The notes beneath the pieces are model-generated. The model had not been told where the DNA came from and ran no database searches. It was given only the letters and a program-made list of their open reading frames with translations. Source: Prosthecobacter debontii (GTDB taxonomy: Bacteria > Verrucomicrobiota > Verrucomicrobiia > Chthoniobacterales > Chthoniobacteraceae). Taken from it: DNA of 64,000 nt. Of this stretch, positions 1 to 64,000 are shown one piece after another. The translations under genes were made by a program, and so were the position numbers. Where the stretch lies: positions 1 to 64,000 of the forward strand of contig CAMAUI010000002.1 of NCBI GenBank assembly GCA_945861385.1. Reading direction: 5' to 3'. Every line of letters starts with the position of its first letter. The stretch's first letter is position 1.

Positions 1-822
1 CGGAATCTCACGTGCAGCGGCGCGCGCCTGCTCGCGGTGACGGACAACCTCAACTTTGCCAACCCGCACAATCCCGAGCTGTTCTGGCAGCTCCGCGAGA
101 GCGTCGAGGGACTCGCCGAGGGCTGCCGCGAATTCGGCACGCCGGTCACGGGCGGCAACGTGTCGCTCTACAACCAATCGCCCGCCGGCCCGATCGATCC
201 CACGCCGACCGTCGGCATGGTCGGCATCATTGACGACGCGAAGCACATCACCACGCAGGCGTTCAAGTCCGCGGGCGACGTGATCATCCTGGCCGGCCCC
301 GTGCTCGATCCCGCCGCGGGCGACCTCTCACTCGGCGCGTCGCATTACATGAAAGTCGTGCACGGCCAGAAAGCCGGCCGCACGCCGCGGCTGTCGTTCG
401 ATCTGGAAAAGCGCGTGCAAGCTGCGGTGCTCGGCCTTATCCGCGAAGGCCTCGTGAAAAGCGCGCATGATTGCAGCGAAGGCGGCCTCGCCGTCGCCAT
501 CGCCGAAAGCTGCATCGGCGGAAAACTCGGCGCGACCATCGAACTCCCCAGCGGCCCCGCGCTCGACAAATATCCCGCCCACGCCGCCCGCGCCGCGCTG
601 CTCTTCGGCGAAAGCCAGAGCCGCATCATCCTAGGCATCGCCCCCGAAAACGCCGCCCGCGTCCTCGCCGCCCTCGCAACCGCAAAGATCCCGCACAGCC
701 GCCTCGGCACCGTCGGCGGCGACAAGCTGAGCATCACCGCCCACGGCGTGACGCTCGCCGCGACGCTCGCGGAAGTGAGCGATCCATTCGAGCACAGCAT
801 CGAGCGGGCGATGGCTTCATAA
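1..822 (+). CDS. purL: PurL (FGAM synthase II), C-terminal part; 5' end outside window
   Basis: Phosphoribosylformylglycinamidine synthase II catalyses the ATP- and glutamine-dependent fourth step of de novo purine synthesis in the cytoplasm. The open frame runs in from base 1 and shows the PurL signatures [32 protein letters not shown] and, near the end, the glycine-rich HDCSEGGLAVAIAES of the C-terminal ATP-binding half. About 273 residues are visible, so roughly the first two thirds lie upstream. The ORF track starts it at 37, but the frame is open from base 1 ([13 protein letters not shown]) and no start is expected here. The same segment recurs, damaged, at 5938-6588. This copy keeps the full C-terminus and is probably the working gene. 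The codon at the end differs from the remnant (MAS against MA). Confidence 0.95.
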   Translation, partial: RNLTCSGARLLAVTDNLNFANPHNPELFWQLRESVEGLAEGCREFGTPVTGGNVSLYNQSPAGPIDPTPTVGMVGIIDDAKHITTQAFKSAGDVIILAGPVLDPAAGDLSLGASHYMKVVHGQKAGRTPRLSFDLEKRVQAAVLGLIREGLVKSAHDCSEGGLAVAIAESCIGGKLGATIELPSGPALDKYPAHAARAALLFGESQSRIILGIAPENAARVLAALATAKIPHSRLGTVGGDKLSITAHGVTLAATLAEVSDPFEHSIERAMAS

Positions 823-836
823 CGCACCCACGGATT

Positions 837-3467
837 ATGCGCTTCGAGGAACAGGTCGGGATCAAACTCCGGGACACATTCCCGTTCGCCGTCCTTTCCA
901 ACATTCCTCTCTATCGTCCTGACGTGCATGAGGAGCGTCTCGCTGGATACGAGATCGATCATCTATTGCACGCCAGTTCCCCGTTGGTGGATCGTGTATT
1001 CATCATTGAATGCAAAGAGCCTCCCATATTCGGTTCAGCGAGAGACGAGCAACCGCGTCCCGGTGGTCCGTGGAATATCGAGCGACCTGAGGGATGGCGA
1101 AATACCAAGCGCCAAGTCGAGAATCATGCACGGGCGCTGATGAGCTATCTTCGTGGCATCTCTCGCGATCTGAGAATCGAGGCATGGGTGGTTTCTCGCG
1201 ACTACATCGGGCCGAATCTCGAATACCAGAAAGGGCGAATCCGTTTTCGTCTGATTTCCGGGCTGCGACTTAATGAAGAACTCCGAGCGCTTACTCAGGC
1301 GGAGCGAATTGTGCGAGCCGGACAAAGTGCGCTGCTTGGGGCACTGCGTCGCGGGCTGCCGCTTTCGGAAGTGGGGCATCCCGAACTCGGCAACGCTCTC
1401 GGCTACGTGGCTCGGTGTCGGAATGCGATTGATGTGGAGTTGTTCCGTTCCTTTGAGCCCACGACGGGATGGTGGGCTATCAATGGCTCTGCGGGCATGG
1501 GCAAGAGTGTGCTGCTCGCCTACTCCTTGTTCGTTTTCGCATCGGACAAACGCGTCGAGCCGAATCCGGATGGAGCGGAATCTTCGTGGAGTCTCACCCC
1601 ATTTGAAGCCCGTGCTGTCGAACTCGGGCTGCCGACGCTCGCCAATCGCTCAATCTTCGCGATGGCGAGAAAGGAAAAGCAGGTTCGTGGGCTGGAAGAA
1701 CTCTGGTCTCGGTTTGTCGCGGAGTATTCCAAACTCGAAAGCTCTTTGAACGTGCGCTTCAACCGACCTGTCTTTCGCCGATGGACTGGCGAAATCCCGC
1801 CGGAGTGCAACGTGCTGGTGATTGATGAGGCACACGACATCCCGCCGGAACACCATGCGAAAATCGTGCAATGGTTGAGGGCCGGAGAGCAACAGACGGA
1901 CGAACTGCGCCGCTATCTCGCAATCGCGTGTGATCGCCATCAACTACTCCGGCTCGTAGGAACCGACGCGCACCTCATTCGCGGCATCAGTTTCAGCGGC
2001 CACACGCGCAAACTGCGTAGGAATTACCGCAATCCGTTTCCGGTGTATGCGGGAAGTCTTGCGCTGATGTTTCGCTGGTTTGCCCGTAGTGGGCCAAAGA
2101 TCATCCCCACTCTTGAGCAGCTACGAGACGAGTTCGGTTTCGAGGTTGGCGAGCGCGGCGCACGCCGCGATGAAAGAACCTCGCTGGGAATCTGGAACGA
2201 CTCGCACCCTGGCAACTACTGGTCGTTCACGGTGTCGAAAGCTTCCTCTTGCGACGAAATCTTTTCCCAACTCGCGAACGAAGGGTTCGGAAAGAACGAT
2301 GTGCTTTGGGTGCGGTTCAGTGCGGAGGATGACGCTTTTGACTACGAGAAACTTGGGCGATTCACGTATCACAACTGCTTCAGCAAGGAATCCGCAGAAC
2401 TGGTGGACAAGTATATCAAGGGACAGGAATTCCCCGTCGTCATCATCGAAGGATTCCCGCGTGACGTGGAAACGGAAGACTGGAATCCCGCTGAGGAAAA
2501 CGAGGCGGAAAGGCAGATGTGGAAAGCGAGACGGGAACTCTACCTCTGCTGTAGTCGCTCGACGTGTTTTCTCTATTTCATAGAAGCGCGAACGGACGAT
2601 GCGAGAAGCCAAGGGCCTGCCGAAGAAGTCGCGGAATTGGTGCGGCAACTGTCCCACCCGCAGAATCACGATGCAGTTACACGCAGAGTGTGGACGCTCA
2701 GCTTTCAGTCCACTGGAGTTGTCCGCGCCGTTCCGACTTTTTCTGACGAAGTTGAGCCGCAGGCCGAATTGCCGCCCAACTTGAATTCGGTTTCAATGTG
2801 CCGTCCCGTGACGGCGAAGGCCCTCGCTACCACTCTCGGATTGCAGCCAAGTGTGCTCATTGAGCCGCTGTCCAACCTTGGATTCACGCTCAGAACCGTG
2901 AGGGACGTTGTTCCTGATTCGACAGCCAAGGAGTTGGCACTCAAGTTTGGCGCGATTCTCGAAATCACAGACGGCGAATCTGGACCGGGTGACGGGATTC
3001 CTCCGAAACCCGCCGGCGGAGTGCCAACCTCCCATCAACCCGACAGCCCCGCGAGTGGCGGTATTGCGCGCCAACCTGAATCCCCGACTCCGCCAACTCA
3101 ACCGCGCGAAGGAGCCAACGAGTTTGAAACGGCACTGATTCAGTTCGTGAAGTCTCGGGAATTCAAACGGCACAATGCGAAAGTTGATCGTTACCGTGCC
3201 CTCCTCGCATGGTTGCTGGCACGCAAGTCCGAGTTGCGCGAAGGCTTGCTTCGGTATGACCGTGGAAGAAACCGGAAATACTTCGCGACCTCGAAGGAGG
3301 AAATTGATCGTCACGCGAATTCAGCGAACGCACAGCCAATCGCAACAACCGGCCTTTGGGCGCTGACGACAACTTCCACTGACTTAAAGCTCAGCGTTCT
3401 CAACGACGTGATGCACGGCATCGGCATTTCACTGCCCGCACGGCAGGAAGTTCTTCGTCAGTTTTGA
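837..3467 (+). CDS. Nuclease-helicase fusion with IF2N-like and SeqA-C-like domains; candidate defence protein
   Basis: Predicted 876-residue DNA-targeting enzyme. I start it at ATG 837 (MRFEEQVG); the ORF-track extension upstream only overprints purL. Domains read from sequence: residues 35-62 resemble a PD-(D/E)XK/NERD nuclease core (YEIDHLL, then FIIECKEP). Residues 217-224 are a Walker A (GSAGMGKS) and 326-334 a Walker B (VLVIDEAHD). RRNYRNP, KGQEFPVVII and RRELYLCCSRS match SF1/UvrD motifs IV, V and VI. Residues 656-707 resemble the IF2 N-terminal module (TAKALATTLGLQPSVLIEPL). A Pro-rich linker leads to residues 762-876, which resemble the C-terminal DNA-binding domain of SeqA (DRYRALLAWLL, GRNRKYFA, then a TGLWALTTTSTD segment). 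Base composition is AT-richer than the neighbours, suggesting transfer. It lies in a toxin-antitoxin island. Nuclease-helicase is well supported; the two C-terminal assignments are from memory of the families. Confidence 0.75.
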   Translation: MRFEEQVGIKLRDTFPFAVLSNIPLYRPDVHEERLAGYEIDHLLHASSPLVDRVFIIECKEPPIFGSARDEQPRPGGPWNIERPEGWRNTKRQVENHARALMSYLRGISRDLRIEAWVVSRDYIGPNLEYQKGRIRFRLISGLRLNEELRALTQAERIVRAGQSALLGALRRGLPLSEVGHPELGNALGYVARCRNAIDVELFRSFEPTTGWWAINGSAGMGKSVLLAYSLFVFASDKRVEPNPDGAESSWSLTPFEARAVELGLPTLANRSIFAMARKEKQVRGLEELWSRFVAEYSKLESSLNVRFNRPVFRRWTGEIPPECNVLVIDEAHDIPPEHHAKIVQWLRAGEQQTDELRRYLAIACDRHQLLRLVGTDAHLIRGISFSGHTRKLRRNYRNPFPVYAGSLALMFRWFARSGPKIIPTLEQLRDEFGFEVGERGARRDERTSLGIWNDSHPGNYWSFTVSKASSCDEIFSQLANEGFGKNDVLWVRFSAEDDAFDYEKLGRFTYHNCFSKESAELVDKYIKGQEFPVVIIEGFPRDVETEDWNPAEENEAERQMWKARRELYLCCSRSTCFLYFIEARTDDARSQGPAEEVAELVRQLSHPQNHDAVTRRVWTLSFQSTGVVRAVPTFSDEVEPQAELPPNLNSVSMCRPVTAKALATTLGLQPSVLIEPLSNLGFTLRTVRDVVPDSTAKELALKFGAILEITDGESGPGDGIPPKPAGGVPTSHQPDSPASGGIARQPESPTPPTQPREGANEFETALIQFVKSREFKRHNAKVDRYRALLAWLLARKSELREGLLRYDRGRNRKYFATSKEEIDRHANSANAQPIATTGLWALTTTSTDLKLSVLNDVMHGIGISLPARQEVLRQF

Positions 3468-3535
3468 AAGCGCGGATCGTGTTGGCACGCGACGGTCGCG
3501 TTGACGCCGCGCGGCGGAGCGTGCATCGTGCGGGC

Positions 3536-3787
3536 ATGAGCACGCTCGCGGAAATTGAGAAGGCCATTGCCACGCTGCCGACGCCGGAGCAGCGGGAGTT
3601 GTATCGGCATTTGGATGCGCGCTTTCGCGGCAGCGCGGTGTCGGCAGAGGATCGCCCGACGATTCGGCAGCGGAGCGCGCGCGATTGGGCGCGGCAGGCG
3701 AAGGGGAGTGTGCGGCTTGCGCCCGGCGAATCGGTGGACGATGCGCGGATGGCGCATTACGCGGCGAAGTATGATGTGAAGCCGTAA
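3536..3787 (+). CDS. Antitoxin of PIN toxin-antitoxin pair 1
   Basis: Small 83-residue protein, started at ATG 3536 (MSTLAEIEKAIATLP) rather than at the track start 3464, which overlaps the helicase gene. The N-terminus with an acidic helix followed by LPTPEQRELYRHLDARF is the pattern of short addiction-module antitoxins paired with PIN toxins. The Arg- and Trp-containing C-terminal part (SARDWARQAKGS) would be the toxin-wrapping tail. The stop is followed six bases later by the toxin start, so the two are almost certainly co-transcribed. The exact antitoxin family is not recognised. Confidence 0.7.
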   Translation: MSTLAEIEKAIATLPTPEQRELYRHLDARFRGSAVSAEDRPTIRQRSARDWARQAKGSVRLAPGESVDDARMAHYAAKYDVKP

Positions 3788-3793
3788 GCTGCG

Positions 3794-4225
3794 ATGCGGA
3801 TTCTGCTCGATACGAACATCCTGCTGGATGTGCTGCTGAATCGTCCGGGCTTGGCGGATGAGAGCGATGCGGCGATTGCGAGGTGCGAGGAATTGGGCGC
3901 GGAGTTGTTCGTCGCGTGGCACGGACTGGCGACCGCGTATTACCTGCTCAGGCGCGGACGGACAGAGGCGGAGGCTCTCGCCGAAGTGGATCGAATCCTC
4001 GCTTGGGCGCATGTGGCCACGGCGGGCGATGCTGAGGCTCGCGATGCGCGCGCGATGGGACTGCCGGATTTTGAGGATGCCTTGCAGGTCGCATCCGCGA
4101 GCGCGTGTGGTGCAGACTGGATCATGACGCGAAACGAGGACGACTTTCGCAATAGTCTGGTTCCGGTGATCAACCCCGCTGATTTTCTCACACGTTTCCC
4201 GTTGCCTGCCGTAGAAGGCGCGTAA
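3794..4225 (+). CDS. vapC: PIN-domain toxin (VapC-like), pair 1
   Basis: 143-residue PIN-domain ribonuclease, normally a toxin that cleaves RNA when freed from its antitoxin. The first acidic residue of the PIN site is in LLDTNILLDVLLNRP at the N-terminus, the central one in LPDFEDALQ (about 97-105), and the last in IMTRNEDDF (about 114-122), giving the metal-binding acidic cluster. Length and residue order fit VapC-type PIN proteins. It lies six bases after its antitoxin, and both belong to the island between the purL copies. Confidence 0.85.
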   Translation: MRILLDTNILLDVLLNRPGLADESDAAIARCEELGAELFVAWHGLATAYYLLRRGRTEAEALAEVDRILAWAHVATAGDAEARDARAMGLPDFEDALQVASASACGADWIMTRNEDDFRNSLVPVINPADFLTRFPLPAVEGA

Positions 4226-4230
4226 GCACG

Positions 4231-4273
4231 GGGCGATGGCGCAAAACCCGCTCGCCACATCGCAATCGCCGGA
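4231..4273. repeat. 43-bp copy of the purL 3'-end flank
   Basis: The stretch beginning gggcgatggcgcaaaaccc matches the end of the decayed purL copy and its downstream flank at 6575-6617 (gggcgatggcgtaaaaccc), with only scattered mismatches over 43 bases. It lies between the first toxin and the second antitoxin, so the second toxin-antitoxin pair is preceded by a scrap of purL tail. This marks a further duplication or recombination joint inside the island. Confidence 0.75.
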
Positions 4274-4286
4274 TAGACTTCCGCGC

Positions 4287-4547
4287 ATGAGCATCACGAT
4301 TGAACTGCCGCCGGATCTCGATGAGCGCGTTCGTATGATCCCCGATCTCGACAAGCGGATCATCCAATTCCTGCGGACGCAGACCGACCTCGAAGAAAGG
4401 CGCAACCGTCAATACAGCCCCGAGGCGAGGGCGGCTGCCGAGCGCGCGCTCGCGGAAGCCGAGCGATTGCGCGCCGCGGGCATGACCCGCGAGCAGGCGT
4501 TCGAGCAATTGCGCAGCGCGCACGACGAAGTTTCCAAGCACCTGTAA
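4287..4547 (+). CDS. Antitoxin of PIN toxin-antitoxin pair 2
   Basis: 86-residue protein started at ATG 4287 (MSITIELPPDLDERV). The track start at 4236 lies in the duplicated purL tail and is rejected. The N-terminus has the beta-strand plus helix look of a ribbon-helix-helix or related antitoxin (ITIELPPDLDERVRMIPDLD). It is followed by a long charged helix rich in Arg, Glu and Ala (EARAAAERALAEAERLRAAG) that would bind the toxin. The toxin gene begins three bases after the stop. Family-level assignment is uncertain. Confidence 0.7.
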   Translation: MSITIELPPDLDERVRMIPDLDKRIIQFLRTQTDLEERRNRQYSPEARAAAERALAEAERLRAAGMTREQAFEQLRSAHDEVSKHL

Positions 4548-4550
4548 CCG

Positions 4551-4970
4551 GTGGCCACTCGCGCGGTTCTCGACACGAATGTGGTGCTCGCCGCGCATCA
4601 TTCGCGCAATCCGGCCAGCCCCGGTGTCGAAATCCTGGATCGTTGGGAGCGTGGCGAGTTCGTCCTGCTCTACACTGCCGACGTCATCACCGAGTATGCG
4701 GAAAAGCTGATCGAAGCTGGCGCTCCGCAAACCGCGACAGACCGCTTCCTGTCGGCCATCGCATTGAACGGCACTTTCGTCCTGATCGAATTCTTCCACT
4801 TCCGCCACTATCCCGAGGACACCGACGACATCGCCTTTCTCCTCTGCGCACTGAACGGAGACGCCACGCACCTCGTCACCTACGACCCGCACCTGCACGT
4901 CCTCCAGCCGCACTACGCGCTCGCCATCTGCGAGCCGCTCCGCTTCCTCGCTGACTTGCGTTCAGCGTGA
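4551..4970 (+). CDS. vapC: PIN-domain toxin, pair 2 (GTG start)
   Basis: 139-residue PIN-domain protein starting at GTG 4551, which gives the correct N-terminus (MATRAVLDTNVVLAAHHS). The PIN core is visible as VLDTNVV, a central Glu in VITEYAEKL, then PEDTDDIAFLLCAL and HLVTYDPHLHVL near the C-terminus. This resembles the 'putative toxin, PIN family' group more than classical VapC. It follows its antitoxin by three bases and is convergent with the third pair, which lies on the opposite strand. Confidence 0.8.
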   Translation: MATRAVLDTNVVLAAHHSRNPASPGVEILDRWERGEFVLLYTADVITEYAEKLIEAGAPQTATDRFLSAIALNGTFVLIEFFHFRHYPEDTDDIAFLLCALNGDATHLVTYDPHLHVLQPHYALAICEPLRFLADLRSA

Positions 4971-5081
4971 TGCTGCGGGGGAAAAGTTCGTCTTTTGCCC
5001 GGCGAAGAGATCATCGGTGGAGTCGAGCACTTCGATGCTCTTTATGGCGTCGCTTTTCGCGATCCGGCCCGTCCGTTCGAT

Positions 5082-5534
5082 TCACAGTGGAACAAGCAGC
5101 CCTTCGCTCTTGGCAAGCTCGCGCTGTTTGCCGTCGAATGTGAGGAATTCGGTGGCTGCGAACTGCTGTGCGGTGGCGACGTGGAGGATGTCGAACGCGC
5201 GATAGCCGGAGTCCATTCCGTGCGCGGCGGCGAGGCGTTCGGAGGTCGCGAGCACTGACGGCCAGTCGTAGGCAACGAGCACGAGGCTGCCGTCGGCGAT
5301 GTCGGATTCAAGGTTGGCGAATGCAGAGGCGGCGTCCTCGCGCGTGACCACATCGGGCGCACCATGCTCGGCGCGATAGACGGCCAAACGAACGGCCAGA
5401 CGAAATTCGTAGAGGACGAGATCCGTGACGTGCAACGGCTCCTGCATCGCGGCAAAGTGTGCGGCGGCGCGGGGCGAGTGAATCTGCCTGACGTAAAGGC
5501 TGACGAGAAAGCTCGTATCCGGATACGCGATCAT
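5082..5534 (-). CDS. vapC: PIN-domain toxin, pair 3
   Basis: 150-residue PIN-domain toxin on the minus strand. Catalytic acidic positions are seen in AYPDTSFLVSLY at the start, in LYEFRLAVRLA, in RAFDILHVATA (about 112-122) and in FLTFDGKQRELA near the end. This is the layout of VapC-type ribonucleases. Its ATG overlaps the antitoxin stop by four bases (ATGA at 5531-5534), so translation of the two is coupled. It points toward pair 2, and about 110 bases of non-coding DNA separate the convergent stops. Confidence 0.85.
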   Translation of the reverse strand: MIAYPDTSFLVSLYVRQIHSPRAAAHFAAMQEPLHVTDLVLYEFRLAVRLAVYRAEHGAPDVVTREDAASAFANLESDIADGSLVLVAYDWPSVLATSERLAAAHGMDSGYRAFDILHVATAQQFAATEFLTFDGKQRELAKSEGLLVPL

Positions 5535-5788
5535 TCGCGTGAGCGAATGCCGTCAATGATCTCCGCAGCGCCCTTGGCGGACATGCACCGCTCACCGTAT
5601 TGCGCGTTGAGCCTCGCCATGATGTCAGGCTTCTTCGCCGGGCCTTTCGTCGGGGCTGGCATCTGCGCGGGGGAGACACGCGCGACGACGCGGCCCCCGC
5701 GACTGAGGGCCACTTCCTCACCCGCTTCGACGCAGCCGAGGTAGTCGGCGACGTGGGCGGTGAAATCTTCGACGGTGGCAGTCTTCAC
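5531..5788 (-). CDS. Phd/YefM-like antitoxin, pair 3 (GTG start)
   Basis: 85-residue antitoxin. I start it at GTG 5788, giving VKTATVEDFTAHVADYLGCV; the upstream ATG in the track would add an unrelated Pro- and Ser-rich leader. The N-terminal half has the Phd/YefM pattern in which a short strand and helix (TATVEDFTAHVADYL) lead into EAGEEVALSRGGRVVARVSP, the DNA-binding dimer fold that also autorepresses such operons. The C-terminal part (MARLNAQYGERCMSAKGAAEII) would bind the toxin. It overlaps the toxin start by four bases. Confidence 0.8.
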   Translation of the reverse strand: MKTATVEDFTAHVADYLGCVEAGEEVALSRGGRVVARVSPAQMPAPTKGPAKKPDIMARLNAQYGERCMSAKGAAEIIDGIRSRE

Positions 5789-5910
5789 AGGGAAGAATCT
5801 AGGAGTCGTCGAGCTTTGCGGCAAGCAGTGAGTTTGCGAACGAGTGTCACTTTTCTCCGCCAAGAGAATCGCGCCCCGCGGGAGCAGCATCCATTTTCCA
5901 CCGGAAGCAA

Positions 5911-6588
5911 AAGCGCATCGCCATCGCCGAGGCCGCGCGGAATCTCACGTGCAGCGGCGCGCGCCTGCTCGCGGTGACGGACAACCTCAACTTTGCCAAC
6001 CCGCATAATCCCGAGCTGTTCTGGCAACTCCGCGAGAGCGTCGAGGGACTCGCCGAGGGCTGCCGCGAATTCGGCACGCCGGTCACGGGCGGCAACGTGT
6101 CGCTCTACAACCAAAGCCCCGCCGGTCCGATCGATCCCACGCCGACCGTCGGCATGGTCGGTCTCATTGACGACGCGAAGCACATCACCACGCAGGCGTT
6201 CAAGTCCGCGGGCGACGTCATCATCCTCGCCGGCCCGGTGTTCGATGTGGCTGCGACGCCCTCGTCGCCGTCCGTTGCCGCGGCGCCCTCGCCGCGGGGC
6301 GACGCCAGCGACGAGGCGTCGCTGCAACGGCCGGCGGCGGGGGCGCCGCAGCCACAGGTCGCCGGGGCGCCGCAGCCACGGTGCTGCGACCTCTCACTCG
6401 GCGCGTCGCACTACATGAAAGTCGTGCATGGCCAGCAGGCCGGACGCACGCCGCGCCTGTCGTTCGATTTGGAAAAGCGCGTGCAAGCCGCAGTCCTCGG
6501 CCTCACCGCCCACGGCGCGACGCTCGCAGCGACGCTCGCGGAAGTGAGCGACCCCTTCGAGCACAGCATTGAGCGGGCGATGGCGTAA
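5911..6588 (+). pseudogene. purL: Decayed second copy of the purL 3' region
   Basis: A near-identical copy of bases 1-822 begins at or just before 5938; PurL-like frame ([12 protein letters not shown]) can be followed back to about 5911. It ends at the stop at 6586-6588. Two lesions separate it from the intact copy. A palindromic insert of about 140 bases at 6247-6384 adds a Pro/Ala-rich stretch after ILAGPVFD. An in-frame deletion of about 300 bases then joins QAAVLGL directly to [15 protein letters not shown], removing the HDCSEGG ATP-binding segment. The remaining frame is open for 204 codons from ATG 5974 but lacks both the N-terminal domains and this core, so it cannot be a working enzyme. 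High residual identity suggests a recent duplication. Confidence 0.9.
6247..6384. repeat. Palindromic repeat inserted in frame in the purL copy
   Basis: The arms 6247-6278 (gtggctgcgacgccctcgtc...) and 6324-6355 are inverted complements at about 28 of 32 positions. A shorter repeat of the right arm end (ggggcgccgcagccac) follows at 6364-6379. The left-arm 21-mer recurs exactly, in reverse orientation, at 53958-53978. The insert is absent from the intact purL copy and keeps the reading frame open. It appears to be a dispersed palindromic element of this genome. Confidence 0.8.
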
Positions 6589-6879
6589 AACCCGCTCGTA
6601 ACAGCGCAACTGCCGGATTCATCCACCGCATGACCGGAATGAATCTGCTCCGGCGCTTGAGTGCTGCCGCCCAACCCGTGACAACAAGCGTCGTCAGCGT
6701 GGAGAAAAACGTGCGTGGCTGCCCGACCTGCCCTGCGCTCGTCTGCCGTGACATCGCCATCCCTCCACTCAGCACGTGTTTTTTCAGGCCCATCCAGGCG
6801 ATAAATTGAGGGGTGCATCGGAGTGAAAAATCCGGTGTTGAAATGGCTGTCCCGCCAGCCATCATCCGCGCATCCAACC
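6589..6879. other. Intergenic stretch after the purL remnant
   Basis: About 290 bases between the purL fragment and the oxidoreductase. The first 30 bases match the flank copied at 4231-4273. A minus-strand frame (6503-6901) reads QFIAWMGLKKHVLSGGMAMS, which could be a gene scrap, but I could not assign it to a family. No clear promoter or hairpin was seen. Confidence 0.4.
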
Positions 6880-8268
6880 ATGAAAACAAACCACACCTCA
6901 ACGCATCCCGTCACCCGCCGCACCTTCCTGAAAAACGGCGCCATCCTCACCGCCGGCATCGCCGCGCTCTCGCCGCGGGCACGCGCGCAGACGAACAAGA
7001 ACGGCAAATTGCAAATCTACCACGTCGGCACCGGCGGCAGCATCGCGCCGCACGATCGCATGCAGTTGAAAAAGCACGCCGATGTCGTCTTCTCAGGTCT
7101 TTGCGATGTGGATTCCAACGCGCTCGCGAAGGTCTCGAAGGAGCATCCCGATGCGTTCACCTGCCGCGATTTCCGCGAGGGCTTCGAGAAGCACGCCGAC
7201 AAATTCGACGCCGTCCTCTGCTGCACACCCGACCATAACCACGCCATCGTGGATCTCTACGCACTCAAGGCCAACAAGCACGTCTATGGGCAGAAACCGC
7301 TCGTGCAGCAGCTCTCCGAAGTCGTCGCCATCGAAGATGCCATCAAGGCACGCCCGACACTCATCACGCAAACCGGCAACCAGCGCATGGGGCCGGTGGG
7401 ACGCCAGCACGCGGTGGACATCCTGCGCCGTGGGCTGCTCGGCAAGGCGATCGAGGCGCACGTCTGGGTCGGCGGCCCGCCGGAGGGAAAGCAGGGCTAT
7501 TTCTGGTATGGCGGCCTGCAGGAGCCCACGCCGGCGCCGGCGAACATTGACTGGACGCTCTGGCTCGGTTGCGCACTCGACGCGCCACACCGCCCGGGGC
7601 TCATCAGCCTGCAATGGCGCTCTTCGTGGGACTACGGCACCGGCCAGCTCGGCGACTGGTGTACGCATCTTCTCGATGTCCTCTATTTCGCCTACGACCT
7701 GCCATCGCCGGTCGCCGTGCAGTGCCACACCCACGAGCCGAGCGGGTTCTACTACACGCGCTTCATGAAATCCACGCTGACCTACGCCGTTCCCGCCGAG
7801 CGCTTCGCGAACGGGCGTTTCGCCGTCACCTACGCGGACCAGTCCCAGGCGCCATCGCGTGCGTCACTCGGGCTGCCAGCGGGAAAATGGCCGGGCACGG
7901 GAACGCTCGTGGTCTGCGAAGGCGGCGTGCTGTTCGTCCAGCCGGAAGGCGGCGTCGAGGTCTGGATCGGCGGGAAGCCCGTTGATTTCAAGACCATCGC
8001 CGGCCAGGGAACGGTGACCGCGCGCAACCACTGGCATGCGTGGGTGGACAAAATCCTCGGCAAACCCGACGCATTCGTCCAGACGCCGTTCTCCTACGCC
8101 GCGGGCATCGCGGAAGCCGGCCTCCTTTGCGCAAAAGCGTCGCGCTTCCCGAATCAGGAACTCCGCTGGGACAAGGCGACACTCACCTTTCCGAACCACG
8201 CGGAGGCGACGAAGACCATCGTCCGCCGCGAATATCGCAAGGGATACGAACTGCCCACGTTTACCTGA
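6880..8268 (+). CDS. Gfo/Idh/MocA-family oxidoreductase with Tat signal
   Basis: 462-residue NAD(P)-dependent sugar dehydrogenase-like protein predicted to be exported folded. Start ATG 6880 is chosen because it places the twin-arginine signal (TRRTFLKNGAILTAG) at the N-terminus, with cleavage after RARAQ. The Rossmann domain follows (IYHVGTGGSIAPHD, CDVDSNALAKV, AVLCCTPDHNHAIV). The usual EKP motif appears as YGQKPLVQQ, keeping the Lys. The C-terminal half has the predicted alpha/beta domain, with NHWHAWVDKILG near the end. Exported members of this family are plentiful in Verrucomicrobia and Planctomycetes and act on sugar derivatives, but the substrate is unknown. It stands alone in front of the polysaccharide locus. 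Confidence 0.88.
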   Translation: MKTNHTSTHPVTRRTFLKNGAILTAGIAALSPRARAQTNKNGKLQIYHVGTGGSIAPHDRMQLKKHADVVFSGLCDVDSNALAKVSKEHPDAFTCRDFREGFEKHADKFDAVLCCTPDHNHAIVDLYALKANKHVYGQKPLVQQLSEVVAIEDAIKARPTLITQTGNQRMGPVGRQHAVDILRRGLLGKAIEAHVWVGGPPEGKQGYFWYGGLQEPTPAPANIDWTLWLGCALDAPHRPGLISLQWRSSWDYGTGQLGDWCTHLLDVLYFAYDLPSPVAVQCHTHEPSGFYYTRFMKSTLTYAVPAERFANGRFAVTYADQSQAPSRASLGLPAGKWPGTGTLVVCEGGVLFVQPEGGVEVWIGGKPVDFKTIAGQGTVTARNHWHAWVDKILGKPDAFVQTPFSYAAGIAEAGLLCAKASRFPNQELRWDKATLTFPNHAEATKTIVRREYRKGYELPTFT

Positions 8269-8462
8269 GCCCTGCCGATACGGCGCACGCCATGGCCGCG
8301 CCGGGAGGACTGCAACCGCATATTTCACAGACGGAGCAGCGCCGTGCGTAGCGCGCCCGTAGCGGAGAGAGGGTGTGAATTTGCCGCGCGAACTCCGGGC
8401 CTTTTGTTTATGCGCTTTACAAAGGAATTCTGAAAACTGAGGGCTGTCGGGTTCGACACCTC

Positions 8463-9050
8463 ATGCTCATCGCGTTTAACAAGCCCTACGGGGTAATCAG
8501 TCAATTTACGCCCGACGGATCCAGGCACCGCACACTCGCGGAGTTCGGCTTTCCGCCGGATGTGTACCCGATCGGGCGACTCGACGCCGAAAGCGAGGGC
8601 CTCCTCCTGCTGAGCGACGAGCCGTTCCTGAACAAAAAACTTCTCGCCCCCGAGAACGCCCACGCCCGCACCTACTGGGCGCAGGTCGAGCGAATCCCCA
8701 CCGCGGAATCCCTCGCCGGTCTTCAGCGCGGCGTCCTGCTCGCCGGCCATGCCACGCTCCCGTGCCGCGCATGGCTCCTCGATCCGCAGCCATTCATCCC
8801 CCCGCGCAATCCGCCCATCCGCTTCCGCAAAAACGTCCCCGATTGCTGGATCGCGCTCTCGTTGATCGAGGGAAAAAATCATCAGGTCCGGCGCATGACC
8901 GCCGCCATCGGCCATCCCACGCTCCGGCTGATCCGCGTCCGCATCGGGGAACTGGATCTCGAAGGCCTCGCGACCGGCCACTGGCGCGAACTCAGCCCCG
9001 GCGAACGCGCGCGAGCCTTCGCGGGCAGCCGCGCAGGCCGCGCGGCGTAG
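8463..9050 (+). CDS. rluE: RluE-like 23S rRNA pseudouridine synthase
   Basis: 195-residue enzyme of the RsuA/RluE family that isomerises uridine to pseudouridine in rRNA. The start gives MLIAFNKPYGVISQF, the canonical beginning of this subfamily. The catalytic Asp lies in IGRLDAESEGLLLLSDE (about residues 38-54), and the family motif EGKNHQVRRMTAAIGHPTL is near 140-158. The N-terminal S4 domain is absent, as in RluE. A rho-independent terminator at 9103-9140 follows. The preceding roughly 190 bases contain no gene. Confidence 0.9.
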   Translation: MLIAFNKPYGVISQFTPDGSRHRTLAEFGFPPDVYPIGRLDAESEGLLLLSDEPFLNKKLLAPENAHARTYWAQVERIPTAESLAGLQRGVLLAGHATLPCRAWLLDPQPFIPPRNPPIRFRKNVPDCWIALSLIEGKNHQVRRMTAAIGHPTLRLIRVRIGELDLEGLATGHWRELSPGERARAFAGSRAGRAA

Positions 9051-9102
9051 CATCGGGCTGCGCTTCCTGCCGGGGTGGCGGCGCAACTTTTTACTGGCCA
9101 CC

Positions 9103-9140
9103 AGCGGATGCGCCTGCGGGGAATGCATCCGCTTCTTTTT
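9103..9140 (+). terminator. Rho-independent terminator after rluE
   Basis: A 9-bp stem, agcggatgc (9103-9111) pairing with gcatccgct (9125-9133), is followed by tcttttt. It lies 50 bases after the rluE stop and before the sulfatase gene. Confidence 0.75.
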
Positions 9141-9182
9141 CACCGCTGTGCGTGTGCGTGCGCATCGCCGATCCGATCCATC

Positions 9183-11618
9183 ATGAAAAATCTCGCCCTT
9201 TGCCTCCTCCTGCTCATCTCACCTTCCGCCCTTCGTGCCGCTGCGGCAGCAAGGCCGAACATCCTCTACATCCTCGCCGACGACCTCGGCTATGGCGATG
9301 TGCAGGCCCTGAATCCGGAGCGCGGAAAAATCAAGACGCCGCATCTCGACAAGCTTGCGGCACAGGGCATGGCCTTCACTGACGCGCACAGCGGTTCCTC
9401 CGTCTGCACTCCCACACGCTATGGTCTGCTCACCGGGCGCTACGCGTGGCGCACGCGGCTGCAAAACGGGGTGCTCGACGGCGCCTCGAAACCGCTGATC
9501 GCAGCCGACCGGCTGACGGTCGCGGCACTGCTGAAACAGCACGGCTATTTCACCGCCGCCGTCGGAAAGTGGCATCTCGGCATGAACCTGCCCCCCGCCC
9601 AAAAGCTCGCCGAGCCGATCACCGAGGGGCCGCTCGCCCGCGGGTTCGATTACTTTTTTGGCATCAGCGCGTCGCTGGACATGCCGCCCTTCGCATTCAT
9701 CGAGAATGACCGCTACACGGAGGCCCCGACCGCGCAAAAACAATGGCTGCGGAAAGGGGCCGCCGCTCCAGGCTTCGAGGCGGTGGACGTGCTGCCCGCG
9801 CTCTCGCGCAAGACTGTCGAGATCATCGGCCAGCGCGCCGCGGATGCCAGGGCGGGCAAGCCGTTTTTCATCTACCTGCCGCTGACCTCGCCGCACACGC
9901 CCATCCTGCCCACCTCCGAGTGGCAGGGAAAGAGCGGGCTCGGCGCTTACGGGGACTTCGTGATGCAGACCGATGCCGCGGTCGGTGAGATCTTCGGCGC
10001 GCTGGAAAAAACCGGCCTCGCCGAAAGCACACTCGTCATTTTCACCAGCGACAACGGCTGCTCCCCCGCCGCCGGCACTGGCAATCTGGAGAAGCAGGGC
10101 CACTTCGCCAGCGGGCAGTTTCGCGGCTTCAAGGCCGACATCTGGGAGGGCGGCCATCGCGTGCCCTTCCTCGTGCGCTGGCCGGGGAAAGTGAAAGCCG
10201 GCTCGCAAAACACGCGGCTGATCTGCCACACCGACCTCATGGCGACATGCGCGGATGTCGTCGGCGCGAAACTTCCCGACAACGCCGGCGAGGACAGCGT
10301 GAGCTTCCTCCCCGCCCTGCTCGGCACTGACAAGCCCGCGCCGCGCGATGCCGTCGTACATCACAGCATCCAGGGGAAATTCGCCATCCGCCGCGGCCAG
10401 TGGAAGCTCGCGCTGTGCGCCGGCAGCGGCGGCTGGAGCAAGGGCGGTGGCCCGGAGTCGCCACAGCTCTACGACTTCGACGCAGACCCCGGCGAAACGA
10501 AAAATCTGGCCGCTGAAAAGCCCGGCATCGTCGCCGAACTCACGGCCCTGATGGAGAAATTTGTCACCGAAGGCCGCAGCACCCCAGGCCCGAAACAGGC
10601 GAACGATGTGCCCGTGGTTTTTCCCGGCGCACGCCCGCAGCCGGGGAAAGCGCCCCCTGCTGCCGCGGACAAGACTGCTTCGCCCGCCCAAGTCACCGGG
10701 CCATTGCCCGCGCCCGCCGCCGCCGAGACTTCCGGAGGCTGGCGGAAGTTCGCTGGCAATCCAGTGATGGGTGGAAAATACGGGACATGCTTCGACATCT
10801 CGGTTTTGCGCGAGGGCGACACCTGGCGGATGTATCTTTCCTGGCGGCCGAAAAAATCGCTCGCGATGGTCGAGAGCAAGGATGGCATCCATTGGAGCGA
10901 GCCGCCGCGGATCGTGTTTGGCCCGCGCGCGGAGACGGGCTGGGAGGATGAAATCAACCGGCCCTGCGTGCTGAAGAAGGGCGACACTTATCATCTGTGG
11001 TACACCGGCCAGACCAAAACCCGATCGTGGATCGGCTACGCGACCAGCATGGACGGCGTGAATTGGAAACGCATGAGCGACAAGCCGGTGCTGACCGCCG
11101 ATCAGCCGTGGGAGTTGAACCTCGCCGTGATGTGCCCGTCGGTTCTCTGGGACGAGGCGACCAGGCTTTTCCGCATGTGGTACTCCGGCGGCGAACAGGG
11201 TGAACCGAATGCGATCGGCTACGCCACCAGCCCGGACGGGCTTGTCTGGACAAAGCACGCGGCCAATCCTGTCTTCACCGCGGAGCCGAAAAGTCCGTGG
11301 GAAAAGCACAAGGTCACCGGATGCCAGGTCGAGAAAGTCGGTGACTGGCACGTGATGTTTTACATCGGCTTTCAGGATGAAGCGACGGCGCGAATCTGCC
11401 TGGCGCGCAGCAAGGACGGCATCACCAACTGGCAGCGACATCCCGCAAACCCGGTCATCTCCCCCGGTAAAAACAAATGGGACCACCTCGCATGCTACAA
11501 GCCTTATGCAATTTTTGACGGCGGGAAATGGCTGCTCTGGTACAACGGCCGCCAGGACAGCCTGGAACAAATCGGTGTTGCGCTCCACGAAGGAAAGGAT
11601 TTGGGATTTGAGAAATGA
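9183..11618 (+). CDS. Secreted sulfatase fused to a GH43/GH130-like beta-propeller
   Basis: 811-residue two-domain exported enzyme. Start ATG 9183 gives the signal peptide MKNLALCLLLLISPSALRA. Residues 24-465 are a type I sulfatase: ILYILADDLGYGDV supplies metal-binding Asp residues, SSVCTPTRYGLLTGRY carries the Cys (about 75) that is converted to formylglycine, and KWHLG and FTSDNG are further active-site motifs. After a Pro/Ala linker, residues 518-811 form a repeated pattern (WYTGQ, IGYATSMDGVNWKR, IGYATSPDGLVWTK, ICLARSKDGITNWQ) typical of five-bladed propeller glycosidases and phosphorylases of the GH43/GH130/GH32 kind. It would desulfate and possibly cleave one glycan. The stop overlaps the next start (ATGA), so it is the first gene of an operon. 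The sulfatase is certain; the glycosidase activity is inferred. Confidence 0.9.
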   Translation: MKNLALCLLLLISPSALRAAAAARPNILYILADDLGYGDVQALNPERGKIKTPHLDKLAAQGMAFTDAHSGSSVCTPTRYGLLTGRYAWRTRLQNGVLDGASKPLIAADRLTVAALLKQHGYFTAAVGKWHLGMNLPPAQKLAEPITEGPLARGFDYFFGISASLDMPPFAFIENDRYTEAPTAQKQWLRKGAAAPGFEAVDVLPALSRKTVEIIGQRAADARAGKPFFIYLPLTSPHTPILPTSEWQGKSGLGAYGDFVMQTDAAVGEIFGALEKTGLAESTLVIFTSDNGCSPAAGTGNLEKQGHFASGQFRGFKADIWEGGHRVPFLVRWPGKVKAGSQNTRLICHTDLMATCADVVGAKLPDNAGEDSVSFLPALLGTDKPAPRDAVVHHSIQGKFAIRRGQWKLALCAGSGGWSKGGGPESPQLYDFDADPGETKNLAAEKPGIVAELTALMEKFVTEGRSTPGPKQANDVPVVFPGARPQPGKAPPAAADKTASPAQVTGPLPAPAAAETSGGWRKFAGNPVMGGKYGTCFDISVLREGDTWRMYLSWRPKKSLAMVESKDGIHWSEPPRIVFGPRAETGWEDEINRPCVLKKGDTYHLWYTGQTKTRSWIGYATSMDGVNWKRMSDKPVLTADQPWELNLAVMCPSVLWDEATRLFRMWYSGGEQGEPNAIGYATSPDGLVWTKHAANPVFTAEPKSPWEKHKVTGCQVEKVGDWHVMFYIGFQDEATARICLARSKDGITNWQRHPANPVISPGKNKWDHLACYKPYAIFDGGKWLLWYNGRQDSLEQIGVALHEGKDLGFEK

Positions 11619-13678
11619 AACCGCCGATCATGAAACCACTCGTCACCATCCTGCTCTCCGCGCTCTCACTCGCCGCGGACGGCGCGGAGCCGGATGCACT
11701 CAAGGACAAAACCCTCGTCGTCTGGGTCGCGCCAGCCAACCTGACCCAGCGCGGCGGAAGCGCACTTACCATCGAGGACGGACGTGATCATTTCGATGCC
11801 GTCGTGTTTGGTGAGGTGACGCCCGCAAAATGGATGGCCGGCAGCGATCATTGGCACCGCTCGCAGAAGAACCAGGGGGACTTCCCTGGCGAGGATTCAG
11901 CCCCGGGGACATTTGTGCAGATGGCGATCGTTTACTCGGGCCGACAGGTCACCGTTTACCGGAATGGAAAGGTGTATTCGCAACATGCGATCACGGGCGA
12001 TCTCCTGGAGTTCGGACCGGCCAGCACAGTGGGGATCGGGAAACGGCATCGCGCCCAGACCGCCCCTGCGCATTTCGCCGGGGCGATTGATGACGCCCGC
12101 ATTTACGCGCAAGCCCTGTCGGCGGAGCAAATCGCCAGCCTGAAACCGAACGCGGCATCGGAGCCAACACCGTGGGCATGGTGGACTTTCGACGACAAGA
12201 AAGCGGAGGATCAGACTGCACGCTTCCCGATCACCCAGCTTACGGGCGGCGCAAAAGTGGAGGACGGCAAACTGGTGCTGGACGGAGTTCGCGCGGAGTT
12301 CCTCGCCAAGACCGGCAAGGAGGTTCCGTTCGCCTACGAAAAGCCTTCGCGCCCGGCCAGTCCGCCGGCGAATTGGCTGACCTATCACCTCGCACATCCC
12401 GGCCCCGGCAACGGGATGCCGGGCGATCCCAATTGCGCCTTCTTTTGGAAGGGACGCTATCACCTTCACTACATCTACGCCCACCGCGACGGGTTCTCCT
12501 TCGCACATGTTTCCAGCACCGACATGTTGCATTGGAAGTGGCACCCGACCACGCTCACCCCGCCGAAGACCAGACACGGGATGTTCAGCGGCACCGGTTT
12601 TTTCACGAAGGAAGGCCGGCCTGCGATCATCTACCACGGACAAGGATCGGGGCGGAATCAGATCGCCATTGCGGAAGATGACGAGCTGGAGAAATGGAGC
12701 GAGCCGATGGCACTCGAACCGATCATCCGGCCCGGCCAGGACGGGGGCAAAATCGCGAACTGGGATCCGGATGCGTGGATGGATGGCGGCAATTACTACG
12801 CGCTCTCCGGCGGTTCACCCGGCAGCGGAAAGCCCCCCACCCTCTTCAAGTCCGCCGATCTCAAGAGCTGGGATTACCTCGGCCTCTTCCTCACCACCGA
12901 CATGCCGGATGTGAAGAAAAACGAGGACATCTCCTGTCCCAATTTTTTCAAGATCGGTAAAAAGGACATGCTCCTCTGCATCAGCCACACCCTTGGCTGC
13001 CGCTACTATCTCGGAGAATGGAAGGGTGAGAAATTCACGCCCGACTTTCATGCGCGCATGAACTGGAAGGGCTGGGATTTCTTCGCGCCGGAGAGCGTGC
13101 TGACCCCCGACGGCCGCCGAGTGATGTGGGCGTGGTGCAATCTCGGCTTTCCTCAGACCGGCATCCAGTCGCTGCCGCGCGAACTGAGCCTGCCGGAGGA
13201 CGGCGTGCTCCGCATCAAACCCCTGCGCGAACTCGAGACGCTCCGGCACGGTGAAAAGAGCGAAGCCGGCTTTTCCGTGAAGGCTGATTCTCCGGCGATG
13301 CTCAAGGACATTGCCGGGGACGACATTGAATTGAAGATTTCCATCCAGCCGGGCACCGCAGCGCAGTTTGGTGTCGAGCTTTACTGCGACAAGGACGGCA
13401 GGAGCGGCTTCCCGATCACGGTGGATCGCGGCAGCAAGACCCTGAGCCTTGGCGCCACAAAGGCTCCCTTCGAATTGAAAGCCGGGGAAAACCTCGAACT
13501 GCGCGTCTTCCTCGACAAAAACATGATCGAAGTTTTCGCCAACGAACGGCAGGCTGTCGTCGCCTCCCACAAGTATGCGGCCGGAAATACAGGCATCCGC
13601 CTTTTCAGCAAAGGCGGTGATGTCATGGTGAAAGATATTAAAAGCTGGAAGATGAAATCCACCTACGCGGAGCAATGA
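11615..13678 (+). CDS. LamG plus GH32-type glycosidase, secreted
   Basis: 687-residue exported protein overlapping the sulfatase by four bases. ATG 11615 or ATG 11630 (MKPLVTILLSALSL) could be the start; both give a signal peptide. Residues 25-165 form a LamG/concanavalin-like sugar-binding domain ending GAIDDARIYAQALSAEQIAS. The GH32 five-bladed propeller follows, with the nucleophile block near 269 (MPGDPNCAFFWKGRYHLHY) and the RDP-type block near 382 (NWDPDAWMDGGNYY). The EC block near 438 reads EDISCPNFFKIG. The C-terminal beta-sandwich ends with VFLDKNMIEVFANERQ, which is diagnostic of GH32. Likely substrate is a beta-fructan or related fructoside. The acid/base Glu of the EC motif aligns with Ser, so its chemistry or subfamily is unusual. 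Confidence 0.88.
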   Translation: MKPPIMKPLVTILLSALSLAADGAEPDALKDKTLVVWVAPANLTQRGGSALTIEDGRDHFDAVVFGEVTPAKWMAGSDHWHRSQKNQGDFPGEDSAPGTFVQMAIVYSGRQVTVYRNGKVYSQHAITGDLLEFGPASTVGIGKRHRAQTAPAHFAGAIDDARIYAQALSAEQIASLKPNAASEPTPWAWWTFDDKKAEDQTARFPITQLTGGAKVEDGKLVLDGVRAEFLAKTGKEVPFAYEKPSRPASPPANWLTYHLAHPGPGNGMPGDPNCAFFWKGRYHLHYIYAHRDGFSFAHVSSTDMLHWKWHPTTLTPPKTRHGMFSGTGFFTKEGRPAIIYHGQGSGRNQIAIAEDDELEKWSEPMALEPIIRPGQDGGKIANWDPDAWMDGGNYYALSGGSPGSGKPPTLFKSADLKSWDYLGLFLTTDMPDVKKNEDISCPNFFKIGKKDMLLCISHTLGCRYYLGEWKGEKFTPDFHARMNWKGWDFFAPESVLTPDGRRVMWAWCNLGFPQTGIQSLPRELSLPEDGVLRIKPLRELETLRHGEKSEAGFSVKADSPAMLKDIAGDDIELKISIQPGTAAQFGVELYCDKDGRSGFPITVDRGSKTLSLGATKAPFELKAGENLELRVFLDKNMIEVFANERQAVVASHKYAAGNTGIRLFSKGGDVMVKDIKSWKMKSTYAEQ

Positions 13679-13715
13679 GCCGGAATCCGCGGCAACCACT
13701 CCGGAACAACCAACC

Positions 13716-14840
13716 ATGAAGCTCTCACTTCTCGCAATCGCCGCCTTCCTGGCCGCTCCACTGTCCGCGGCAACCCTCACCATTGCAGGGCCCACGGACT
13801 TTCAAGTCATCCAGCGCGAGTCCAAAAACAAGGGCGCCATCCCGATCAGCGGCGGTCTCGCGGACGCCGATGCAAAGGACGTGGCGATCGAGGCGCGCCT
13901 CGTCATTGACGGGAAAGCGGAGGAGTGGAGGAAGTTGCAGCCCGCATTCACAGGAGCAGCGTTCGAGGCGAAAATGGACGCCCCGGCTGGTGGCTGGTAC
14001 CGCCTCGAAGTCCGGGCTTCGAGTGGAGGAAAGACGCTTTCCGAGACGGCAGTCGAACATGTCGGCGTGGGTGAGGTTTTCGTCGTCGCGGGCCAGTCGA
14101 ACTCCGCCAATCACGGCGCAGAAAAGCAACGCACGAAAACGGGCAGGATTGCCACCTTCCACGGCAAACGCTGGCAGCTCTCCAATGACCCCCAGCCCGG
14201 AGCAAGCGGCGGCGGCGGCAGTTTCGTCCCTCCGTTTGGCGACGCGATTGCGGAGCGCTTCGCAGTTCCCGTGGGCTTCATCGCCTGCGGCATCGGAGCC
14301 ACGAGTGTCCGTGAATGGCTGCCAAAAGGGAGCACTTTCCCGAATCCGCCCACCATCGAGGGCAACGTGAGAAAACTTCCCGGCGGCGAATGGGAGAGCA
14401 AAGGAGCGGCTTACACGTCATTCGTCGCCCGGATGAAACAACTCCCTACGCGAGGCTTCCGCGCCGTGCTCTGGCACCAGGGCGAGAGCGACGCCAACCA
14501 GGCGGACAAGACGCGGACGCTCCCCGGGAATCTGTATCGCGAATACTTGGAAAAACTCATCTGCGAATCACGCCGCGAGACCGGCTGGGACGTTCCGTGG
14601 TTTGTGGCCCAGGTGAGCTACCATGTTCCGGGCGACGAAGCCTCGCCCGACATCCGCGCCGCGCAAGCGTCGTTGTGGAAGGACGGCGTCGCGCTCGAGG
14701 GGCCCGACAGCGATGCCATCAAGGGCAGCCTTCGCGAGAGCGGCGGCAAAGGGGTCCACTTCAGCGGCCCTGGCCTCCGCGAACATGCGGCGCGCTGGGT
14801 GGAAAAAGTCGCGCCATGGCTCGAGCAACAATTGAAATGA
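13716..14840 (+). CDS. SASA/CE6-type carbohydrate esterase
   Basis: 374-residue secreted esterase of the sialate O-acetylesterase-like (SASA, DUF303) family, which removes acetyl groups from sugars. The signal peptide is MKLSLLAIAAFLAAPLSAAT. A beta-rich N-terminal domain (about 20-110) precedes the SGNH core. The nucleophile Ser lies in VFVVAGQSNSANHG (about 123-136), block III is LWHQGESDANQ (about 250), and the catalytic His is in GVHFSGPGLREHAARW near the C-terminus. It lies 37 bases after the GH32 gene and two bases before the next gene, consistent with one operon for a sulfated, acetylated polysaccharide. Confidence 0.88.
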   Translation: MKLSLLAIAAFLAAPLSAATLTIAGPTDFQVIQRESKNKGAIPISGGLADADAKDVAIEARLVIDGKAEEWRKLQPAFTGAAFEAKMDAPAGGWYRLEVRASSGGKTLSETAVEHVGVGEVFVVAGQSNSANHGAEKQRTKTGRIATFHGKRWQLSNDPQPGASGGGGSFVPPFGDAIAERFAVPVGFIACGIGATSVREWLPKGSTFPNPPTIEGNVRKLPGGEWESKGAAYTSFVARMKQLPTRGFRAVLWHQGESDANQADKTRTLPGNLYREYLEKLICESRRETGWDVPWFVAQVSYHVPGDEASPDIRAAQASLWKDGVALEGPDSDAIKGSLRESGGKGVHFSGPGLREHAARWVEKVAPWLEQQLK

Positions 14841-14841
14841 T

Positions 14842-15675
14842 ATGAAACATCTCATCAGCATTCTCGTCGCCGCGTCCATTCACGCCGCGCCCGCGCATTT
14901 GCCGAGGGATCTCATCCTCGATCTCGACGCTGATCGCGGCGTCACCGTCGAGGACGGTGACCGCGTCTCGCTCTGGCAGAACCAGGTCGCCGGCTTTGCT
15001 GGCAGGGATTTCGTCAAGCGCGATGCAGGCCGCAAAAAAGCCGGGGCTGGCCGCCCTTCCTTGCGCAAGGAGGTCAAGGAACTCAACGGTCACAGCGCCC
15101 TCGTCTTCCTGCAGCAGGAACTCGTGTGCATGGACGAAAAAGCCTTCGACTCGCTCACTCAGGGTGGCGGTTGCACCTGGGTGACCGTGATCGCCGTACG
15201 AGAGCAGCGCGTCGGCCTCAAGGACGTGAACTCATTTTTCGGCAACTTGAGAAACGACGGCAACTTCGAGGGCATCTGGGGCTGCGTGAACGACGACAAC
15301 ACGGTCTGGTGGGGTGCGCGCAACGGGATCACCTTCGGTCGTTTCGACGCCAACAACCCGCAACTGCTCGGCCCGAAACTCGAGAAGGGACGGTTCACCA
15401 TTGTGGCCGGACGCATGGGAGCCGGCACCGAGAAGGTGAAATTGGAAATTTTTTCCGGAGACACGAAACCGGCAGCCGCCACGGAGATCCGGGTGAACCC
15501 GAAAGCCAACCCGTCGAAGCTCGCCATGGGACAGGAGCGCGACGCCACCAATCATCCCGGCCACGAGTCTTTCGATGGCGAGATTGCGCGCTTCCTGATC
15601 TTCGCACGCCCGCTCGACGACGCGGAGTTGAAGGCCCTGTTTTCATCACTGAGGGAAACCTATGGCATCCGGTAA
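14842..15675 (+). CDS. Secreted LamG/concanavalin-like protein
   Basis: 277-residue exported protein with signal peptide MKHLISILVAASIHAAPAH. LILDLDADRGVTVEDGDRVSLWQNQV and the closing GEIARFLIFARPLDDAELKALF are the typical first and last strands of a LamG/concanavalin A-like jelly-roll. No catalytic motif is seen. It starts two bases after the esterase stop, so it belongs to the same operon and probably binds the substrate polysaccharide. Related domains occur in many Verrucomicrobia proteins of unknown role. Confidence 0.75.
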   Translation: MKHLISILVAASIHAAPAHLPRDLILDLDADRGVTVEDGDRVSLWQNQVAGFAGRDFVKRDAGRKKAGAGRPSLRKEVKELNGHSALVFLQQELVCMDEKAFDSLTQGGGCTWVTVIAVREQRVGLKDVNSFFGNLRNDGNFEGIWGCVNDDNTVWWGARNGITFGRFDANNPQLLGPKLEKGRFTIVAGRMGAGTEKVKLEIFSGDTKPAAATEIRVNPKANPSKLAMGQERDATNHPGHESFDGEIARFLIFARPLDDAELKALFSSLRETYGIR

Positions 15676-15771
15676 ACAGGCGGGAGAGCGCGAGGGCTGC
15701 ATTAAACGAAACAAACGCAGGTGTTGTCGGTTGCGCGTCATGTGTTCACATTGTGGCCACACAAACAGGAT

Positions 15772-16464
15772 ATGAACTCCCGCTCTGTCGCAATTTTCGC
15801 AATCGTCGTCGCCATCATCGTTGGCGCGGCACTTTGGTTTCTGAACAGCGAACACGCCCCGCATCAACTGCCGCCGGTGACACCCGCGACGGTGACGCCG
15901 AACCCCTCGACCACAGTGCAGCCACCGCCGGTTCCGCAGCGGCCCGCCGTCGCCCCGCCGCTCGTCGAGCGTCCGTCCGTGCCGCCCCGCCCGCCAACAG
16001 TCGCCCCGCAACTGACCGAGGACGACCGCAAGATTGACGACATCCTCAAGCGATTCCCCGGCAACACCGACGCGGACAACACCAACACCGCCCAGGCGCT
16101 CATCAATATCCTCCCCACGCTGATGCCCGATGGCCAGACCGAGGCGGCACAGCACATCGCCAATCTGCTCACCGATGAGGAATTCAACCGCGTGATGCCG
16201 CTGTGGAAAAACCCCGGCACAAATTCCGACGTGATTGACGTGCTCGGCACCGACCTGATGAACCGCGAGAACAAGGTCATGCTCCCCGCGATGCTCGAGG
16301 CGGCGAAAATGCCGAAGCACCCATTCCATGACGACGCGCTCTCGACGCTCCAGATCTTCCTCGACGAGGACTACGGCGAAAACATCCCGAAATGGGAAGC
16401 TGCGATGAAGAAGTTCTTGAAAGCGGAGGCGGATGAAGAGGCGGGCGTGGAGCCGAAGAAATGA
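15772..16464 (+). CDS. Membrane-anchored hypothetical protein
   Basis: 230-residue protein of unknown function. Start ATG 15772 is preferred: an AGGA lies just upstream and the N-terminus is then a single membrane anchor (AIFAIVVAIIVGAALWF). A Pro/Val-rich linker (about 30-80) suggests a spacer across the envelope. The remaining helical domain contains several motifs reminiscent of helical-repeat proteins (TAQALINILPTLMPDGQ, AAQHIANLLTDEEFN). Its 40-base upstream region contains the palindrome tgtggccaca. It is followed after 38 bases by ubiX. Confidence 0.65.
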   Translation: MNSRSVAIFAIVVAIIVGAALWFLNSEHAPHQLPPVTPATVTPNPSTTVQPPPVPQRPAVAPPLVERPSVPPRPPTVAPQLTEDDRKIDDILKRFPGNTDADNTNTAQALINILPTLMPDGQTEAAQHIANLLTDEEFNRVMPLWKNPGTNSDVIDVLGTDLMNRENKVMLPAMLEAAKMPKHPFHDDALSTLQIFLDEDYGENIPKWEAAMKKFLKAEADEEAGVEPKK

Positions 16465-16502
16465 TGTTCCCCTGCTCCGCTGGCCGCCGTTGCAATCCAT
16501 AG

Positions 16503-17048
16503 ATGAAACTCGTCATTGCAGGCACGGGCGCGAGCGGCGCGATCTACCTCCAGCGACTGCTCGACCGCATTGATCCCCGCGCACACGAGGTGCATCTCGT
16601 CCTCAGCTCATTCGCAAAACAGGTGATCCACGACGAACTCGACCTGCTCCGCATCCCCGATGGCGTCCACCAGCACGGCGACAAGTCAATGAACGTCCCG
16701 TTTGCGAGCGGTTCCGCGCACTTCGATGCAATGGTCATCTGCCCCTGCTCCATGGGCACGCTCGGCCGCATCGCCGCCGGCACGGGCGACTCCGCGATCC
16801 TCCGGGCTGCGGATGTTTTTCTAAAGGAACGGCGCAGGCTGATCCTCGTCCCGCGCGAGACGCCGTGGAACCTCATCCACGCGCGCAATGTCTGCACGCT
16901 CATTGAGGCGGGCGCGCTCGTGATGCCAGCCAGCCCTGGCTTTTACAGCCGTCCGCAGACCATCGCGCAGGTTGCGGATACTGTGGTGGATCGCATCCTC
17001 GACCAGCTCGGCATGCCGCCGGAGGACGCCTTCCGCTGGCAGTCCTAG
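16503..17048 (+). CDS. ubiX: UbiX flavin prenyltransferase
   Basis: 181-residue enzyme that prenylates FMN to make the cofactor for UbiD-type decarboxylases, used in ubiquinone or menaquinone-type pathways. The N-terminal flavin-binding motif is intact (VIAGTGASGAIYLQRLL). So are CPCSMGTLGRIAAGTGDSAI (about 80-99), LILVPRETPWNLIHARN and the C-terminal MPASPGFYSRPQTI. Length is normal. It is convergent with the MscS gene and the two stops overlap by four bases. No UbiD partner lies in the window. Confidence 0.93.
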   Translation: MKLVIAGTGASGAIYLQRLLDRIDPRAHEVHLVLSSFAKQVIHDELDLLRIPDGVHQHGDKSMNVPFASGSAHFDAMVICPCSMGTLGRIAAGTGDSAILRAADVFLKERRRLILVPRETPWNLIHARNVCTLIEAGALVMPASPGFYSRPQTIAQVADTVVDRILDQLGMPPEDAFRWQS

Positions 17049-18679
17049 ACCTTGAAGAGCGAGCTGATGCGGCGAAGGAAGCCGCGGGCGTATTCCTTTT
17101 TCTTTTCCTCCACCACCGCCTGCGGCGCGTTCGCCGCGATGAGCCCATCGGTCTCCACTTTGCGCTTCGCAAGCAGTTCACTCATCCGCCCCACGAGCAT
17201 GCTGTTCTCGTGCAGGAATGGCTGCAGCACCTCGCGCCGGATCTCCCACACCTCGCAATCCGTCCGCGCCACGACGCTCGCGCTGCGCGCCTCGCCCGTC
17301 AGCATGCACATTTCGCCAAATGCCTCCCCCTCCCGGAGCGTGGCGACGTGCATCTCGCTGCCACGCGCACTGACAAAAACATCCGCCTCGCCACCGAGGA
17401 TGATGAACATCGAGCAGCCATCCGCGCCCTGGCGGATGATGTGTTCACCGCGCCCGAACGTGGCGATGTTCGCCCGCGAAAGCAGCTCCGCCTTCTCCCG
17501 CGCGTCGAGCGGCGCAAGGATCTCCTGCTGCTCCAAAATCTCCCGCGCCTTCTGCATGATGAGGGACTCCCCGCGTGCCGGGCGCTGGATGTGCAGCGTG
17601 CGGATCGGGAACGGGATCGTGAGCCCGGCCCTCTTTGCCTCATACCAGACATTCGTCCGGATGTGGTTTTCGATGTCATTGAAGCGGGCGGCGTCATCAA
17701 TCGAATACTTGATCTCGTAGATGACCGCGGAGTCAGCGAAATCCACGACGAAAATCTTCACCATGGGCTGCTCAAGCACGCCATCGGCATCCCTGGCCGC
17801 GCGGCTCAGCGCGTCGCGCACGACATTGGGAGGCGCGCTGTATTCAAAGCCGATGCGGATGCGGTGGGCATGCGTCTTCGTCGGGTAACTGAGATTCGTG
17901 ATCGTGCTCCCGACGATCGTCTTGTTTGGGATATCGAGATAGATGTCGTCGTTCGTCCGGAGTTTCGTGGAGCGCCAGTTCACCTCAATGACCTCGGCCC
18001 GATGCGTCTCCACGATCAGCCAGTCCCCCACCCTGAACGGCTTTCCGATTTGCAGCGCGATCCCGGAGACGATGTTGGCGAGCGTCTCCTGCATCGCAAA
18101 ACCGATCACCACTGCGAGGATCCCCGAGCCGGCGAGGAACGCATCGAGATCCACGCGATAGGTGATTTTCAACACCATCACGAGCGCGATCGTGAACACG
18201 ACGAAGCCGGAGATCTGCTGCACGAACTTCGGCGCATCCACCCCGGTGCGCCGCGCAAACCAGCGCTGCCAGAAAAACCGCCGGACCAACTGCAGCGCAA
18301 ACACCACGCCGAGCAGCACGACGCACGTGCCGAAAATCCGGATGCCAGTGTCGTGCCATTCCTCCTGGGGGAGCGGCGGCTCTTTTGTGCCGCGCAGCCA
18401 GTTTACGAGCGCATCACCCGCCGCATCCACCACCGCGTTGCCGGTCTTCACCGATGCCGCCGCAGGTTCGGCATGGCCCTGCGGATGTTTTGAAACGTGC
18501 AGCGCTTTCAGCGGCACGTACACGGCCACCGACAGACACAGCACCTGGTAGGAGAAACCGAGCGCCACCCGGTGCCGCCGCTTCAGCCACCGCCCCAGCG
18601 CCAGCGCGCCAAGATAGATGAATGGGGCCGCCACGAAGGCGCCTATAAGCTGGCTGGTCATCCTGAAATCGTCGGGCAT
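17045..18679 (-). CDS. MscS-type channel with C-terminal cyclic-nucleotide-binding domain
   Basis: 544-residue inner-membrane channel. Hydrophobic segments occupy about residues 10-180. The MscS pore helix and following beta domain are clear (LAGSGILAVVIGFAMQETLA, then IALQIGKPFRVGDWL). The cytoplasmic part contains NKTIVGSTITNLSYP. A second module at about 393-495 is a cNMP-binding domain (FGRGEHIIRQGADGCSMFII, FGEMCMLTGEARSASVVA), with the Arg and Glu expected in the phosphate-binding cassette. Such fusions suggest gating by a cyclic nucleotide as well as membrane tension. It stands alone, convergent with ubiX. Confidence 0.9.
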   Translation of the reverse strand: MPDDFRMTSQLIGAFVAAPFIYLGALALGRWLKRRHRVALGFSYQVLCLSVAVYVPLKALHVSKHPQGHAEPAAASVKTGNAVVDAAGDALVNWLRGTKEPPLPQEEWHDTGIRIFGTCVVLLGVVFALQLVRRFFWQRWFARRTGVDAPKFVQQISGFVVFTIALVMVLKITYRVDLDAFLAGSGILAVVIGFAMQETLANIVSGIALQIGKPFRVGDWLIVETHRAEVIEVNWRSTKLRTNDDIYLDIPNKTIVGSTITNLSYPTKTHAHRIRIGFEYSAPPNVVRDALSRAARDADGVLEQPMVKIFVVDFADSAVIYEIKYSIDDAARFNDIENHIRTNVWYEAKRAGLTIPFPIRTLHIQRPARGESLIMQKAREILEQQEILAPLDAREKAELLSRANIATFGRGEHIIRQGADGCSMFIILGGEADVFVSARGSEMHVATLREGEAFGEMCMLTGEARSASVVARTDCEVWEIRREVLQPFLHENSMLVGRMSELLAKRKVETDGLIAANAPQAVVEEKKKEYARGFLRRISSLFKV

Positions 18680-18710
18680 GTTCGCGGCAGCATAGGCGCA
18701 AGAAAGCCGT

Positions 18711-19646
18711 TCATTCCAAAAAAATCCGCTTTTTGTTTCGCCGCGCGTACCGCCCGCCCGGGAGATTCACCTTTGCGCGGCCTCCCCCGGCCAGGCTGAG
18801 CACGGCTTCCACTTCGTCAAATCCCACGTCCTTCACCCCGCCCGCCCGCAGCCATTCATGGATCAGCCTCCGCCGCAGCGCCAGCGGCAGCCCCGCGAGC
18901 GCCTCCAGCGGAACCTCCGCGATGCCCCCGGTGCGCGGCACCTGTCCCGACACGACATCATTCTCCGCGCGCAGGATTTCCGCCGCGCGCCACAACGCCC
19001 GGCGCACATCGCGGCCCATTGCCTGCGCGAGCGCGGGAAGCGCGGAATGGCGGATGCCGTTGCGTGTGTGGCGCGGGTCGGCGTTGCTTGCGTCCTCGCG
19101 GAAATCGAGGTCATGCGCTGCGATGTACGCGTCAATCTCCTCGCGCCACACGCCGAGCAGCGGGCGGGCGATCGAGAGGCCGTCGTCGCGCACGGTCAGC
19201 GCCGCCATCCCGCACAGGCCCCCGGGGCCGGCTCCGCGGAGGAGGTTGAAAAGGAACGTCTCCGCCTGGTCGTCCGCATGGTGCGCGAGGACAAGCGCGC
19301 GGGTGCCGTGCTTCTTCGCGCAGCGCGCGAAAAATTCGTGGCGCGCCTCGCGTGCGGCGGTCTCGATCGAAAGCCCGCGCCGCTTCGCGAGCGACGCAAC
19401 GTCAGTCCGCCCGCCCGAGAACCGGCACCCGAGCTGCGCCGCCAGCGCGCGAACGAATTTCGCATCCACCCGGCTTTCCGGGCGCAGGCCGTGGTCCAGA
19501 TGACATACGATGACCCGTGTGAATCCATTCGCGCACAGCCAGTGCGCGAGCGCCACGGAATCCCGCCCGCCGCTCACACCAGCGAGCACGGCGGCACGGC
19601 GCGGGAAGTCCGGGAGGACGGCATTGGAAAAAGGCGGGCGGGCCAT
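18711..19646 (-). CDS. tilS: TilS tRNA(Ile)-lysidine synthetase
   Basis: 311-residue enzyme that attaches lysine to C34 of the CAU-anticodon tRNA-Ile so that it reads AUA. The PP-loop ATP-binding motif is GVSGGRDSVALAHWL (about 23-37). HLDHGLRPES and LAHHADDQAETFLFNLLRG are further family signatures, followed by REDASNADPRHTRNGIRH. It is the short form that lacks the extra C-terminal domains of the E. coli protein, as in several other phyla. Upstream is a divergent intergenic region of about 190 bases shared with pdxA. Confidence 0.93.
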   Translation of the reverse strand: MARPPFSNAVLPDFPRRAAVLAGVSGGRDSVALAHWLCANGFTRVIVCHLDHGLRPESRVDAKFVRALAAQLGCRFSGGRTDVASLAKRRGLSIETAAREARHEFFARCAKKHGTRALVLAHHADDQAETFLFNLLRGAGPGGLCGMAALTVRDDGLSIARPLLGVWREEIDAYIAAHDLDFREDASNADPRHTRNGIRHSALPALAQAMGRDVRRALWRAAEILRAENDVVSGQVPRTGGIAEVPLEALAGLPLALRRRLIHEWLRAGGVKDVGFDEVEAVLSLAGGGRAKVNLPGGRYARRNKKRIFLE

Positions 19647-19840
19647 GTGCTGCGCTGGCTATTCCATTCGCCGCCGGTGCGACAGGAAAATCCAACTCCT
19701 TCCCTGCGCAGGATGAATTGCACCGTGACAAATGGGCGGATCGCGCTTTTTCAATGGCGCATGACATCCGCCAAGTCATCCGCCTCCACTCCATTGCCCG
19801 GCAGCCTGCCAGCGGGTGAAGTGCATTGGGGCAGCATCCA

Positions 19841-20836
19841 ATGAGCCGCCCGCGCATCGCAATCACGATGGGCGATCCCGCGGGCGTCGGCCCGGAAATA
19901 TGCCTGCGCCTGCTCGCGGATCCCGCAATCACCGGGCTTTGCACGCCGGTGGTGTTTGGCGATGCGGCAGTGCTGCGCGCCTGCGCGGAAAAGACGGGGC
20001 TTCCATTCATCGCACCGGTGCTAGCCGTGGCGGATTGGGCTGGCTCATTTTCCAAAGTGGACGCCCCGTGCGTGCTCGATCTCCGCGTGATCGCGCCGGG
20101 TGCCTTCTCGCCTGGCACGATCAGCGCGGAGACGGGGTGCGCGGCTTTTTCCTGCGTGAACCGCGCACTGGACGCTGCGCTCGCGGGCGAGGTCGCGGCG
20201 ATCACCACCGCGCCGCTGAACAAGGAGGCCATGCACATGGCGGGGATTGATTTTCCGGGACACACCGAGATTTTCGCCTCGCGCACCAACGCGCCGCGCT
20301 GGTGCATGATGCAGTATTCCAAGGAAATCACCTGCACGTTTGCCACCGTGCATGCCGGCTACGCCGAAGTGCCCGCGCTGCTCACGGTCGAGCGCATCCT
20401 TGATGTCATCGAACTGACCGCCGCCGCATTGCTGCGCATCCGCGGGCGTGCGCCAAAGATCGCCGTGCTCGGCTTGAACCCGCACGCCGGTGAACACGGC
20501 CTTTTCGGCGACCGCGAGGAGGAGCGCATCATCCTCCCGGCGATCGAAGCCGCGCGGGCGATGGGCATCGAGGTCGAGGGCCCGCTCCCACCGGACACGG
20601 CATTCCTGCCGTGGAAGCGAAGGAGCACGGACGCATTTGTCTGCATGTATCACGACCAGGGCCACATCCCGGTGAAGGCGCTCGCTTTCGACTCCGCCGT
20701 GAACACCACGCTGGGCCTGCCGATCATCCGCACAAGCGTGGATCACGGCACCGCCCTCGACATCGCGTGGCAGGGAAAAGCGGACACCGGCAGCCTCTTC
20801 GCGGCGGTGCGCCTGGCGGTGCGGCTGGCAGGATAA
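19841..20836 (+). CDS. pdxA: PdxA 4-hydroxythreonine-4-phosphate dehydrogenase
   Basis: 331-residue NAD-dependent enzyme of pyridoxal phosphate biosynthesis. ATG 19841 is chosen over the TTG at 19826 because it gives the standard N-terminus RIAITMGDPAGVGPEI. The metal-binding histidines are in DFPGHTEIFA, TVHAGYAEVPA and CMYHDQGHIPVKALAF. The substrate-binding C-terminal block is GLPIIRTSVDHGTALDIAW. Length is normal. The gene is divergent from tilS and convergent with the CotH protein gene. Confidence 0.95.
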   Translation: MSRPRIAITMGDPAGVGPEICLRLLADPAITGLCTPVVFGDAAVLRACAEKTGLPFIAPVLAVADWAGSFSKVDAPCVLDLRVIAPGAFSPGTISAETGCAAFSCVNRALDAALAGEVAAITTAPLNKEAMHMAGIDFPGHTEIFASRTNAPRWCMMQYSKEITCTFATVHAGYAEVPALLTVERILDVIELTAAALLRIRGRAPKIAVLGLNPHAGEHGLFGDREEERIILPAIEAARAMGIEVEGPLPPDTAFLPWKRRSTDAFVCMYHDQGHIPVKALAFDSAVNTTLGLPIIRTSVDHGTALDIAWQGKADTGSLFAAVRLAVRLAG

Positions 20837-20946
20837 GCAAGGGAGATGGGGAACATCCTGGCTTTTCGCGCGAAGCCGCGGTGGCCAGCGGCGGCTGATC
20901 CGATCCGGTGATTCAGCGGGGCGGTGAGAGGATGGCTTTTGCTCCG

Positions 20947-23900
20947 CTATTTTACAATGCGCACGCGGCCAAACTGGGCGGGGGCCGCGCCGACGGGGAG
21001 GGTGCTGCGCCAGGTTTCGGTGACGGTGCCATCGCTGTGCCAGTTTGTGTCCTCGAGGACGCCGGGTTGATTGATCCCGTTCAAGACGGTGCCGAATTCG
21101 ACAAAGTAAGTGACATCCTCCGCGCTGGGCATGCGCTTGAATTTGAGGGTGAGATAGTCCGTGGTGAGGCGGCCGGGTTTGTACTGGCGGATGGCTGCGA
21201 CGGGCAGTCTGTCCAGGCTGGGGGCATCGGGGGGGCTTGCGAGGAAATACTCGGTGAGGTTCCAGATGCCGTCCTCATCGCTGTCTCCGGTCTCCGTGCC
21301 GGTGCCTCCGTGCGCGGCGAGCCATGTGGCGAAGTCCGTGCGATCATCGGCATTGGGGCTGCCGTCGCGCGAGGTGCTCAAGCGCCAGTTTGCGGGGTTT
21401 GCGGGATTCGGAATCGTCTCGGGGTGGAGCAGCACCAGGCTGAGGCCGGAACCGCCGGGAGGATCCGGCCACGGTGCCGTGGCGTCGTACGTGAAGTCGA
21501 GGAGCGGCGCGCCGGTTGCATCGAGAAGCGCGATGCGCTCACCGCCATTCGAGAGCCCGCTGCCGGCTTCGAATTCTCCGGCGACAGGAAGCCCGGGGCC
21601 GTGGCGCGCGGCGAATGCGGCTGCGTTTTTCACGATGAGCAGGCGGCCGCCGGGGGCAAGGGTCGTGAGGCTGCTGTTGATGAAATCGAAGGTGATGCCC
21701 GCGATGAATTTCATCGCGGTGAGATCGAGTGTCCCGGCCGTGGGGTTGTAGAGTTCGAGGTACTCGAAATCCGAATCGTCGGTGAAACCGGCCGCGGATT
21801 CCGCGGGTGTCGGGGCCGACGGGTTGTAGTGGAGTTCGCTGAGGACGAGGTTCGAGGCTGTGGCGGAAGTGCCGACCACAAAGGTCGCGCTGGCAAGCGG
21901 GGACCATTGATCCGAGAGGTTCCGCACGCGCGAGAGGATGGAACCGCTTTGCGAAAGTGCCACGGGGTTGAGGTACTCGACGGCGGAGGGCGACGCGCCA
22001 GCAGGTAAGCTTCCGGTGGTCGCAAGCAGTTCCGGCGAGATGAGGAACTCACCGCTACCGGCGAAGTTGAGCGCCTGGATGCAGAGATAATTTGTGCCGA
22101 CGACGAGATTCGGGATTTGCGATGTCCAATCGAAGGTCTCGTAAATGAGCGCGTCGGTCTTCAGGCGCTGGATGGATGCGGAGTCGTTGAAGGCAGGCGG
22201 TGTCGGGGGCGTGTTGCGCCTGGTGATCGGGCCGATGCCATTGATCCACGCGGAGAAGCCGTCATCGTAGCGCATGCGAAGCGTGAGGGCGGTGATGCTG
22301 GCGAGTTCCGCGGCGCTCGAGATGGTGAACGGGATGCGGATGTACATCGAAGTCTCCCCGGCGATCATCGCGGGCGCATTGGTCGTGATGTAAGGCGGGT
22401 AAGTCGTCGCGAGATCCGCGCCGATCGCGGAGGTGCCGTCGCTCCAGATGCCGATGTTGGCCGGAGCGGCGACGTCCTTCCAAGTGTCGCCGAGCACGCC
22501 GGAGGTTGGGATCCAGTACTTGGACGGCGAGGATGAGGTCGTCAGTTTTTTCCGCACCGGCCCGGCGGGCTGGAACGGATCGGTGCCGTCCAGCGTGTAG
22601 AAGATGGTTCCGCCACCGGCATTGGGGTTGGTCAATGTGAGTTGGAAGCCGTTTTGAACCACCCCGCCGAACATGCTGTATGCCGGCGGCTGCACGCTCG
22701 AATAGAGGCCTTGTGTTTGGAACTGGGAGATCACGATCGCGTTGCGCTGGGTGAGAAATGTGGCGTCCATCCAGTTCATCTCGGGCAGCCAGTGGCCATC
22801 GCGGGTGAAGTCCACCCCGTTGACGTCGCCCCAGCGCGCCGACTCCGGGACGATGGGAAGCAGCAGCGTGTTGCGCAGCGCAAGCAGGCGGGCCTTGTTG
22901 GCCGCCACCGTCATCGCGCCGTTGTTGAAAAAATGCTTGTAAAGCCGGTCGGCGAACCGGCGGCGGAAGTCCGCATTGGAGCGCAAGGCATGGTAGATCT
23001 CCGCGGGAGGGCCGGGGGGAATTCCGGAGGGTGACGTGACGCTGTCCGTTCCAGGCTCGCCCACGCGGGTGAAATCGAAATTCACCACCTGCTGCCCGGT
23101 AAAGCCGAAGACGAGCTGCGCCCCCATCGAGATTTCCGCATCCCATGAATTGAAAAGGAAGGGCGTGTAAGACGGCCCGCGACTCAGTCTGCCAGCCGTC
23201 CAGTTCTTGTTGAAGAACCGGGAGTAGTTCACCCCGGCGCGGAAGACCGGCCCCATCCAGTCGTTCTGCCCCGCCCAGATCATCACGATCATGTGGTCAA
23301 TGAACTCATCCATGTCGAGGTATCGCCCGATTTGATCGAAGATCAGCGGGGCAGCGGGGCGCGAGGCGGGCCTGCACAAGCTCAGCAGCACCTCGAGGTC
23401 GTCCGGGTTGCCATCCAGCACGTCGTAGGAGTCCGTCGTATTCCCGGGTTGCTCGACCACGTCCCAATCCGCGCCATCTCCACCGACGTGGCTCTTGAAG
23501 TAGTCTTTGCTCGGGACTTCGTGGATGTCGTAGAAGCCCCAGTAGAGGCCGTTGATGTAGAGGTGGACGAAGCGGCTGTGCGGCGAAAGCCGACCCTGCG
23601 CCTGCTCGGTCTGCCGCAGGAAAACGTCGCGGATGTAAGTCGCGTGGTAGGCGAGCCCGAACGATGATGAGCCAAACGGCACCGACCACCCATCATGCCC
23701 GCCCGGGCGAAGCTGGAGACGGTCGAACTTCCGGACCGGCGAATTTGCATACAGCGGAAAATCGAGTTCCGGGGCGCCGTACTCGCTTCGAAAGTAAATC
23801 CTGAGTGGTTTCTTCGGATGCTCGACCAGCGCGTCGCCTCCGTGGATGCGGAGGCCGCACCTGTGGTGAAATCCTGCACCCGACCCTGGGCCGAAAAACT

Positions 23901-24930
23901 CGACCGACGCAGGCACCTCCATCCCGAAATTGAGCCGTCCATTGGTGTAAATTCCGTTCGCACCGAAAATCTCGTCCGTATCGGCGGCGATGGAGAGCAC
24001 CGGGAGCGTGGTTTCCAGCGCGGGGACGATGAGATTTGCGTATGCCGGCGAATTCGTGATCGCCGCGTCCATCTCGTAATCGGCAGGAACGGGGCCCCCG
24101 CTCAATTCGCCGGTCGAGAAATTGTATGCGTTCCCCCAGGTGGATGGAAAACCCGCGGGAGCCGCCGGCTGATTCTTCACAGCAGCCGCAAAAATGTAAG
24201 TCTGCGTGTCCACATTCGACGGCTCCCAATTTTGCCGGAAGGCGGCCGCACGAAGCACCGTCGTGGTCGTGATGCTGACCGGCCCCGTGGCGACAAGCCC
24301 GGTCGTCGCGGTTGGCGCGCTCCCGTCCGTCGTATATCGGATTTCCGCGCCCGGCGTGGCCGTCGCAATCCTGACGGTGAAAGGCACGGTGAAAAACCCG
24401 CGGTCCACGGAAAAAACCGTGTCTTTCACAAAACCATCCACCGGCGTTCCATTCATCGCCCCCGGCGTCGGCGAAAGAAAGTAACCCGGCCCGTCGCCGT
24501 AGGATCTGTCCTTTTCCTGCGGCGGAAATACGGGGGCAAACTCGGTGAGCTTCGTGGTTCCATCCGGCGCGATGAGCGCGAGGTATTCGCCCGCGGAATT
24601 GAGCTGGAAATTCGTGTGCAATTGCCCGGCCGGATTCGCGCGGTTCTTCATCGAGGCAAACACCACCAGAAATCCGCCGCCGGGGATCGTCACACTCGGC
24701 AATACCCACTTTTGCGGCAGCAGCGGATCGTCTGTCAGCGCATAGCCGCTGAGGTTCACCGGAAATGCGTCGGGATTGAAAATCTCGATCCAGTCGGAGA
24801 AATCGCCGTCCTCATCCGCCAGCGTGCGGGTGTTCTCAGCCATGAACTCCGAGATGCGCGGGGCGGCGTCTGCGATGCAGTTCGATGCAGCAAGTCCCAC
24901 CGCGAGGACGAAGGCGGGTAATGCTCGCAT
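20947..24930 (-). CDS. Giant secreted lamin-tail/CotH protein
   Basis: 1327-residue exported protein. Start ATG 24930 gives the signal peptide MRALPAFVLAVGLAASNCIA. Residues 25-130 are a first lamin-tail domain (ISEFMAENTRTLADEDGDFS, WIEIFNPDAFPVNLSGYALT). About 185-250 is a chitobiase/Fn3-like segment (GAEIRYTTDGSAPTATTG). About 300-650 is a CotH kinase-like domain (LPVLSIAADTDEIFG, CGLRIHGGDALVEHPKKPLR, HLYINGLYWGFYDIHEVPSK). A second lamin-tail domain lies at about 1020-1150 (LVLSELHYNPSAPTPAESAA, EYLELYNPTAGTLDL). CotH relatives can phosphorylate extracellular proteins. This architecture is common in Verrucomicrobia, but its role there is unknown. No anchoring or sorting motif was identified at the C-terminus. 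Confidence 0.88.
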   Translation of the reverse strand: MRALPAFVLAVGLAASNCIADAAPRISEFMAENTRTLADEDGDFSDWIEIFNPDAFPVNLSGYALTDDPLLPQKWVLPSVTIPGGGFLVVFASMKNRANPAGQLHTNFQLNSAGEYLALIAPDGTTKLTEFAPVFPPQEKDRSYGDGPGYFLSPTPGAMNGTPVDGFVKDTVFSVDRGFFTVPFTVRIATATPGAEIRYTTDGSAPTATTGLVATGPVSITTTTVLRAAAFRQNWEPSNVDTQTYIFAAAVKNQPAAPAGFPSTWGNAYNFSTGELSGGPVPADYEMDAAITNSPAYANLIVPALETTLPVLSIAADTDEIFGANGIYTNGRLNFGMEVPASVEFFGPGSGAGFHHRCGLRIHGGDALVEHPKKPLRIYFRSEYGAPELDFPLYANSPVRKFDRLQLRPGGHDGWSVPFGSSSFGLAYHATYIRDVFLRQTEQAQGRLSPHSRFVHLYINGLYWGFYDIHEVPSKDYFKSHVGGDGADWDVVEQPGNTTDSYDVLDGNPDDLEVLLSLCRPASRPAAPLIFDQIGRYLDMDEFIDHMIVMIWAGQNDWMGPVFRAGVNYSRFFNKNWTAGRLSRGPSYTPFLFNSWDAEISMGAQLVFGFTGQQVVNFDFTRVGEPGTDSVTSPSGIPPGPPAEIYHALRSNADFRRRFADRLYKHFFNNGAMTVAANKARLLALRNTLLLPIVPESARWGDVNGVDFTRDGHWLPEMNWMDATFLTQRNAIVISQFQTQGLYSSVQPPAYSMFGGVVQNGFQLTLTNPNAGGGTIFYTLDGTDPFQPAGPVRKKLTTSSSPSKYWIPTSGVLGDTWKDVAAPANIGIWSDGTSAIGADLATTYPPYITTNAPAMIAGETSMYIRIPFTISSAAELASITALTLRMRYDDGFSAWINGIGPITRRNTPPTPPAFNDSASIQRLKTDALIYETFDWTSQIPNLVVGTNYLCIQALNFAGSGEFLISPELLATTGSLPAGASPSAVEYLNPVALSQSGSILSRVRNLSDQWSPLASATFVVGTSATASNLVLSELHYNPSAPTPAESAAGFTDDSDFEYLELYNPTAGTLDLTAMKFIAGITFDFINSSLTTLAPGGRLLIVKNAAAFAARHGPGLPVAGEFEAGSGLSNGGERIALLDATGAPLLDFTYDATAPWPDPPGGSGLSLVLLHPETIPNPANPANWRLSTSRDGSPNADDRTDFATWLAAHGGTGTETGDSDEDGIWNLTEYFLASPPDAPSLDRLPVAAIRQYKPGRLTTDYLTLKFKRMPSAEDVTYFVEFGTVLNGINQPGVLEDTNWHSDGTVTETWRSTLPVGAAPAQFGRVRIVK

Positions 24931-25107
24931 GACTTTTGCCGGGTGAGAGTGATACAAATGGTCGCCGCGCTGCGGTCGCACGGTTCGAGGGTTTGATTAC
25001 CACCGAACCCCCCGATGTCAAATCCACGCCGGGCGTCGTATTGGACAGGCTCGTCCACCGCGCCCCGCGCTTGCACACGGCACCGGCAGGCATACAACCC
25101 CGCCCTC

Positions 25108-26577
25108 ATGGCACACTACTACATCGGCATTGACCTCGGCGCGGCGAGCGGGCGCGTGATGCTCGGCTCGCTCGAAAACGGCCGGCTCTCCCTTGATGAA
25201 ATCCACCGCTTTTCCAACGGCCCCGTGCGGCTCGGCGGCACTCTGCGCTGGGACGTGCTCCGGCTGTGGGAGGAAATCAAGGACGGCCTTCGCAAAGTCG
25301 CGCACCTCGGCGTCCCAGTGGAATCCATCAGCGTGGATTCGTGGGGCGTGGACTATGTGCTCATGCGCGGTGATGAGCCCATGCTGCGCGCACCGTTCTG
25401 CTACCGCGACGCGCGCACCGAGGCGACTTACCCGGCGCGGGAACGGATCGGCGAGGCGGGGATCTACGAGGCCACCGGCGTCCAGTTCATGTCCATCAAC
25501 ACCCTCTACCACCTCCTCGCCGAGCACGCGGGCGACCCGGGCCTCCTCGCCAGCGCGGACCACTTCCTCATGATCGGCGACTGGTTCCATTTCCTCCTGA
25601 GCGGACGCGCCGCGCAGGAGGAGAGCAACGCCAGCACCACGCAGCTTTGGAATCCGCGCAACCGCGAATGGAGCGATCCGCTCATCACCGCTTTCGACCT
25701 GCCCCGCCACATCTTCCCCGATGTCGTCCCGCCATGCACCCGGCTCGGCAAACTCACCCCCGCCGTGCAAAACGAAACCGGCCTCGGCGAAATCGCAGTC
25801 GTCGCCGGTTGCGTCCACGACACCGCCGCAGCCGTCGCAGCCGTGCCCGCCGGGGCCGGGGAAAACTGGGCCTACCTCAGCAGCGGCACATGGTCGCTGA
25901 TCGGCGTCGAACTCCCCTCGCCTCTCCTCACCGAAGCCGCCCGCAGCGCGAACTTCACCAACGAAACCGGCATCGGCGGCACCACCCGCTTCCTCCGCAA
26001 CGCAAGCGGCCTTTGGATTTTGCAGGAATGCCGCCGCGCATGGCAGCGTGCCGGCATTGACATCGGCTACGACGGCCTCACCCATCTGGCCGCCGACGCG
26101 GAGCCATTCCGTTCGCTCGTCAATCCCAACGACCCGCATTTCCTCCGCCCCGGTGACATGCCCGCCGCAGTCCGCGACTACTGCCGCGCCACCGGCCAGC
26201 CCGAACCGGAGACCCCCGGCCAGTTCGCACGATGCGCCCTCGAGAGCCTCGCATTGCTTTACCGCGAACTGCTGGATCTCCTCGAACACACCACCACCCG
26301 CCCCATTTCCACACTCCACATCGTAGGCGGCGGCGGCAAAAACAACCTCCTCAACCAACTCACCGCCGACTCCACGGGGCGCACCGTTCTCGCAGGCCCC
26401 ATCGAGGCCACCGCCATCGGCAACGTCCTCCTTCAAGCCCTCACCCTCGGCCACCTCCGCACCCACGCCGAACTCCGCCAGGTCGTCCGCGATTCATTCC
26501 CCATCCATGCATTCACCCCCTCACCCGCCGCCTGCCCGGCGAGTGCGCGGGAAAAATTTGCCGCACTCCCCGCCTGA
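25108..26577 (+). CDS. rhaB: Rhamnulokinase
   Basis: 489-residue FGGY-family kinase that phosphorylates L-rhamnulose during rhamnose breakdown. Start ATG 25108 gives MAHYYIGIDLGAASGRVML, the ATPase phosphate-1 motif in rhamnulokinase form. SISVDSWGVDYVLM, INTLYHLLAEH, SSGTWSLIGVELPSPL and the adenosine-binding HIVGGGGKNNLLNQLTADS all match RhaB. Length is normal. No rhamnose isomerase or aldolase lies next to it in this window. About 180 bases separate it from the divergent CotH gene. Confidence 0.92.
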   Translation: MAHYYIGIDLGAASGRVMLGSLENGRLSLDEIHRFSNGPVRLGGTLRWDVLRLWEEIKDGLRKVAHLGVPVESISVDSWGVDYVLMRGDEPMLRAPFCYRDARTEATYPARERIGEAGIYEATGVQFMSINTLYHLLAEHAGDPGLLASADHFLMIGDWFHFLLSGRAAQEESNASTTQLWNPRNREWSDPLITAFDLPRHIFPDVVPPCTRLGKLTPAVQNETGLGEIAVVAGCVHDTAAAVAAVPAGAGENWAYLSSGTWSLIGVELPSPLLTEAARSANFTNETGIGGTTRFLRNASGLWILQECRRAWQRAGIDIGYDGLTHLAADAEPFRSLVNPNDPHFLRPGDMPAAVRDYCRATGQPEPETPGQFARCALESLALLYRELLDLLEHTTTRPISTLHIVGGGGKNNLLNQLTADSTGRTVLAGPIEATAIGNVLLQALTLGHLRTHAELRQVVRDSFPIHAFTPSPAACPASAREKFAALPA

Positions 26578-26652
26578 AACCATCACCCGATCAGCCATGC
26601 GGGAAGCTCCCGGCTCTTGCAGCCTCATCCGCGCCGCCGTAGTAAGCACGCG

Positions 26653-28092
26653 ATGAATTGTCCCGGACATGGCACACCCCTGCTTTCCACGCGCCGCGAG
26701 TTCCTGTGGCGCGCGGGTGGCGGCGTGGGCGGCATCGCGCTCGCGGCGATGCTCGCCCGCGAGTCGCGCGCCGCCGATGCGCTCGCGGTGCGGCGTCCGC
26801 ATTTCCCCGCGAAGGCAGTGCGGGTGATCGAGATTTTCTGCCCCGGCGGGGTCAGCCACGTGGATACGTGGGACTACAAACCGGAACTGGAAAAGGCGCA
26901 CGGAAAGGAATTCGACGCGGAACTGGGGAAGCAGACCTTCGCGGGCGTCGCGGGAAAATATGCGAAGAGCTTCTGGCCGTTCCGCCAGCACGGGCAGTGC
27001 GGGCGCTGGATGAGCGACCTTTTTCCAAAGCTCGCCGCGCATGTGGACGACATTGCGTTCATCCACTCGATGCAGAGCAAGTCCGCGCTGCACGGCCCTG
27101 CGATGTTCATGATGAACAGCGGCTTTCTGCTGCCGGGTTTCCCGAGCATGGGCGCGTGGGTCACCTACGGACTCGGCAGCGAGAACGCGGATCTGCCGGC
27201 GTTCGTCGTGCTGCCCGACACACGCGGCCTGCCGCCGGGCGGCGTGGTGAACTGGGGAGCGGGATTCCTCCCGGCGGTGCATCAGGGCACGGTGATCGAG
27301 ACGGCTGCCGGCAGGCCGCCGATCGCGGATCTTTTCCCCGCCCAGCCGCGCGAGGCGGAGCAGGACGGGCGGGACTTTTTGAAAACGCTGAACGCCGCCC
27401 ACGCTGCCGCGCGTCCCGGCGACACGATGCTCGAAGCCCGCATCGCGAGCTACGAACTCGCCGCCCGTCTCCAGCTCTCGGCGCCCGAAGCGGTGGACAT
27501 CGCGCGGGAGAGCGACGCCACGCGCTCACTCTACGCGCTCGGCGATGAGAGCGCGGGGCCGTTCGGCCGCCAGTGCCTGCTCGCGCGCCGTCTCGTCGAG
27601 CGCGGGGTGCGCTTCGTCCAGATTTATTGCGGGGCGGAAAACACCCAGGCGAAAAAAATCCGCCCGAACTGGGACAGCCACGAGGACATCGTGCGCGACC
27701 ATGGCTACTGGGGCCGCGTGCTCGACACCGGCGCGAGCGCGCTGCTGGCGGACCTGAAGTCACGGGGGCTGCTCGACTCGACGCTGGTGATCTGCACGTC
27801 GGAATTCGGACGGCAGCCTTTCATGCAGGGGAAGCAGAAGGGCCGGGATCACAATCCCGGCGCGTTCACCGCGTGGATGGCCGGCGGCGGCATCCGGGGC
27901 GGCGTGGCGTTTGGCGCGAGCGACGATTACGGCTTCAAGGCTGCGGTCAAACCCACCTACTGCTACGACCTTCACGCCACCGCGCTGCACCTGCTCGGCC
28001 TCGATCATGAGCGCGTGACTTTCTACCACAATGGCATCAAGCGCCGGCTTACCGATGTGCATGGGCATGTCTTCAAGGAGGTGTGCGCGTGA
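26653..28092 (+). CDS. DUF1501 Tat-exported sulfatase-fold protein
   Basis: 479-residue DUF1501 protein. Start ATG 26653; the twin-arginine signal is STRREFLWRAGGGVGGI. EIFCPGGVSHVDTWDYKPEL is the family's opening signature (alkaline-phosphatase/sulfatase-like fold), and later blocks are IHSMQSKSALHGPAMFMMNS, PNWDSHEDI, TLVICTSEFGRQPF and DHNPGAFTAWMAGGGIRGG. DUF1501 genes nearly always pair with PSCyt1/DUF1549/DUF1553 genes in Planctomycetes and Verrucomicrobia, probably for polysaccharide breakdown, though the reaction is not known. It overlaps the next gene by four bases (GTGA), so translation is likely coupled. Confidence 0.9.
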   Translation: MNCPGHGTPLLSTRREFLWRAGGGVGGIALAAMLARESRAADALAVRRPHFPAKAVRVIEIFCPGGVSHVDTWDYKPELEKAHGKEFDAELGKQTFAGVAGKYAKSFWPFRQHGQCGRWMSDLFPKLAAHVDDIAFIHSMQSKSALHGPAMFMMNSGFLLPGFPSMGAWVTYGLGSENADLPAFVVLPDTRGLPPGGVVNWGAGFLPAVHQGTVIETAAGRPPIADLFPAQPREAEQDGRDFLKTLNAAHAAARPGDTMLEARIASYELAARLQLSAPEAVDIARESDATRSLYALGDESAGPFGRQCLLARRLVERGVRFVQIYCGAENTQAKKIRPNWDSHEDIVRDHGYWGRVLDTGASALLADLKSRGLLDSTLVICTSEFGRQPFMQGKQKGRDHNPGAFTAWMAGGGIRGGVAFGASDDYGFKAAVKPTYCYDLHATALHLLGLDHERVTFYHNGIKRRLTDVHGHVFKEVCA

Positions 28093-31000
28093 AAGCAGCC
28101 ATCATCGCTCCGCGTGATGCAGCGCCCGCAAGCGCCAGCAGCGTCCCATGTCATTCCAGCGCCGCCCGCAATGGCCGCGCGCAACGCATCACGCGGAGCG
28201 GTGATGGCTACTTTGCGCTGCTCGCCCTGCTCGCGCTGCTCGCACCGTTCGCTGCGCAGGCGGTGGATTTTGAAAAAGACATCCGCCCCGTGCTGCGCGA
28301 GCGGTGCGTGGAATGTCACGGCGCAGAGAAACAAAAGGCCGGCCTCCGCCTCGACGCTCGCTCGCTCGCGCTGAAAGGTGGCGACGACGGCCCCGTAATC
28401 GTCGCGGGCAAGAGCGCGGAGAGCGCGATTTTCCAGCGCATCACGAGCACCGACAAAGACGAGCGGATGCCGTCGAAAGGCGATCCGCTCACCGCCACGC
28501 AAATCGCCGCGTTTCGCGAGTGGCTCGACGCCGGCGCTGCGTGGCCGGAGACCGCCGCTGACATCGCCGCCGCACGCGACAAACGGCTCGATCATTGGGC
28601 GTGGCAGCCGGTGGCCAGCAAGCAGTTGCCTGTCGCCAGCGTTCAGTCACCCGCCGAGCACCTCTCACTCCTCAGCCAGCAAGTGGACACCATCGTCACT
28701 GCGAAACTCACCGAGCGTGGCATCAAGCCGCTTCCCGAGGCCGATGCGCGCACGCTCATCCGCCGCCTCTATTTCGATCTCACCGGACTCCCCCCGACAT
28801 TCGAGGAGGTCGCCGCTTTCGAGAAGGCATGCGATCGGACGGATCATTCGGATCAAGTCCGCTCCCTCGTGGACAAACTCCTCGCCTCCCCCGCGTATGG
28901 CGAACGCTGGGCGCGGCACTGGCTCGACATCGCACACTACGCCGACACGCACGGCTTCGAGCGCGACCAGCGGCGGGACAACGCATGGCGTTACCGCGAC
29001 TGGGTCATCCGCGCGCTGAATGACGACATGCCCTACGACGAGTTCCTGCGCCTGCAAGTCGCCGGCGACGCGCTGCATGCCGATCGCAGCGATGCCATCA
29101 TCGCGACAGGCTTCCTCGCCGCGGGGCCGTGGGATTTTGTCGGCCAGGTGGAGACACCAAGCCCCGTGCTCAAGCGCGCCGCGCGCGCCGACGACCTCGA
29201 CGACATGGTGACGCAGGTGATGACCGCCGCCTGCGGCGTCACGATCAACTGCGCGCGCTGCCACGACCACAAACTCGACCCGATTTCGCAGCGCGAATAC
29301 TACGCGCTCACCGCGGTATTCGCGGGCGTGAAACGCGCGGAACGTGATGCAGCCCCGCGGGGGATGAAAGCTGACGCCGGGGAAAGGCCGCGACTCTCCG
29401 CGGAACTCAGCGCCGTCAACAAACAGCTTGTGCAAATCGGACAGCGCGGCCTGGATCTCGCCGACATCGTCGGCGGCGGCGACGGCACGGGCACGGGCAA
29501 AATGGGCGCGGGCATCGGCCTGCAAACCGGGCAGCAGCAAATCGAAGGCATCGCCGGACAGCGCCCGAAGCCCAACGTGCCCACGCCGGTCGCGGGCGAC
29601 TTCATTGACTGCGTGCTGCTGCCGAATGGCGACGGCGCGGACGAAATCGCCGTGAGCACGACGGGCGTGAAAGTGCGCGGCGTGCCGCAGACGAGCGGTG
29701 AGACATGGGACGCGATTCGCAACGGCGCAATCATCCCGCAGGGCACGACAAAAATCGGCGCGACGGACTACGCCGCCGACGGTCACTCGCTGCTCGGCCT
29801 CCATGCAAACTCCGCGATCACATTCGATCTCACGCCCTTCCGCGCCGCGCTGAAAACGGGTGCGCTGCGGTTCCGCGCCGCTGTCGGCTACGGCGGGCGG
29901 CCCGCCGCCGGCATGGGCGCGGATGTACGCATCTTTGTGGACGGCGCGGGCGTGTTCCTGAGCGAGAACGTCGGCCCGAAAAGCGCGCCCGTGCCGGTGG
30001 ACATCGCACTCCCGGAGGGCGCGCGTTTCCTCACGCTGATGAGCACCGAGGGCCGCGACGGGAACATCGGCTTCGACCAAATCTTTTACGGCGACCCGCG
30101 CATCACCGCCGCCGTGCAGCCCGCACTCACAGTCCTGGAGAAAGCGGAATCCGGACGTCTCATGGCGCGGAAGGACGAGCTGGAAAAGAAGCTGAAACCC
30201 CTGCCCGCACCCGCGAAATCATTGGTTTTCGGAATCAAGGCCGAGCCGCCGCCCATCGTGAAACTCCAGCATCGCGGCAGTCCCGAGGATCTCCGCGAGG
30301 AAGTCGCTCCCGGCACGCTCGCGTGCGTGGTCAGTCTCAAGCCCGCGTTCGGCGGCGGCAAGCTCACCGACGCGGAGCGCCGGATCGCGCTCGCGAACTG
30401 GATCACCGACCCTGCGAACCCGCTCACGGCGCGCGTCATCGTGAACCGGCTATGGCATCACCACTTCGGCACCGGGCTCGTGGACACGCCAAGCGACTTC
30501 GGCCTCGGCGGCGGGCGGCCCTCGCATCCCGAGCTGCTCGATTTTCTCGCGGCGGAACTCATCGCGCAAAAGTGGTCGCTCAAGGCCATGCACCGGATCA
30601 TCTGCAACAGCGCCGCGTACCGGCGGGCGACGGCAGTAACCAGCGGTCTGTCGCGCGAAGGGAACAATGCCGCCACCGCGAAGGACGCCGCCAACCGCCT
30701 GCTCTGGCGTGGCCCTGCCCGGAGGCTCGATGCGGAGTCGGTGCGCGACGCCATCCTCGCCGTGAGCGGAAAATTGAACCGTGAGATGCACGGCCCCGGC
30801 TGGCGCGACTTCGACTACAAGGAGGAATACGCGCCCGTGTATTCCTACAAGACGCCCGACTCGCCCGCGCTGTGGCGGCGCAGCATCTACCGCTTCATCG
30901 TGCGCACGACGCCGCATCAACTGCTCACCACGCTCGACTGCGCGAACCCCTCGAACCTCACCCCCGCGCGCAACGTCACAACCACCGCCCTGCAATCGCT

Positions 31001-31232
31001 CGCGCTGCTGAACAACGATTTCATCCTCCGCCAGTCCGCGCATTTCGCGGAGCGGGTGAAAGCGAACGCCGCCACGCCCGAAGCGCAGGCCTCACTCGCC
31101 TTCGCCTTCGCTTTCTCCCGTCAGCCGGACACCGGGGAGAAGACCGCCGCCGTCGCGCTCATCCAAAAACGCGGCCTCACCGAGCTGTGCCGGATGCTTT
31201 TCAACGCGAACGAATTTGTCTTCGTGGATTGA
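28089..31232 (+). CDS. PSCyt1-DUF1549-NPCBM-DUF1553 protein
   Basis: 1047-residue exported protein read from GTG 28089, whose GTGA overlaps the DUF1501 stop. A first stretch of about 42 residues is encoded by a palindromic element (28094-28212), so the real signal peptide (YFALLALLALLAPFAAQA) begins unusually late. Next comes a cytochrome-like motif (RERCVECHGAEKQKAG) at about 70, the DUF1549/PSCyt2 region (LIRRLYFDLTGLPPTFEE, ERWARHWLDIAHYADTHGF), then an NPCBM-like carbohydrate-binding insert at about 555-675 (HSLLGLHANSAITFDLTPF). The DUF1553/PSD1 region closes it (NWITDPANPLTARVIVNRLW, VDTPSDFGLGGGRPSHPELL). An alternative start inside the element cannot be excluded. It probably acts on glycans together with DUF1501. 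Confidence 0.88.
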   Translation: MKAAIIAPRDAAPASASSVPCHSSAARNGRAQRITRSGDGYFALLALLALLAPFAAQAVDFEKDIRPVLRERCVECHGAEKQKAGLRLDARSLALKGGDDGPVIVAGKSAESAIFQRITSTDKDERMPSKGDPLTATQIAAFREWLDAGAAWPETAADIAAARDKRLDHWAWQPVASKQLPVASVQSPAEHLSLLSQQVDTIVTAKLTERGIKPLPEADARTLIRRLYFDLTGLPPTFEEVAAFEKACDRTDHSDQVRSLVDKLLASPAYGERWARHWLDIAHYADTHGFERDQRRDNAWRYRDWVIRALNDDMPYDEFLRLQVAGDALHADRSDAIIATGFLAAGPWDFVGQVETPSPVLKRAARADDLDDMVTQVMTAACGVTINCARCHDHKLDPISQREYYALTAVFAGVKRAERDAAPRGMKADAGERPRLSAELSAVNKQLVQIGQRGLDLADIVGGGDGTGTGKMGAGIGLQTGQQQIEGIAGQRPKPNVPTPVAGDFIDCVLLPNGDGADEIAVSTTGVKVRGVPQTSGETWDAIRNGAIIPQGTTKIGATDYAADGHSLLGLHANSAITFDLTPFRAALKTGALRFRAAVGYGGRPAAGMGADVRIFVDGAGVFLSENVGPKSAPVPVDIALPEGARFLTLMSTEGRDGNIGFDQIFYGDPRITAAVQPALTVLEKAESGRLMARKDELEKKLKPLPAPAKSLVFGIKAEPPPIVKLQHRGSPEDLREEVAPGTLACVVSLKPAFGGGKLTDAERRIALANWITDPANPLTARVIVNRLWHHHFGTGLVDTPSDFGLGGGRPSHPELLDFLAAELIAQKWSLKAMHRIICNSAAYRRATAVTSGLSREGNNAATAKDAANRLLWRGPARRLDAESVRDAILAVSGKLNREMHGPGWRDFDYKEEYAPVYSYKTPDSPALWRRSIYRFIVRTTPHQLLTTLDCANPSNLTPARNVTTTALQSLALLNNDFILRQSAHFAERVKANAATPEAQASLAFAFAFSRQPDTGEKTAAVALIQKRGLTELCRMLFNANEFVFVD
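28094..28212. repeat. Palindromic element encoding the N-terminus of the DUF1553 protein
   Basis: Left arm 28094-28120 (agcagccatcatcgctccgc...) is the inverted complement of right arm 28186-28212 at 25 of 27 positions, with a 65-base spacer. It sits in frame between the overlapping GTG start and the signal peptide and adds about 40 residues with no visible fold. Confidence 0.8.
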
Positions 31233-31263
31233 GCCGTTGAGCGGGCAGGCTGCGAACCTGCGG

Positions 31264-32565
31264 CTACTTCGGGGCCGCGATGCAGAAGAGATGCTTTTCG
31301 CCGCGGATGAGGAGCCGGTTGCCGATGGGGACGGGCGAAGCGATGACCGGCTCGCCCATTTTGTTTTCGGAGAGAACCTCAAATGCACCGTCAATTTTCG
31401 CGACGAAAATGACGCCATCCTCGCGGGCGGCGTAGATCTTTCCGTCGGCTGCGGCGGGTGACGAATAATAACTCGAACTTCCCTTTGGAAGATCGCCGGC
31501 CCATGCGGTTTTGCCTGTCGCCGGGTCAATGCACACGACCTGTCCGCGGTCGCGCACGAGGTAGATGCGGCCTTTGTACTCCAGCGGAGTCGGCACAAAG
31601 CTTCCCGTGTCCTCGCGCACCCACGCGCGGTGCGTGGCGGTGACGTTGCCCGCGCCGCCGAGCTTGATGCCGTGCAGGCGCGAGCCGCGGCCGAAGGGCA
31701 CCACTGCGATGTTGCCGGCGATCACCGGCGAGGCGACGGCCACCCAGTTGGCCTTCGCCTGGGGGTTGAAGTCGCCGCAAGTCCACAGCGTCGCGCCGGT
31801 CGCGGCGTCATGCGCCGTGAGATGCTCGCCGCCCCAGACGAGGAGCGCCTCCTTGCCCTCGTGCCGGATGACGATCGGGGTGGCATAGCTGTGATCACCT
31901 TCGCTCGGCGTCACGAAATTGCGGGCGACCTTCCAGCGCATTTCGCCGGTGGTCTTGTCGAAGGCCGCGACGTAGGACTCGCCGTGGTGCATCACAGCGG
32001 CGACGACGTTTTTTTCCGTGACCACGGGCGAGATGCCGTAATCCCAGTAGAGGGTGTCCTTGCCGAAGCGCTCGATCAGGTTGGTCTTCCAGCGCACCCT
32101 GCCGTCCATCTCGAAAACGGCGAGAGTGCCGCTCTTGAAATAGGTGAAGATGGCCGTGCCATCCGTAGCCGGCGACGGGTTGCTTCCGGAGCCGTTGCGG
32201 TTTTTCCCGGGGTTCTCGGGACCGAGAGGGGTTTGCCAGAGTGCGTTCCCGGACCAGTCGAAAGCGAGCAGCGTGTCCTTTCCGTTGGACGGTGCGGTGA
32301 GGTAGATGCGCTCGTTCCAAACGATGGGCGTGGAGCAGCCCTTGCCGGGCAGCGGAGCCTTCCACAGGACGTTGGTGGTGGAGTCCCACTTGACGGGATA
32401 GGAGCCGCTCTCGTTGCTGCCGTTGTCGAGCGGACCGCGCCAGCGGGGCCAGTTCGAGCCGGGGTCGGCCAGGGCCATGCCGGATAAAATGACCATGGCG
32501 ATCGCAAGGGTCCTTGTCGGTGTGGAATGAGCGGAGTGAAGGCGGCGAAGCATGGCTCCATTCAC
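31264..32565 (-). CDS. Secreted PQQ-type beta-propeller protein
   Basis: 433-residue exported protein (ATG 32565, or ATG 32553 which gives MLRRLHSAHS). The signal peptide contains TLAIAMVILSGMALA. The rest is a run of PQQ-like propeller blades, seen as repeated patterns such as VLWKAPLPGKGCSTPIVWN, LLAFDWSGNALWQTPLG, VAAFDKTTGEMRWKVA and VVCIDPATGKTAWAGDLP. No quinoprotein dehydrogenase catalytic residues were recognised, so it is probably a scaffold or binding protein. Such proteins are abundant in Planctomycetes and Verrucomicrobia. It is convergent with the DUF1553 gene. Confidence 0.85.
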   Translation of the reverse strand: MNGAMLRRLHSAHSTPTRTLAIAMVILSGMALADPGSNWPRWRGPLDNGSNESGSYPVKWDSTTNVLWKAPLPGKGCSTPIVWNERIYLTAPSNGKDTLLAFDWSGNALWQTPLGPENPGKNRNGSGSNPSPATDGTAIFTYFKSGTLAVFEMDGRVRWKTNLIERFGKDTLYWDYGISPVVTEKNVVAAVMHHGESYVAAFDKTTGEMRWKVARNFVTPSEGDHSYATPIVIRHEGKEALLVWGGEHLTAHDAATGATLWTCGDFNPQAKANWVAVASPVIAGNIAVVPFGRGSRLHGIKLGGAGNVTATHRAWVREDTGSFVPTPLEYKGRIYLVRDRGQVVCIDPATGKTAWAGDLPKGSSSYYSSPAAADGKIYAAREDGVIFVAKIDGAFEVLSENKMGEPVIASPVPIGNRLLIRGEKHLFCIAAPK

Positions 32566-32873
32566 TGCGAGACATTGGGAAATGACAAACCCAATTGCAC
32601 GGGGCGAGAAGTGCTGCCACAGCCTCAGTTTCCTCGCTGTGGGAGACGATGCTCCGGCGGCAATCCGCTCATTTTCGGATCGAGGGCCGCAAACTCCCGA
32701 AAATAGTTGTCGCTATCCTCCAAAAGCCGGCCATAGTGCACGCCCTGTTAGATAGCTTCTCTCTTTCGAGGCATGGTAGATCTTCGGTGAACCAAGTTCA
32801 GTGATGATTTTAGACCCGGCAGTCGGGAACAGTCTGTGAAAAGCGTCAGTTTGTCGGACAGTAATTACATCAC
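32566..32873. other. 308-base non-coding region upstream of the RRM gene
   Basis: An AT-richer stretch between the divergent propeller and RRM genes. It must hold the promoters of both. No ribosome-binding site is obvious just before the RRM ATG, and I could not pick a confident -10/-35 pair. It could contain a 5' leader for the RNA-binding protein gene. Confidence 0.4.
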
Positions 32874-33206
32874 ATGAGCACAAAACTATACGTTGGAAAT
32901 CTCTCTTTTGAGACCACCGAAACCATCCTTCAGGATGCATTTGCCAAGCACGGCACAGTCACCGATTCGGTGATCATGATGGATCGCATGAGCAATCGCC
33001 CTCGCGGCTTTGGCTTCGTCACCATGAGCACCGCCGACGAGGCGCAAAAGGCCATTGATTCCTTGAATGGCACCGACCTCGACGGACGCACCCTCACTGT
33101 CAACCTCGCCAAACCGCGCGAAGACCGTGGCGGCGGCGGCGGCGGCGGTGGTGGTGGTGGTGGTGGCCGGCGCGCATTCAGCGGCGGCAATCGCGAGCGC
33201 TACTAA
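32874..33206 (+). CDS. RRM-type RNA-binding protein with glycine tail
   Basis: 110-residue RNA-binding protein with a single RNA-recognition motif. RNP2 is LYVGNL at residues 5-10 and RNP1 is RGFGFVTM at about 44-51. The tail is a tract of 13 glycines followed by [12 protein letters not shown]. Short RRM proteins with glycine-rich tails are known from cyanobacteria and other bacteria, where some respond to cold. The role here is inferred as RNA chaperone. A GAAA-loop terminator follows the stop. Confidence 0.92.
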
Positions 33207-33224
33207 GCCATTCGCAATTCCATT

Positions 33225-33262
33225 GGCGGGGCTTGGTTTGAAAAAACCAGGCCCCGCCTTCC
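33225..33262 (+). terminator. Rho-independent terminator after the RRM gene
   Basis: Stem ggcggggcttggttt (33225-33239) pairs with aaaccaggccccgcc (33244-33258) at 14 of 15 positions around a GAAA loop, then ttcctttgg. It lies 19 bases after the stop. Confidence 0.8.
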
Positions 33263-33339
33263 TTTGGCCGCATCCTTTTTGCCCGTCGGCGGGATGCGGA
33301 GTTTTAATTTCCGAGACGGCACGCATCAAAAATACATCC

Positions 33340-33555
33340 ATGAAAGAAGAAGCCATTGAAGTTGAAGGCCGGGTCCACACCATCCTGCCAAGCACCATGT
33401 TTCGGATCGAACTCGACAATAAGCACCTCGTGCTCGCGACCATCTGCGGCAAAATGCGCAAGCGATGGATCCGTCTTTCCGTGGGCGACCGTGTGAAGAT
33501 GGAAATCTCCCCCTATGACCTCAACAAAGGCCGCATCACCTGGCGGCTGAAGTAG
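33340..33555 (+). CDS. infA: Translation initiation factor IF-1
   Basis: 71-residue S1-fold protein that assists 30S initiation-complex assembly. The track shows a longer frame; ATG 33340 gives the right start ([17 protein letters not shown]). The IF-1 core [40 protein letters not shown] and [11 protein letters not shown] is complete and of normal length. It stands outside the ribosomal-protein cluster, between the RRM gene and folP. Confidence 0.95.
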
Positions 33556-33573
33556 GACAGGCGCGGCAGGCAT

Positions 33574-33593
33574 CCGTGCGCGGAGGCGCACGG
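33574..33593. terminator. Hairpin between convergent infA and folP
   Basis: A perfect 8-bp stem, ccgtgcgc and gcgcacgg, encloses ggag. It sits between two convergent stops and could terminate both genes, though there is no clear T-tract. Confidence 0.5.
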
Positions 33594-33609
33594 TGAAGAT
33601 CATCCCGGC

Positions 33610-34425
33610 TCATGACACGGCGCTCAGGGCTGCCGTGGCATGGGCAGCAGCGCGGACATTGTGGACGCGAAAAATGTGCGCGCCACGCAGCACTCCGGCG
33701 ACCAGGCAGGCGATCGTGCCCGCGTCGCGCTCCGCAGGCGGAATGCCGAGCACCTCGCCGATCACGGTCTTGCGCGAAATGGGCAGAAGCAACGGGCGGT
33801 CGAAGCGCTGAAGGAGCATCAAGTCGCGAAGGATTCGGAGGTTGTCGTGGCGCTGCTTTGCGAAATCGAGGCCGGGATCGAGAATTGTCGCATCGGCGGG
33901 GAGCCCGGCGCGTGCGGTGAGTTCCAGTTTTTCGGCAAAGAACAAGCCGATCTGTTCCATGATGTCGTCGTAAGCGATGTGCGTGTGTGGAACCTTCGGC
34001 TCGCCGATGCTGTGCATGATGAGCAGCGCCGCACCGGTGTCAGCGCAAAGGCGCGCGTTCTCGTCCGATGGCAGCGCCCCGATGTCGTTGAGAATGTGCC
34101 CGCCGCGCGGCAGGACGCGACGGACGACGCCGGGACGCCAGGTGTTGATGGAAAGCGGGACGCGGGATTCCCACCGCTCGATGAAGCGGATGATCTGGGA
34201 GGCTTCGTCCTCCTCCTCGATGGGACTGCGGTTCGTTCGCGCGCTCTCTGCCCCGATGTCAATGATGTCCGCGCCGTCAGCTACGAGCGCGTGTGCTTTT
34301 TTCACTGCGGATGGGATGTCCACGATGCCGTCGCCGGAGAATGAATCCGCGACGAGATTCACAATGCCCATGATGAGCGGGCGGCGGGGAAATTCAAAAA
34401 TGTGGCCGCGGGCAGCGAGCTTCAT
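33610..34425 (-). CDS. folP: Dihydropteroate synthase, divergent
   Basis: 271-residue TIM-barrel enzyme of folate synthesis that joins pterin pyrophosphate with p-aminobenzoate. Start ATG 34425 (MKLAARGHIFEFP) is preferred to the longer track start. Family blocks are present: IMGIVNLVADSFSGDG, ADIIDIGAES, INDI-like HILNDIGALP, ATILDPGLDFAKQRHDNLRI, PISRKTVIGEVLG and HIFRVHNVRAAAHA. Several normally invariant positions are changed: NVTPDSFSDGG has become NLVADSFSGDG and the STRPG loop reads SARTN. It may be a divergent FolP or a paralogue. It is divergent from the rhodanese gene. Confidence 0.82.
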   Translation of the reverse strand: MKLAARGHIFEFPRRPLIMGIVNLVADSFSGDGIVDIPSAVKKAHALVADGADIIDIGAESARTNRSPIEEEDEASQIIRFIERWESRVPLSINTWRPGVVRRVLPRGGHILNDIGALPSDENARLCADTGAALLIMHSIGEPKVPHTHIAYDDIMEQIGLFFAEKLELTARAGLPADATILDPGLDFAKQRHDNLRILRDLMLLQRFDRPLLLPISRKTVIGEVLGIPPAERDAGTIACLVAGVLRGAHIFRVHNVRAAAHATAALSAVS

Positions 34426-34543
34426 TCGTGTCAAACTATGGAAAAGCACAGTGCTGTCCCTCTCGAAATACGGCGCTCCCGTGCATCATTGTCACCGCTG
34501 TCCGAGTCATTGCCATCGTCCTGCCGTCGGTTACGCTCCCGGC

Positions 34544-35074
34544 ATGACCATCGAGCCAGCCATCACCATGCGGGAACTGACCGCCCAGTTTCCCGGCGCA
34601 CAGCGCGCGCTTTTCCGAAGCTATCACATCGGCGGTTGCGCGAGCTGCGGCTTCCAGCCGGATGAAACCCTCGCGCAAGTCTGCGCACGCAACGAGAATC
34701 TCCCGGTCAGCGAAGTCATCGCAACACTTCAGACCGCCCGGGCGGCCGATGAGAAAATGCAGGTCTCCCCCGCGGAGGCTGACGCACTTGTGAAAGCCGG
34801 GAAGGCCCGCCTGCTCGATGTCCGCAGCAAGGAGGAATGGGACGCAGTGCAGATTGCAGGCAGCACCTTCTTCACGCAGGAACTCATGCAGGAACTCGGC
34901 GGCTGGCCCCCGGATCAGCTCATCATCTTCGTCTGCCACCGCGGTGTTCGCAGCCTCGACGCCGCCGCGTATTTTGCCGGGCACGGCTTGGAAAATGTGC
35001 GCTCGCTGCGCGGCGGGATTGACGCGTGGAGCACGGAGGTGGATCCAAACCTGCCCCGCTACGAACTCGAGTAA
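34544..35074 (+). CDS. Rhodanese with N-terminal Cys-pair domain
   Basis: 176-residue protein. Start ATG 34544 is chosen because the longer track frame overprints folP. Residues 1-75 resemble the DUF1858/hybrid-cluster-associated redox disulfide type domain (YHIGGCASCGFQPDETLAQV). Residues 80-176 are a rhodanese sulfur carrier (LLDVRSKEEWDAVQIAGSTF), with the active Cys near 130 in IIFVCHRGVRSLDAAAYF. It lies nine bases before an IscU-like gene, suggesting a joint role in sulfur delivery for Fe-S cluster assembly. Confidence 0.85.
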   Translation: MTIEPAITMRELTAQFPGAQRALFRSYHIGGCASCGFQPDETLAQVCARNENLPVSEVIATLQTARAADEKMQVSPAEADALVKAGKARLLDVRSKEEWDAVQIAGSTFFTQELMQELGGWPPDQLIIFVCHRGVRSLDAAAYFAGHGLENVRSLRGGIDAWSTEVDPNLPRYELE

Positions 35075-35083
35075 TTCAAAGCC

Positions 35084-35560
35084 ATGGCCGACGACATCAT
35101 TCAAAATTTCGAGTCCGCAGAGCCAAGGAACCTCGGTGCGATGGAGAACGCCGACGCGGTCGGCACCGTGGGAAGCGCGGATTGCGGCGACATGCTGCGG
35201 ATGTGGATCAAGTTTCGCGACGACGGCGGGCGCAGGGTCATTGACAAGGCCACATTCCAGACCTTCGGCTGCCAGACCGCCATCGCCGTCGCGAGCCTCG
35301 CCACCGAACTCATCAAGGGCAAGACACCCGAGGAGGCGCTCGCCATGGACGGTGCCGCGCTCAGCGCCCCGCTCGGGCCGCTGCCACCGATGAAGATCCA
35401 CTGCGCGCAACTCGTGGAGGGCGCACTCAAGCAGGCTCTCGGCGCAACTACTCCGCCACCAGCAGCCCGGACTGAGACTTCGCCGACTTTGGTGGACAGC
35501 TTCAGCGGCAGCGCTGGGGAGCGGAAAGTGAAAGTCGTGCTGAAGCCCCCGAGCCAGTAG
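35084..35560 (+). CDS. IscU/NifU-like Fe-S scaffold protein
   Basis: 158-residue scaffold on which iron-sulfur clusters are built. The three conserved cysteines are visible: VGSADCGDMLRMWIKF (about 35), TFQTFGCQTAIAVASLATEL (about 63) and KIHCAQLVEGALKQAL (about 107). The last stretch of about 40 residues is extra and poorly conserved. Together with the rhodanese just upstream it forms a small operon. No IscS is present in the window. Confidence 0.88.
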   Translation: MADDIIQNFESAEPRNLGAMENADAVGTVGSADCGDMLRMWIKFRDDGGRRVIDKATFQTFGCQTAIAVASLATELIKGKTPEEALAMDGAALSAPLGPLPPMKIHCAQLVEGALKQALGATTPPPAARTETSPTLVDSFSGSAGERKVKVVLKPPSQ

Positions 35561-35637
35561 GCGCCACGGTTGGGTCACCCGGCGACGGCTGGCCCGGCAT
35601 CTTTGCACTCAACAAGCGGGGCAGATTCTGGGATGTC

Positions 35638-36579
35638 ATGCGCATGCTCCGCACACTGCTCGCACTTCTCGCCGTCATTCTCACCGCGCACGCCGATGAT
35701 TTTCTCGCCGGCAAAAAGCGCATCCTGTTTCTCGGGGACAGCATCACCTACTCCGGTGGTTATGTGGATGCTTTTGAGGTTTTCCTCGCGGTGAAGCACC
35801 CGGATCGAGAGGTCACCGTGATTGATTGCGGCCTGCCGAGCGAGACCCTCAGCGGCTTGAGCGAAGCCGGTCACGCAGGCGGAAAGTTTCCGCGCCCCGA
35901 CCTCCACGAACGCCTCGATCGCGCGCTCGCCATCGCGAAGCCCGATCTTGTCTTCGCCTGCTACGGGATGAACTGCGGTATCTACCTCCCGCTCGACGAA
36001 ACGCGCTTCACCGCCTACCGCGCGGGCATCGAGAAGCTTCGCGCCAAGGTGAACGCAGCCGGGGCGGACATCGTGCATTTGACTCCGCCGGTCTTTGACG
36101 CGCTGCCGATCAAGTCCCGCGTGAAAACCGCGGACACGGTGAAAGACGGCGACATGTTCGAGGGCTACGACGGCGTGCTGGCGCGCTACTCCGCATGGCT
36201 CGTCGAGCAGGGAAAAAAGGAGAACTGGCGCGTGATTGACACGCACACCGCAATGGCCGACGCGATCGCCAGCGCGCGCAAAACAAACCCTGCATTCACG
36301 TTCGCCGGCGATGGCGTCCATTGCAACGACAAGGGCCACGCCGTCCTTGCCGCTGCGCTCATCAAGGGCCTTGGCGGATCGTTCGATCCGGACGTCTCCA
36401 ATCATGGCAAGCTATCCGGCCTCATCCGCCAGCGCCGCACAATCCTCTCCAACGCATATCTCACCGCCATTGGCCACAAGCGCCCCGGCATGGCCAAGGG
36501 CCTCCCGCTGGAGGAGGCAAACGCCAAGGCCGCTGAGCTGACTGCGCAAATCCGGACCGCGGCAACCGCAGCCAAGTGA
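35638..36579 (+). CDS. Secreted SGNH/GDSL hydrolase
   Basis: 313-residue exported esterase/lipase-fold protein. The signal peptide is MRMLRTLLALLAVILTAHA. The SGNH blocks are ILFLGDSITYSGGYVD with the nucleophile Ser, LVFACYGMNCGIY (block III Asn) and FAGDGVHCNDKGHAV with the Asp/His pair. The substrate is unknown; related Verrucomicrobia proteins are often near sugar-ester genes. Its stop overlaps the GTG start of rsmH by four bases. Confidence 0.85.
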   Translation: MRMLRTLLALLAVILTAHADDFLAGKKRILFLGDSITYSGGYVDAFEVFLAVKHPDREVTVIDCGLPSETLSGLSEAGHAGGKFPRPDLHERLDRALAIAKPDLVFACYGMNCGIYLPLDETRFTAYRAGIEKLRAKVNAAGADIVHLTPPVFDALPIKSRVKTADTVKDGDMFEGYDGVLARYSAWLVEQGKKENWRVIDTHTAMADAIASARKTNPAFTFAGDGVHCNDKGHAVLAAALIKGLGGSFDPDVSNHGKLSGLIRQRRTILSNAYLTAIGHKRPGMAKGLPLEEANAKAAELTAQIRTAATAAK

Positions 36580-37613
36580 GCGAGCCGGCTCCGGGAAAGC
36601 CCATGCGCCGCCCGCGCTATCGCGGGACGCATCCGCGGCGGTTCGATGAAAAATACAAGGAGCGCGACCCGGCTCGCTACGCCGACGATGTGGCGAAGGT
36701 GCTCGCAAGCGGGAAGACGCCAGCAGGGATGCATGTCCCGATCATGGTGCGTGAAATCCTCGAAGTGCTCCGCATTCTGCCGGGCGAGACGGCCGTGGAC
36801 TGCACACTCGGATACGGCGGGCATGCACGCGAACTGCTCGCCGCGGTTCAGCCGGGCGGACGCCTCATCGCACTCGATCAGGATCCCATCGAGCTGCCAA
36901 AAGCCGAGGCGCGACTGCGGGCGCTTGGCTTTCCGCCGGCTTCGCTCGCAGTCCACCGCTCAAGCTACGCCGGACTGCCGGCGCTTCTCGACGGGGGCGG
37001 AGCGGATGCTCTGCTCGCGGATCTCGGGCTGTCCTCGATGCAGATTGATAACCCCGCCCGCGGGTTCACATTCAAAACGGAAGCCCCGCTCGACATGCGG
37101 ATGAACCCGCAGCGCGGACTGCCGGCAAGCGCGCTCCTCGACCGCACCGATGCGCGCACGCTTGCGGAATGGCTGGCGGAGAATGGCGACGAGCCGCACT
37201 CCGTAACGATCGCCGCAGCGATCCTCGGAGCGCTTCCGCTCTCCACCACGACACAGCTCGCCGGAGTTCTCCGCGCCACGCTGCAAAAGATCGCGCCCCG
37301 TCTCCGCGAAGACGACATGGAATCCAGCGTGCGCAGGGCGTTTCAAGCGATCCGCATCGCGGTGAACGACGAATTTGGCGCACTCGATACATTTCTACGG
37401 AACCTGCCGCGGTGCATGAACCCCGGCGGACGGATTGCGGTGCTGACGTTTCACTCCGGCGAGGACAGGCGGGTGAAGCACGCCTTCAAGTCCGGCCTGC
37501 GTGATGGCGTATATTCCGCCATCGCTGATGATGTGGGCCGCGCCACGCCCGGCGAGCAACGCGCCAACCCCCGCAGCTCCTCCGCAAAGCTGCGCTGGGC
37601 CATCCGCCGGTGA
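36576..37613 (+). CDS. rsmH: RsmH 16S rRNA m4C1402 methyltransferase
   Basis: 345-residue SAM-dependent enzyme that N4-methylates C1402 of 16S rRNA. The SAM motif is VDCTLGYGGHARELLAAV (about 70-87). ADLGLSSMQIDNPARGFTF and VLTFHSGEDRRVKHAF are RsmH signatures. It is read from GTG 36576, overlapping the upstream stop (GTGA); an ATG at 36603 (MRRPRYRGTHP) is an alternative. The Arg-rich N-terminal extension is unusual. It lies outside the usual mraZ-dcw cluster. Confidence 0.9.
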   Translation: MSEPAPGKPMRRPRYRGTHPRRFDEKYKERDPARYADDVAKVLASGKTPAGMHVPIMVREILEVLRILPGETAVDCTLGYGGHARELLAAVQPGGRLIALDQDPIELPKAEARLRALGFPPASLAVHRSSYAGLPALLDGGGADALLADLGLSSMQIDNPARGFTFKTEAPLDMRMNPQRGLPASALLDRTDARTLAEWLAENGDEPHSVTIAAAILGALPLSTTTQLAGVLRATLQKIAPRLREDDMESSVRRAFQAIRIAVNDEFGALDTFLRNLPRCMNPGGRIAVLTFHSGEDRRVKHAFKSGLRDGVYSAIADDVGRATPGEQRANPRSSSAKLRWAIRR

Positions 37614-37658
37614 ATCGTTTTCTCGCAAACACCCCTCCTCCGCCGCTACGCACACTGC

Positions 37659-38648
37659 ATGAAAATCGCCGTCTTTTCCGCCAAGCGATACGACCGTGAA
37701 TTCCTCGATGCCGCCAACGCGGGAAAATACGCACTGCGTTTCCTCGAACCGCACTTGAACGAGGAGACCGCCTCGCTGGCAGCCGGCTTCGAGGCGGTCT
37801 GCGTCTTTGTGAACGACGAGCTGAGCAACACGGTGCTGGAGACCATCGCCGCGTTTGGCGTGAAACTCGTCGCGCTTCGCTGCGCGGGTTTCAACAACGT
37901 GGACCTGCATGCCGCCGCCCGGCTTGGCATCACCGTCGTGCGCGTGCCCGCCTACTCGCCACACGCAGTCGCCGAGCACAGTGTTGCGCTCATCCTCGCC
38001 CTCAACCGCCGGATTCATCGGGCCTACAACCGCGTACGCGAGGGGAACTTCGCCCTCGACGGACTGCTCGGCTTCGACCTTCACGGGCGCACCGTCGGGG
38101 TGATCGGCACCGGGCGCATCGGCACCGTGTTCGCGCACATCATGACAGGCTTTGGATGCGAGATCCTCTGCCACGATCCGACGCCAGATCCCGAACGCCT
38201 TCCCACGACCGCAAAAATCGTCTCGCTGGATGAAATCTACGCGAAAAGCGACATCATCAGCCTCCATTGCCCGCTCACACCGGAGAACCATCACCTCATC
38301 AGCAACACCACCCTTGCCCGGATGAAGGACGGCGTAATGCTCATCAACACAAGCCGCGGCGCGCTGCTCGACACGAGCGATGTCATCGAGGCGCTCAAGT
38401 GCGGCAAAGTCGGCGCTCTCGGCCTCGACGTGTATGAAGAGGAGGCCGACCTGTTCTTCGAGGATCTCAGCAGCACGATCATCCCCGACGATATTTTTGC
38501 ACGGCTGCTCACTTTTCCAAACGTGCTCATCACCGGTCATCAGGCGTTCTTCACGCGTGAGGCGCTGGAGAACATCGCGGCTACCACGCTCGCAAACATC
38601 GCCGAGTGGGAGGCCAGCGGCACCTGCCGGAATTCCGTGAGGGGATAG
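37659..38648 (+). CDS. ldhA: D-lactate dehydrogenase (2-hydroxyacid dehydrogenase)
   Basis: 329-residue NAD-dependent enzyme reducing pyruvate to D-lactate. The LdhA-specific N-terminus is present ([16 protein letters not shown]), then [11 protein letters not shown], the Rossmann motif [14 protein letters not shown] and the catalytic residues Arg in [11 protein letters not shown], Glu in [14 protein letters not shown] and His in [13 protein letters not shown]. It is convergent with moxR. Confidence 0.92.
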
Positions 38649-38653
38649 CGCGG

Positions 38654-39646
38654 CTACGGAACCGGGATCGTGTCGAAGATCCGCTTCACGAGCGCATCGC
38701 TCTCCAGTCCGCGCGCCTCGGCCTCGTAGGTGAGGATGATGCGGTGGCGCAGCACGTCCGGCCCGATGGCCTTGATGTCGCCCGGCACGACATACGAGCG
38801 GCCCTGCATCAGCGCCCACGCTTTTGCGGCGAGGGTGAGGGCGATAGTGGCGCGCGGGCTTGCGCCGAATTGGATCAGCGGCTTCGCATCGGCGAGATTG
38901 TATCGCTCCGGCTCGCGCGTCGCGAAGACCACGTGGACGATGTAGTCGCGCAACTTTTCATCCACATGCAACGTGTCCACGACAGCACGGGCGTTGAGGA
39001 TTTGCTCAAGGTTGACGACCGGCTCCACATCGAGATTGGGCCGGGTGAACGCCATCGTATCGAGAATGCGGCGCTCCTCGGCGAAGTCCGGATAGCCCAC
39101 GACGACCTTGAGCATGAACCGGTCAACCTGCGCCTCGGGCAGCGGATACGTGCCCTCCTGGTCAATCGGGTTCTCGGTGGCGAGCACGAGGAACGGCACC
39201 GGCAATTTGTGGGTCTCGCCGCCAAGCGTCACCTGACGTTCCTGCATCGCCTCGAGCAGCGCGCTCTGCACTTTCGCGGGCGCACGGTTGATCTCATCCG
39301 CGAGCACGAAATTCGCGAACACCGGGCCCTTGGTGGCGTGGTATTTCGAGTCCGCCGGATTGTAAATGAGCGTGCCCACGATATCCGCCGGCAGCAGGTC
39401 AGGCGTGAACTGAATCCGGCTGAAGCTGGCGTGAATCGCACTCGCAAGCGTCCGCACGGCGAGAGTCTTCGCCAGCCCAGGCACGCCCTCGAGCAGCACA
39501 TGGCCGTTGGCGAGCAGCCCGACGAGCAGGCGATCGAGCAGGTGCAACTGCCCCACGACGACCTTGCCGACCGTCTCGCGGAGCTGTGGTATCCAGCCCG
39601 CTGCTTCGCGGACTTTGGCGTTCATTTCATCGAGAGTAGGATTCAT
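38654..39646 (-). CDS. moxR: MoxR-family AAA ATPase
   Basis: 330-residue AAA+ chaperone-like ATPase. Start ATG 39646 gives MNPTLDEMNAKV. Walker A is LLEGVPGLAKTLAVRTLA (about 55-72), Walker B is FVLADEINRAPAKVQSALLE, and ALLEAMQERQVTLGG and LATENPIDQEGTYPLPEAQ are MoxR signatures. MoxR usually works with DUF58 and VWA-domain proteins encoded next to it, but none is present here: downstream is the convergent ldhA. Confidence 0.93.
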   Translation of the reverse strand: MNPTLDEMNAKVREAAGWIPQLRETVGKVVVGQLHLLDRLLVGLLANGHVLLEGVPGLAKTLAVRTLASAIHASFSRIQFTPDLLPADIVGTLIYNPADSKYHATKGPVFANFVLADEINRAPAKVQSALLEAMQERQVTLGGETHKLPVPFLVLATENPIDQEGTYPLPEAQVDRFMLKVVVGYPDFAEERRILDTMAFTRPNLDVEPVVNLEQILNARAVVDTLHVDEKLRDYIVHVVFATREPERYNLADAKPLIQFGASPRATIALTLAAKAWALMQGRSYVVPGDIKAIGPDVLRHRIILTYEAEARGLESDALVKRIFDTIPVP

Positions 39647-40077
39647 TTGGAAAAACGGCCGCCGCACTGGAGCGACGGAGCGGGTAGGACAGCGGAAAAG
39701 GAGTTTTCAGCAAGCAGAGAAGTGAAACTGCCTCGAGCAGGAGCGTGATTGATTTCCGGTTCACAAGCGTGCAGGCGGCGGCAGGGAGCGGCGCCTCTCC
39801 ACACCTTCGCCTCAGCTTCCCCCGCAATTTCTGCTCCTCCAGATGGACTCACTTCTAATCACGCCAGCCGCTGCACAACTCCAAAACTTCGTCCCCCAAT
39901 TCACGCGGAGGGCGGCATTCGAGGGTGGCATGAATGAGCGCATCGGCAACATGCGGCGGCGGGATTTCCATGCGTTCCTCGCGCGAGTGTGGCCGCAGGT
40001 TCGAGAGACTGCTGCCAATACACAAGCTGGTGAATGTGTACGCCGACCGCATTGAGGGGGTGGCTTGAGCGTGCGAT
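39647..40077. other. 430-base region between moxR and the PD40 gene
   Basis: It contains the repeat element 39743-39865. The remaining 200 bases include a minus-strand frame ending at 39855 (IPPPHVADALIHATLECRPP) that faintly recalls the C-terminal part of short-chain dehydrogenases, possibly a gene scrap. No confident gene. Confidence 0.4.
39743..39865. repeat. Short copy of a dispersed repeat with inverted ends
   Basis: A 123-bp sequence starting gcgtgattgatttccggt and ending cttctaatcacgcc. Its reverse complement matches both outer parts of the 300-bp element at 42532-42831, lacking only that element's inner 180 bases. The ends form an inverted repeat (ggcgtgatt against aatcacgcc). Confidence 0.8.
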
Positions 40078-41172
40078 CTATTTCCGCTCCGACGCGGATT
40101 CGAGGGCGGTCTTCGCGGCTTCGTGATTCCACTCCGCGATGAAAATTTGCGACTTCCCGCCGGCGGCGCGTCCACTCGCCCACGCGAGCTTTTTGCCATC
40201 AGGCGAAAAGACGGGGAGGCCGTCGAAGCCGGGCGTGTCGGTGATGCGGACGGGGTCGCGCTTTCCGTCGGCGTCCACGATGAACAACTCGAAGTTCTCG
40301 AAGCCGTGTTTGTTCGTCGTGAAGATGGCGTAGCTGCCGGCGGGGTGAAAATACGGCGCCCACGACATCGCCTTGAAATCCGTCAGCCGCCGCACATCGC
40401 TGCCGTCGGTTTTCATCGTGAAGACGTCGGCATTCATCCCGCTCGCGTCGAAGCGCCGCCAGATGATCCGCGTGCCGTCCGGCGAAAAGAACGGGCCGCC
40501 GTCGTAGCCGGGGGCGTTCGTGAGCTGGCGGACGTTGGTGCCGTCGGCGGCCATGATGAAAATCTCGCCGAACCACGCGGGATCTTTTTCGAGGCGCACT
40601 TTTTCCTCCGCGCCCAGCTCGCGACCGTACGCTCCGCGCAGGGAGCAGAAGACGATGCTTTTCCCATCCGGCGAGAAGGCGCCCTCCGCATCGTAGCCGG
40701 GCGACTTGGTGAGATTCACCACCGCGCTGCCGGCGGCGTTCGCGGAAAAAATATCCATCGTCGCGTCGTAGTCCCACGAGTAGCGGCGCTGCTTGCCGCT
40801 GGCGCGGAAATCCAGCTCGGCCTGCTGCTTCGCCCTCGCCTCCGGATCCTCGTGGGTGCTGGCGAAGATGACGCGGTTCGCGCCGGGCTGGAAGAACCCG
40901 CACGTGGTCTTGCCCATGCCCGGCGAGACGCGCGCGGTGTCGCCGGTCACCAGATCGAGCACGTACATTTGATAGAATGGATTCCCCTCCTCGCGCTCGC
41001 TCTGGAAAATCAGCTTCTTCCCATCTGGCGAAAAGTACCCCTCACCGCTCCGCTTCCCCTCGAAAACAAGCTGCCGCGCATTGGAAAGGAACCGCGCTTC
41101 CCCGGCGGGAACCCCGGCCGCAACAGCGAAGGAACCGAGGGCGGGCAGACATGCGAGAATGTGGCGCAACAT
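40078..41172 (-). CDS. Secreted PD40/TolB-like beta-propeller protein
   Basis: 364-residue exported protein. Start ATG 41172 (MLRHILACLPALGSFAVAAG) places the signal peptide at the N-terminus. The body is a series of PD40/WD40-like repeats, each with a FSPDGKK-type motif: GYFSPDGKKLIFQSER, GAFSPDGKSIVFCSLR, PFFSPDGTRIIWRRF, PVFSPDGKKLAWASGR. Between them lie DIFSANAAG- and IFIMAADGTN-type strands. It resembles the TolB propeller without its N-terminal domain, so it probably mediates protein binding in the periplasm. No pal or tol gene is adjacent. Confidence 0.85.
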   Translation of the reverse strand: MLRHILACLPALGSFAVAAGVPAGEARFLSNARQLVFEGKRSGEGYFSPDGKKLIFQSEREEGNPFYQMYVLDLVTGDTARVSPGMGKTTCGFFQPGANRVIFASTHEDPEARAKQQAELDFRASGKQRRYSWDYDATMDIFSANAAGSAVVNLTKSPGYDAEGAFSPDGKSIVFCSLRGAYGRELGAEEKVRLEKDPAWFGEIFIMAADGTNVRQLTNAPGYDGGPFFSPDGTRIIWRRFDASGMNADVFTMKTDGSDVRRLTDFKAMSWAPYFHPAGSYAIFTTNKHGFENFELFIVDADGKRDPVRITDTPGFDGLPVFSPDGKKLAWASGRAAGGKSQIFIAEWNHEAAKTALESASERK

Positions 41173-41287
41173 GACGCGGACGGTGCCGCACCCGCTCGAA
41201 TGACGCAACGCGGATCCGCCAGGACGCGGACGCAGGCCATCGCCAGCCGGGCACGGCGGACTGATTTTCTGCAGAGGTCTCAGGATG

Positions 41288-42463
41288 CTACCGCACTTTG
41301 CCCCATGAGTCTTTCAGCCAGAACGGGTCGTAGGATTCGGCTGCCAATTTTTCCCCGATGAACGCCTGCACGCCATAGCCCGCAAACTTTGTCCCGGAAG
41401 ACGCCACGCGCTTGAGCGTGGGGTCAAATTTCGGCCCGACCATGGTGGCGGTCACAATTGGGGTTTCAAAGATCTGCGTGGAGCGGGGCTTGGCCGCGAC
41501 ATCAGGGGTGCCCTCATTGAGTATTTTGAGCTGCTTCTCCGCCGCTGCATCGTATCCGAAGAAAATGTATTTGAGCTTGACGTCGAGCGGCTCTGCCGAG
41601 GTGTTCGCAACGGCAATTCGCAGCGAGCGTTTCACGACCCGGCTGCCCCCTTCCACGGTATTTGTTGACGGTTGCTCGACGCGGATGCGTATGGGACCAA
41701 GTCCCGTGAGGGTTGTTTTCTCCAGGGCAGTGACTGGCGTTTTTTCCGGGCTGGCTCCGGGAACGCCGACTGGCGGAGTAGCGGCTGCGTGGCTGATTAT
41801 TTGGACCGGCGGCAGACGCCATGATTCAGCGAGGGCGGCAGCAGGGACGCCGCCCGATGGCGGTTTGATCGCTGGGGTGTGGGCAAAGTCCGGCGAATTC
41901 GGACCGGTGCCGTCGCCTTTGAAAATAAGCCCGATCTCATCATCCGACAGCGCCCGCTCCCAGATGCGCACGAGGGCAATTCTGCCTTTGGTGAAATCAC
42001 CCCAAAATTCGGGCGTCGCAGTGCCGATTTTCAGGATATGACCCGCCGCATCCGGCCTTGAAAACTGCGGGCTCTCCACGACCACCTTGCCATCGAGCCA
42101 CAGCCGCACCGCGCCCGCGCGCGCCGCGAGCACGGCGGTATGCAACTTCCCGTCGTTTACCGGGTCGCCGCCGGTCATCTTACCCAGCCAGCCGATGTCA
42201 TACACCAGCCGCCTGTCGCGAATGAACAGGGCCTTCGAATCCGGGGCCCATCTGCCACTGGGCGAGCACTTGGAAAGCAACGTCCCTTCGCCCTCCGTCT
42301 CAAACTTCACCACCGCCGTGAAATCCCCACCGAGGTCAATCTTCGCCTTGGGGAAATTCTCCGCTTCCGTCTGCCCCGCTGCGGGCGCGGCTTGCGCATT
42401 GATGCAGGCCTGAAAAACCGACACAGCGGCAAAGGCGACACAGAGAGTTGCACGAATGAGCAT
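41288..42463 (-). CDS. Secreted LamG-domain protein
   Basis: 391-residue exported protein. Start ATG 42463 gives a signal peptide (MLIRATLCVAFAAVSVFQAC). Residues 35-180 are LamG/concanavalin-like (AKIDLGGDFTAVVKFETEGE, KIGTATPEFWGDFTKGRIAL, RIWERALSDDEIGLIF). The C-terminal half (about 255-390) is an unrecognised beta-rich domain containing RVVKRSLRIAVANTSAEPLD and VKLKYIFFGYD. No catalytic motif is visible. It follows the same orientation as the PD40 gene, about 115 bases upstream of it. Confidence 0.75.
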   Translation of the reverse strand: MLIRATLCVAFAAVSVFQACINAQAAPAAGQTEAENFPKAKIDLGGDFTAVVKFETEGEGTLLSKCSPSGRWAPDSKALFIRDRRLVYDIGWLGKMTGGDPVNDGKLHTAVLAARAGAVRLWLDGKVVVESPQFSRPDAAGHILKIGTATPEFWGDFTKGRIALVRIWERALSDDEIGLIFKGDGTGPNSPDFAHTPAIKPPSGGVPAAALAESWRLPPVQIISHAAATPPVGVPGASPEKTPVTALEKTTLTGLGPIRIRVEQPSTNTVEGGSRVVKRSLRIAVANTSAEPLDVKLKYIFFGYDAAAEKQLKILNEGTPDVAAKPRSTQIFETPIVTATMVGPKFDPTLKRVASSGTKFAGYGVQAFIGEKLAAESYDPFWLKDSWGKVR

Positions 42464-42928
42464 GCCCGAGCGTACATTTTTCAGGAGCCCCGGCAATCAT
42501 CCATTCGGCCGACTCCCGAAGCCATTTTCCGGGCGTGATTGGAAGTGAGTCCACCTGGAGGAGCAGAAAGGGCCGTGGAAGCTGGGGCGAAGGTGTGGAG
42601 AGGCGGCGCACAAGCGGCGACATTCCTGTCGCCGTCGCTGGTTGCGCCGGAGGCGCGCATGTTCCGGCAAGGTGGCGGGCGGTGGAGAGCGAGGGAAAAT
42701 TTTTGTCGCGAACAGTGCGCCGCCGCGTTGCCGAGGGTGTGCGCGCCTCCGGCGCATGTGCGGACGGCGACAGGAATGTCGCCGCTCCCTGCCGCCGCCT
42801 GCACGCTTGCGGACCGGAAATCAATCACGCCCCCATTTTTCCCGGGCTCGGATTTCCGCTTGACCCCCTTCCGCTCCCCGACATCATGCGCGCCTTTCTT
42901 GCCGGACACGGCTTTCACTACATTCCGC
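42464..42928. other. 465-base region holding a nested repeat element
   Basis: It lies between the divergent LamG and glycosyltransferase genes. Bases 42532-42831 are the repeat element described separately. The track frame that runs through it (from 42539) has element-derived, unlikely coding content. Confidence 0.6.
42532..42831. repeat. 300-bp nested palindromic repeat element
   Basis: Ends are inverted (ggcgtgattgg... and ...caatcacgcc). The outer 70 and 50 bases match the short copy at 39743-39865 in opposite orientation. The inner part carries perfect inverted repeats: 42614-42636 (gcggcgacattcctgtcgcc...) with 42763-42785 (23 of 23), and 42644-42658 (gcgccggaggcgcgc) with 42741-42755 (15 of 15). 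It encodes no recognisable transposase and looks like a non-autonomous element with a second hairpin unit inserted. Confidence 0.85.
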
Positions 42929-44446
42929 ATGCCCGACAATCTGGGAACAATAATTTGGACGCTCTGCTACACAGCCGTATTGCTCGGCCTGTCGTTGTAC
43001 GGTCTCCACCGCTACATCATCGTTTACTTGTATTTGAAGAACAAGAAACGCGCACCCGAGCCCATGGGGAGATTCGACTCGCTGCCGCGAGTCACCGTCC
43101 AGCTCCCCATTTTCAACGAGCTTTACGTGGTCGAGCGCCTGCTCGATTCCGTGAGCAAACTCGACTACCCACCCGAACTGCTGGACGTGCAGGTGCTCGA
43201 TGATTCGACCGACGAAACTTATGAACTGACCGCGAAAAAGGTCACGGAACTCCGGGCGGCGGGCCTCGATATCACCCACATCCACCGCAGAGACCGCACC
43301 GGCTACAAGGCAGGCGCCCTCCAAAATGGACTCGAAACTGCAAAAGGCGAATTCATCCTCATCCTTGACGCCGACTTCGTGCCCACGCCAGACGTGCTTC
43401 GCAAGACGGTGCATTTCTTCACCGATGAAAAGATCGGAATGATCCAGACCCGCTGGGGCCACCTGAACCGCACCTACTCGCTCCTGACACGCGTGCAAGC
43501 CATGTTCCTCGACGGGCATCTGCTCCTTGAGCAAACCGGCAGGAACCGCTCGGGACGCTTCATCAATTTCAATGGCACCGCCGGAGTGTGGCGAAAGAGC
43601 TGCATCACTGCGGCTGGCGGATGGCAGCACGATACACTGACCGAAGATCTGGACCTGAGCTACCGCGCCCAGCTCAAAGGGTGGAATTTCGTTTTCCTCC
43701 CCAACCTCGTCACCCCCGCCGAGCTACCCGTGGACATGAATGGCTTCAAGAGCCAGCAGTACCGCTGGACCAAGGGCAGCATCCAGACCTGCCGCAAACT
43801 GCTTCCCGCCGTGTGGCGCGCCGAGCTTCCGCTGAAGGTGAAACTCGAAGCCACCGTGCATCTCACTTCAAACTACGCATTCCTGCTCCTCGCATGCATC
43901 TGCATCCTGATGCACCCGAGCACCGGCGGCATCACAGCCGACAGCCAGTATGCGTGGCTGCGGATGATCCTGCTCGACATCCCGATCTTCATCACCGGCT
44001 CGCTTCCCGCCGTCGTGTTCTACATCGTTTCCCAACGCGAACTCTACCCGCGCTCGTGGTGGCGTGAAGTACTCTATCTGCCCGCCCTGCTCGGCCTCAC
44101 CATCGGCCTCGCCATCAACAACGCATGGGCCGTCCTCCAAGGCATGAGCGGCGCCACCGGCGAATTCACCAGAACACCCAAGTACGGGATCAAAACGAAG
44201 ACCCAGAGCTGGAAGAAGACGAAATATTCCGTGGCAAAAAACATCCTCCCATTCATCGAGGTCGCCTTTGCCGCCTACTTCATCTATTTCCTCGCAAACG
44301 AGGTCATCGTTCAAAACTGGTTCGCAGTGCCATTCCTCTTCCTCTTTGCCAGCGGCTTCACCTACGTCGCCCTCTGCTCATTTGCCCAGTGGTTCCCGCA
44401 GCTTCGCGCACCGTGGCGCGACACCGGGAACGCACTCTCCGCATAA
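42929..44446 (+). CDS. Processive GT2 glycosyltransferase (cellulose-synthase-like)
   Basis: 505-residue membrane glycosyltransferase. Start ATG 42929 (MPDNLGTIIWTLCYTAVLLG) gives an N-terminal membrane segment; the longer track start lies in the repeat element. The catalytic domain has PIFNELYVVERLLDSVSKLD, LDDSTDETYELT (about 91), ILDADFVPTP (about 147), TEDLDLSYRA (about 237) and QQYRWTKG (about 276), i.e. the D, DxD, TED and QxxRW set of processive beta-glycan synthases. Several membrane segments follow (NYAFLLLACICILMHP and others). It resembles the CslA-like group, and the product is probably an extracellular beta-glucan or mannan. No partner subunits are adjacent. Confidence 0.9.
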   Translation: MPDNLGTIIWTLCYTAVLLGLSLYGLHRYIIVYLYLKNKKRAPEPMGRFDSLPRVTVQLPIFNELYVVERLLDSVSKLDYPPELLDVQVLDDSTDETYELTAKKVTELRAAGLDITHIHRRDRTGYKAGALQNGLETAKGEFILILDADFVPTPDVLRKTVHFFTDEKIGMIQTRWGHLNRTYSLLTRVQAMFLDGHLLLEQTGRNRSGRFINFNGTAGVWRKSCITAAGGWQHDTLTEDLDLSYRAQLKGWNFVFLPNLVTPAELPVDMNGFKSQQYRWTKGSIQTCRKLLPAVWRAELPLKVKLEATVHLTSNYAFLLLACICILMHPSTGGITADSQYAWLRMILLDIPIFITGSLPAVVFYIVSQRELYPRSWWREVLYLPALLGLTIGLAINNAWAVLQGMSGATGEFTRTPKYGIKTKTQSWKKTKYSVAKNILPFIEVAFAAYFIYFLANEVIVQNWFAVPFLFLFASGFTYVALCSFAQWFPQLRAPWRDTGNALSA

Positions 44447-44503
44447 AATCCGTGGTTTCATGACCAGCCTGCCCACTCCACACAGCACAGCGAACGCGGC
44501 TTG

Positions 44504-45298
44504 ATGGCGACACTCCAATCCTTCCTCCGCCTCATCGGCTTCATCATCCCCGCCGCCGCTTCCGCCGCCGCAATCGTCGTCAGCATCCCCGAACAAAGGC
44601 TCTACGTGTTTGACGACTCCGGGGAGAAAACCGCCAGCTACCCCGTTTCCACCTCGGCCTACGGCCTCGGCGACACCCGCGGCACCTACAGCACGCCGCT
44701 GGGGAAATTGGAGGTGGCTGGCAAAATCGGTGACGGCGCCCCGATCGGTGCCGTTTTCAAATCGGGCCATCGCACCGGCGAAATCTGCAAGATCAACTCC
44801 CCCGGCCGCGACCCCATCATCACCCGCATCCTCCACCTGCGAGGCCTCGAGAGCCAGAATGCCAGCGCCTACACCCGCTGCATCTACATCCACGGCACCC
44901 CGGACGAGCGCCGCATAGGAAAGCCCGTCAGTTACGGCTGCGTCCGCATGCGCTCCAGCGACCTCGTCCAGCTCTTCGACATGACAAGCGTCGGCACCAG
45001 CGTCGAAATCGTGAACGCCAGGGTCGGTAAACTCTTCGCGAAAACGACGTGGAACGTCCCCCTCCCGGCCGTTGCATCCGCTCCACCTGCGGAAAAACAG
45101 ACCGCTTCATCCGAAAAATCAACAACCCTCACCAGGACCGAACCGCCGAGAATGGCCCTCGCATCAAAACTGCACCCCGCCCCACGGCCCCTTCAAATCT
45201 CCCCGGAAACCAGGACGCCGGCCGGCGCGATGACCATCTTCGAGATGCCCGGCATGAGCTTCAAGTTCGGCCCGGCATCGCGCGACGACTCCCGATAG
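44504..45298 (+). CDS. L,D-transpeptidase (YkuD domain)
   Basis: 264-residue periplasmic enzyme predicted to cross-link peptidoglycan or attach proteins to it. ATG 44504 is preferred to the adjacent TTG 44501. The signal peptide contains LIGFIIPAAASAAA. The YkuD domain begins IVVSIPEQRLYVFDD and has the catalytic block YIHGTPDERRIGKPVSYGCV, with the nucleophile Cys near 145. About 100 C-terminal residues are a low-complexity Pro/Ser/Thr-rich tail. It starts 57 bases after the glycosyltransferase. Confidence 0.9.
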   Translation: MATLQSFLRLIGFIIPAAASAAAIVVSIPEQRLYVFDDSGEKTASYPVSTSAYGLGDTRGTYSTPLGKLEVAGKIGDGAPIGAVFKSGHRTGEICKINSPGRDPIITRILHLRGLESQNASAYTRCIYIHGTPDERRIGKPVSYGCVRMRSSDLVQLFDMTSVGTSVEIVNARVGKLFAKTTWNVPLPAVASAPPAEKQTASSEKSTTLTRTEPPRMALASKLHPAPRPLQISPETRTPAGAMTIFEMPGMSFKFGPASRDDSR

Positions 45299-45304
45299 CC
45301 AGCC

Positions 45305-45319
45305 AGGGCCACCGGCCCT
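45305..45319. terminator. Small hairpin between convergent genes
   Basis: agggcc and ggccct form a perfect 6-bp stem with a 3-base loop between the L,D-transpeptidase and HNH gene stops. There is no T-tract, so termination is only a possibility. Confidence 0.35.
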
Positions 45320-45334
45320 CAAGTCGCTGCCAGG

Positions 45335-45937
45335 CTATTCGCCCAGCTCGACGTTCCAGTAGGCGAAATCCACGAAATGCTTCCAGCTCTCGTGGGCCTC
45401 GGCGCCGAAAGTGAGATGCGCGAACGGGCGCCATTTCGGGCGCTCGGGCTTGCGGATGAGCTTCATCCGGGCCTCATCCGGGGTGCGGTTGCCCTTGCGC
45501 GTGTTGCAGCGGATGCACGAGCACACGATGTTTTCCCAAGTCATCGCGCCGCCGCGATCCCGGGGAAAGACATGGTCGAGGTTGAGATCCTTCCGGTCGA
45601 AGTGTCCGCCGCAGTACTGGCACACGCATTTGTCGCGCTCGAAAATGTTGTGCCGCGTGAACTTCACCTCCTGCCTCGGCATCCGCTCGAAGAACATGAG
45701 GACGATGACGCGCGGAATCCGGATCCGCCAGCGGGAGGTATGCACCATCTGCGGATCAGGCTGCCGCTCGCTGATGTCACGCCACGAATCGAAATCATGC
45801 GTGGAAAAGCTCCCGTCATCCGTGTGGACCACCTGCGCGTGGCCCTGGCAGAGAAGCGAAAACGCCCGGCGGGCTGTGCAGACGTGGATCGCCTGCCACA
45901 GCCGGTTCAGGACAAGGACTGGTCGGTTAAGAAGCAT
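45335..45937 (-). CDS. HNH endonuclease family protein
   Basis: 200-residue protein started at ATG 45937 (MLLNRPVLVLNRLWQAIHVC); the longer track start runs into hpnH. The C-terminal zinc-type HNH domain has paired cysteines (CVCQYCGGHF, about 109-118, and CSCIRCNTRKGN) around the catalytic DLNLDHVFPRDRGGAMTWEN. Stand-alone proteins of this exact layout are widespread housekeeping-type HNH proteins of uncertain function, and some have restriction- or repair-like roles. It is divergent from hpnH, with 127 bases between. Confidence 0.88.
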   Translation of the reverse strand: MLLNRPVLVLNRLWQAIHVCTARRAFSLLCQGHAQVVHTDDGSFSTHDFDSWRDISERQPDPQMVHTSRWRIRIPRVIVLMFFERMPRQEVKFTRHNIFERDKCVCQYCGGHFDRKDLNLDHVFPRDRGGAMTWENIVCSCIRCNTRKGNRTPDEARMKLIRKPERPKWRPFAHLTFGAEAHESWKHFVDFAYWNVELGE

Positions 45938-46064
45938 GATCCGCCGGTTTGAGCGCGCGGAACCTAGCAGCGGTGCCGCCGCACTGTCAACCGGGACGCT
46001 CGCGTTCATGGCGTTGCCAGACCGCGCTTGCCGAAGCACATCCACGCCCCTATCACCGCCGCAC

Positions 46065-47303
46065 ATGCGTTTCCCACTCGCGCTCACCGCCAAGATCGCC
46101 ACCCACATCATCCGCAAAAAACTCAGCGGCGTGCGCAAATTCGCCACCGTCCTCCAGCTCGAACCCCTCCACACCTGCAACCTCACCTGCACCGGCTGCG
46201 GCCGCATCCGCGAGTATTCCACGAGCATCAAGGATGTGATGCCACTCGAAGACTGCCTCGCTGCCGCCACGGAATGCAACGCGCCGATGGTCTCCATCTG
46301 CGGCGGCGAGCCGCTCATTTATCCGCAGATCGAAGCACTCGTCTCCGGCCTCAAGGCGCAGAAACGCATCGTCTATATCTGCACCAACGGCACCCGCATG
46401 CGGGCGAAAATGCGCGACCATCTCGCCGCGGAGCGCGCACGCAGGCCCGGCTGGGTGGAAATGCGGCTGGCTCAATTGCTGGAGGAAAAACTGATCACGC
46501 AGGAGCAGGCGGACAGTCTCCGCCATTCGTCACCCGTCGCCCGTCCCGTCCAACCGATCTCCCCTTCCCCGCTCCTGTTCTGGAACGTGCATCTCGACGG
46601 GCTCCAAGCCACGCACGATCTCATCGTCGAAAAGCCCGGCGTCTTCGCCGAGTGCATCGCCGCCATCCGCATGGCCAAAATCCTCGGCTACCAGGTCGCC
46701 ACCAACACCACCGTCTATCGCGAGACCGATCCCGCCGAGATCGAGGAGCTTTTTCATTTCCTCGCCACACTCGGCGTGGACGGGCACACGATCTCCCCCG
46801 GCTACGACTACGACGCCGCGAAGCGCGACATGGCTGCGCGCCTCGGGCGTGATCCGGCGGAGTTTTTCCTCACCCGCGAAGCCACTCGCGAGAAATTCGC
46901 CCGCGCCATCGAGTGGGGGAAAATGTTCCCGATCTTCGGCACCCCAGGCTACCTTGAATTCCTCGCCGGCCGCCGCGAACTCCCGTGCAGCGCCTGGGCC
47001 ATCCCCACCCGCAACGTCCGCGGCTGGAAAGGCCCGTGCTACCTCATGACCGACGGCCATTACCCGACCTACGCCGCGCTCCTGGAAAGGACCGACTGGT
47101 CGAAGCTCGGTCACGGCAGCGATAGCCGCTGCGAAAACTGCATGGTGCATTGCGGCTACGAGCCCAGCGCCGCCCTCGGCCTTTCCCCGGAACCCGGCGA
47201 TCTTTGGAAGACGCTGAAATTCACGTTTGGCCCAAAGCCGAAGCCCGGACGATCGCTACCCCCGCCGCGAAAACACCCGGAACCGGCTGCTGTGGCAGGT
47301 TGA
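46065..47303 (+). CDS. hpnH: HpnH-like radical SAM adenosyl-hopene transferase
   Basis: 412-residue radical SAM enzyme resembling HpnH, which joins adenosine to diploptene in bacteriohopanepolyol synthesis. Start ATG 46065 (MRFPLALTAKIATHIIRKKL). The 4Fe-4S site is CNLTCTGCGRI at about 37-44, and SICGGEPLIYPQI is the SAM-binding GGE motif. C-terminal family cysteines are in CSAWAIPTRNVRGWKGPCYL and SRCENCMVHCGYEPSAA. An insertion of about 45 residues after TNGTRMRAKMRDH (RARRPGWVEMRLAQLLEEKL) is not expected from other HpnH. No squalene-hopene cyclase is nearby in this window. Confidence 0.87.
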   Translation: MRFPLALTAKIATHIIRKKLSGVRKFATVLQLEPLHTCNLTCTGCGRIREYSTSIKDVMPLEDCLAAATECNAPMVSICGGEPLIYPQIEALVSGLKAQKRIVYICTNGTRMRAKMRDHLAAERARRPGWVEMRLAQLLEEKLITQEQADSLRHSSPVARPVQPISPSPLLFWNVHLDGLQATHDLIVEKPGVFAECIAAIRMAKILGYQVATNTTVYRETDPAEIEELFHFLATLGVDGHTISPGYDYDAAKRDMAARLGRDPAEFFLTREATREKFARAIEWGKMFPIFGTPGYLEFLAGRRELPCSAWAIPTRNVRGWKGPCYLMTDGHYPTYAALLERTDWSKLGHGSDSRCENCMVHCGYEPSAALGLSPEPGDLWKTLKFTFGPKPKPGRSLPPPRKHPEPAAVAG

Positions 47304-47437
47304 TAATCCCCGCAACACCTCCCGGTTTTCGCTCCAAATCCCGCCCCTGATTTCCCCGTGAAATCCCGTTGCCAAGCGCCGGGACGCCGCTACTGTCGCG
47401 CCCCTTTTCCCGGATGCTAAACCGACCGCCAATCGAA

Positions 47438-48373
47438 ATGAAAATCTTCAGCGGCTCAGCTCATCGCGAGCTGGCCCGCAGGATCGCCGACTACTGCCGC
47501 CTGCCGCTCGGCGACGCGACCGTGGACTCGTTCCCCGATGGCGAGACGATGGTGAAGATCAATGAAAACATCCGCGGACGCGATGTCTTCCTCGTGCAGC
47601 CCACCTGCCCCCCGACAAACCAAAACCTGATGGAACTCCTCATCATGGTGGACGCCGCGCGCCGCGCCAGCGCATCGCGCATCACGGCGGTGATCCCGTT
47701 TTTCGGCTACGCCCGGCAGGACCGGAAAGACCAGCCGCGCGTGCCCATCACCGCAAAACTCGTCGCAAATCTCCTCACAGCCGCCGGCGTGGATCGCGTG
47801 CTCACCATGGATCTGCACGCGCAGCAGGTGGCCGGGTTTTTCGACATCCCGGTGGATCACCTTTTCGCCGCCCCGGTCATCATCAAGTACCTCCAGTCGA
47901 AAAATCTCAACAACCCCGTCGTCGTATCGCCGGACGTTGGCGGTCTGAAAATGGCGAGCGCGTACTCGCAGGCGCTGGGAGCGGGCCTCGCCATCGTCGC
48001 GAAAAAGCGCACGAGCCCGACGGAAGTCGAGGCGACCAGCATCATCGGTGAAGTGGAAGGCCGGACGGTCATCCTCGTGGACGACCTCACCGAGACCGCG
48101 GGCACACTGACTGCGGCTGCAAGGATCCTCAAGGAGCACGGCGCCACCGAGATCATGGCCTGCGTGTCCCATGCCGTCCTCAGCGACATCGGCGTGCAGC
48201 GGCTGCAGAACTCCGAGATCACCGAACTGGTCTGCTCGAACAGCGTGCCGGTGCGCGAAAGCGTGGACTTCCGAATCACGCCACTCTGCGTCGCCCCGCT
48301 CCTCGGTGAAGCCATCAAGCGCGTCGCGCTCGAGGAATCCGTCTCATCCCTTTTCGAAATCCCCGGAACCTAA
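47438..48373 (+). CDS. prs: Ribose-phosphate pyrophosphokinase
   Basis: 311-residue enzyme making PRPP from ribose 5-phosphate and ATP. ATG 47438 (MKIFSGSAHRELARRIADYC) gives the normal length; an in-frame ATG at 47414 would add eight residues. Key blocks are FPDGETMVKINENIRGRDVF, FGYARQDRKDQPRVPITAKL, TMDLHAQQVAGFFDIPVDHL and the PRPP loop VILVDDLTETAGTLTAAA. It heads the prs-rplY-pth-rpsF-ssb cluster. Confidence 0.95.
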   Translation: MKIFSGSAHRELARRIADYCRLPLGDATVDSFPDGETMVKINENIRGRDVFLVQPTCPPTNQNLMELLIMVDAARRASASRITAVIPFFGYARQDRKDQPRVPITAKLVANLLTAAGVDRVLTMDLHAQQVAGFFDIPVDHLFAAPVIIKYLQSKNLNNPVVVSPDVGGLKMASAYSQALGAGLAIVAKKRTSPTEVEATSIIGEVEGRTVILVDDLTETAGTLTAAARILKEHGATEIMACVSHAVLSDIGVQRLQNSEITELVCSNSVPVRESVDFRITPLCVAPLLGEAIKRVALEESVSSLFEIPGT

Positions 48374-48413
48374 CCACACAACAAAAACCAACAAAAGCAG
48401 TAGCTCAAAAGCA

Positions 48414-49100
48414 ATGGCCAAAACACTGAACCTAAAAGCAGAACCTCGCGGCGGAATCGGCACCGTCGCATCGAAGGCAATCCGTAAAGCCGGCAAAGTC
48501 CCCGCGATCATCTACGGGCGTCACCAGGAACCGCAGGCGCTCCAGCTCGATGCGCACGCGCTCCAACTCGCGCTCCGGAAATCCACCGGCGAGCACGTCC
48601 TCGTCAACCTCGAGATCGAAGGCGGCAGGAGCACGCTCGCGCTCGTCCAGGATGTGCAGCACGACCCGGTGAAGCGCCACATCGTCCACCTCGATTTCCA
48701 CGCGCTGAAGGAGGACGAGAAAATGCACACGACGGTGCCCGTACTCGGTTTCGGCGAGCCTGCTGGAGTCAAATCCGCCGGTGGCCTTCTCGAACAAATC
48801 ATCCGTGCGCTCGACGTGGAGTGCCTTCCCAAGGATCTCCCGGACTCCATCACCGTGGACGTCGCCGCGCTGAACATCGGCGACTCGATCCACGTCAATC
48901 AGATCTCCCTCCCCGAGGGCGTGATCACGAGGAACTCACCCGAGGCCATCGTTTTCCACTGCGTCGCCCCGACCGTCGAGGCCGAGCCCGAGCCAGCGGC
49001 GGAAGGCGCCCCGACCGAGCCGGAAGTCCTCAAGGAAAAGAAACCCGAAGGCGAAGCCCCCGCCGCCGAAGGCAAGGATTCGAAGGACTCGAAGAAATAA
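48414..49100 (+). CDS. rplY: Ribosomal protein bL25, long (Ctc) form
   Basis: 228-residue 5S rRNA-binding protein of the large subunit. ATG 48414 (MAKTLNLKAEPRGGIGTVAS) is the real start; the track frame begins inside prs. The L25 core (KAGKVPAIIYGRHQEPQAL) is followed by the Ctc beta domain (DFHALKEDEKMHTTVPVLGF, LPEGVITRNSPEAIVF) and a 35-residue acidic/Lys tail. It lies between prs and pth, the usual arrangement. Confidence 0.95.
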   Translation: MAKTLNLKAEPRGGIGTVASKAIRKAGKVPAIIYGRHQEPQALQLDAHALQLALRKSTGEHVLVNLEIEGGRSTLALVQDVQHDPVKRHIVHLDFHALKEDEKMHTTVPVLGFGEPAGVKSAGGLLEQIIRALDVECLPKDLPDSITVDVAALNIGDSIHVNQISLPEGVITRNSPEAIVFHCVAPTVEAEPEPAAEGAPTEPEVLKEKKPEGEAPAAEGKDSKDSKK

Positions 49101-49115
49101 CAACCTCCCGGATGA

Positions 49116-49688
49116 ATGGCTCCATTCCGTCTCATCGTTGGCCTGGGCAATCCCGGTCGCGAGTACGCGGAAACGCGCCACAACGCCGGCTTCATGGTCC
49201 TGGACCGTGTGGCCGCCGGCGCGGGAGCCACCTTCCGGATGCAGAAGAAGTGGCAGGCGGAGGTCGCCTCGACGGGTGATCTCATTTTCTGCAAACCGCA
49301 AACATTCATGAACCTCAGCGGCGGCAGCGTCAGCGCCATCGGGCACTTTTACAAAATCGAGCCCTCACAGGTGCTCGTGGTGCTCGATGAGATGGCACTG
49401 CCGCTCGGCCGCCTGCGCATCCGTGAAAGCGGCAGCGCCGGCGGACACAACGGCCTCCAAAGCGTGCTCGATCACCTCGGCACGCGCGACGTCCCGCGGC
49501 TCCGCATCGGCATCGGTGCGGCGCAGCCTGGGGATGCGACCGGCCATGTCCTCGGACGTTTTGCCTTGGCGGAACGCCCCACGCTGGATGACGCTGTCGC
49601 CCGCGCTGCGGAAGCCATCGAGTTTGCGCAAAGCACCGGCCTCGCCGCCGCAATGAACCGATACAACAAAAACCAGACCACCAACTAA
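49116..49688 (+). CDS. pth: Peptidyl-tRNA hydrolase
   Basis: 190-residue enzyme that frees peptides from prematurely released tRNA. The active-site His lies in GLGNPGREYAETRHNAGFMV (His near 21), and FCKPQTFMNLSGGSV, VVLDEMALPLGRLRIRESGS and AGGHNGLQSVLDHLGTRDVP are complete. It starts 15 bases after rplY and ends two bases before rpsF. Confidence 0.95.
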   Translation: MAPFRLIVGLGNPGREYAETRHNAGFMVLDRVAAGAGATFRMQKKWQAEVASTGDLIFCKPQTFMNLSGGSVSAIGHFYKIEPSQVLVVLDEMALPLGRLRIRESGSAGGHNGLQSVLDHLGTRDVPRLRIGIGAAQPGDATGHVLGRFALAERPTLDDAVARAAEAIEFAQSTGLAAAMNRYNKNQTTN

Positions 49689-49690
49689 AA

Positions 49691-50035
49691 ATGAGCAAAC
49701 ACCGTTACGAAGGACTCCTCGTCCTCAACATCAAGGGCAGGGAAGATGGAGCCCAGAAAATCATAGACCGCATCGAGAAGGATATCGCCGCCGAAGGCTG
49801 CACTCTGGAGAGCGTCCAGAAAATGGACACCCGCCACTTCAGCTACGTCGCCGGAAAACTCGACAGCGGCTTTTACGTGACCATCGCCTTCGCCGCCGAA
49901 CCCGCCGCACTCGACCGGCTCAAGGCAAAATTCAAAATGGACGACGACATCTACCGTCACCAATACGCCCGCCTCTCGGACAAGCCGCAAGCGCCGAAGC
50001 CCCCGAGGATCCCGAGGCCCGCAAGAGCGGCCTAG
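49691..50035 (+). CDS. rpsF: Ribosomal protein bS6
   Basis: 114-residue 30S protein with the bS6 fold (HRYEGLLVLNIKGREDGAQK, FSYVAGKLDSGFYVTIAF, KFKMDDDIYRHQYARL) and a Pro/Arg-rich tail. It starts two bases after pth and lies 21 bases before ssb, the usual order. No rpsR or rplI follows in this window. Confidence 0.93.
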   Translation: MSKHRYEGLLVLNIKGREDGAQKIIDRIEKDIAAEGCTLESVQKMDTRHFSYVAGKLDSGFYVTIAFAAEPAALDRLKAKFKMDDDIYRHQYARLSDKPQAPKPPRIPRPARAA

Positions 50036-50056
50036 ATGCAATAACCGACCATCGCC

Positions 50057-50533
50057 ATGCCAAATCTCAACAAGGTCATGCTCATGGGGAACCTCACGAG
50101 GGATCCCGAGATCAAGTACACGCCCAAGGGCACCGCGATCGCCAATTTCGGCATCGCCGTGAACCGCACCTACACGCCCGAGGGCGGAGAGAAGCGCGAG
50201 GAAGTCACATTCATTGACCTCGAAGCGTTTGGTCGCACCGCCGAGATCATCGGCGAGTATTTCAAAAAGGGCCGCCCGATTTTCATCGAAGGCCGGCTCA
50301 AGCTCGATCAGTGGGACGACAAGACGACCGGGAAAAAGATGAGCAAGCTGCGGGTTGTCGTGGACAGCTTCGAGTTCCTCGGCTCCCGCGAAGGCGGCGG
50401 GGCTGCCAGCGGAACCACGGCGGAATACGCTGATGCCCAGGCCGCCCCCCCGGCCCGACGCGCACCCGCACAGGCCCCGCGCCCTCCCGCCGATCCGGAT
50501 CTCGACGCGCAACCGGACGACATTCCCTTTTAG
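50057..50533 (+). CDS. ssb: Single-stranded DNA-binding protein
   Basis: 158-residue OB-fold protein that coats single-stranded DNA in replication and repair. The N-terminus NKVMLMGNLTRDPEIKYTPK, FGRTAEIIGEYFKKGRPIFI and IEGRLKLDQWDDKTTGKK are typical, followed by a flexible Ala/Pro linker and the acidic DDIPF tip that recruits partner proteins. It is last in the ribosomal/ssb operon, followed by a terminator. Confidence 0.95.
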   Translation: MPNLNKVMLMGNLTRDPEIKYTPKGTAIANFGIAVNRTYTPEGGEKREEVTFIDLEAFGRTAEIIGEYFKKGRPIFIEGRLKLDQWDDKTTGKKMSKLRVVVDSFEFLGSREGGGAASGTTAEYADAQAAPPARRAPAQAPRPPADPDLDAQPDDIPF

Positions 50534-50565
50534 CCAGCACAGGGCGGAACTCCTCCCATGCTAAG

Positions 50566-50596
50566 CCGCGCCGGGTTTCAAAGCCCGCGCGGTTTT
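50566..50596 (+). terminator. Rho-independent terminator after ssb
   Basis: ccgcgc (50566-50571) pairs with gcgcgg (50587-50592), extended by ggg/ccc past a one-base bulge, then tttt. It closes the rplY-pth-rpsF-ssb operon. Confidence 0.75.
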
Positions 50597-50667
50597 CCGC
50601 CAAATTCAAGGAATTCTATCAAAGACAATCCCCCCGAATCTGCCTATCATGCGCGCACCATACGCTC

Positions 50668-53600
50668 ATGAACACGCCGAAACTCGCCTGTCTGCTGGCT
50701 CTCATCCTTTCCCATCCCGCACTCCCGGCTCCGCTGCCGTCCGAGAACATCCGGGATAGCGAACTGAAACAGGAACAGCTCAGCGTGGAAACACGCCAGC
50801 TTGCCACCGCCCTCGATGCCATGCTCGGCGAGTATCAGCGCAACAATCTCGTCGGCGACGAAGTGCAAACCGTGAAAACCCTCCGCGCGCGCATCGAGCA
50901 ATTGAGCGTCGCGGAAATGCGCCAGGTCATTGACCTCCTCCAGCGCGCGCGCGCGATCAACGATCCCGGCGCAGCGGCAAAAACCGTCGCCGACGCATAC
51001 TCCGCGCAAAAGCAAATCGTCGTCGCCATCCAGCGAATCCTTGCCGCACAGGCACGCAACCACGAGGCGCGGGAACTCGCCCGCCAACTCGACGCCCTCG
51101 CAGACCGCCAGGCCCGCAATCTCCAAAACGGCATCGAACTCGGCCGGATGCTCGCCGGCACAAAGCCGGAAAATTTTGAGACCCTGATGGAGGCGCAGCT
51201 CGAAACCCAGCGCGGCGAACAGACGGCAATCGCCGACGAGATGAAAGTCTCCGGGGAGAAGCTGAGAAAATTCGCCGCAAACCCGGAAAATCTGGATGTC
51301 TCCCAGCGCTTCAACGGCGGAGCCGAGCAGATCGAGCGCGTGCTGCCCAGGGCGGTGCAGGCGGCCGACGCACTGAAGGACGGGAAGCTTTTCAAGGGGG
51401 TCGCCGATGAGAAAGTCACCCGCGACGAACTCCGGAAGATCGCGCACGCCATCACCCCGCAGGAGCGAGGCGCGGCGGCATTGCGGCAGGCCGAGCGCCA
51501 GTTGGCGGACATCATCCGCCAGCAGCAGCAGTTAAAAACCGAGACAGGACGCGAGGTCGCCGAGACGAATTTTGAAAAGTGGATCTCCGAACGCCTGCTG
51601 GACCCGGATCCCAACAAAACGATGCCGGCCGAATTTCGAAAACTCCCCCGCGCCGAAATGAGCGCCAGCAAGGAATTGCGCGAACTTTTCAACGCAGACC
51701 AGGCCGCCAAGGCAACCAACCTCGCGAAGATGGAGGACAAACAGGGCGATCTCGCCGCCAACAGCGATTTCCTCGGGCAGGATCTCGTGGCGATACCGCA
51801 GGCGGCAACTCCCATCCGCGAGGCAACCACCAGGATGCAGGAAGCACGCGCCGCGATGCAGGATGCCAACGCGCCCACAGCTCAGCGGCAGCAGGACGCC
51901 GCGATCGCGCAGTTGCAGCTGGCTCACATGGAAATCCGCAAAAGGGCCGACGAAGCGGAACTGGCCGCAGCCGCCGGCGGCAACAAGATCGAGGATCTCC
52001 AGCGCCTCAAGGCCGCCGTCGAAAATCTCGCCAGACAGGAGGACGCCATCGCCAAAAACCCGGCACCCGACCGCGCGGAACAGACCGCGCTCGCCCGCCG
52101 CACCGAGCAGATGGCGCAGCGCGCCGCCGAGATCGCGCCATCCGCAAACGCCCCGATGGCGCAGGCAGCCGCCAGGGCGGAGGCCGCCGCGCAGGCACTG
52201 AACGGCAACCAGCAGGCAGCCGGGCGCCAGGCCGCACAGCAGGCCGCCCAGCAACTCGCGCAGGCCGCCCAGCAAATCGCGAAGGAACTCGCAAATGCCG
52301 AAAACGCGCAGAAGCTGCTCGATCAAACTCAGGCCTTGCTTGCCGAACTCGCGAAGCTGATCCAAGCCGAGCAGAAGCTGGAACTCGATACCGTAAAAGC
52401 AACCGCCCTCACCCCCTTGAAGCTTCCGGAAGCGTTGCGCGAACTCTCCAGCCAGCAGACCGCCATCGCCCAGCAGGCAAACACCCTCAAGGCAACATTC
52501 CCCGATTCGCTGCTCGCTGCCGCCGAAGCCATGAACGAGGCGGGAAACGCGATGAAAACAGCCGCCACCGAGCTCGCCAGGGCCGATGCCCCAAAAGCCC
52601 GAACCGCCGAACAACTCGCCCTCGCAAAACTTTTTGAGGCGCAGAAGCACATGAACCAGCTCGCCAATGCCGCCCAGGAACTGCTCGGTGAAAAACCGGC
52701 AAATGCCGAGGAAATGGCAGCCGCCGCAAACCAGCTCGCCCAGGCCCAACAGCAGGTGAATGAGGCGCAGAAAAAACTCGAACAAGCCGCCGGGCAGATG
52801 GGCCAGCAAGCCGCTCAAAACGCCGCGCAAGCCGCCCAACAAGCGGCTCAGGCCGCACAACAGGCCGCGCAGCAGGCGCAGGCTGCACAGCAACAGGCCC
52901 AGCAGGCGGGAAACCAGGCCGCAGCACAGCAAGCCGGCGAAGCCGCTCAACAGGCCCAGCAAGCCGCGGAGAATGCCGGGCAAGCTGCCCAAGCCGCCGA
53001 GCAAGCGGCAGCGCAAGAGGGCCAGCCCGCGCAGCAAGCTGCGCAGCAGGCCGCACAACAAGCCGGGCAAGCCGCCCAAGCCGCCCAACAAGCCGCCGCC
53101 GCCGCACAGCAGGCACAGCAAGCCGCCGCGCAAGCGGGGCAGCCCAGCGAACAAGCCGCCCAGGCCGCGCAATCTGCGCAACAAGCCGCCGCTGCCGCAC
53201 AGCAAGCCCAGCAAATGGCCCAGGCTGCGGCGCAGGCTGCGCAATCAGGATCGCAGCAGGCCTCACAAACCATGCAACAAGCTTCGCAGCAGCTCGCGCA
53301 GGCAGCGATGCAAGCTGGCCAGGCCGCAGCTCAGGCGGGCCAGGCATCACCCGCAGCACAGCAAGCAGCACAGCAGGCGGCACAGCAGCTCTCCAATGCC
53401 GCCGCACAGGCAATGCAGGGCCAGAACGCCAGCGCCCAGCAATCCGCACAGCAGGCAGCTCAGCAACTTGCCCAAGCCGCGGGCCTCTCCGCTGCCGAAC
53501 AGGCGGGCCTCGCAAGTCAGCCTCAAAGCCAGGGCCAGATGCCAGGCCAGAGCCCAATGCCGGGACAAGGCCAGATGCCAGGGCAGATGCCAGGCCAGGG

Positions 53601-53904
53601 TCAGATGCCGGGGCAGGGCCAGGGCCAGGGTCAGCAACCCGGCGAAGATCAAGGTGGTGGCCCCGCTCAGAAATCCAGTGCCAAACCTTCGCAGGGAGGG
53701 GGTGCTCCCAAGCAGGGATCCCCGGAAGCCGTCCAACGCGAAGCCCGCGAAACCGCACTGAAAAAGGCCGGGTTCCTCGGACTCCCACCCCGCGACCGCG
53801 AAGCCATCCAGCAATCACTCGGCGAAAAATACCCGGAGGAATACGGCGCACTCGTCGAACAATACCTCCTCAACCTCGCGAACGAGGCAGCCAGGAAAAA
53901 ATAG
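50668..53904 (+). CDS. Extreme Ala/Gln-rich secreted coiled-coil protein
   Basis: 1078-residue protein of unknown function. The signal peptide is LACLLALILSHPALPA. Residues 25-670 are predicted to be largely helical and charged, with many Ala/Gln/Glu. About 677-945 is an almost pure Ala/Gln array (QQAAQAAQQ-type repeats). About 955-1000 is a Gly/Gln/Met/Pro array (GQMPGQ repeats). A short conserved-looking tail follows (GFLGLPPRDREAIQQSLGEK, then YPEEYGALVEQYLLNL). Similar tails (a LPPRxREA block and a KYPEEY-type block) end Gln-rich DUF4175-like proteins near MoxR/VWA genes in Planctomycetes; that link is from memory. No membrane helix was seen apart from the signal. It may act as an envelope spacer or scaffold. 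The repeat-rich DNA is prone to slippage. Confidence 0.8.
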   Translation: MNTPKLACLLALILSHPALPAPLPSENIRDSELKQEQLSVETRQLATALDAMLGEYQRNNLVGDEVQTVKTLRARIEQLSVAEMRQVIDLLQRARAINDPGAAAKTVADAYSAQKQIVVAIQRILAAQARNHEARELARQLDALADRQARNLQNGIELGRMLAGTKPENFETLMEAQLETQRGEQTAIADEMKVSGEKLRKFAANPENLDVSQRFNGGAEQIERVLPRAVQAADALKDGKLFKGVADEKVTRDELRKIAHAITPQERGAAALRQAERQLADIIRQQQQLKTETGREVAETNFEKWISERLLDPDPNKTMPAEFRKLPRAEMSASKELRELFNADQAAKATNLAKMEDKQGDLAANSDFLGQDLVAIPQAATPIREATTRMQEARAAMQDANAPTAQRQQDAAIAQLQLAHMEIRKRADEAELAAAAGGNKIEDLQRLKAAVENLARQEDAIAKNPAPDRAEQTALARRTEQMAQRAAEIAPSANAPMAQAAARAEAAAQALNGNQQAAGRQAAQQAAQQLAQAAQQIAKELANAENAQKLLDQTQALLAELAKLIQAEQKLELDTVKATALTPLKLPEALRELSSQQTAIAQQANTLKATFPDSLLAAAEAMNEAGNAMKTAATELARADAPKARTAEQLALAKLFEAQKHMNQLANAAQELLGEKPANAEEMAAAANQLAQAQQQVNEAQKKLEQAAGQMGQQAAQNAAQAAQQAAQAAQQAAQQAQAAQQQAQQAGNQAAAQQAGEAAQQAQQAAENAGQAAQAAEQAAAQEGQPAQQAAQQAAQQAGQAAQAAQQAAAAAQQAQQAAAQAGQPSEQAAQAAQSAQQAAAAAQQAQQMAQAAAQAAQSGSQQASQTMQQASQQLAQAAMQAGQAAAQAGQASPAAQQAAQQAAQQLSNAAAQAMQGQNASAQQSAQQAAQQLAQAAGLSAAEQAGLASQPQSQGQMPGQSPMPGQGQMPGQMPGQGQMPGQGQGQGQQPGEDQGGGPAQKSSAKPSQGGGAPKQGSPEAVQREARETALKKAGFLGLPPRDREAIQQSLGEKYPEEYGALVEQYLLNLANEAARKK

Positions 53905-53917
53905 CCGCGCTGCGAAA

Positions 53918-53980
53918 CACGCGGCGGGGGCGCCGCGGAAATCCCGATGTATCGGGACGACGAGGGCGTCGCAGCCACGG
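53918..53980. repeat. Intergenic palindromic repeat related to the purL insert
   Basis: The minus strand of 53958-53978 (gtggctgcgacgccctcgtc...) is identical to the left arm of the insert at 6247. gcggcgggggcgccgcgg at 53921-53938 matches its other arm. A small hairpin, cccgatgtatcggg, lies between. It is located directly after the Ala/Gln-rich gene and could also act as a terminator. Confidence 0.75.
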
Positions 53981-54007
53981 AACAGCCGCAGCCGCTGCGC
54001 TTCAATT

Positions 54008-56032
54008 TTACAGTTCGAGGATGGTGAATTCGACCCTGCGGTTCACAGCCTTATTCTCAGCAGTGGTATTCGGAACCTGCGGCATGGATTCGCCGAATCC
54101 CTTTGAAGAAAGTCTGCCGGCATTCACGCCCTGCTTGGTCAGGTAATCGGAGACGGCAGTCGCCCTTTTCCTGCTCAATTCGAGATTGTATGCATCGCTC
54201 GCATCACTGTCGGTATGCCCGGCGATCGCGATCTTGAGCGTGGGCTGTTGGTTCATGAGCGTGACCACGCGATCGAGCTCGGGAAAGGAGGTCGGTTTCA
54301 AAACCGCTTTGTTGGTGTCGAAGAAAATGTTGTTCAGGCGAATGACTGCGCCTTTCTCAAGAGGGACAAGATAGAGATCCTTTTTGATCTCGGTGAACTT
54401 CTCCAGCACCGGCAGGTTGAGGTTTGCACTCACGGAGGCGTAGCGGGGTGTTTCCGCGAGGAAGCCGTAGTTGGCTCCGCCGGGGAGAACGATCGTGTAG
54501 TGCCCATCCTTCGCGTCGCTGAAAGCAGTGCCAAGCTTGGCGCCGGTCGCCAGATTTTCACAAACGATCCTGGCTGCGATGGGCAGTCCGGTTTTCTTGT
54601 CAAGGGTGCGGCCACTCACGAGGACGACGGGCTTGGGCCGAAGCGCATCGGGCAGCTTGATCCGGAAAATGTCGGTGGAACCGAGGCTGTTTTCTTCCGA
54701 CACGCAATAGGCGTAAGTGCCGCTCGCGGGCATGGAGTAATAGGCGTCCCACCTCGGCGTGTTCAATTCCGGGCCAAGGTTGACCGGCAGTGACCAGTTG
54801 AGCCAGGTGTCATCCAGTCTTCTCGTGACAAACATGTCGTTGCGGCCAAAGCCCGGGTGTCCCGCAGTGCTGAAATACATGGTCGCACCGTCCGCAGCGA
54901 TGAATGGCGAGGTTTCATTGTCCGCGGTATTCAATGCGGCGCCGATGTTCCTCGGCTCCGTCCATGAGCCGTCGGCTTTGAGGAAAGACACGTGCAGATC
55001 CTTGCTGCCAAAGCCATCCTTTCGCTGGAGAGTTGCCACCATCACCTTCCCGCTGGGGGCGAGGCTGTACTCCGAATACTGGTTGTCGTTGTAAAAATCT
55101 TCCATTCTCACCGCCTTCGGCATGTCCCAGCCAGCCGCTCCCCTGCGTGCGATGGAGATGCCTTTCTCGAGCGAGCCGTCGGGCTTGTAAACGTTTAGCA
55201 CGAGCAATGAGTTATTGTCGGGCAGGATCGAGGCGACGGAGTTGTTGTCCGGGGTGTTGATCGGGAGTCCCATCGGTTTGCACGGGCCGAAAACTCCACC
55301 GGCTCCGATCTCCGAAAACCAGACGTCCTGCGACTCGATCGGCGGGGTGTTGTCGGGATGATTGGATCTGGTGAAATACAGCGTCTTGCCATCCGGCGAA
55401 ATCAACGGGCTGAACTCGTTCGTGGGGGAATTGATATTCGGCCCCAGGTTCTCGCGCGCAAAACCTGACTGCAGATTGGGAGGAAGGTTCACTTTCACCT
55501 GCACCTTGTCCTTGTGATCGGCGATGCCGATGGCATCGATCTGATTGAATCCGGAAACCGCCTTGCTGTTGAGTGTGACCTTGACCGACATCACGAGGTA
55601 GGGCGTGCGATCCATCGTGACGCTCAACATCCTCCCGACACTGCCCACCGCCTGCGGATTCTTGTTTTCGAAAACCCGATGAGCCGTGCCGCCTGCGTCA
55701 ATCAGGTCAACCAGCGTGATTGCACCCGGACTGAAATTCTCGTGAATCAGCACCTGCTGGATGTTTGCAGGCTGGGAAAAACCGACGTGGATGAATTCTT
55801 CCGCCAAGTCATCCTTCGTGGCGGGACTCCATGCGGCGGGGCTCAATCCAAACGATGAGGTGACGCTGGGACTGCCCAGAACATTGACCGCACTATATTG
55901 TTTGGGAGCGATGGGGTTCTCGCCTTCGGTGGAGAACGCGATCACTTTCGATGCCCATTGCACCTGCTGCGCGAAAACCGGCTGGCAGGCGCTGGCGAGG
56001 AGCAGCGATGACAAAAAGAGCCGGAGTTTCAC
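54008..56032 (-). CDS. PD40 propeller plus OmpA-type peptidoglycan-binding protein
   Basis: 674-residue exported protein. I prefer GTG 56032, which places the signal peptide (KLRLFLSSLLLASACQPVFA) at the N-terminus; ATGs at 56116 and 56137 would add an unrelated leader. After a discoidin-like N-terminal region, about 200-430 holds PD40 repeats (FSPLISPDGKTLYFTRSNHP, TSPFIAADGATMYFSTAGHP). About 455-540 is a CarboxypepD-reg-like beta domain (VLVSGRTLDKKTGLPIAARI). About 567-674 is an OmpA C-terminal domain (IFFDTNKAVLKPTSFPELDR, IAGHTDSDASDAYNLELSRK). It anchors the envelope to peptidoglycan. It resembles Bacteroidetes OmpA/PD40 proteins. Confidence 0.88.
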   Translation of the reverse strand: MKLRLFLSSLLLASACQPVFAQQVQWASKVIAFSTEGENPIAPKQYSAVNVLGSPSVTSSFGLSPAAWSPATKDDLAEEFIHVGFSQPANIQQVLIHENFSPGAITLVDLIDAGGTAHRVFENKNPQAVGSVGRMLSVTMDRTPYLVMSVKVTLNSKAVSGFNQIDAIGIADHKDKVQVKVNLPPNLQSGFARENLGPNINSPTNEFSPLISPDGKTLYFTRSNHPDNTPPIESQDVWFSEIGAGGVFGPCKPMGLPINTPDNNSVASILPDNNSLLVLNVYKPDGSLEKGISIARRGAAGWDMPKAVRMEDFYNDNQYSEYSLAPSGKVMVATLQRKDGFGSKDLHVSFLKADGSWTEPRNIGAALNTADNETSPFIAADGATMYFSTAGHPGFGRNDMFVTRRLDDTWLNWSLPVNLGPELNTPRWDAYYSMPASGTYAYCVSEENSLGSTDIFRIKLPDALRPKPVVLVSGRTLDKKTGLPIAARIVCENLATGAKLGTAFSDAKDGHYTIVLPGGANYGFLAETPRYASVSANLNLPVLEKFTEIKKDLYLVPLEKGAVIRLNNIFFDTNKAVLKPTSFPELDRVVTLMNQQPTLKIAIAGHTDSDASDAYNLELSRKRATAVSDYLTKQGVNAGRLSSKGFGESMPQVPNTTAENKAVNRRVEFTILEL

Positions 56033-56181
56033 CGCAAGGAATTTGCACTTGCGCCCGCCAGCGTCTGGACGAACAGAGGGCGGCTGCCGCTGGATTTTGT
56101 CCGATTCATCGCGCATGAGAGCCCCGTAGCAGCGCATGCAAGGCTCGCCAAGTGGAAAGGCTGCGACTGCGCTGATCGGAA

Positions 56182-59100
56182 TCATTCCGGAGCGCGCGGC
56201 GATTTCGCGCGCTCCATCTCCCCGGTCCTCAGCCACAGGAAAATCACCGGCGTGACGATGAGAATGTGGATGAGGCTGGAAATCATTCCGCCGATGACCG
56301 GCGTGGCAAGGGGCTTCATCACTTCAGCGCCCGTGCGCGTGCTCCACATGATCGGCAGCAGGCTTGCGACGATGGTGGCGACGGTCATCACCTTTGGGCG
56401 AAGACGGAGACGCGCGCCTTCCTTGATGGCGGCGACAAGATCGGCGCGCGCGCTCCACCGCCTCCTCGAGATATACAACCATCACCACACCCGTCTGGAT
56501 CGCGGTGCCGAAGAGCGCGATGTAGCCGACGGCGACGGCGGCGCTGAAGTTGTAGCCGAGCGCCCATTGCAAGAACACGCCACCCGTGAGCGCGAATGGC
56601 ACGGCGAGAATGACGTGAGCGGCCTCCTTCACGCTGCCGTACACAATGTAGAGCAGCAGGAAAATCACCGTAAGCACGCAAGGCACGACAAGCCACATGG
56701 TCTCGATGAGGCGAATCTGGTTTTCGTATTCGCCTGCAAACTCGAATTTCACTCCCGGCGGAAGCGGGATTTTGCCGACGCGCTCCTTCACCTCCGCGAC
56801 GAAGCCGGCGAGGTCCCGGCCCTGCACGTTCGCCTGCACGTAACTTTTCAGCCGCCCATTCTCGCTCTGGATTTCATTCGGCCCGCTCGTGCGCTTGATG
56901 GTCGCCACCTGGGCGAGCGGGATGTGCTTTCCGCCGGGTGTGGAGACAAGGATCGAGCCGAGGCGCTCGATATCGTCGCGCTCCTCCCGGGCGAGCCGCA
57001 CTTGGATGGGGATGCGCTTCCTTCCCTCGATGGTCGTCGCCACGATTCGCCCGCCAAGGCCGGCCTCAACCGCGGCGAAAAGTTGCTCCGCGCGCAGACC
57101 GAAACGCCCGGCGGCTTCGCGATCAATTTCGATTTCGAGATACGGTTTTCCCTGCACGCGCAGCGGCGAGACACCCGCTGCCCCGGGCACCTGTTGGATC
57201 GCGCGCTCAACCTCAAACGTGAGCCGCGAAAGCGTGTCGAGGTCGTCGCCGAGGATCTTCACGCCGAGTTGCGCGCGGATGCCGGTGGCCAGCATGAGGC
57301 GGCGGTTCTCGATCGGTTGTAAAAACGCACCGGGCACGTAGCCGGGAACCTGCGCGAGCTTTTCGGTCAGCTCGGCTTGCAGCTTCGCCAGCGTCATACC
57401 TGCACGCCATTGCACTTGCGGTTTCAGCATAATGGTCGTCTCGACCATCTCGACGGGTGCCGGGTCGGTCGCGGTGTCCGCGCGCCCCAGCTTGCCGCCG
57501 ACGCTCAGCACCTCGGGCACCTCGGCGATGACGCGATCCTGCCACGACATCACGCGCTTTACCTCCGTGAGGCTCGTCGTGGGGATGAACACCGGCATGA
57601 AAAGCAAGCTGCCCTCGTCGAGCGGCGGCATGAATTCACCGCCGATTCCGCTGAGCGCACTCTGCGCTTTTGGAAAAGCATCAAGCCTCGCAAGCACCGC
57701 GCGCGGCAGACCGAGCGCGAGCGTGAGCGCCATCGCGAGAAGCAGCGCGGCAAGGGCGAGGACGGTCTTGCGCCACCGCAGCGCCCAATCGAGCACGGGA
57801 TCGTAAATGCGGAGCAGCACCCGCATGACCCAGTTGTTTTCCTCGCGATGGAACGGCCCACGCACGAGCAGCGCGCACAACACCGGCACGATGGTCACGG
57901 CGAGCAGCGTCGAGGCGATCATCGCGAAGGTCTTTGTGAATGCGAGCGGGTGGAACAATTTTCCCTCCTGCCCTTCGAGCGCGAACACCGGCACGAACGC
58001 CAGGATGATGATCGCCATCGCGAAGAAGATCGGGCGGCCCACTTGCTTCGCGGCGCGCAAGGTGACCTCCCAAGTCTCGGCAGCGGTGAGGCGCGCAGCG
58101 TCCGGGTGGAGCACGCGACTCGCCGGGAACACTACGGGAGAGGTGGCATCGCCAGAAGCCTCCCGAGTCCCGGCAGCGCACTCCGCTTGCGAGCCTGCCT
58201 GCGGCGTTTGCGGCCCGTCGCCGCAAACTGCACGCGAGTCGCGTGCTCCACCCGGGGCAGCGGCGCATCGCGCCTTTTCCAGCTCCGCCTCCTCGCAGTG
58301 CCGGATGACATTTTCCGTGATGACGATGGCCGCATCCACAAGAACGCCGATGGCAATGGCGATACCGGCGAGCGACATGATGTTCGACGTGATGCCAAAC
58401 TGCCGCATCATCACAAACGCGATAAGGATGCTCACCGGCAGCGGAAAAGTAACGATCAGGATGCTGCGGAAATGGAACAGGAAGATGATATGCGCGAGGG
58501 TGACGAGGATGACCTCCTCGATGAGCGCGTGCTTGAGCGTGCCAATGGTGCGGTCAATCAACTCGCTGCGGTCATAGAAAGGCTTGATGCTGACGCCCGC
58601 CGGGAGGCCCGGCGCGATGCGGGCGATTTCCTCTTTCACTGCCTTGATGACGGCGTGCGCGTTTTCGCCAGTGCGCATCACGACGACGCCGCCGACGACT
58701 TCGTGTCCGTTCACATCGAGCGCGCCGCGGCGGAAATCGCCGCCGATCCCGATGCGCGCGACATCGCGCAGGTAGATGGGCGTGCCTTCGCGCTCGCGGA
58801 GGACGACATTTTCGAGATCGGCGGCGCTTTTCACCAAGCCCAGCCCACGCACGACGAACTCCATGCCGTTTTCCTCGATGACCTTTCCGCCGACGTTGAG
58901 ATTGCTCTCGCCGACCGCGGCCATGACTTCGTCGAGCGAGACGCCAGCGGCTTTCATTTTCAAAGATGACACCTCGATCTGCCACTGCCGCACGAAACCC
59001 CCGACACTCGCAACCTCCGCGACGCCGGGCACGCTTTGCAGCGCGTAGCGGATGAAAAAATCCTGCTCCGCACGCAGGCGCCCGAGGTCGTAGGTGCCCT

Positions 59101-59548
59101 GCGCGGGATCCACATCCAAGTAGTATTGATACACCCATCCAAGGCCGCTCGCGTCCGGGCCGAGCTTCGGCGAGACGCCGGGAGGCAGCGAGTCGCCGAT
59201 GGAGTTGAGCCGCTCGAGCACGCGCGAACGGGCGAAATAATTGTCCACGTCGTCGCGGAAAATCACGGTGAGCAACGAAAAGCCGAACATGCTCTGCGCA
59301 CGGACGGCCTTCACGCCTGCGAGGCCCTGGAGCTGCGTCGAGAGCGGATACGTCACCTGATCCTCGACCTCACGCGGAGCGCGGCCTGGCCAGTCGGCGA
59401 AGACGATAACCTGATTTTCGCTCAGGTCGGGGATGGCATCCACCGGCGCGCGGCGCACCTCGAAGATTCCGAGCGCGATGAGCAACAGCGTCCCGCAGCC
59501 GACAAGGAAGCGATTGCGGAGGGACCATTCGATGAGCGTGGGAATCAT
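56182..59548 (-). pseudogene. cusA: CusA-type heavy-metal RND efflux pump, frameshifted near the 3' end
   Basis: Inner-membrane proton-driven efflux pump of the HME-RND class (Cu, Ag, Co, Zn or Ni). The N-terminus is canonical (MIPTLIEWSLRNRFLVGCGT, VIVFADWPGRAPREVEDQVT). RSILIVTFPLPVSILIAF and VLVDAAIVITENVIRH mark the central membrane region, and the periplasmic and C-terminal halves are complete. At about residue 1033 a single missing base in the gcgcgcgcgc run (56443-56453) shifts the frame. The frame then continues in 56182-56478 ([39 protein letters not shown]). About 50 residues between 431 and 482 are a palindromic insert. If the shift is real, the last two membrane helices are lost; if it is a sequencing error, the gene is intact (about 1120 residues). 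cusB lies just upstream. Confidence 0.88.
58102..58255. repeat. Palindromic element inserted in frame in cusA
   Basis: Perfect 22-bp inverted arms: 58102-58123 (ccgggtggagcacgcgactc...) and 58234-58255. A second hairpin lies inside, gtttgcggc/gccgcaaac with loop ccgtc (58206-58228). It encodes the extra segment absent from other CusA proteins between the ENVIRHCEE helix and the AAKQVGRPIFF helix. Confidence 0.85.
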
Positions 59549-59600
59549 GGCAGCGTATAAGTGGCGCGAGCTTTTGGAGTGGGGCGCTCATGGGCGACCT

Positions 59601-61259
59601 TCACGGGCGCACCTCCGCTCCACACTCGAGCATCTCGGCGCCCCACCACGGGTTTCTCAGGTCGGCTTCGAACTGGATCCAGTGGCCGCGCTCTTTCGGC
59701 GCGCTTGGCACGTTTCCCTTCGCCATGTCGCACGCGAAGACGCGCACGGCGTCAAGGCCGGAGGACTCGCGACGCAGGGCCAGGGCAAATTCGGCGGCGG
59801 CTTCGCTGAGCGGGTAGAAGGCGGCGCGTTGTTCCGACAGCGCGGCGGCGTCGGGGAGCTTTGCGAGGGCGGCGAGCTTTTCGGCGCGGTCTCCGAAGGC
59901 CGGGCGCAGCGCGGCGGCGGGTGCGGCGACCTTTGCGGCGGCTGCACGGAAGTCGGCGGGCTTGTCGGCTGCAAGCGACTGCGAGAGCGCATTGAGCGCG
60001 GTGAAGAAATCGAGCGCGGCTTTTCGCTGCGCGTCGGTGAGCGCGGGCTTTGGCGGCTCGGCGGGGTGGTTGATTTGCGACTGCCCGTCGAGAAGCAGAT
60101 TGCCGGCGGTCACGATGCGCTCGTTCTCGCGGAGGCCGCCCGCGATTTCCCAGACATCATCGCCCGCGACGCCGACCTGCACGTCGCGCGGCTCGTACAC
60201 GCCCGCACTTTTCTCCACGTACACGAGCGGACGGCCCGCGGGCCACAGCACGGCGGCGCGCGGGGCGGTGAGCGTCGGCGCGGTCTCGGCAGTGATGCGG
60301 CCCTCGGCATAAAGCTTGTGCAGCAGTTCGTGGCGGTGCTTGCCGGGTTCGTTCGTCGGCGCGTTATCGAGGACGACGCGCACTTTCGCGCTGCGCGTCT
60401 CCATGTTGAGATTCGGATCAATGAACGCGACCGGCGCACGCAGCACGCGGCCCGGCAGCGCGGGTGTGGTGACTTCCACTTCGGCACCCATGCGAATCCA
60501 CGGCAGGTCGCGTTCGTAGGCGTCGAAGACGAACCACATCTTCGAAAAGTCCGCGACCTCGAACAGCATATCCCCCTCCTTCACGTACTGGCCTTCGTAC
60601 ACATTGCGCGCGACGACGGTGCCGGTGATGGGCGCGAGGACTTTCAGCTCCTCCGGCAGTTTGCCGCCAGCAGCGTCAATCTCCGCGGCGGAAATGCCGG
60701 CGCGCAGCAGTCGCTCGCGGAGTCCGGCGAGTAATTGCTCGCGCTGCGGCGACGCGGGCTGCTGCACGACAGACTGATACTCGGCGATTTTTGTCCTCAG
60801 CGATGGGCTGTAGAGCGTGGCGAGCGGCTGGCCGGCGATGACCTCGGCACCGACAAAATTCACGAAGAGCTTCTCGACACGCCCATCCGCCGTCGCACTG
60901 AGGCGGCGGTGCGCGCTGTCGTCGTCGTCTATCATCCCGGCGACGCGGATCGTGCGCCGGATGGTCTTTTTCACCACCGGCGCGGTTTCGATGCCGGTCA
61001 CGGTGACGCCGCTTTTTCCGAGCGTGATGAGCGGGGAGTTCACGTCGAAGCCTGCGTCGCCCTCGTAAACGGGTGACAGTTCCATGCCGCAAATCGTGCA
61101 GCGGCCGGGCTTGTCGGACTTCACCCACGGGTGCATCGAGCTTTGGTAAAAGAGCGGCTTGCGCGCGGGAGCGGCGGGTGCGGCGAGATGCCGCGTGGTG
61201 AGCCACGTCGCCGGCACGGCGAAGGCAAGCGTGATCAGGATGACGATGGGCGTTTTCAT
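59601..61259 (-). CDS. cusB: CusB-type periplasmic adaptor with metal-binding and DUF3347 domains
   Basis: 552-residue membrane-fusion protein linking the RND pump to an outer-membrane channel. It has an N-terminal anchor/signal (VILITLAFAVPATWLTTRHL). A heavy-metal-binding domain lies at about 38-68 (YQSSMHPWVKSDKPGRCTIC, with the Met-His-Pro and Cys-x2-Cys). The barrel-sandwich and beta-barrel follow (RRLSATADGRVEKLFVNFVG, PITGTVVARNVYEGQYVKEG, GGLRENERIVTAGNLLLDGQ). About 410-550 resembles DUF3347 (ALDFFTALNALSQSLAADKP, NPWWGAEMLECGAEV). The gene precedes cusA by about 50 bases. The Cys-rich protein gene precedes it by about 175. Confidence 0.9.
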   Translation of the reverse strand: MKTPIVILITLAFAVPATWLTTRHLAAPAAPARKPLFYQSSMHPWVKSDKPGRCTICGMELSPVYEGDAGFDVNSPLITLGKSGVTVTGIETAPVVKKTIRRTIRVAGMIDDDDSAHRRLSATADGRVEKLFVNFVGAEVIAGQPLATLYSPSLRTKIAEYQSVVQQPASPQREQLLAGLRERLLRAGISAAEIDAAGGKLPEELKVLAPITGTVVARNVYEGQYVKEGDMLFEVADFSKMWFVFDAYERDLPWIRMGAEVEVTTPALPGRVLRAPVAFIDPNLNMETRSAKVRVVLDNAPTNEPGKHRHELLHKLYAEGRITAETAPTLTAPRAAVLWPAGRPLVYVEKSAGVYEPRDVQVGVAGDDVWEIAGGLRENERIVTAGNLLLDGQSQINHPAEPPKPALTDAQRKAALDFFTALNALSQSLAADKPADFRAAAAKVAAPAAALRPAFGDRAEKLAALAKLPDAAALSEQRAAFYPLSEAAAEFALALRRESSGLDAVRVFACDMAKGNVPSAPKERGHWIQFEADLRNPWWGAEMLECGAEVRP

Positions 61260-61435
61260 GTGTGTAAATGTTTGTGAGATTCAAATGCCCGCGCGGCCTT
61301 GGAGTGACATCACGCCGCGCGTACGGGCGGCACGCGGCCTGGAGAAATCGAACATGCGCCTCCACTGCAAACAGGCAGGCAGGGAACGCATGGCAGCGCG
61401 ATTGAAAGCTCCAGCCGATGGCGGAGACCGCGCTG

Positions 61436-61870
61436 CTACTCGATGGAGGGCGGCGCGTGGGAAAGAAGGCTCTGGTTCAATACCAACCAGGCAAACCCGG
61501 GCACATCCGGTGGCGGGCCCGGGTCGGTCGCGGCGCTGCATTCCCCGGTCAGAAGGACTGTGAAATCCACGATCCACGCCGCCACATTCGGATCAACAAG
61601 CGCCAGCGATGCGTGGGCAATTTTCATCGCATCAGGCATCGCAACCTTCAGCGTTTTGCAGCAGCCCTGCGGCAATTGCGGGCATGATCCGTCGTGGTCG
61701 CCGGGCTGCGGCTGGTTCTTGCAGCACCCCGGCTCCACAGTGGCAACGGAAGCGGATTTCACCGCGAAGACCGCCGACAAGGCACAGTGGTTCGAGAGCA
61801 CCACCCACGCACAGAGCATGACAGCGGTGGCGACAATCCGAAGCGCGATGTTGGTGCGGACTGCGTTCAC
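61436..61870 (-). CDS. Small Cys-rich exported protein upstream of cusB
   Basis: 144-residue protein of unknown function with an N-terminal export or anchor segment (IALRIVATAVMLCAWVVLSN). It contains two CC pairs and further Cys in a short segment (EPGCCKNQPQPGDHDGSCPQ, GCCKTLKVAMPDAMK), which looks suited to metal binding. Its place in front of cusB and cusA on the same strand suggests a periplasmic metal sensor or chaperone. No homologue is recognised. Confidence 0.65.
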   Translation of the reverse strand: MNAVRTNIALRIVATAVMLCAWVVLSNHCALSAVFAVKSASVATVEPGCCKNQPQPGDHDGSCPQLPQGCCKTLKVAMPDAMKIAHASLALVDPNVAAWIVDFTVLLTGECSAATDPGPPPDVPGFAWLVLNQSLLSHAPPSIE

Positions 61871-62161
61871 AGGATTTATCCTATGGCATTATGCCGGGAT
61901 GGCAAAGGGCTATTTTCCGGGCATCCGAGCTGGGCGGGCGACCGGGCCTGCGCTTTGCCCTGCACTGACTCCTTTTCTGAAACCCGGCATCACCTGGCAA
62001 AAACCAGGAGCATGCTCTGACCCGCTTCCAGTTTGCCCCAAGGAGATCGCTCGGGAGAAAAGTTTTGCTGCCAGGTTGGGGTGTTCAGAATCTATTCGCC
62101 CACATGAGAAATGTGTAACTTTTCCTTCCCGTCCACTTTCGTCACCTGCATCATCCCTTCA
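61871..62161. other. Non-coding stretch between the Cys-rich and zinc-ribbon genes
   Basis: About 290 bases between divergent genes. It should carry the promoter of the metal-efflux operon. I saw no confident operator, riboswitch or hairpin. Confidence 0.35.
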
Positions 62162-62515
62162 GTGCGGAACCGTAGTATCAGAGCATTTTGTCCGAGGTGT
62201 AATCACACCCAGCAGTTCGTCCGGGCTCGTTTCGATTGGAAACTGCATATTTTCCTGACGCTGGTAACCCTCGGAGTCTGGGCAATCTGCTTGATATCTT
62301 CAGCCATTAAACGCTGCATCTGGCCTTGGCGCTGCGAGCATTGTGGGTGGCATGATCCCGATTTCAGAAGCCCTGAAGAACGAAACAGCGGACTCAAAAA
62401 ACCACGCCGCCGCGCAGGCGAATCCGGTTCATGGATTCGGACACAGGATGGCATTCTCGTCAAACGCAGCACCCCTCCTCCCTCGAAGACGGATAACCCT
62501 CCTCAAGAACCGTAG
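62162..62515 (+). CDS. Small zinc-ribbon membrane protein
   Basis: 117-residue protein read from GTG 62162 (VRNRSIRAFCPRCNHTQQFV); the track start at 62111 is possible. Two Cys-x2-Cys pairs (FCPRCNH and WRCEHCGWHDP) flank one membrane segment (IFLTLVTLGVWAICLISSAI), so the zinc ribbon would be split around a hydrophobic stretch. The C-terminal 45 residues are basic and disordered. Function unknown. Confidence 0.6.
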   Translation: MRNRSIRAFCPRCNHTQQFVRARFDWKLHIFLTLVTLGVWAICLISSAIKRCIWPWRCEHCGWHDPDFRSPEERNSGLKKPRRRAGESGSWIRTQDGILVKRSTPPPSKTDNPPQEP

Positions 62516-62549
62516 TTACCACGACGCGCGGAGCCCCATTCGCTCAAGC

Positions 62550-63305
62550 TCACCGTCCCGGTGGCCTGCCTGCTTCGTCGGTTTGCCGCGCACCGCCCAG
62601 ATCCGCGAACACGCCCGCGGCGGCCTTCACTGGGATTGTCTGGTTGCGCGCGTACGCTGAAGCAGCGCGCTGGCGGATTTGCCCGCTGCTTTCACCGAGC
62701 ATCCAGCCATCCAGCGCGGCGCGAAGCAGAAAGCCACCCGGATACATGAGCTGTGTAGACAGCAGGCGCGGCCTCGCATTCACGGCTTCGAGATGAGCAG
62801 CGAAGTAACCGCGGCTTTTGCAGCAGAGCACTATCGCATCGCGACCGGTGCCGCGCCGTGCGATGGATTCGGGCGGCGGCGAAAACTCCATCAGGCCACA
62901 ATGGCCGATGTAGGCGGCGAGCGGAAACTCAGCGACCGGCACTTCGCTCCCGAGCGCCGCGAGAAAATCCCCGATGCATTCGCGAATCGCTGCGCCGCGA
63001 TAAGCGTCGGCGACCATGCGCCATTTTCCGCTTTTGTGCAGGAATGTGACCCGCTCGATCACAGCGTCCTTCCCGCCTTTGCCGGTCGAAATCAGCTTCC
63101 AGTCACCGCTCGCCTTGAACACCGGTGGCAACGCATCCGAGCAACCCCAGTACAGATTGTTCGGCGCGTCGTTCCCGTTTCCGATCTTTGCGGGTACCGG
63201 AAGAATTCCCTGGGTCTGGTTGTCGGCAAGCGCGACAAAAACCCGGATGGTCGCCGGTTCCGCGGCAGCAGTGGCGGTGAGCAAGGCGAGAATGAGGAGG
63301 CGCAT
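62550..63305 (-). CDS. Secreted hypothetical protein
   Basis: 251-residue exported protein. ATG 63305 gives the signal peptide MRLLILALLTATAAAEPATI. The body (RVFVALADNQTQGILPVPAK, NNLYWGCSDALPPVFKASGD, then IVLCCKSRGYFAAHLEAVNA) matches no family I know; it has a mixed alpha/beta look. The longer track frame upstream overprints the glycosyltransferase start. Function unknown. Confidence 0.7.
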   Translation of the reverse strand: MRLLILALLTATAAAEPATIRVFVALADNQTQGILPVPAKIGNGNDAPNNLYWGCSDALPPVFKASGDWKLISTGKGGKDAVIERVTFLHKSGKWRMVADAYRGAAIRECIGDFLAALGSEVPVAEFPLAAYIGHCGLMEFSPPPESIARRGTGRDAIVLCCKSRGYFAAHLEAVNARPRLLSTQLMYPGGFLLRAALDGWMLGESSGQIRQRAASAYARNQTIPVKAAAGVFADLGGARQTDEAGRPPGR

Positions 63306-63401
63306 GCCGGGAGTGTTGCACCACACGACATGGATGATCCAGCACCGGAAGATGAAAAGCCTGTGGCTCCGCGCTTCCCCAATGGCATGCGGCTGGCTTA
63401 A

Positions 63402-64000
63402 ATGCGCGCCCAAGCCCACATGCTCCGCGTCGCCATCTGCATCACCACGCACAACCGTCGCGTGGAACTGGAGCGCACTCTTGCTCACGTCGCCGCGCTC
63501 GATCCTCAGCCCGACGAATTGCTCCTCGTGGCCGACGGCTGCACGGACGGCACCGCCGCATGGGTGCGTGCGAACCATCCGCGCGCCCGGCTGTTCGAGC
63601 ACACGCCGGGGCGCGGCTCCGTGCCGTCACGAAATGTGATGGGCCGCGCGACTGACTGCGAAATTTTCCTGAGTCTCGATGACGACAGCCATCCGATCGA
63701 GGCCGATGCGATCGCGCGCATCCGTTCCGTTTTTGAAAAAAACGAGCAGCTCGCGGTGGCGGAGTTTCCGCAACGGACGGATGAGCGCCCGCAGTCGCTC
63801 GGTCAGGGCAGCTTCGGCCCCGCGCAGTTCATTGGCAGCTACGCGAACAGCGGCGCGGCGATCCGCCGCGCGGCGTTCATCGCACTCGGCGGCTACGAGG
63901 ACCGGTTCGTCCACGCATACGAGGAGCCCGACTTCGCGCTGCGTTGCTGCGCGGCAGGCTGGCAGGTTCGATTCGAGCCGGTGATCCACATCCGCCATCA
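63402..64000 (+). CDS. GT2-family glycosyltransferase, 3' end outside window
   Basis: This gene is missing from the ORF track because it runs off the window. ATG 63402 or 63420 gives MLRVAICITTHNRRVELERT, the nucleotide-binding start of family 2 glycosyltransferases. LLVADGCTDGTAAWV, PGRGSVPSRNVMGRATDC and the DxD-type metal site FLSLDDDSHPIEADAI follow, then the acceptor block IALGGYEDRFVHAYEEPDFA. About 199 residues are visible. It is divergent from the secreted hypothetical gene. The sugar is unknown. Confidence 0.88.
   Translation, partial: MRAQAHMLRVAICITTHNRRVELERTLAHVAALDPQPDELLLVADGCTDGTAAWVRANHPRARLFEHTPGRGSVPSRNVMGRATDCEIFLSLDDDSHPIEADAIARIRSVFEKNEQLAVAEFPQRTDERPQSLGQGSFGPAQFIGSYANSGAAIRRAAFIALGGYEDRFVHAYEEPDFALRCCAAGWQVRFEPVIHIRH

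Follow-up and report, generated by a model that had tools for sequence, protein, structure and literature searches.

The window, a stretch of 64,000 nucleotides, carries a cusA gene whose reading frame passes through a palindromic element. This raises the question of what kind of element it is, how it came to lie within a protein and what moved it there. The features on which the answer depends are as follows.

56324-59548, minus strand: cusA (RND heavy-metal efflux pump), an ORF of 1074 aa matching ACR_tran at E = 5.6e-214, with the frame unbroken through the insert.
58094-58273, minus strand: the whole cusA insert, 60 codons in place of two (GH) at the empty site, as defined by DNA alignment with the empty allele of G004 (L111) and the occupied allele of G020 (L109) and by the break of the match in 38 relatives.
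58102-58133, plus strand: the second REP, inverted and shortened, in which comparison with complete family members places hairpin 1 directly against the end of hairpin 2.
58134-58205, minus strand: the spacer between the two REPs, defined by alignment and not common to the cusA element of G020.
58206-58255, minus strand: the intact REP, with tag GGGTGG, hairpin 1 GCACGCGACTCGCGTGC and hairpin 2 TTTGCGGCGACGGGCCGCAAA, forming 12 of the 13 pairs of a two-hairpin model derived from 98 RAYT-flanking REPs.
58207-58227, no strand assigned: the inner 9-bp hairpin, which by sequence and fold is hairpin 2 of the intact REP.

Both palindromic features described by the initial annotation were recovered, as the 22-bp arms are perfect (58102-58123 and 58234-58255; 22 nt, 100% complementary) and the inner 9-bp hairpin is present (TTTGCGGCCCGTCGCCGCAAA, 58207-58227). 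The insert is slightly wider than first reported (approximately 58094-58273), because short flanking stretches are also part of it. Relative to the empty allele of the same-genus genome G004, the net insertion amounts to 174 bp (58 codons) and is in frame. G004 also encodes the closest CusA (93% identity over the first 425 residues), with the empty site reading ...EKERGHRLS..., and in 38 related genomes the CusA matches are interrupted at query residues of about 425 and 485. The CusA structures 4dnr and 3k07 align on both sides of the insert and place the junction at CusA residues 428/432. From the topology of RND pumps, we take residues 428-432 to be the cytoplasmic loop between TM4 and TM5. 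The alignment to relatives and the empty site of G004 bear out the proposal of an exact in-frame insertion that adds a loop between two conserved membrane helices, and most other CusA proteins are without this loop. Disorder of the added loop is only presumed, because a pLDDT of 39.7 made the AlphaFold model predicted from the single CusA sequence unusable. The CusA loop site is tolerant of insertion: in the cusA gene of G020 (uncultured Chthoniobacter sp.) the identical position is occupied by an insert of 168 bp, whose 22-bp arms are related but whose hairpin subtype and spacer are different, and the same-genus genomes G003 and G005 (L112 and L110) carry an 87-bp insert in the same loop with unrelated palindromic ends (arms AGTGCTCAGTGCTCAGTGC).

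The insert in cusA is a REP dimer, built of the tag GGGTGG and two hairpins, with one half shortened. Its strand folds at -112.3 kcal/mol, compared to a shuffled mean of -81.3 (z = -7.3), and the cusA REP has a GT[AG]G tag at its end, adjoined by a palindromic stem (GGGTGGAGCACGCGACTCGCGTGC). The sequence of the second REP is consistent with an in-frame deletion between two CGACTCG loop repeats, whose size would be 21 bp. In-frame REPs and REP dimers have been published (Di Nocera et al. 2013, PMC3733652), with GTAG-type cases most numerous in Opitutus terrae, whose GTAG-20 family includes a GTGG form of the tag, according to the sections of that paper considered here. Taken alone, the cusA element is a further example of these published in-frame REP dimers and nothing new in kind. 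The occurrence of such inserts in a phylum other than that of Rickettsia, which had been pointed out, is not new, since the same sections already list in-frame REPs for O. terrae (Verrucomicrobia). The suggestion of a class of palindromic elements tolerated inside proteins, as in Rickettsia, holds insofar as a multi-copy palindrome lies in frame in cusA; the element belongs to the REP/RAYT world, and the likeness to the Rickettsia elements lies in its in-frame palindromic character. A DUF1553 gene had been named as another in-protein case, but the 38-nt inverted repeat in question (28092-28214) begins where the DUF1501 gene upstream of it stops, does not reach the PSCyt1 domain and is intergenic.

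A search of the own genome (G000, 4.29 Mb) with the cusA arm returned 41 matches at up to 2 mismatches and none for the reversed control, which established the arm as multi-copy. The structured pattern GTGGAGCANNNGAYYCNNNTGC occurs at 45 exact places in G000; copy numbers in this genome refer to such pattern searches. Copy number, the z-score of the fold and the empty sites rule out a unique or chance palindrome in cusA. We give practically no credence to the related reading that the insert is an old, lineage-specific loop that is palindromic by accident. G020 does have a loop at the same position of cusA, but the empty site in the closest relative G004 and the multi-copy arms already refute it.

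The copies in G000 are mostly inverted end pairs about 150-190 bp apart, and many contigs of this genome end within REP copies. Almost all of the 26 elements examined in G000 are intergenic, with cusA and recG as the clear in-gene cases. As the copies of the cusA family are mostly intergenic, this short element is only exceptionally tolerated within proteins. Only 7 of 16 two-ended copies examined have a length divisible by three, so that keeping the frame characterises those copies that survived within genes; across the strand-frame combinations of these 16 copies, the frame is kept without a stop in 27 of 96. A copy of the cusA type near the N-terminus of a penicillin-binding-like gene (L073, 2128-2283) is a possible third in-gene case. 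Within the window, another REP-like family is represented by a 47-nt inverted repeat (AGCGGCGACATTCCTGTCGCCG...) at 42613-42786, near the N-terminus of a glycosyltransferase ORF. Among relatives, the REP pattern was counted 65 times in G020, 16 times in G003, 12 times in G004 and 19 times in G005, with one pair in G049, and the pattern search found it absent from 51 other relatives.

The second clear in-gene case in G000 points to a probable source. Its recG contains an in-frame insert of 664 bp (contig C13, 29779-30442) that is bounded by the same arms as the cusA element and encodes a REP-associated tyrosine transposase (RAYT). RecG resumes exactly after the insert (query 396|641 versus 1gm5 455|455), and this is the only RecG detected in G000, while most relatives have a single RecG with an empty loop of variable length. 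The embedded domain matches NF047646 (REP-associated tyrosine transposase) over its full length with E = 3.3e-22 and 78.9 bits, the NCBIfam cut-off being 80, and its sole PDB match is 4er8 (TnpA-REP). A phage origin was ruled out, as there was no PHROG match. An intein was ruled out by the NCBIfam scan, which returned host and transposase families only and no splicing family, and an intron or structured RNA by the lack of any Rfam match at the gathering threshold in five related loci. In the window, the Rfam search of 56000-60000 gave only two matches, far below threshold and outside the cusA element.

G000 and G020, the two genomes richest in REP copies, are also those whose recG harbours this RAYT. 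This co-occurrence across relatives fits a mobilisation of the cusA REP by a recG-embedded RAYT. The REP subtypes differ: the cusA element has the GCG subtype, which also prevails in G003-G005, and the ends of the own recG element are of the CCC subtype. The recG copy may therefore not be the direct parent of the cusA element, which may be older than the recG element now in place. RecG of the same-genus genome G003 contains an in-frame scar without a RAYT but with the same terminal REP peptide, which offers a plausible route to short elements.

Residence of RAYTs in host genes extends well beyond this recG. G000 has further RAYTs in frame in alaS, clpB and thrS, and another adjoins recF; relatives of the family contribute additional cases in recG, alaS, clpB, priA, carB, hsdR and a methylase gene, and 3 of the 40 family genomes have this RAYT in RecG. 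Scanning 84,980 named species genomes gave 255 matches, of which the best 80 were taken; these correspond to 79 distinct loci and are biased to close relatives. Among the loci from these best 80 matches, all 79 are in Verrucomicrobiota by record title and comparison of the host flanks placed 74 in frame inside other proteins (41 in RecG, 29 in AlaS, one in CarB, one in a methylase and two in another long frame), leaving 5 stand-alone. The host of the two other long frames (L224 and L227) reads as similar to methionine synthase (MetH), with the RAYT apparently near the C-terminal part. In an even draw of 388 Verrucomicrobiota genomes, this RAYT subfamily was present in 8 genomes and all 10 loci were in long frames; the six loci outside G000 with an identified host were all in AlaS or RecG. 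Junctions in AlaS match human AlaRS 421|425, and host flanks are intact around the embedded RAYTs. In ClpB, RAYTs of a second subfamily separate the M-domain from NBD2 without breaking the frame; four family genomes show this arrangement (own clpB L102/L167; L159, L160 and L166). In two genomes (L165 and L158) a RAYT shares one frame with the start of RecF, either as an upstream fusion or as an overlapping frame.

The embedded RAYTs have retained the hallmarks of intact mobile elements. Inverted REPs were present at both ends of 60 of 63 testable RecG and AlaS inserts, versus none of 63 after shuffling. The 98 distinct RAYT-flanking REPs fit one register consisting of the tag GGG[G/T][A/G]G and two hairpins (13-pair model), in which 95.4% of stem cells are paired and 276 cells are compensatory, compared to a column-shuffle maximum of 75%. 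The HUH motif (xHxH) and the Y-x3-NP motif are each found in 83 of 87 aligned RAYT domains. In close pairs, dN/dS of the RAYT is 0.03-0.13, near or below that of the host, and that of the linkers is 0.13-0.55, with dS near saturation in several pairs. The embedded RAYTs are under purifying selection. In the AlphaFold model of one RecG-RAYT (L180), RecG is folded, the RAYT is folded at 416-552 and the linkers (346-414 and 553-592) have pLDDT below 50; Foldseek returned RecG 1gm5 as the top match of this model. Because the nearest upstream ATG is usually 60-120 codons away and within host sequence, most RAYT copies seem dependent on host translation.

The host sites have a history of both persistence and turnover. 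A tree built from 87 RAYTs requires 13 changes of host label, compared to 36 in shuffles, and for RecG and AlaS alike its well-supported branches make a minimum of four label changes necessary. Sister RecGs that are 97% identical hold, in the same loop, RAYTs that are 56% identical and have different REP ends, which rules out purely vertical inheritance of the RecG insert. From the tree and these sister RecGs it follows that the sites are lineage-stable to a degree, yet re-occupied by different elements.

Nearly all genomes analysed are metagenome assemblies, and repeats could have joined unrelated contigs, so that embedded RAYTs would be assembly chimeras or annotation artefacts. The thrS locus of G000 (C46:21968; L277, L285-L287) is the case that most resembles this: 5.8 kb upstream are 99.07% identical to G008, the identity stops exactly at the left edge of the in-frame RAYT, and beyond it is 83%. 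Either recombination at the RAYT element or a chimeric assembly may account for this case, and thrS was dropped as a lead example because of its mosaic flanks. The many contigs that end within REP copies also fit an artefact of this kind. As a general account it is nonetheless very improbable, given that in-frame insertions in the same loops recur in dozens of genomes from different projects with matching REP ends, that divergence is even on both sides of the own recG insert and of the own cusA insert, and that some embedded loci lie on contigs of 150-580 kb.

The observations to be explained comprise exact in-frame insertions, common REP ends, conserved catalytic motifs, purifying selection and re-use of sites. 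We consider it likely that, as the best explanation overall, the cusA element is a REP dimer mobilised by a RAYT lineage that lives in frame inside housekeeping proteins. A non-autonomous, REPIN-like REP dimer would have inserted into the cytoplasmic loop between TM4 and TM5 of CusA, where its length and frame allowed it to persist, since all that they add is a loop that does no harm and is probably disordered. Its mover was most likely a RAYT, an HUH/Y1 single-strand transposase, with the same REP ends. Rather than being a free gene, this RAYT lies within the reading frame of RecG, attached by two REP-encoded linkers predicted to be disordered, and belongs to a lineage that appears to reside in housekeeping proteins across Verrucomicrobiota, mainly RecG and AlaS, re-entering variable loops repeatedly. 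We infer that the fusion protein is made and acts on these REPs through its RAYT domain; short copies may arise through internal deletion, and residence in a host gene could give the transposase expression as well as protection from loss.

How far this residence is a way of life is a separate matter. There is about an even chance that conserved, mostly essential proteins are the normal home of the RAYT lineage, which would have largely lost its own start and stop, be produced solely as a domain tethered within RecG or AlaS, re-enter the same loops and seed REP dimers into genes such as cusA, in the manner of an intein without splicing. It is somewhat less probable that REP dimers and RAYTs land everywhere and that loop insertions which keep the frame simply persist, with no special benefit from residence in RecG or AlaS. 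The mostly intergenic copies of the cusA family suit such neutral survival, as do the variable length of the RecG loop among empty relatives and the 27 of 96 open strand-frame combinations, by which in-frame survival is not improbable. It is harder to reconcile with the fact that RecG and AlaS alone account for 70 of the 79 loci (from the best 80 of 255 matches), against only five stand-alone loci, with the re-occupation of the same RecG loop by different RAYTs in sister genomes and with a RAYT dN/dS far below that of the linkers. The strength of purifying selection, the conservation of the catalytic motifs inside hosts and the separate folding of the RAYT domain in the RecG model could also be taken to mean that the domain was recruited for RecG or AlaS, for instance for single-strand processing by RecG, with the REP families as by-products. 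Such a domesticated fusion is unlikely, because presence is patchy (RecG in 3 of 40 family genomes, the subfamily in 8 of 388 phylum-survey genomes), the two main hosts are unrelated, elements turn over at the site and the REP ends match the REP population of the genome.

The preferred reading, a RAYT lineage resident in housekeeping proteins, ties in-frame palindromic protein inserts to a concrete mobile system and describes an unexpected genomic niche, a transposase carried within RecG and AlaS. What looks new is this probable source of the cusA element; in the open-licence literature we found no earlier description of a RAYT or transposase resident in RecG or AlaS. It raises questions about the expression and retention of a selfish enzyme, the insertion tolerance of essential proteins and the upkeep of REP populations.

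Among known systems, the intragenic GTAG-class REP dimers (PMC3733652) resemble the cusA element in being tagged palindromes in inverted pairs that are mostly intergenic, with some in frame in ORFs, including those of a verrucomicrobium. They differ in that the inserts usually encode 20-30 aa and in that the sections of that paper considered here report no transposase gene inside housekeeping ORFs. Rickettsia palindromic elements (RPE) are likewise palindromic in-frame additions to proteins, but belong to a different sequence class and a different phylum. With RAYT/TnpA-REP (REPtrons; NF047646; PDB 4er8) the embedded RAYTs share the HUH and YIxxNP motifs, flanking inverted REPs and a cognate genomic REP population; unlike these, they have no stop and usually no ATG of their own nearby, and are read as a domain of RecG, AlaS, ThrS, ClpB, CarB, MetH or PriA. 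Inteins and homing elements offer the parallel of a mobile enzyme in frame in conserved genes at recurrent sites, whereas the embedded RAYTs show no splicing domain among the family hits and no known intron, their enzyme is a Y1 transposase and the insert should remain part of the protein. The authors of PMC6006769 described REPs lying in frame in tnpAREP genes; in the same paper unexpectedly long Y1 proteins were discarded as gene fusions or annotation errors. These long TnpAY1 proteins, likened here by description only, share with the embedded RAYTs their unexpected length and a Y1 domain, and our results suggest that proteins dismissed in this way may be real, as the flanks, REP ends and selection of the embedded RAYTs show genuine in-frame insertions.
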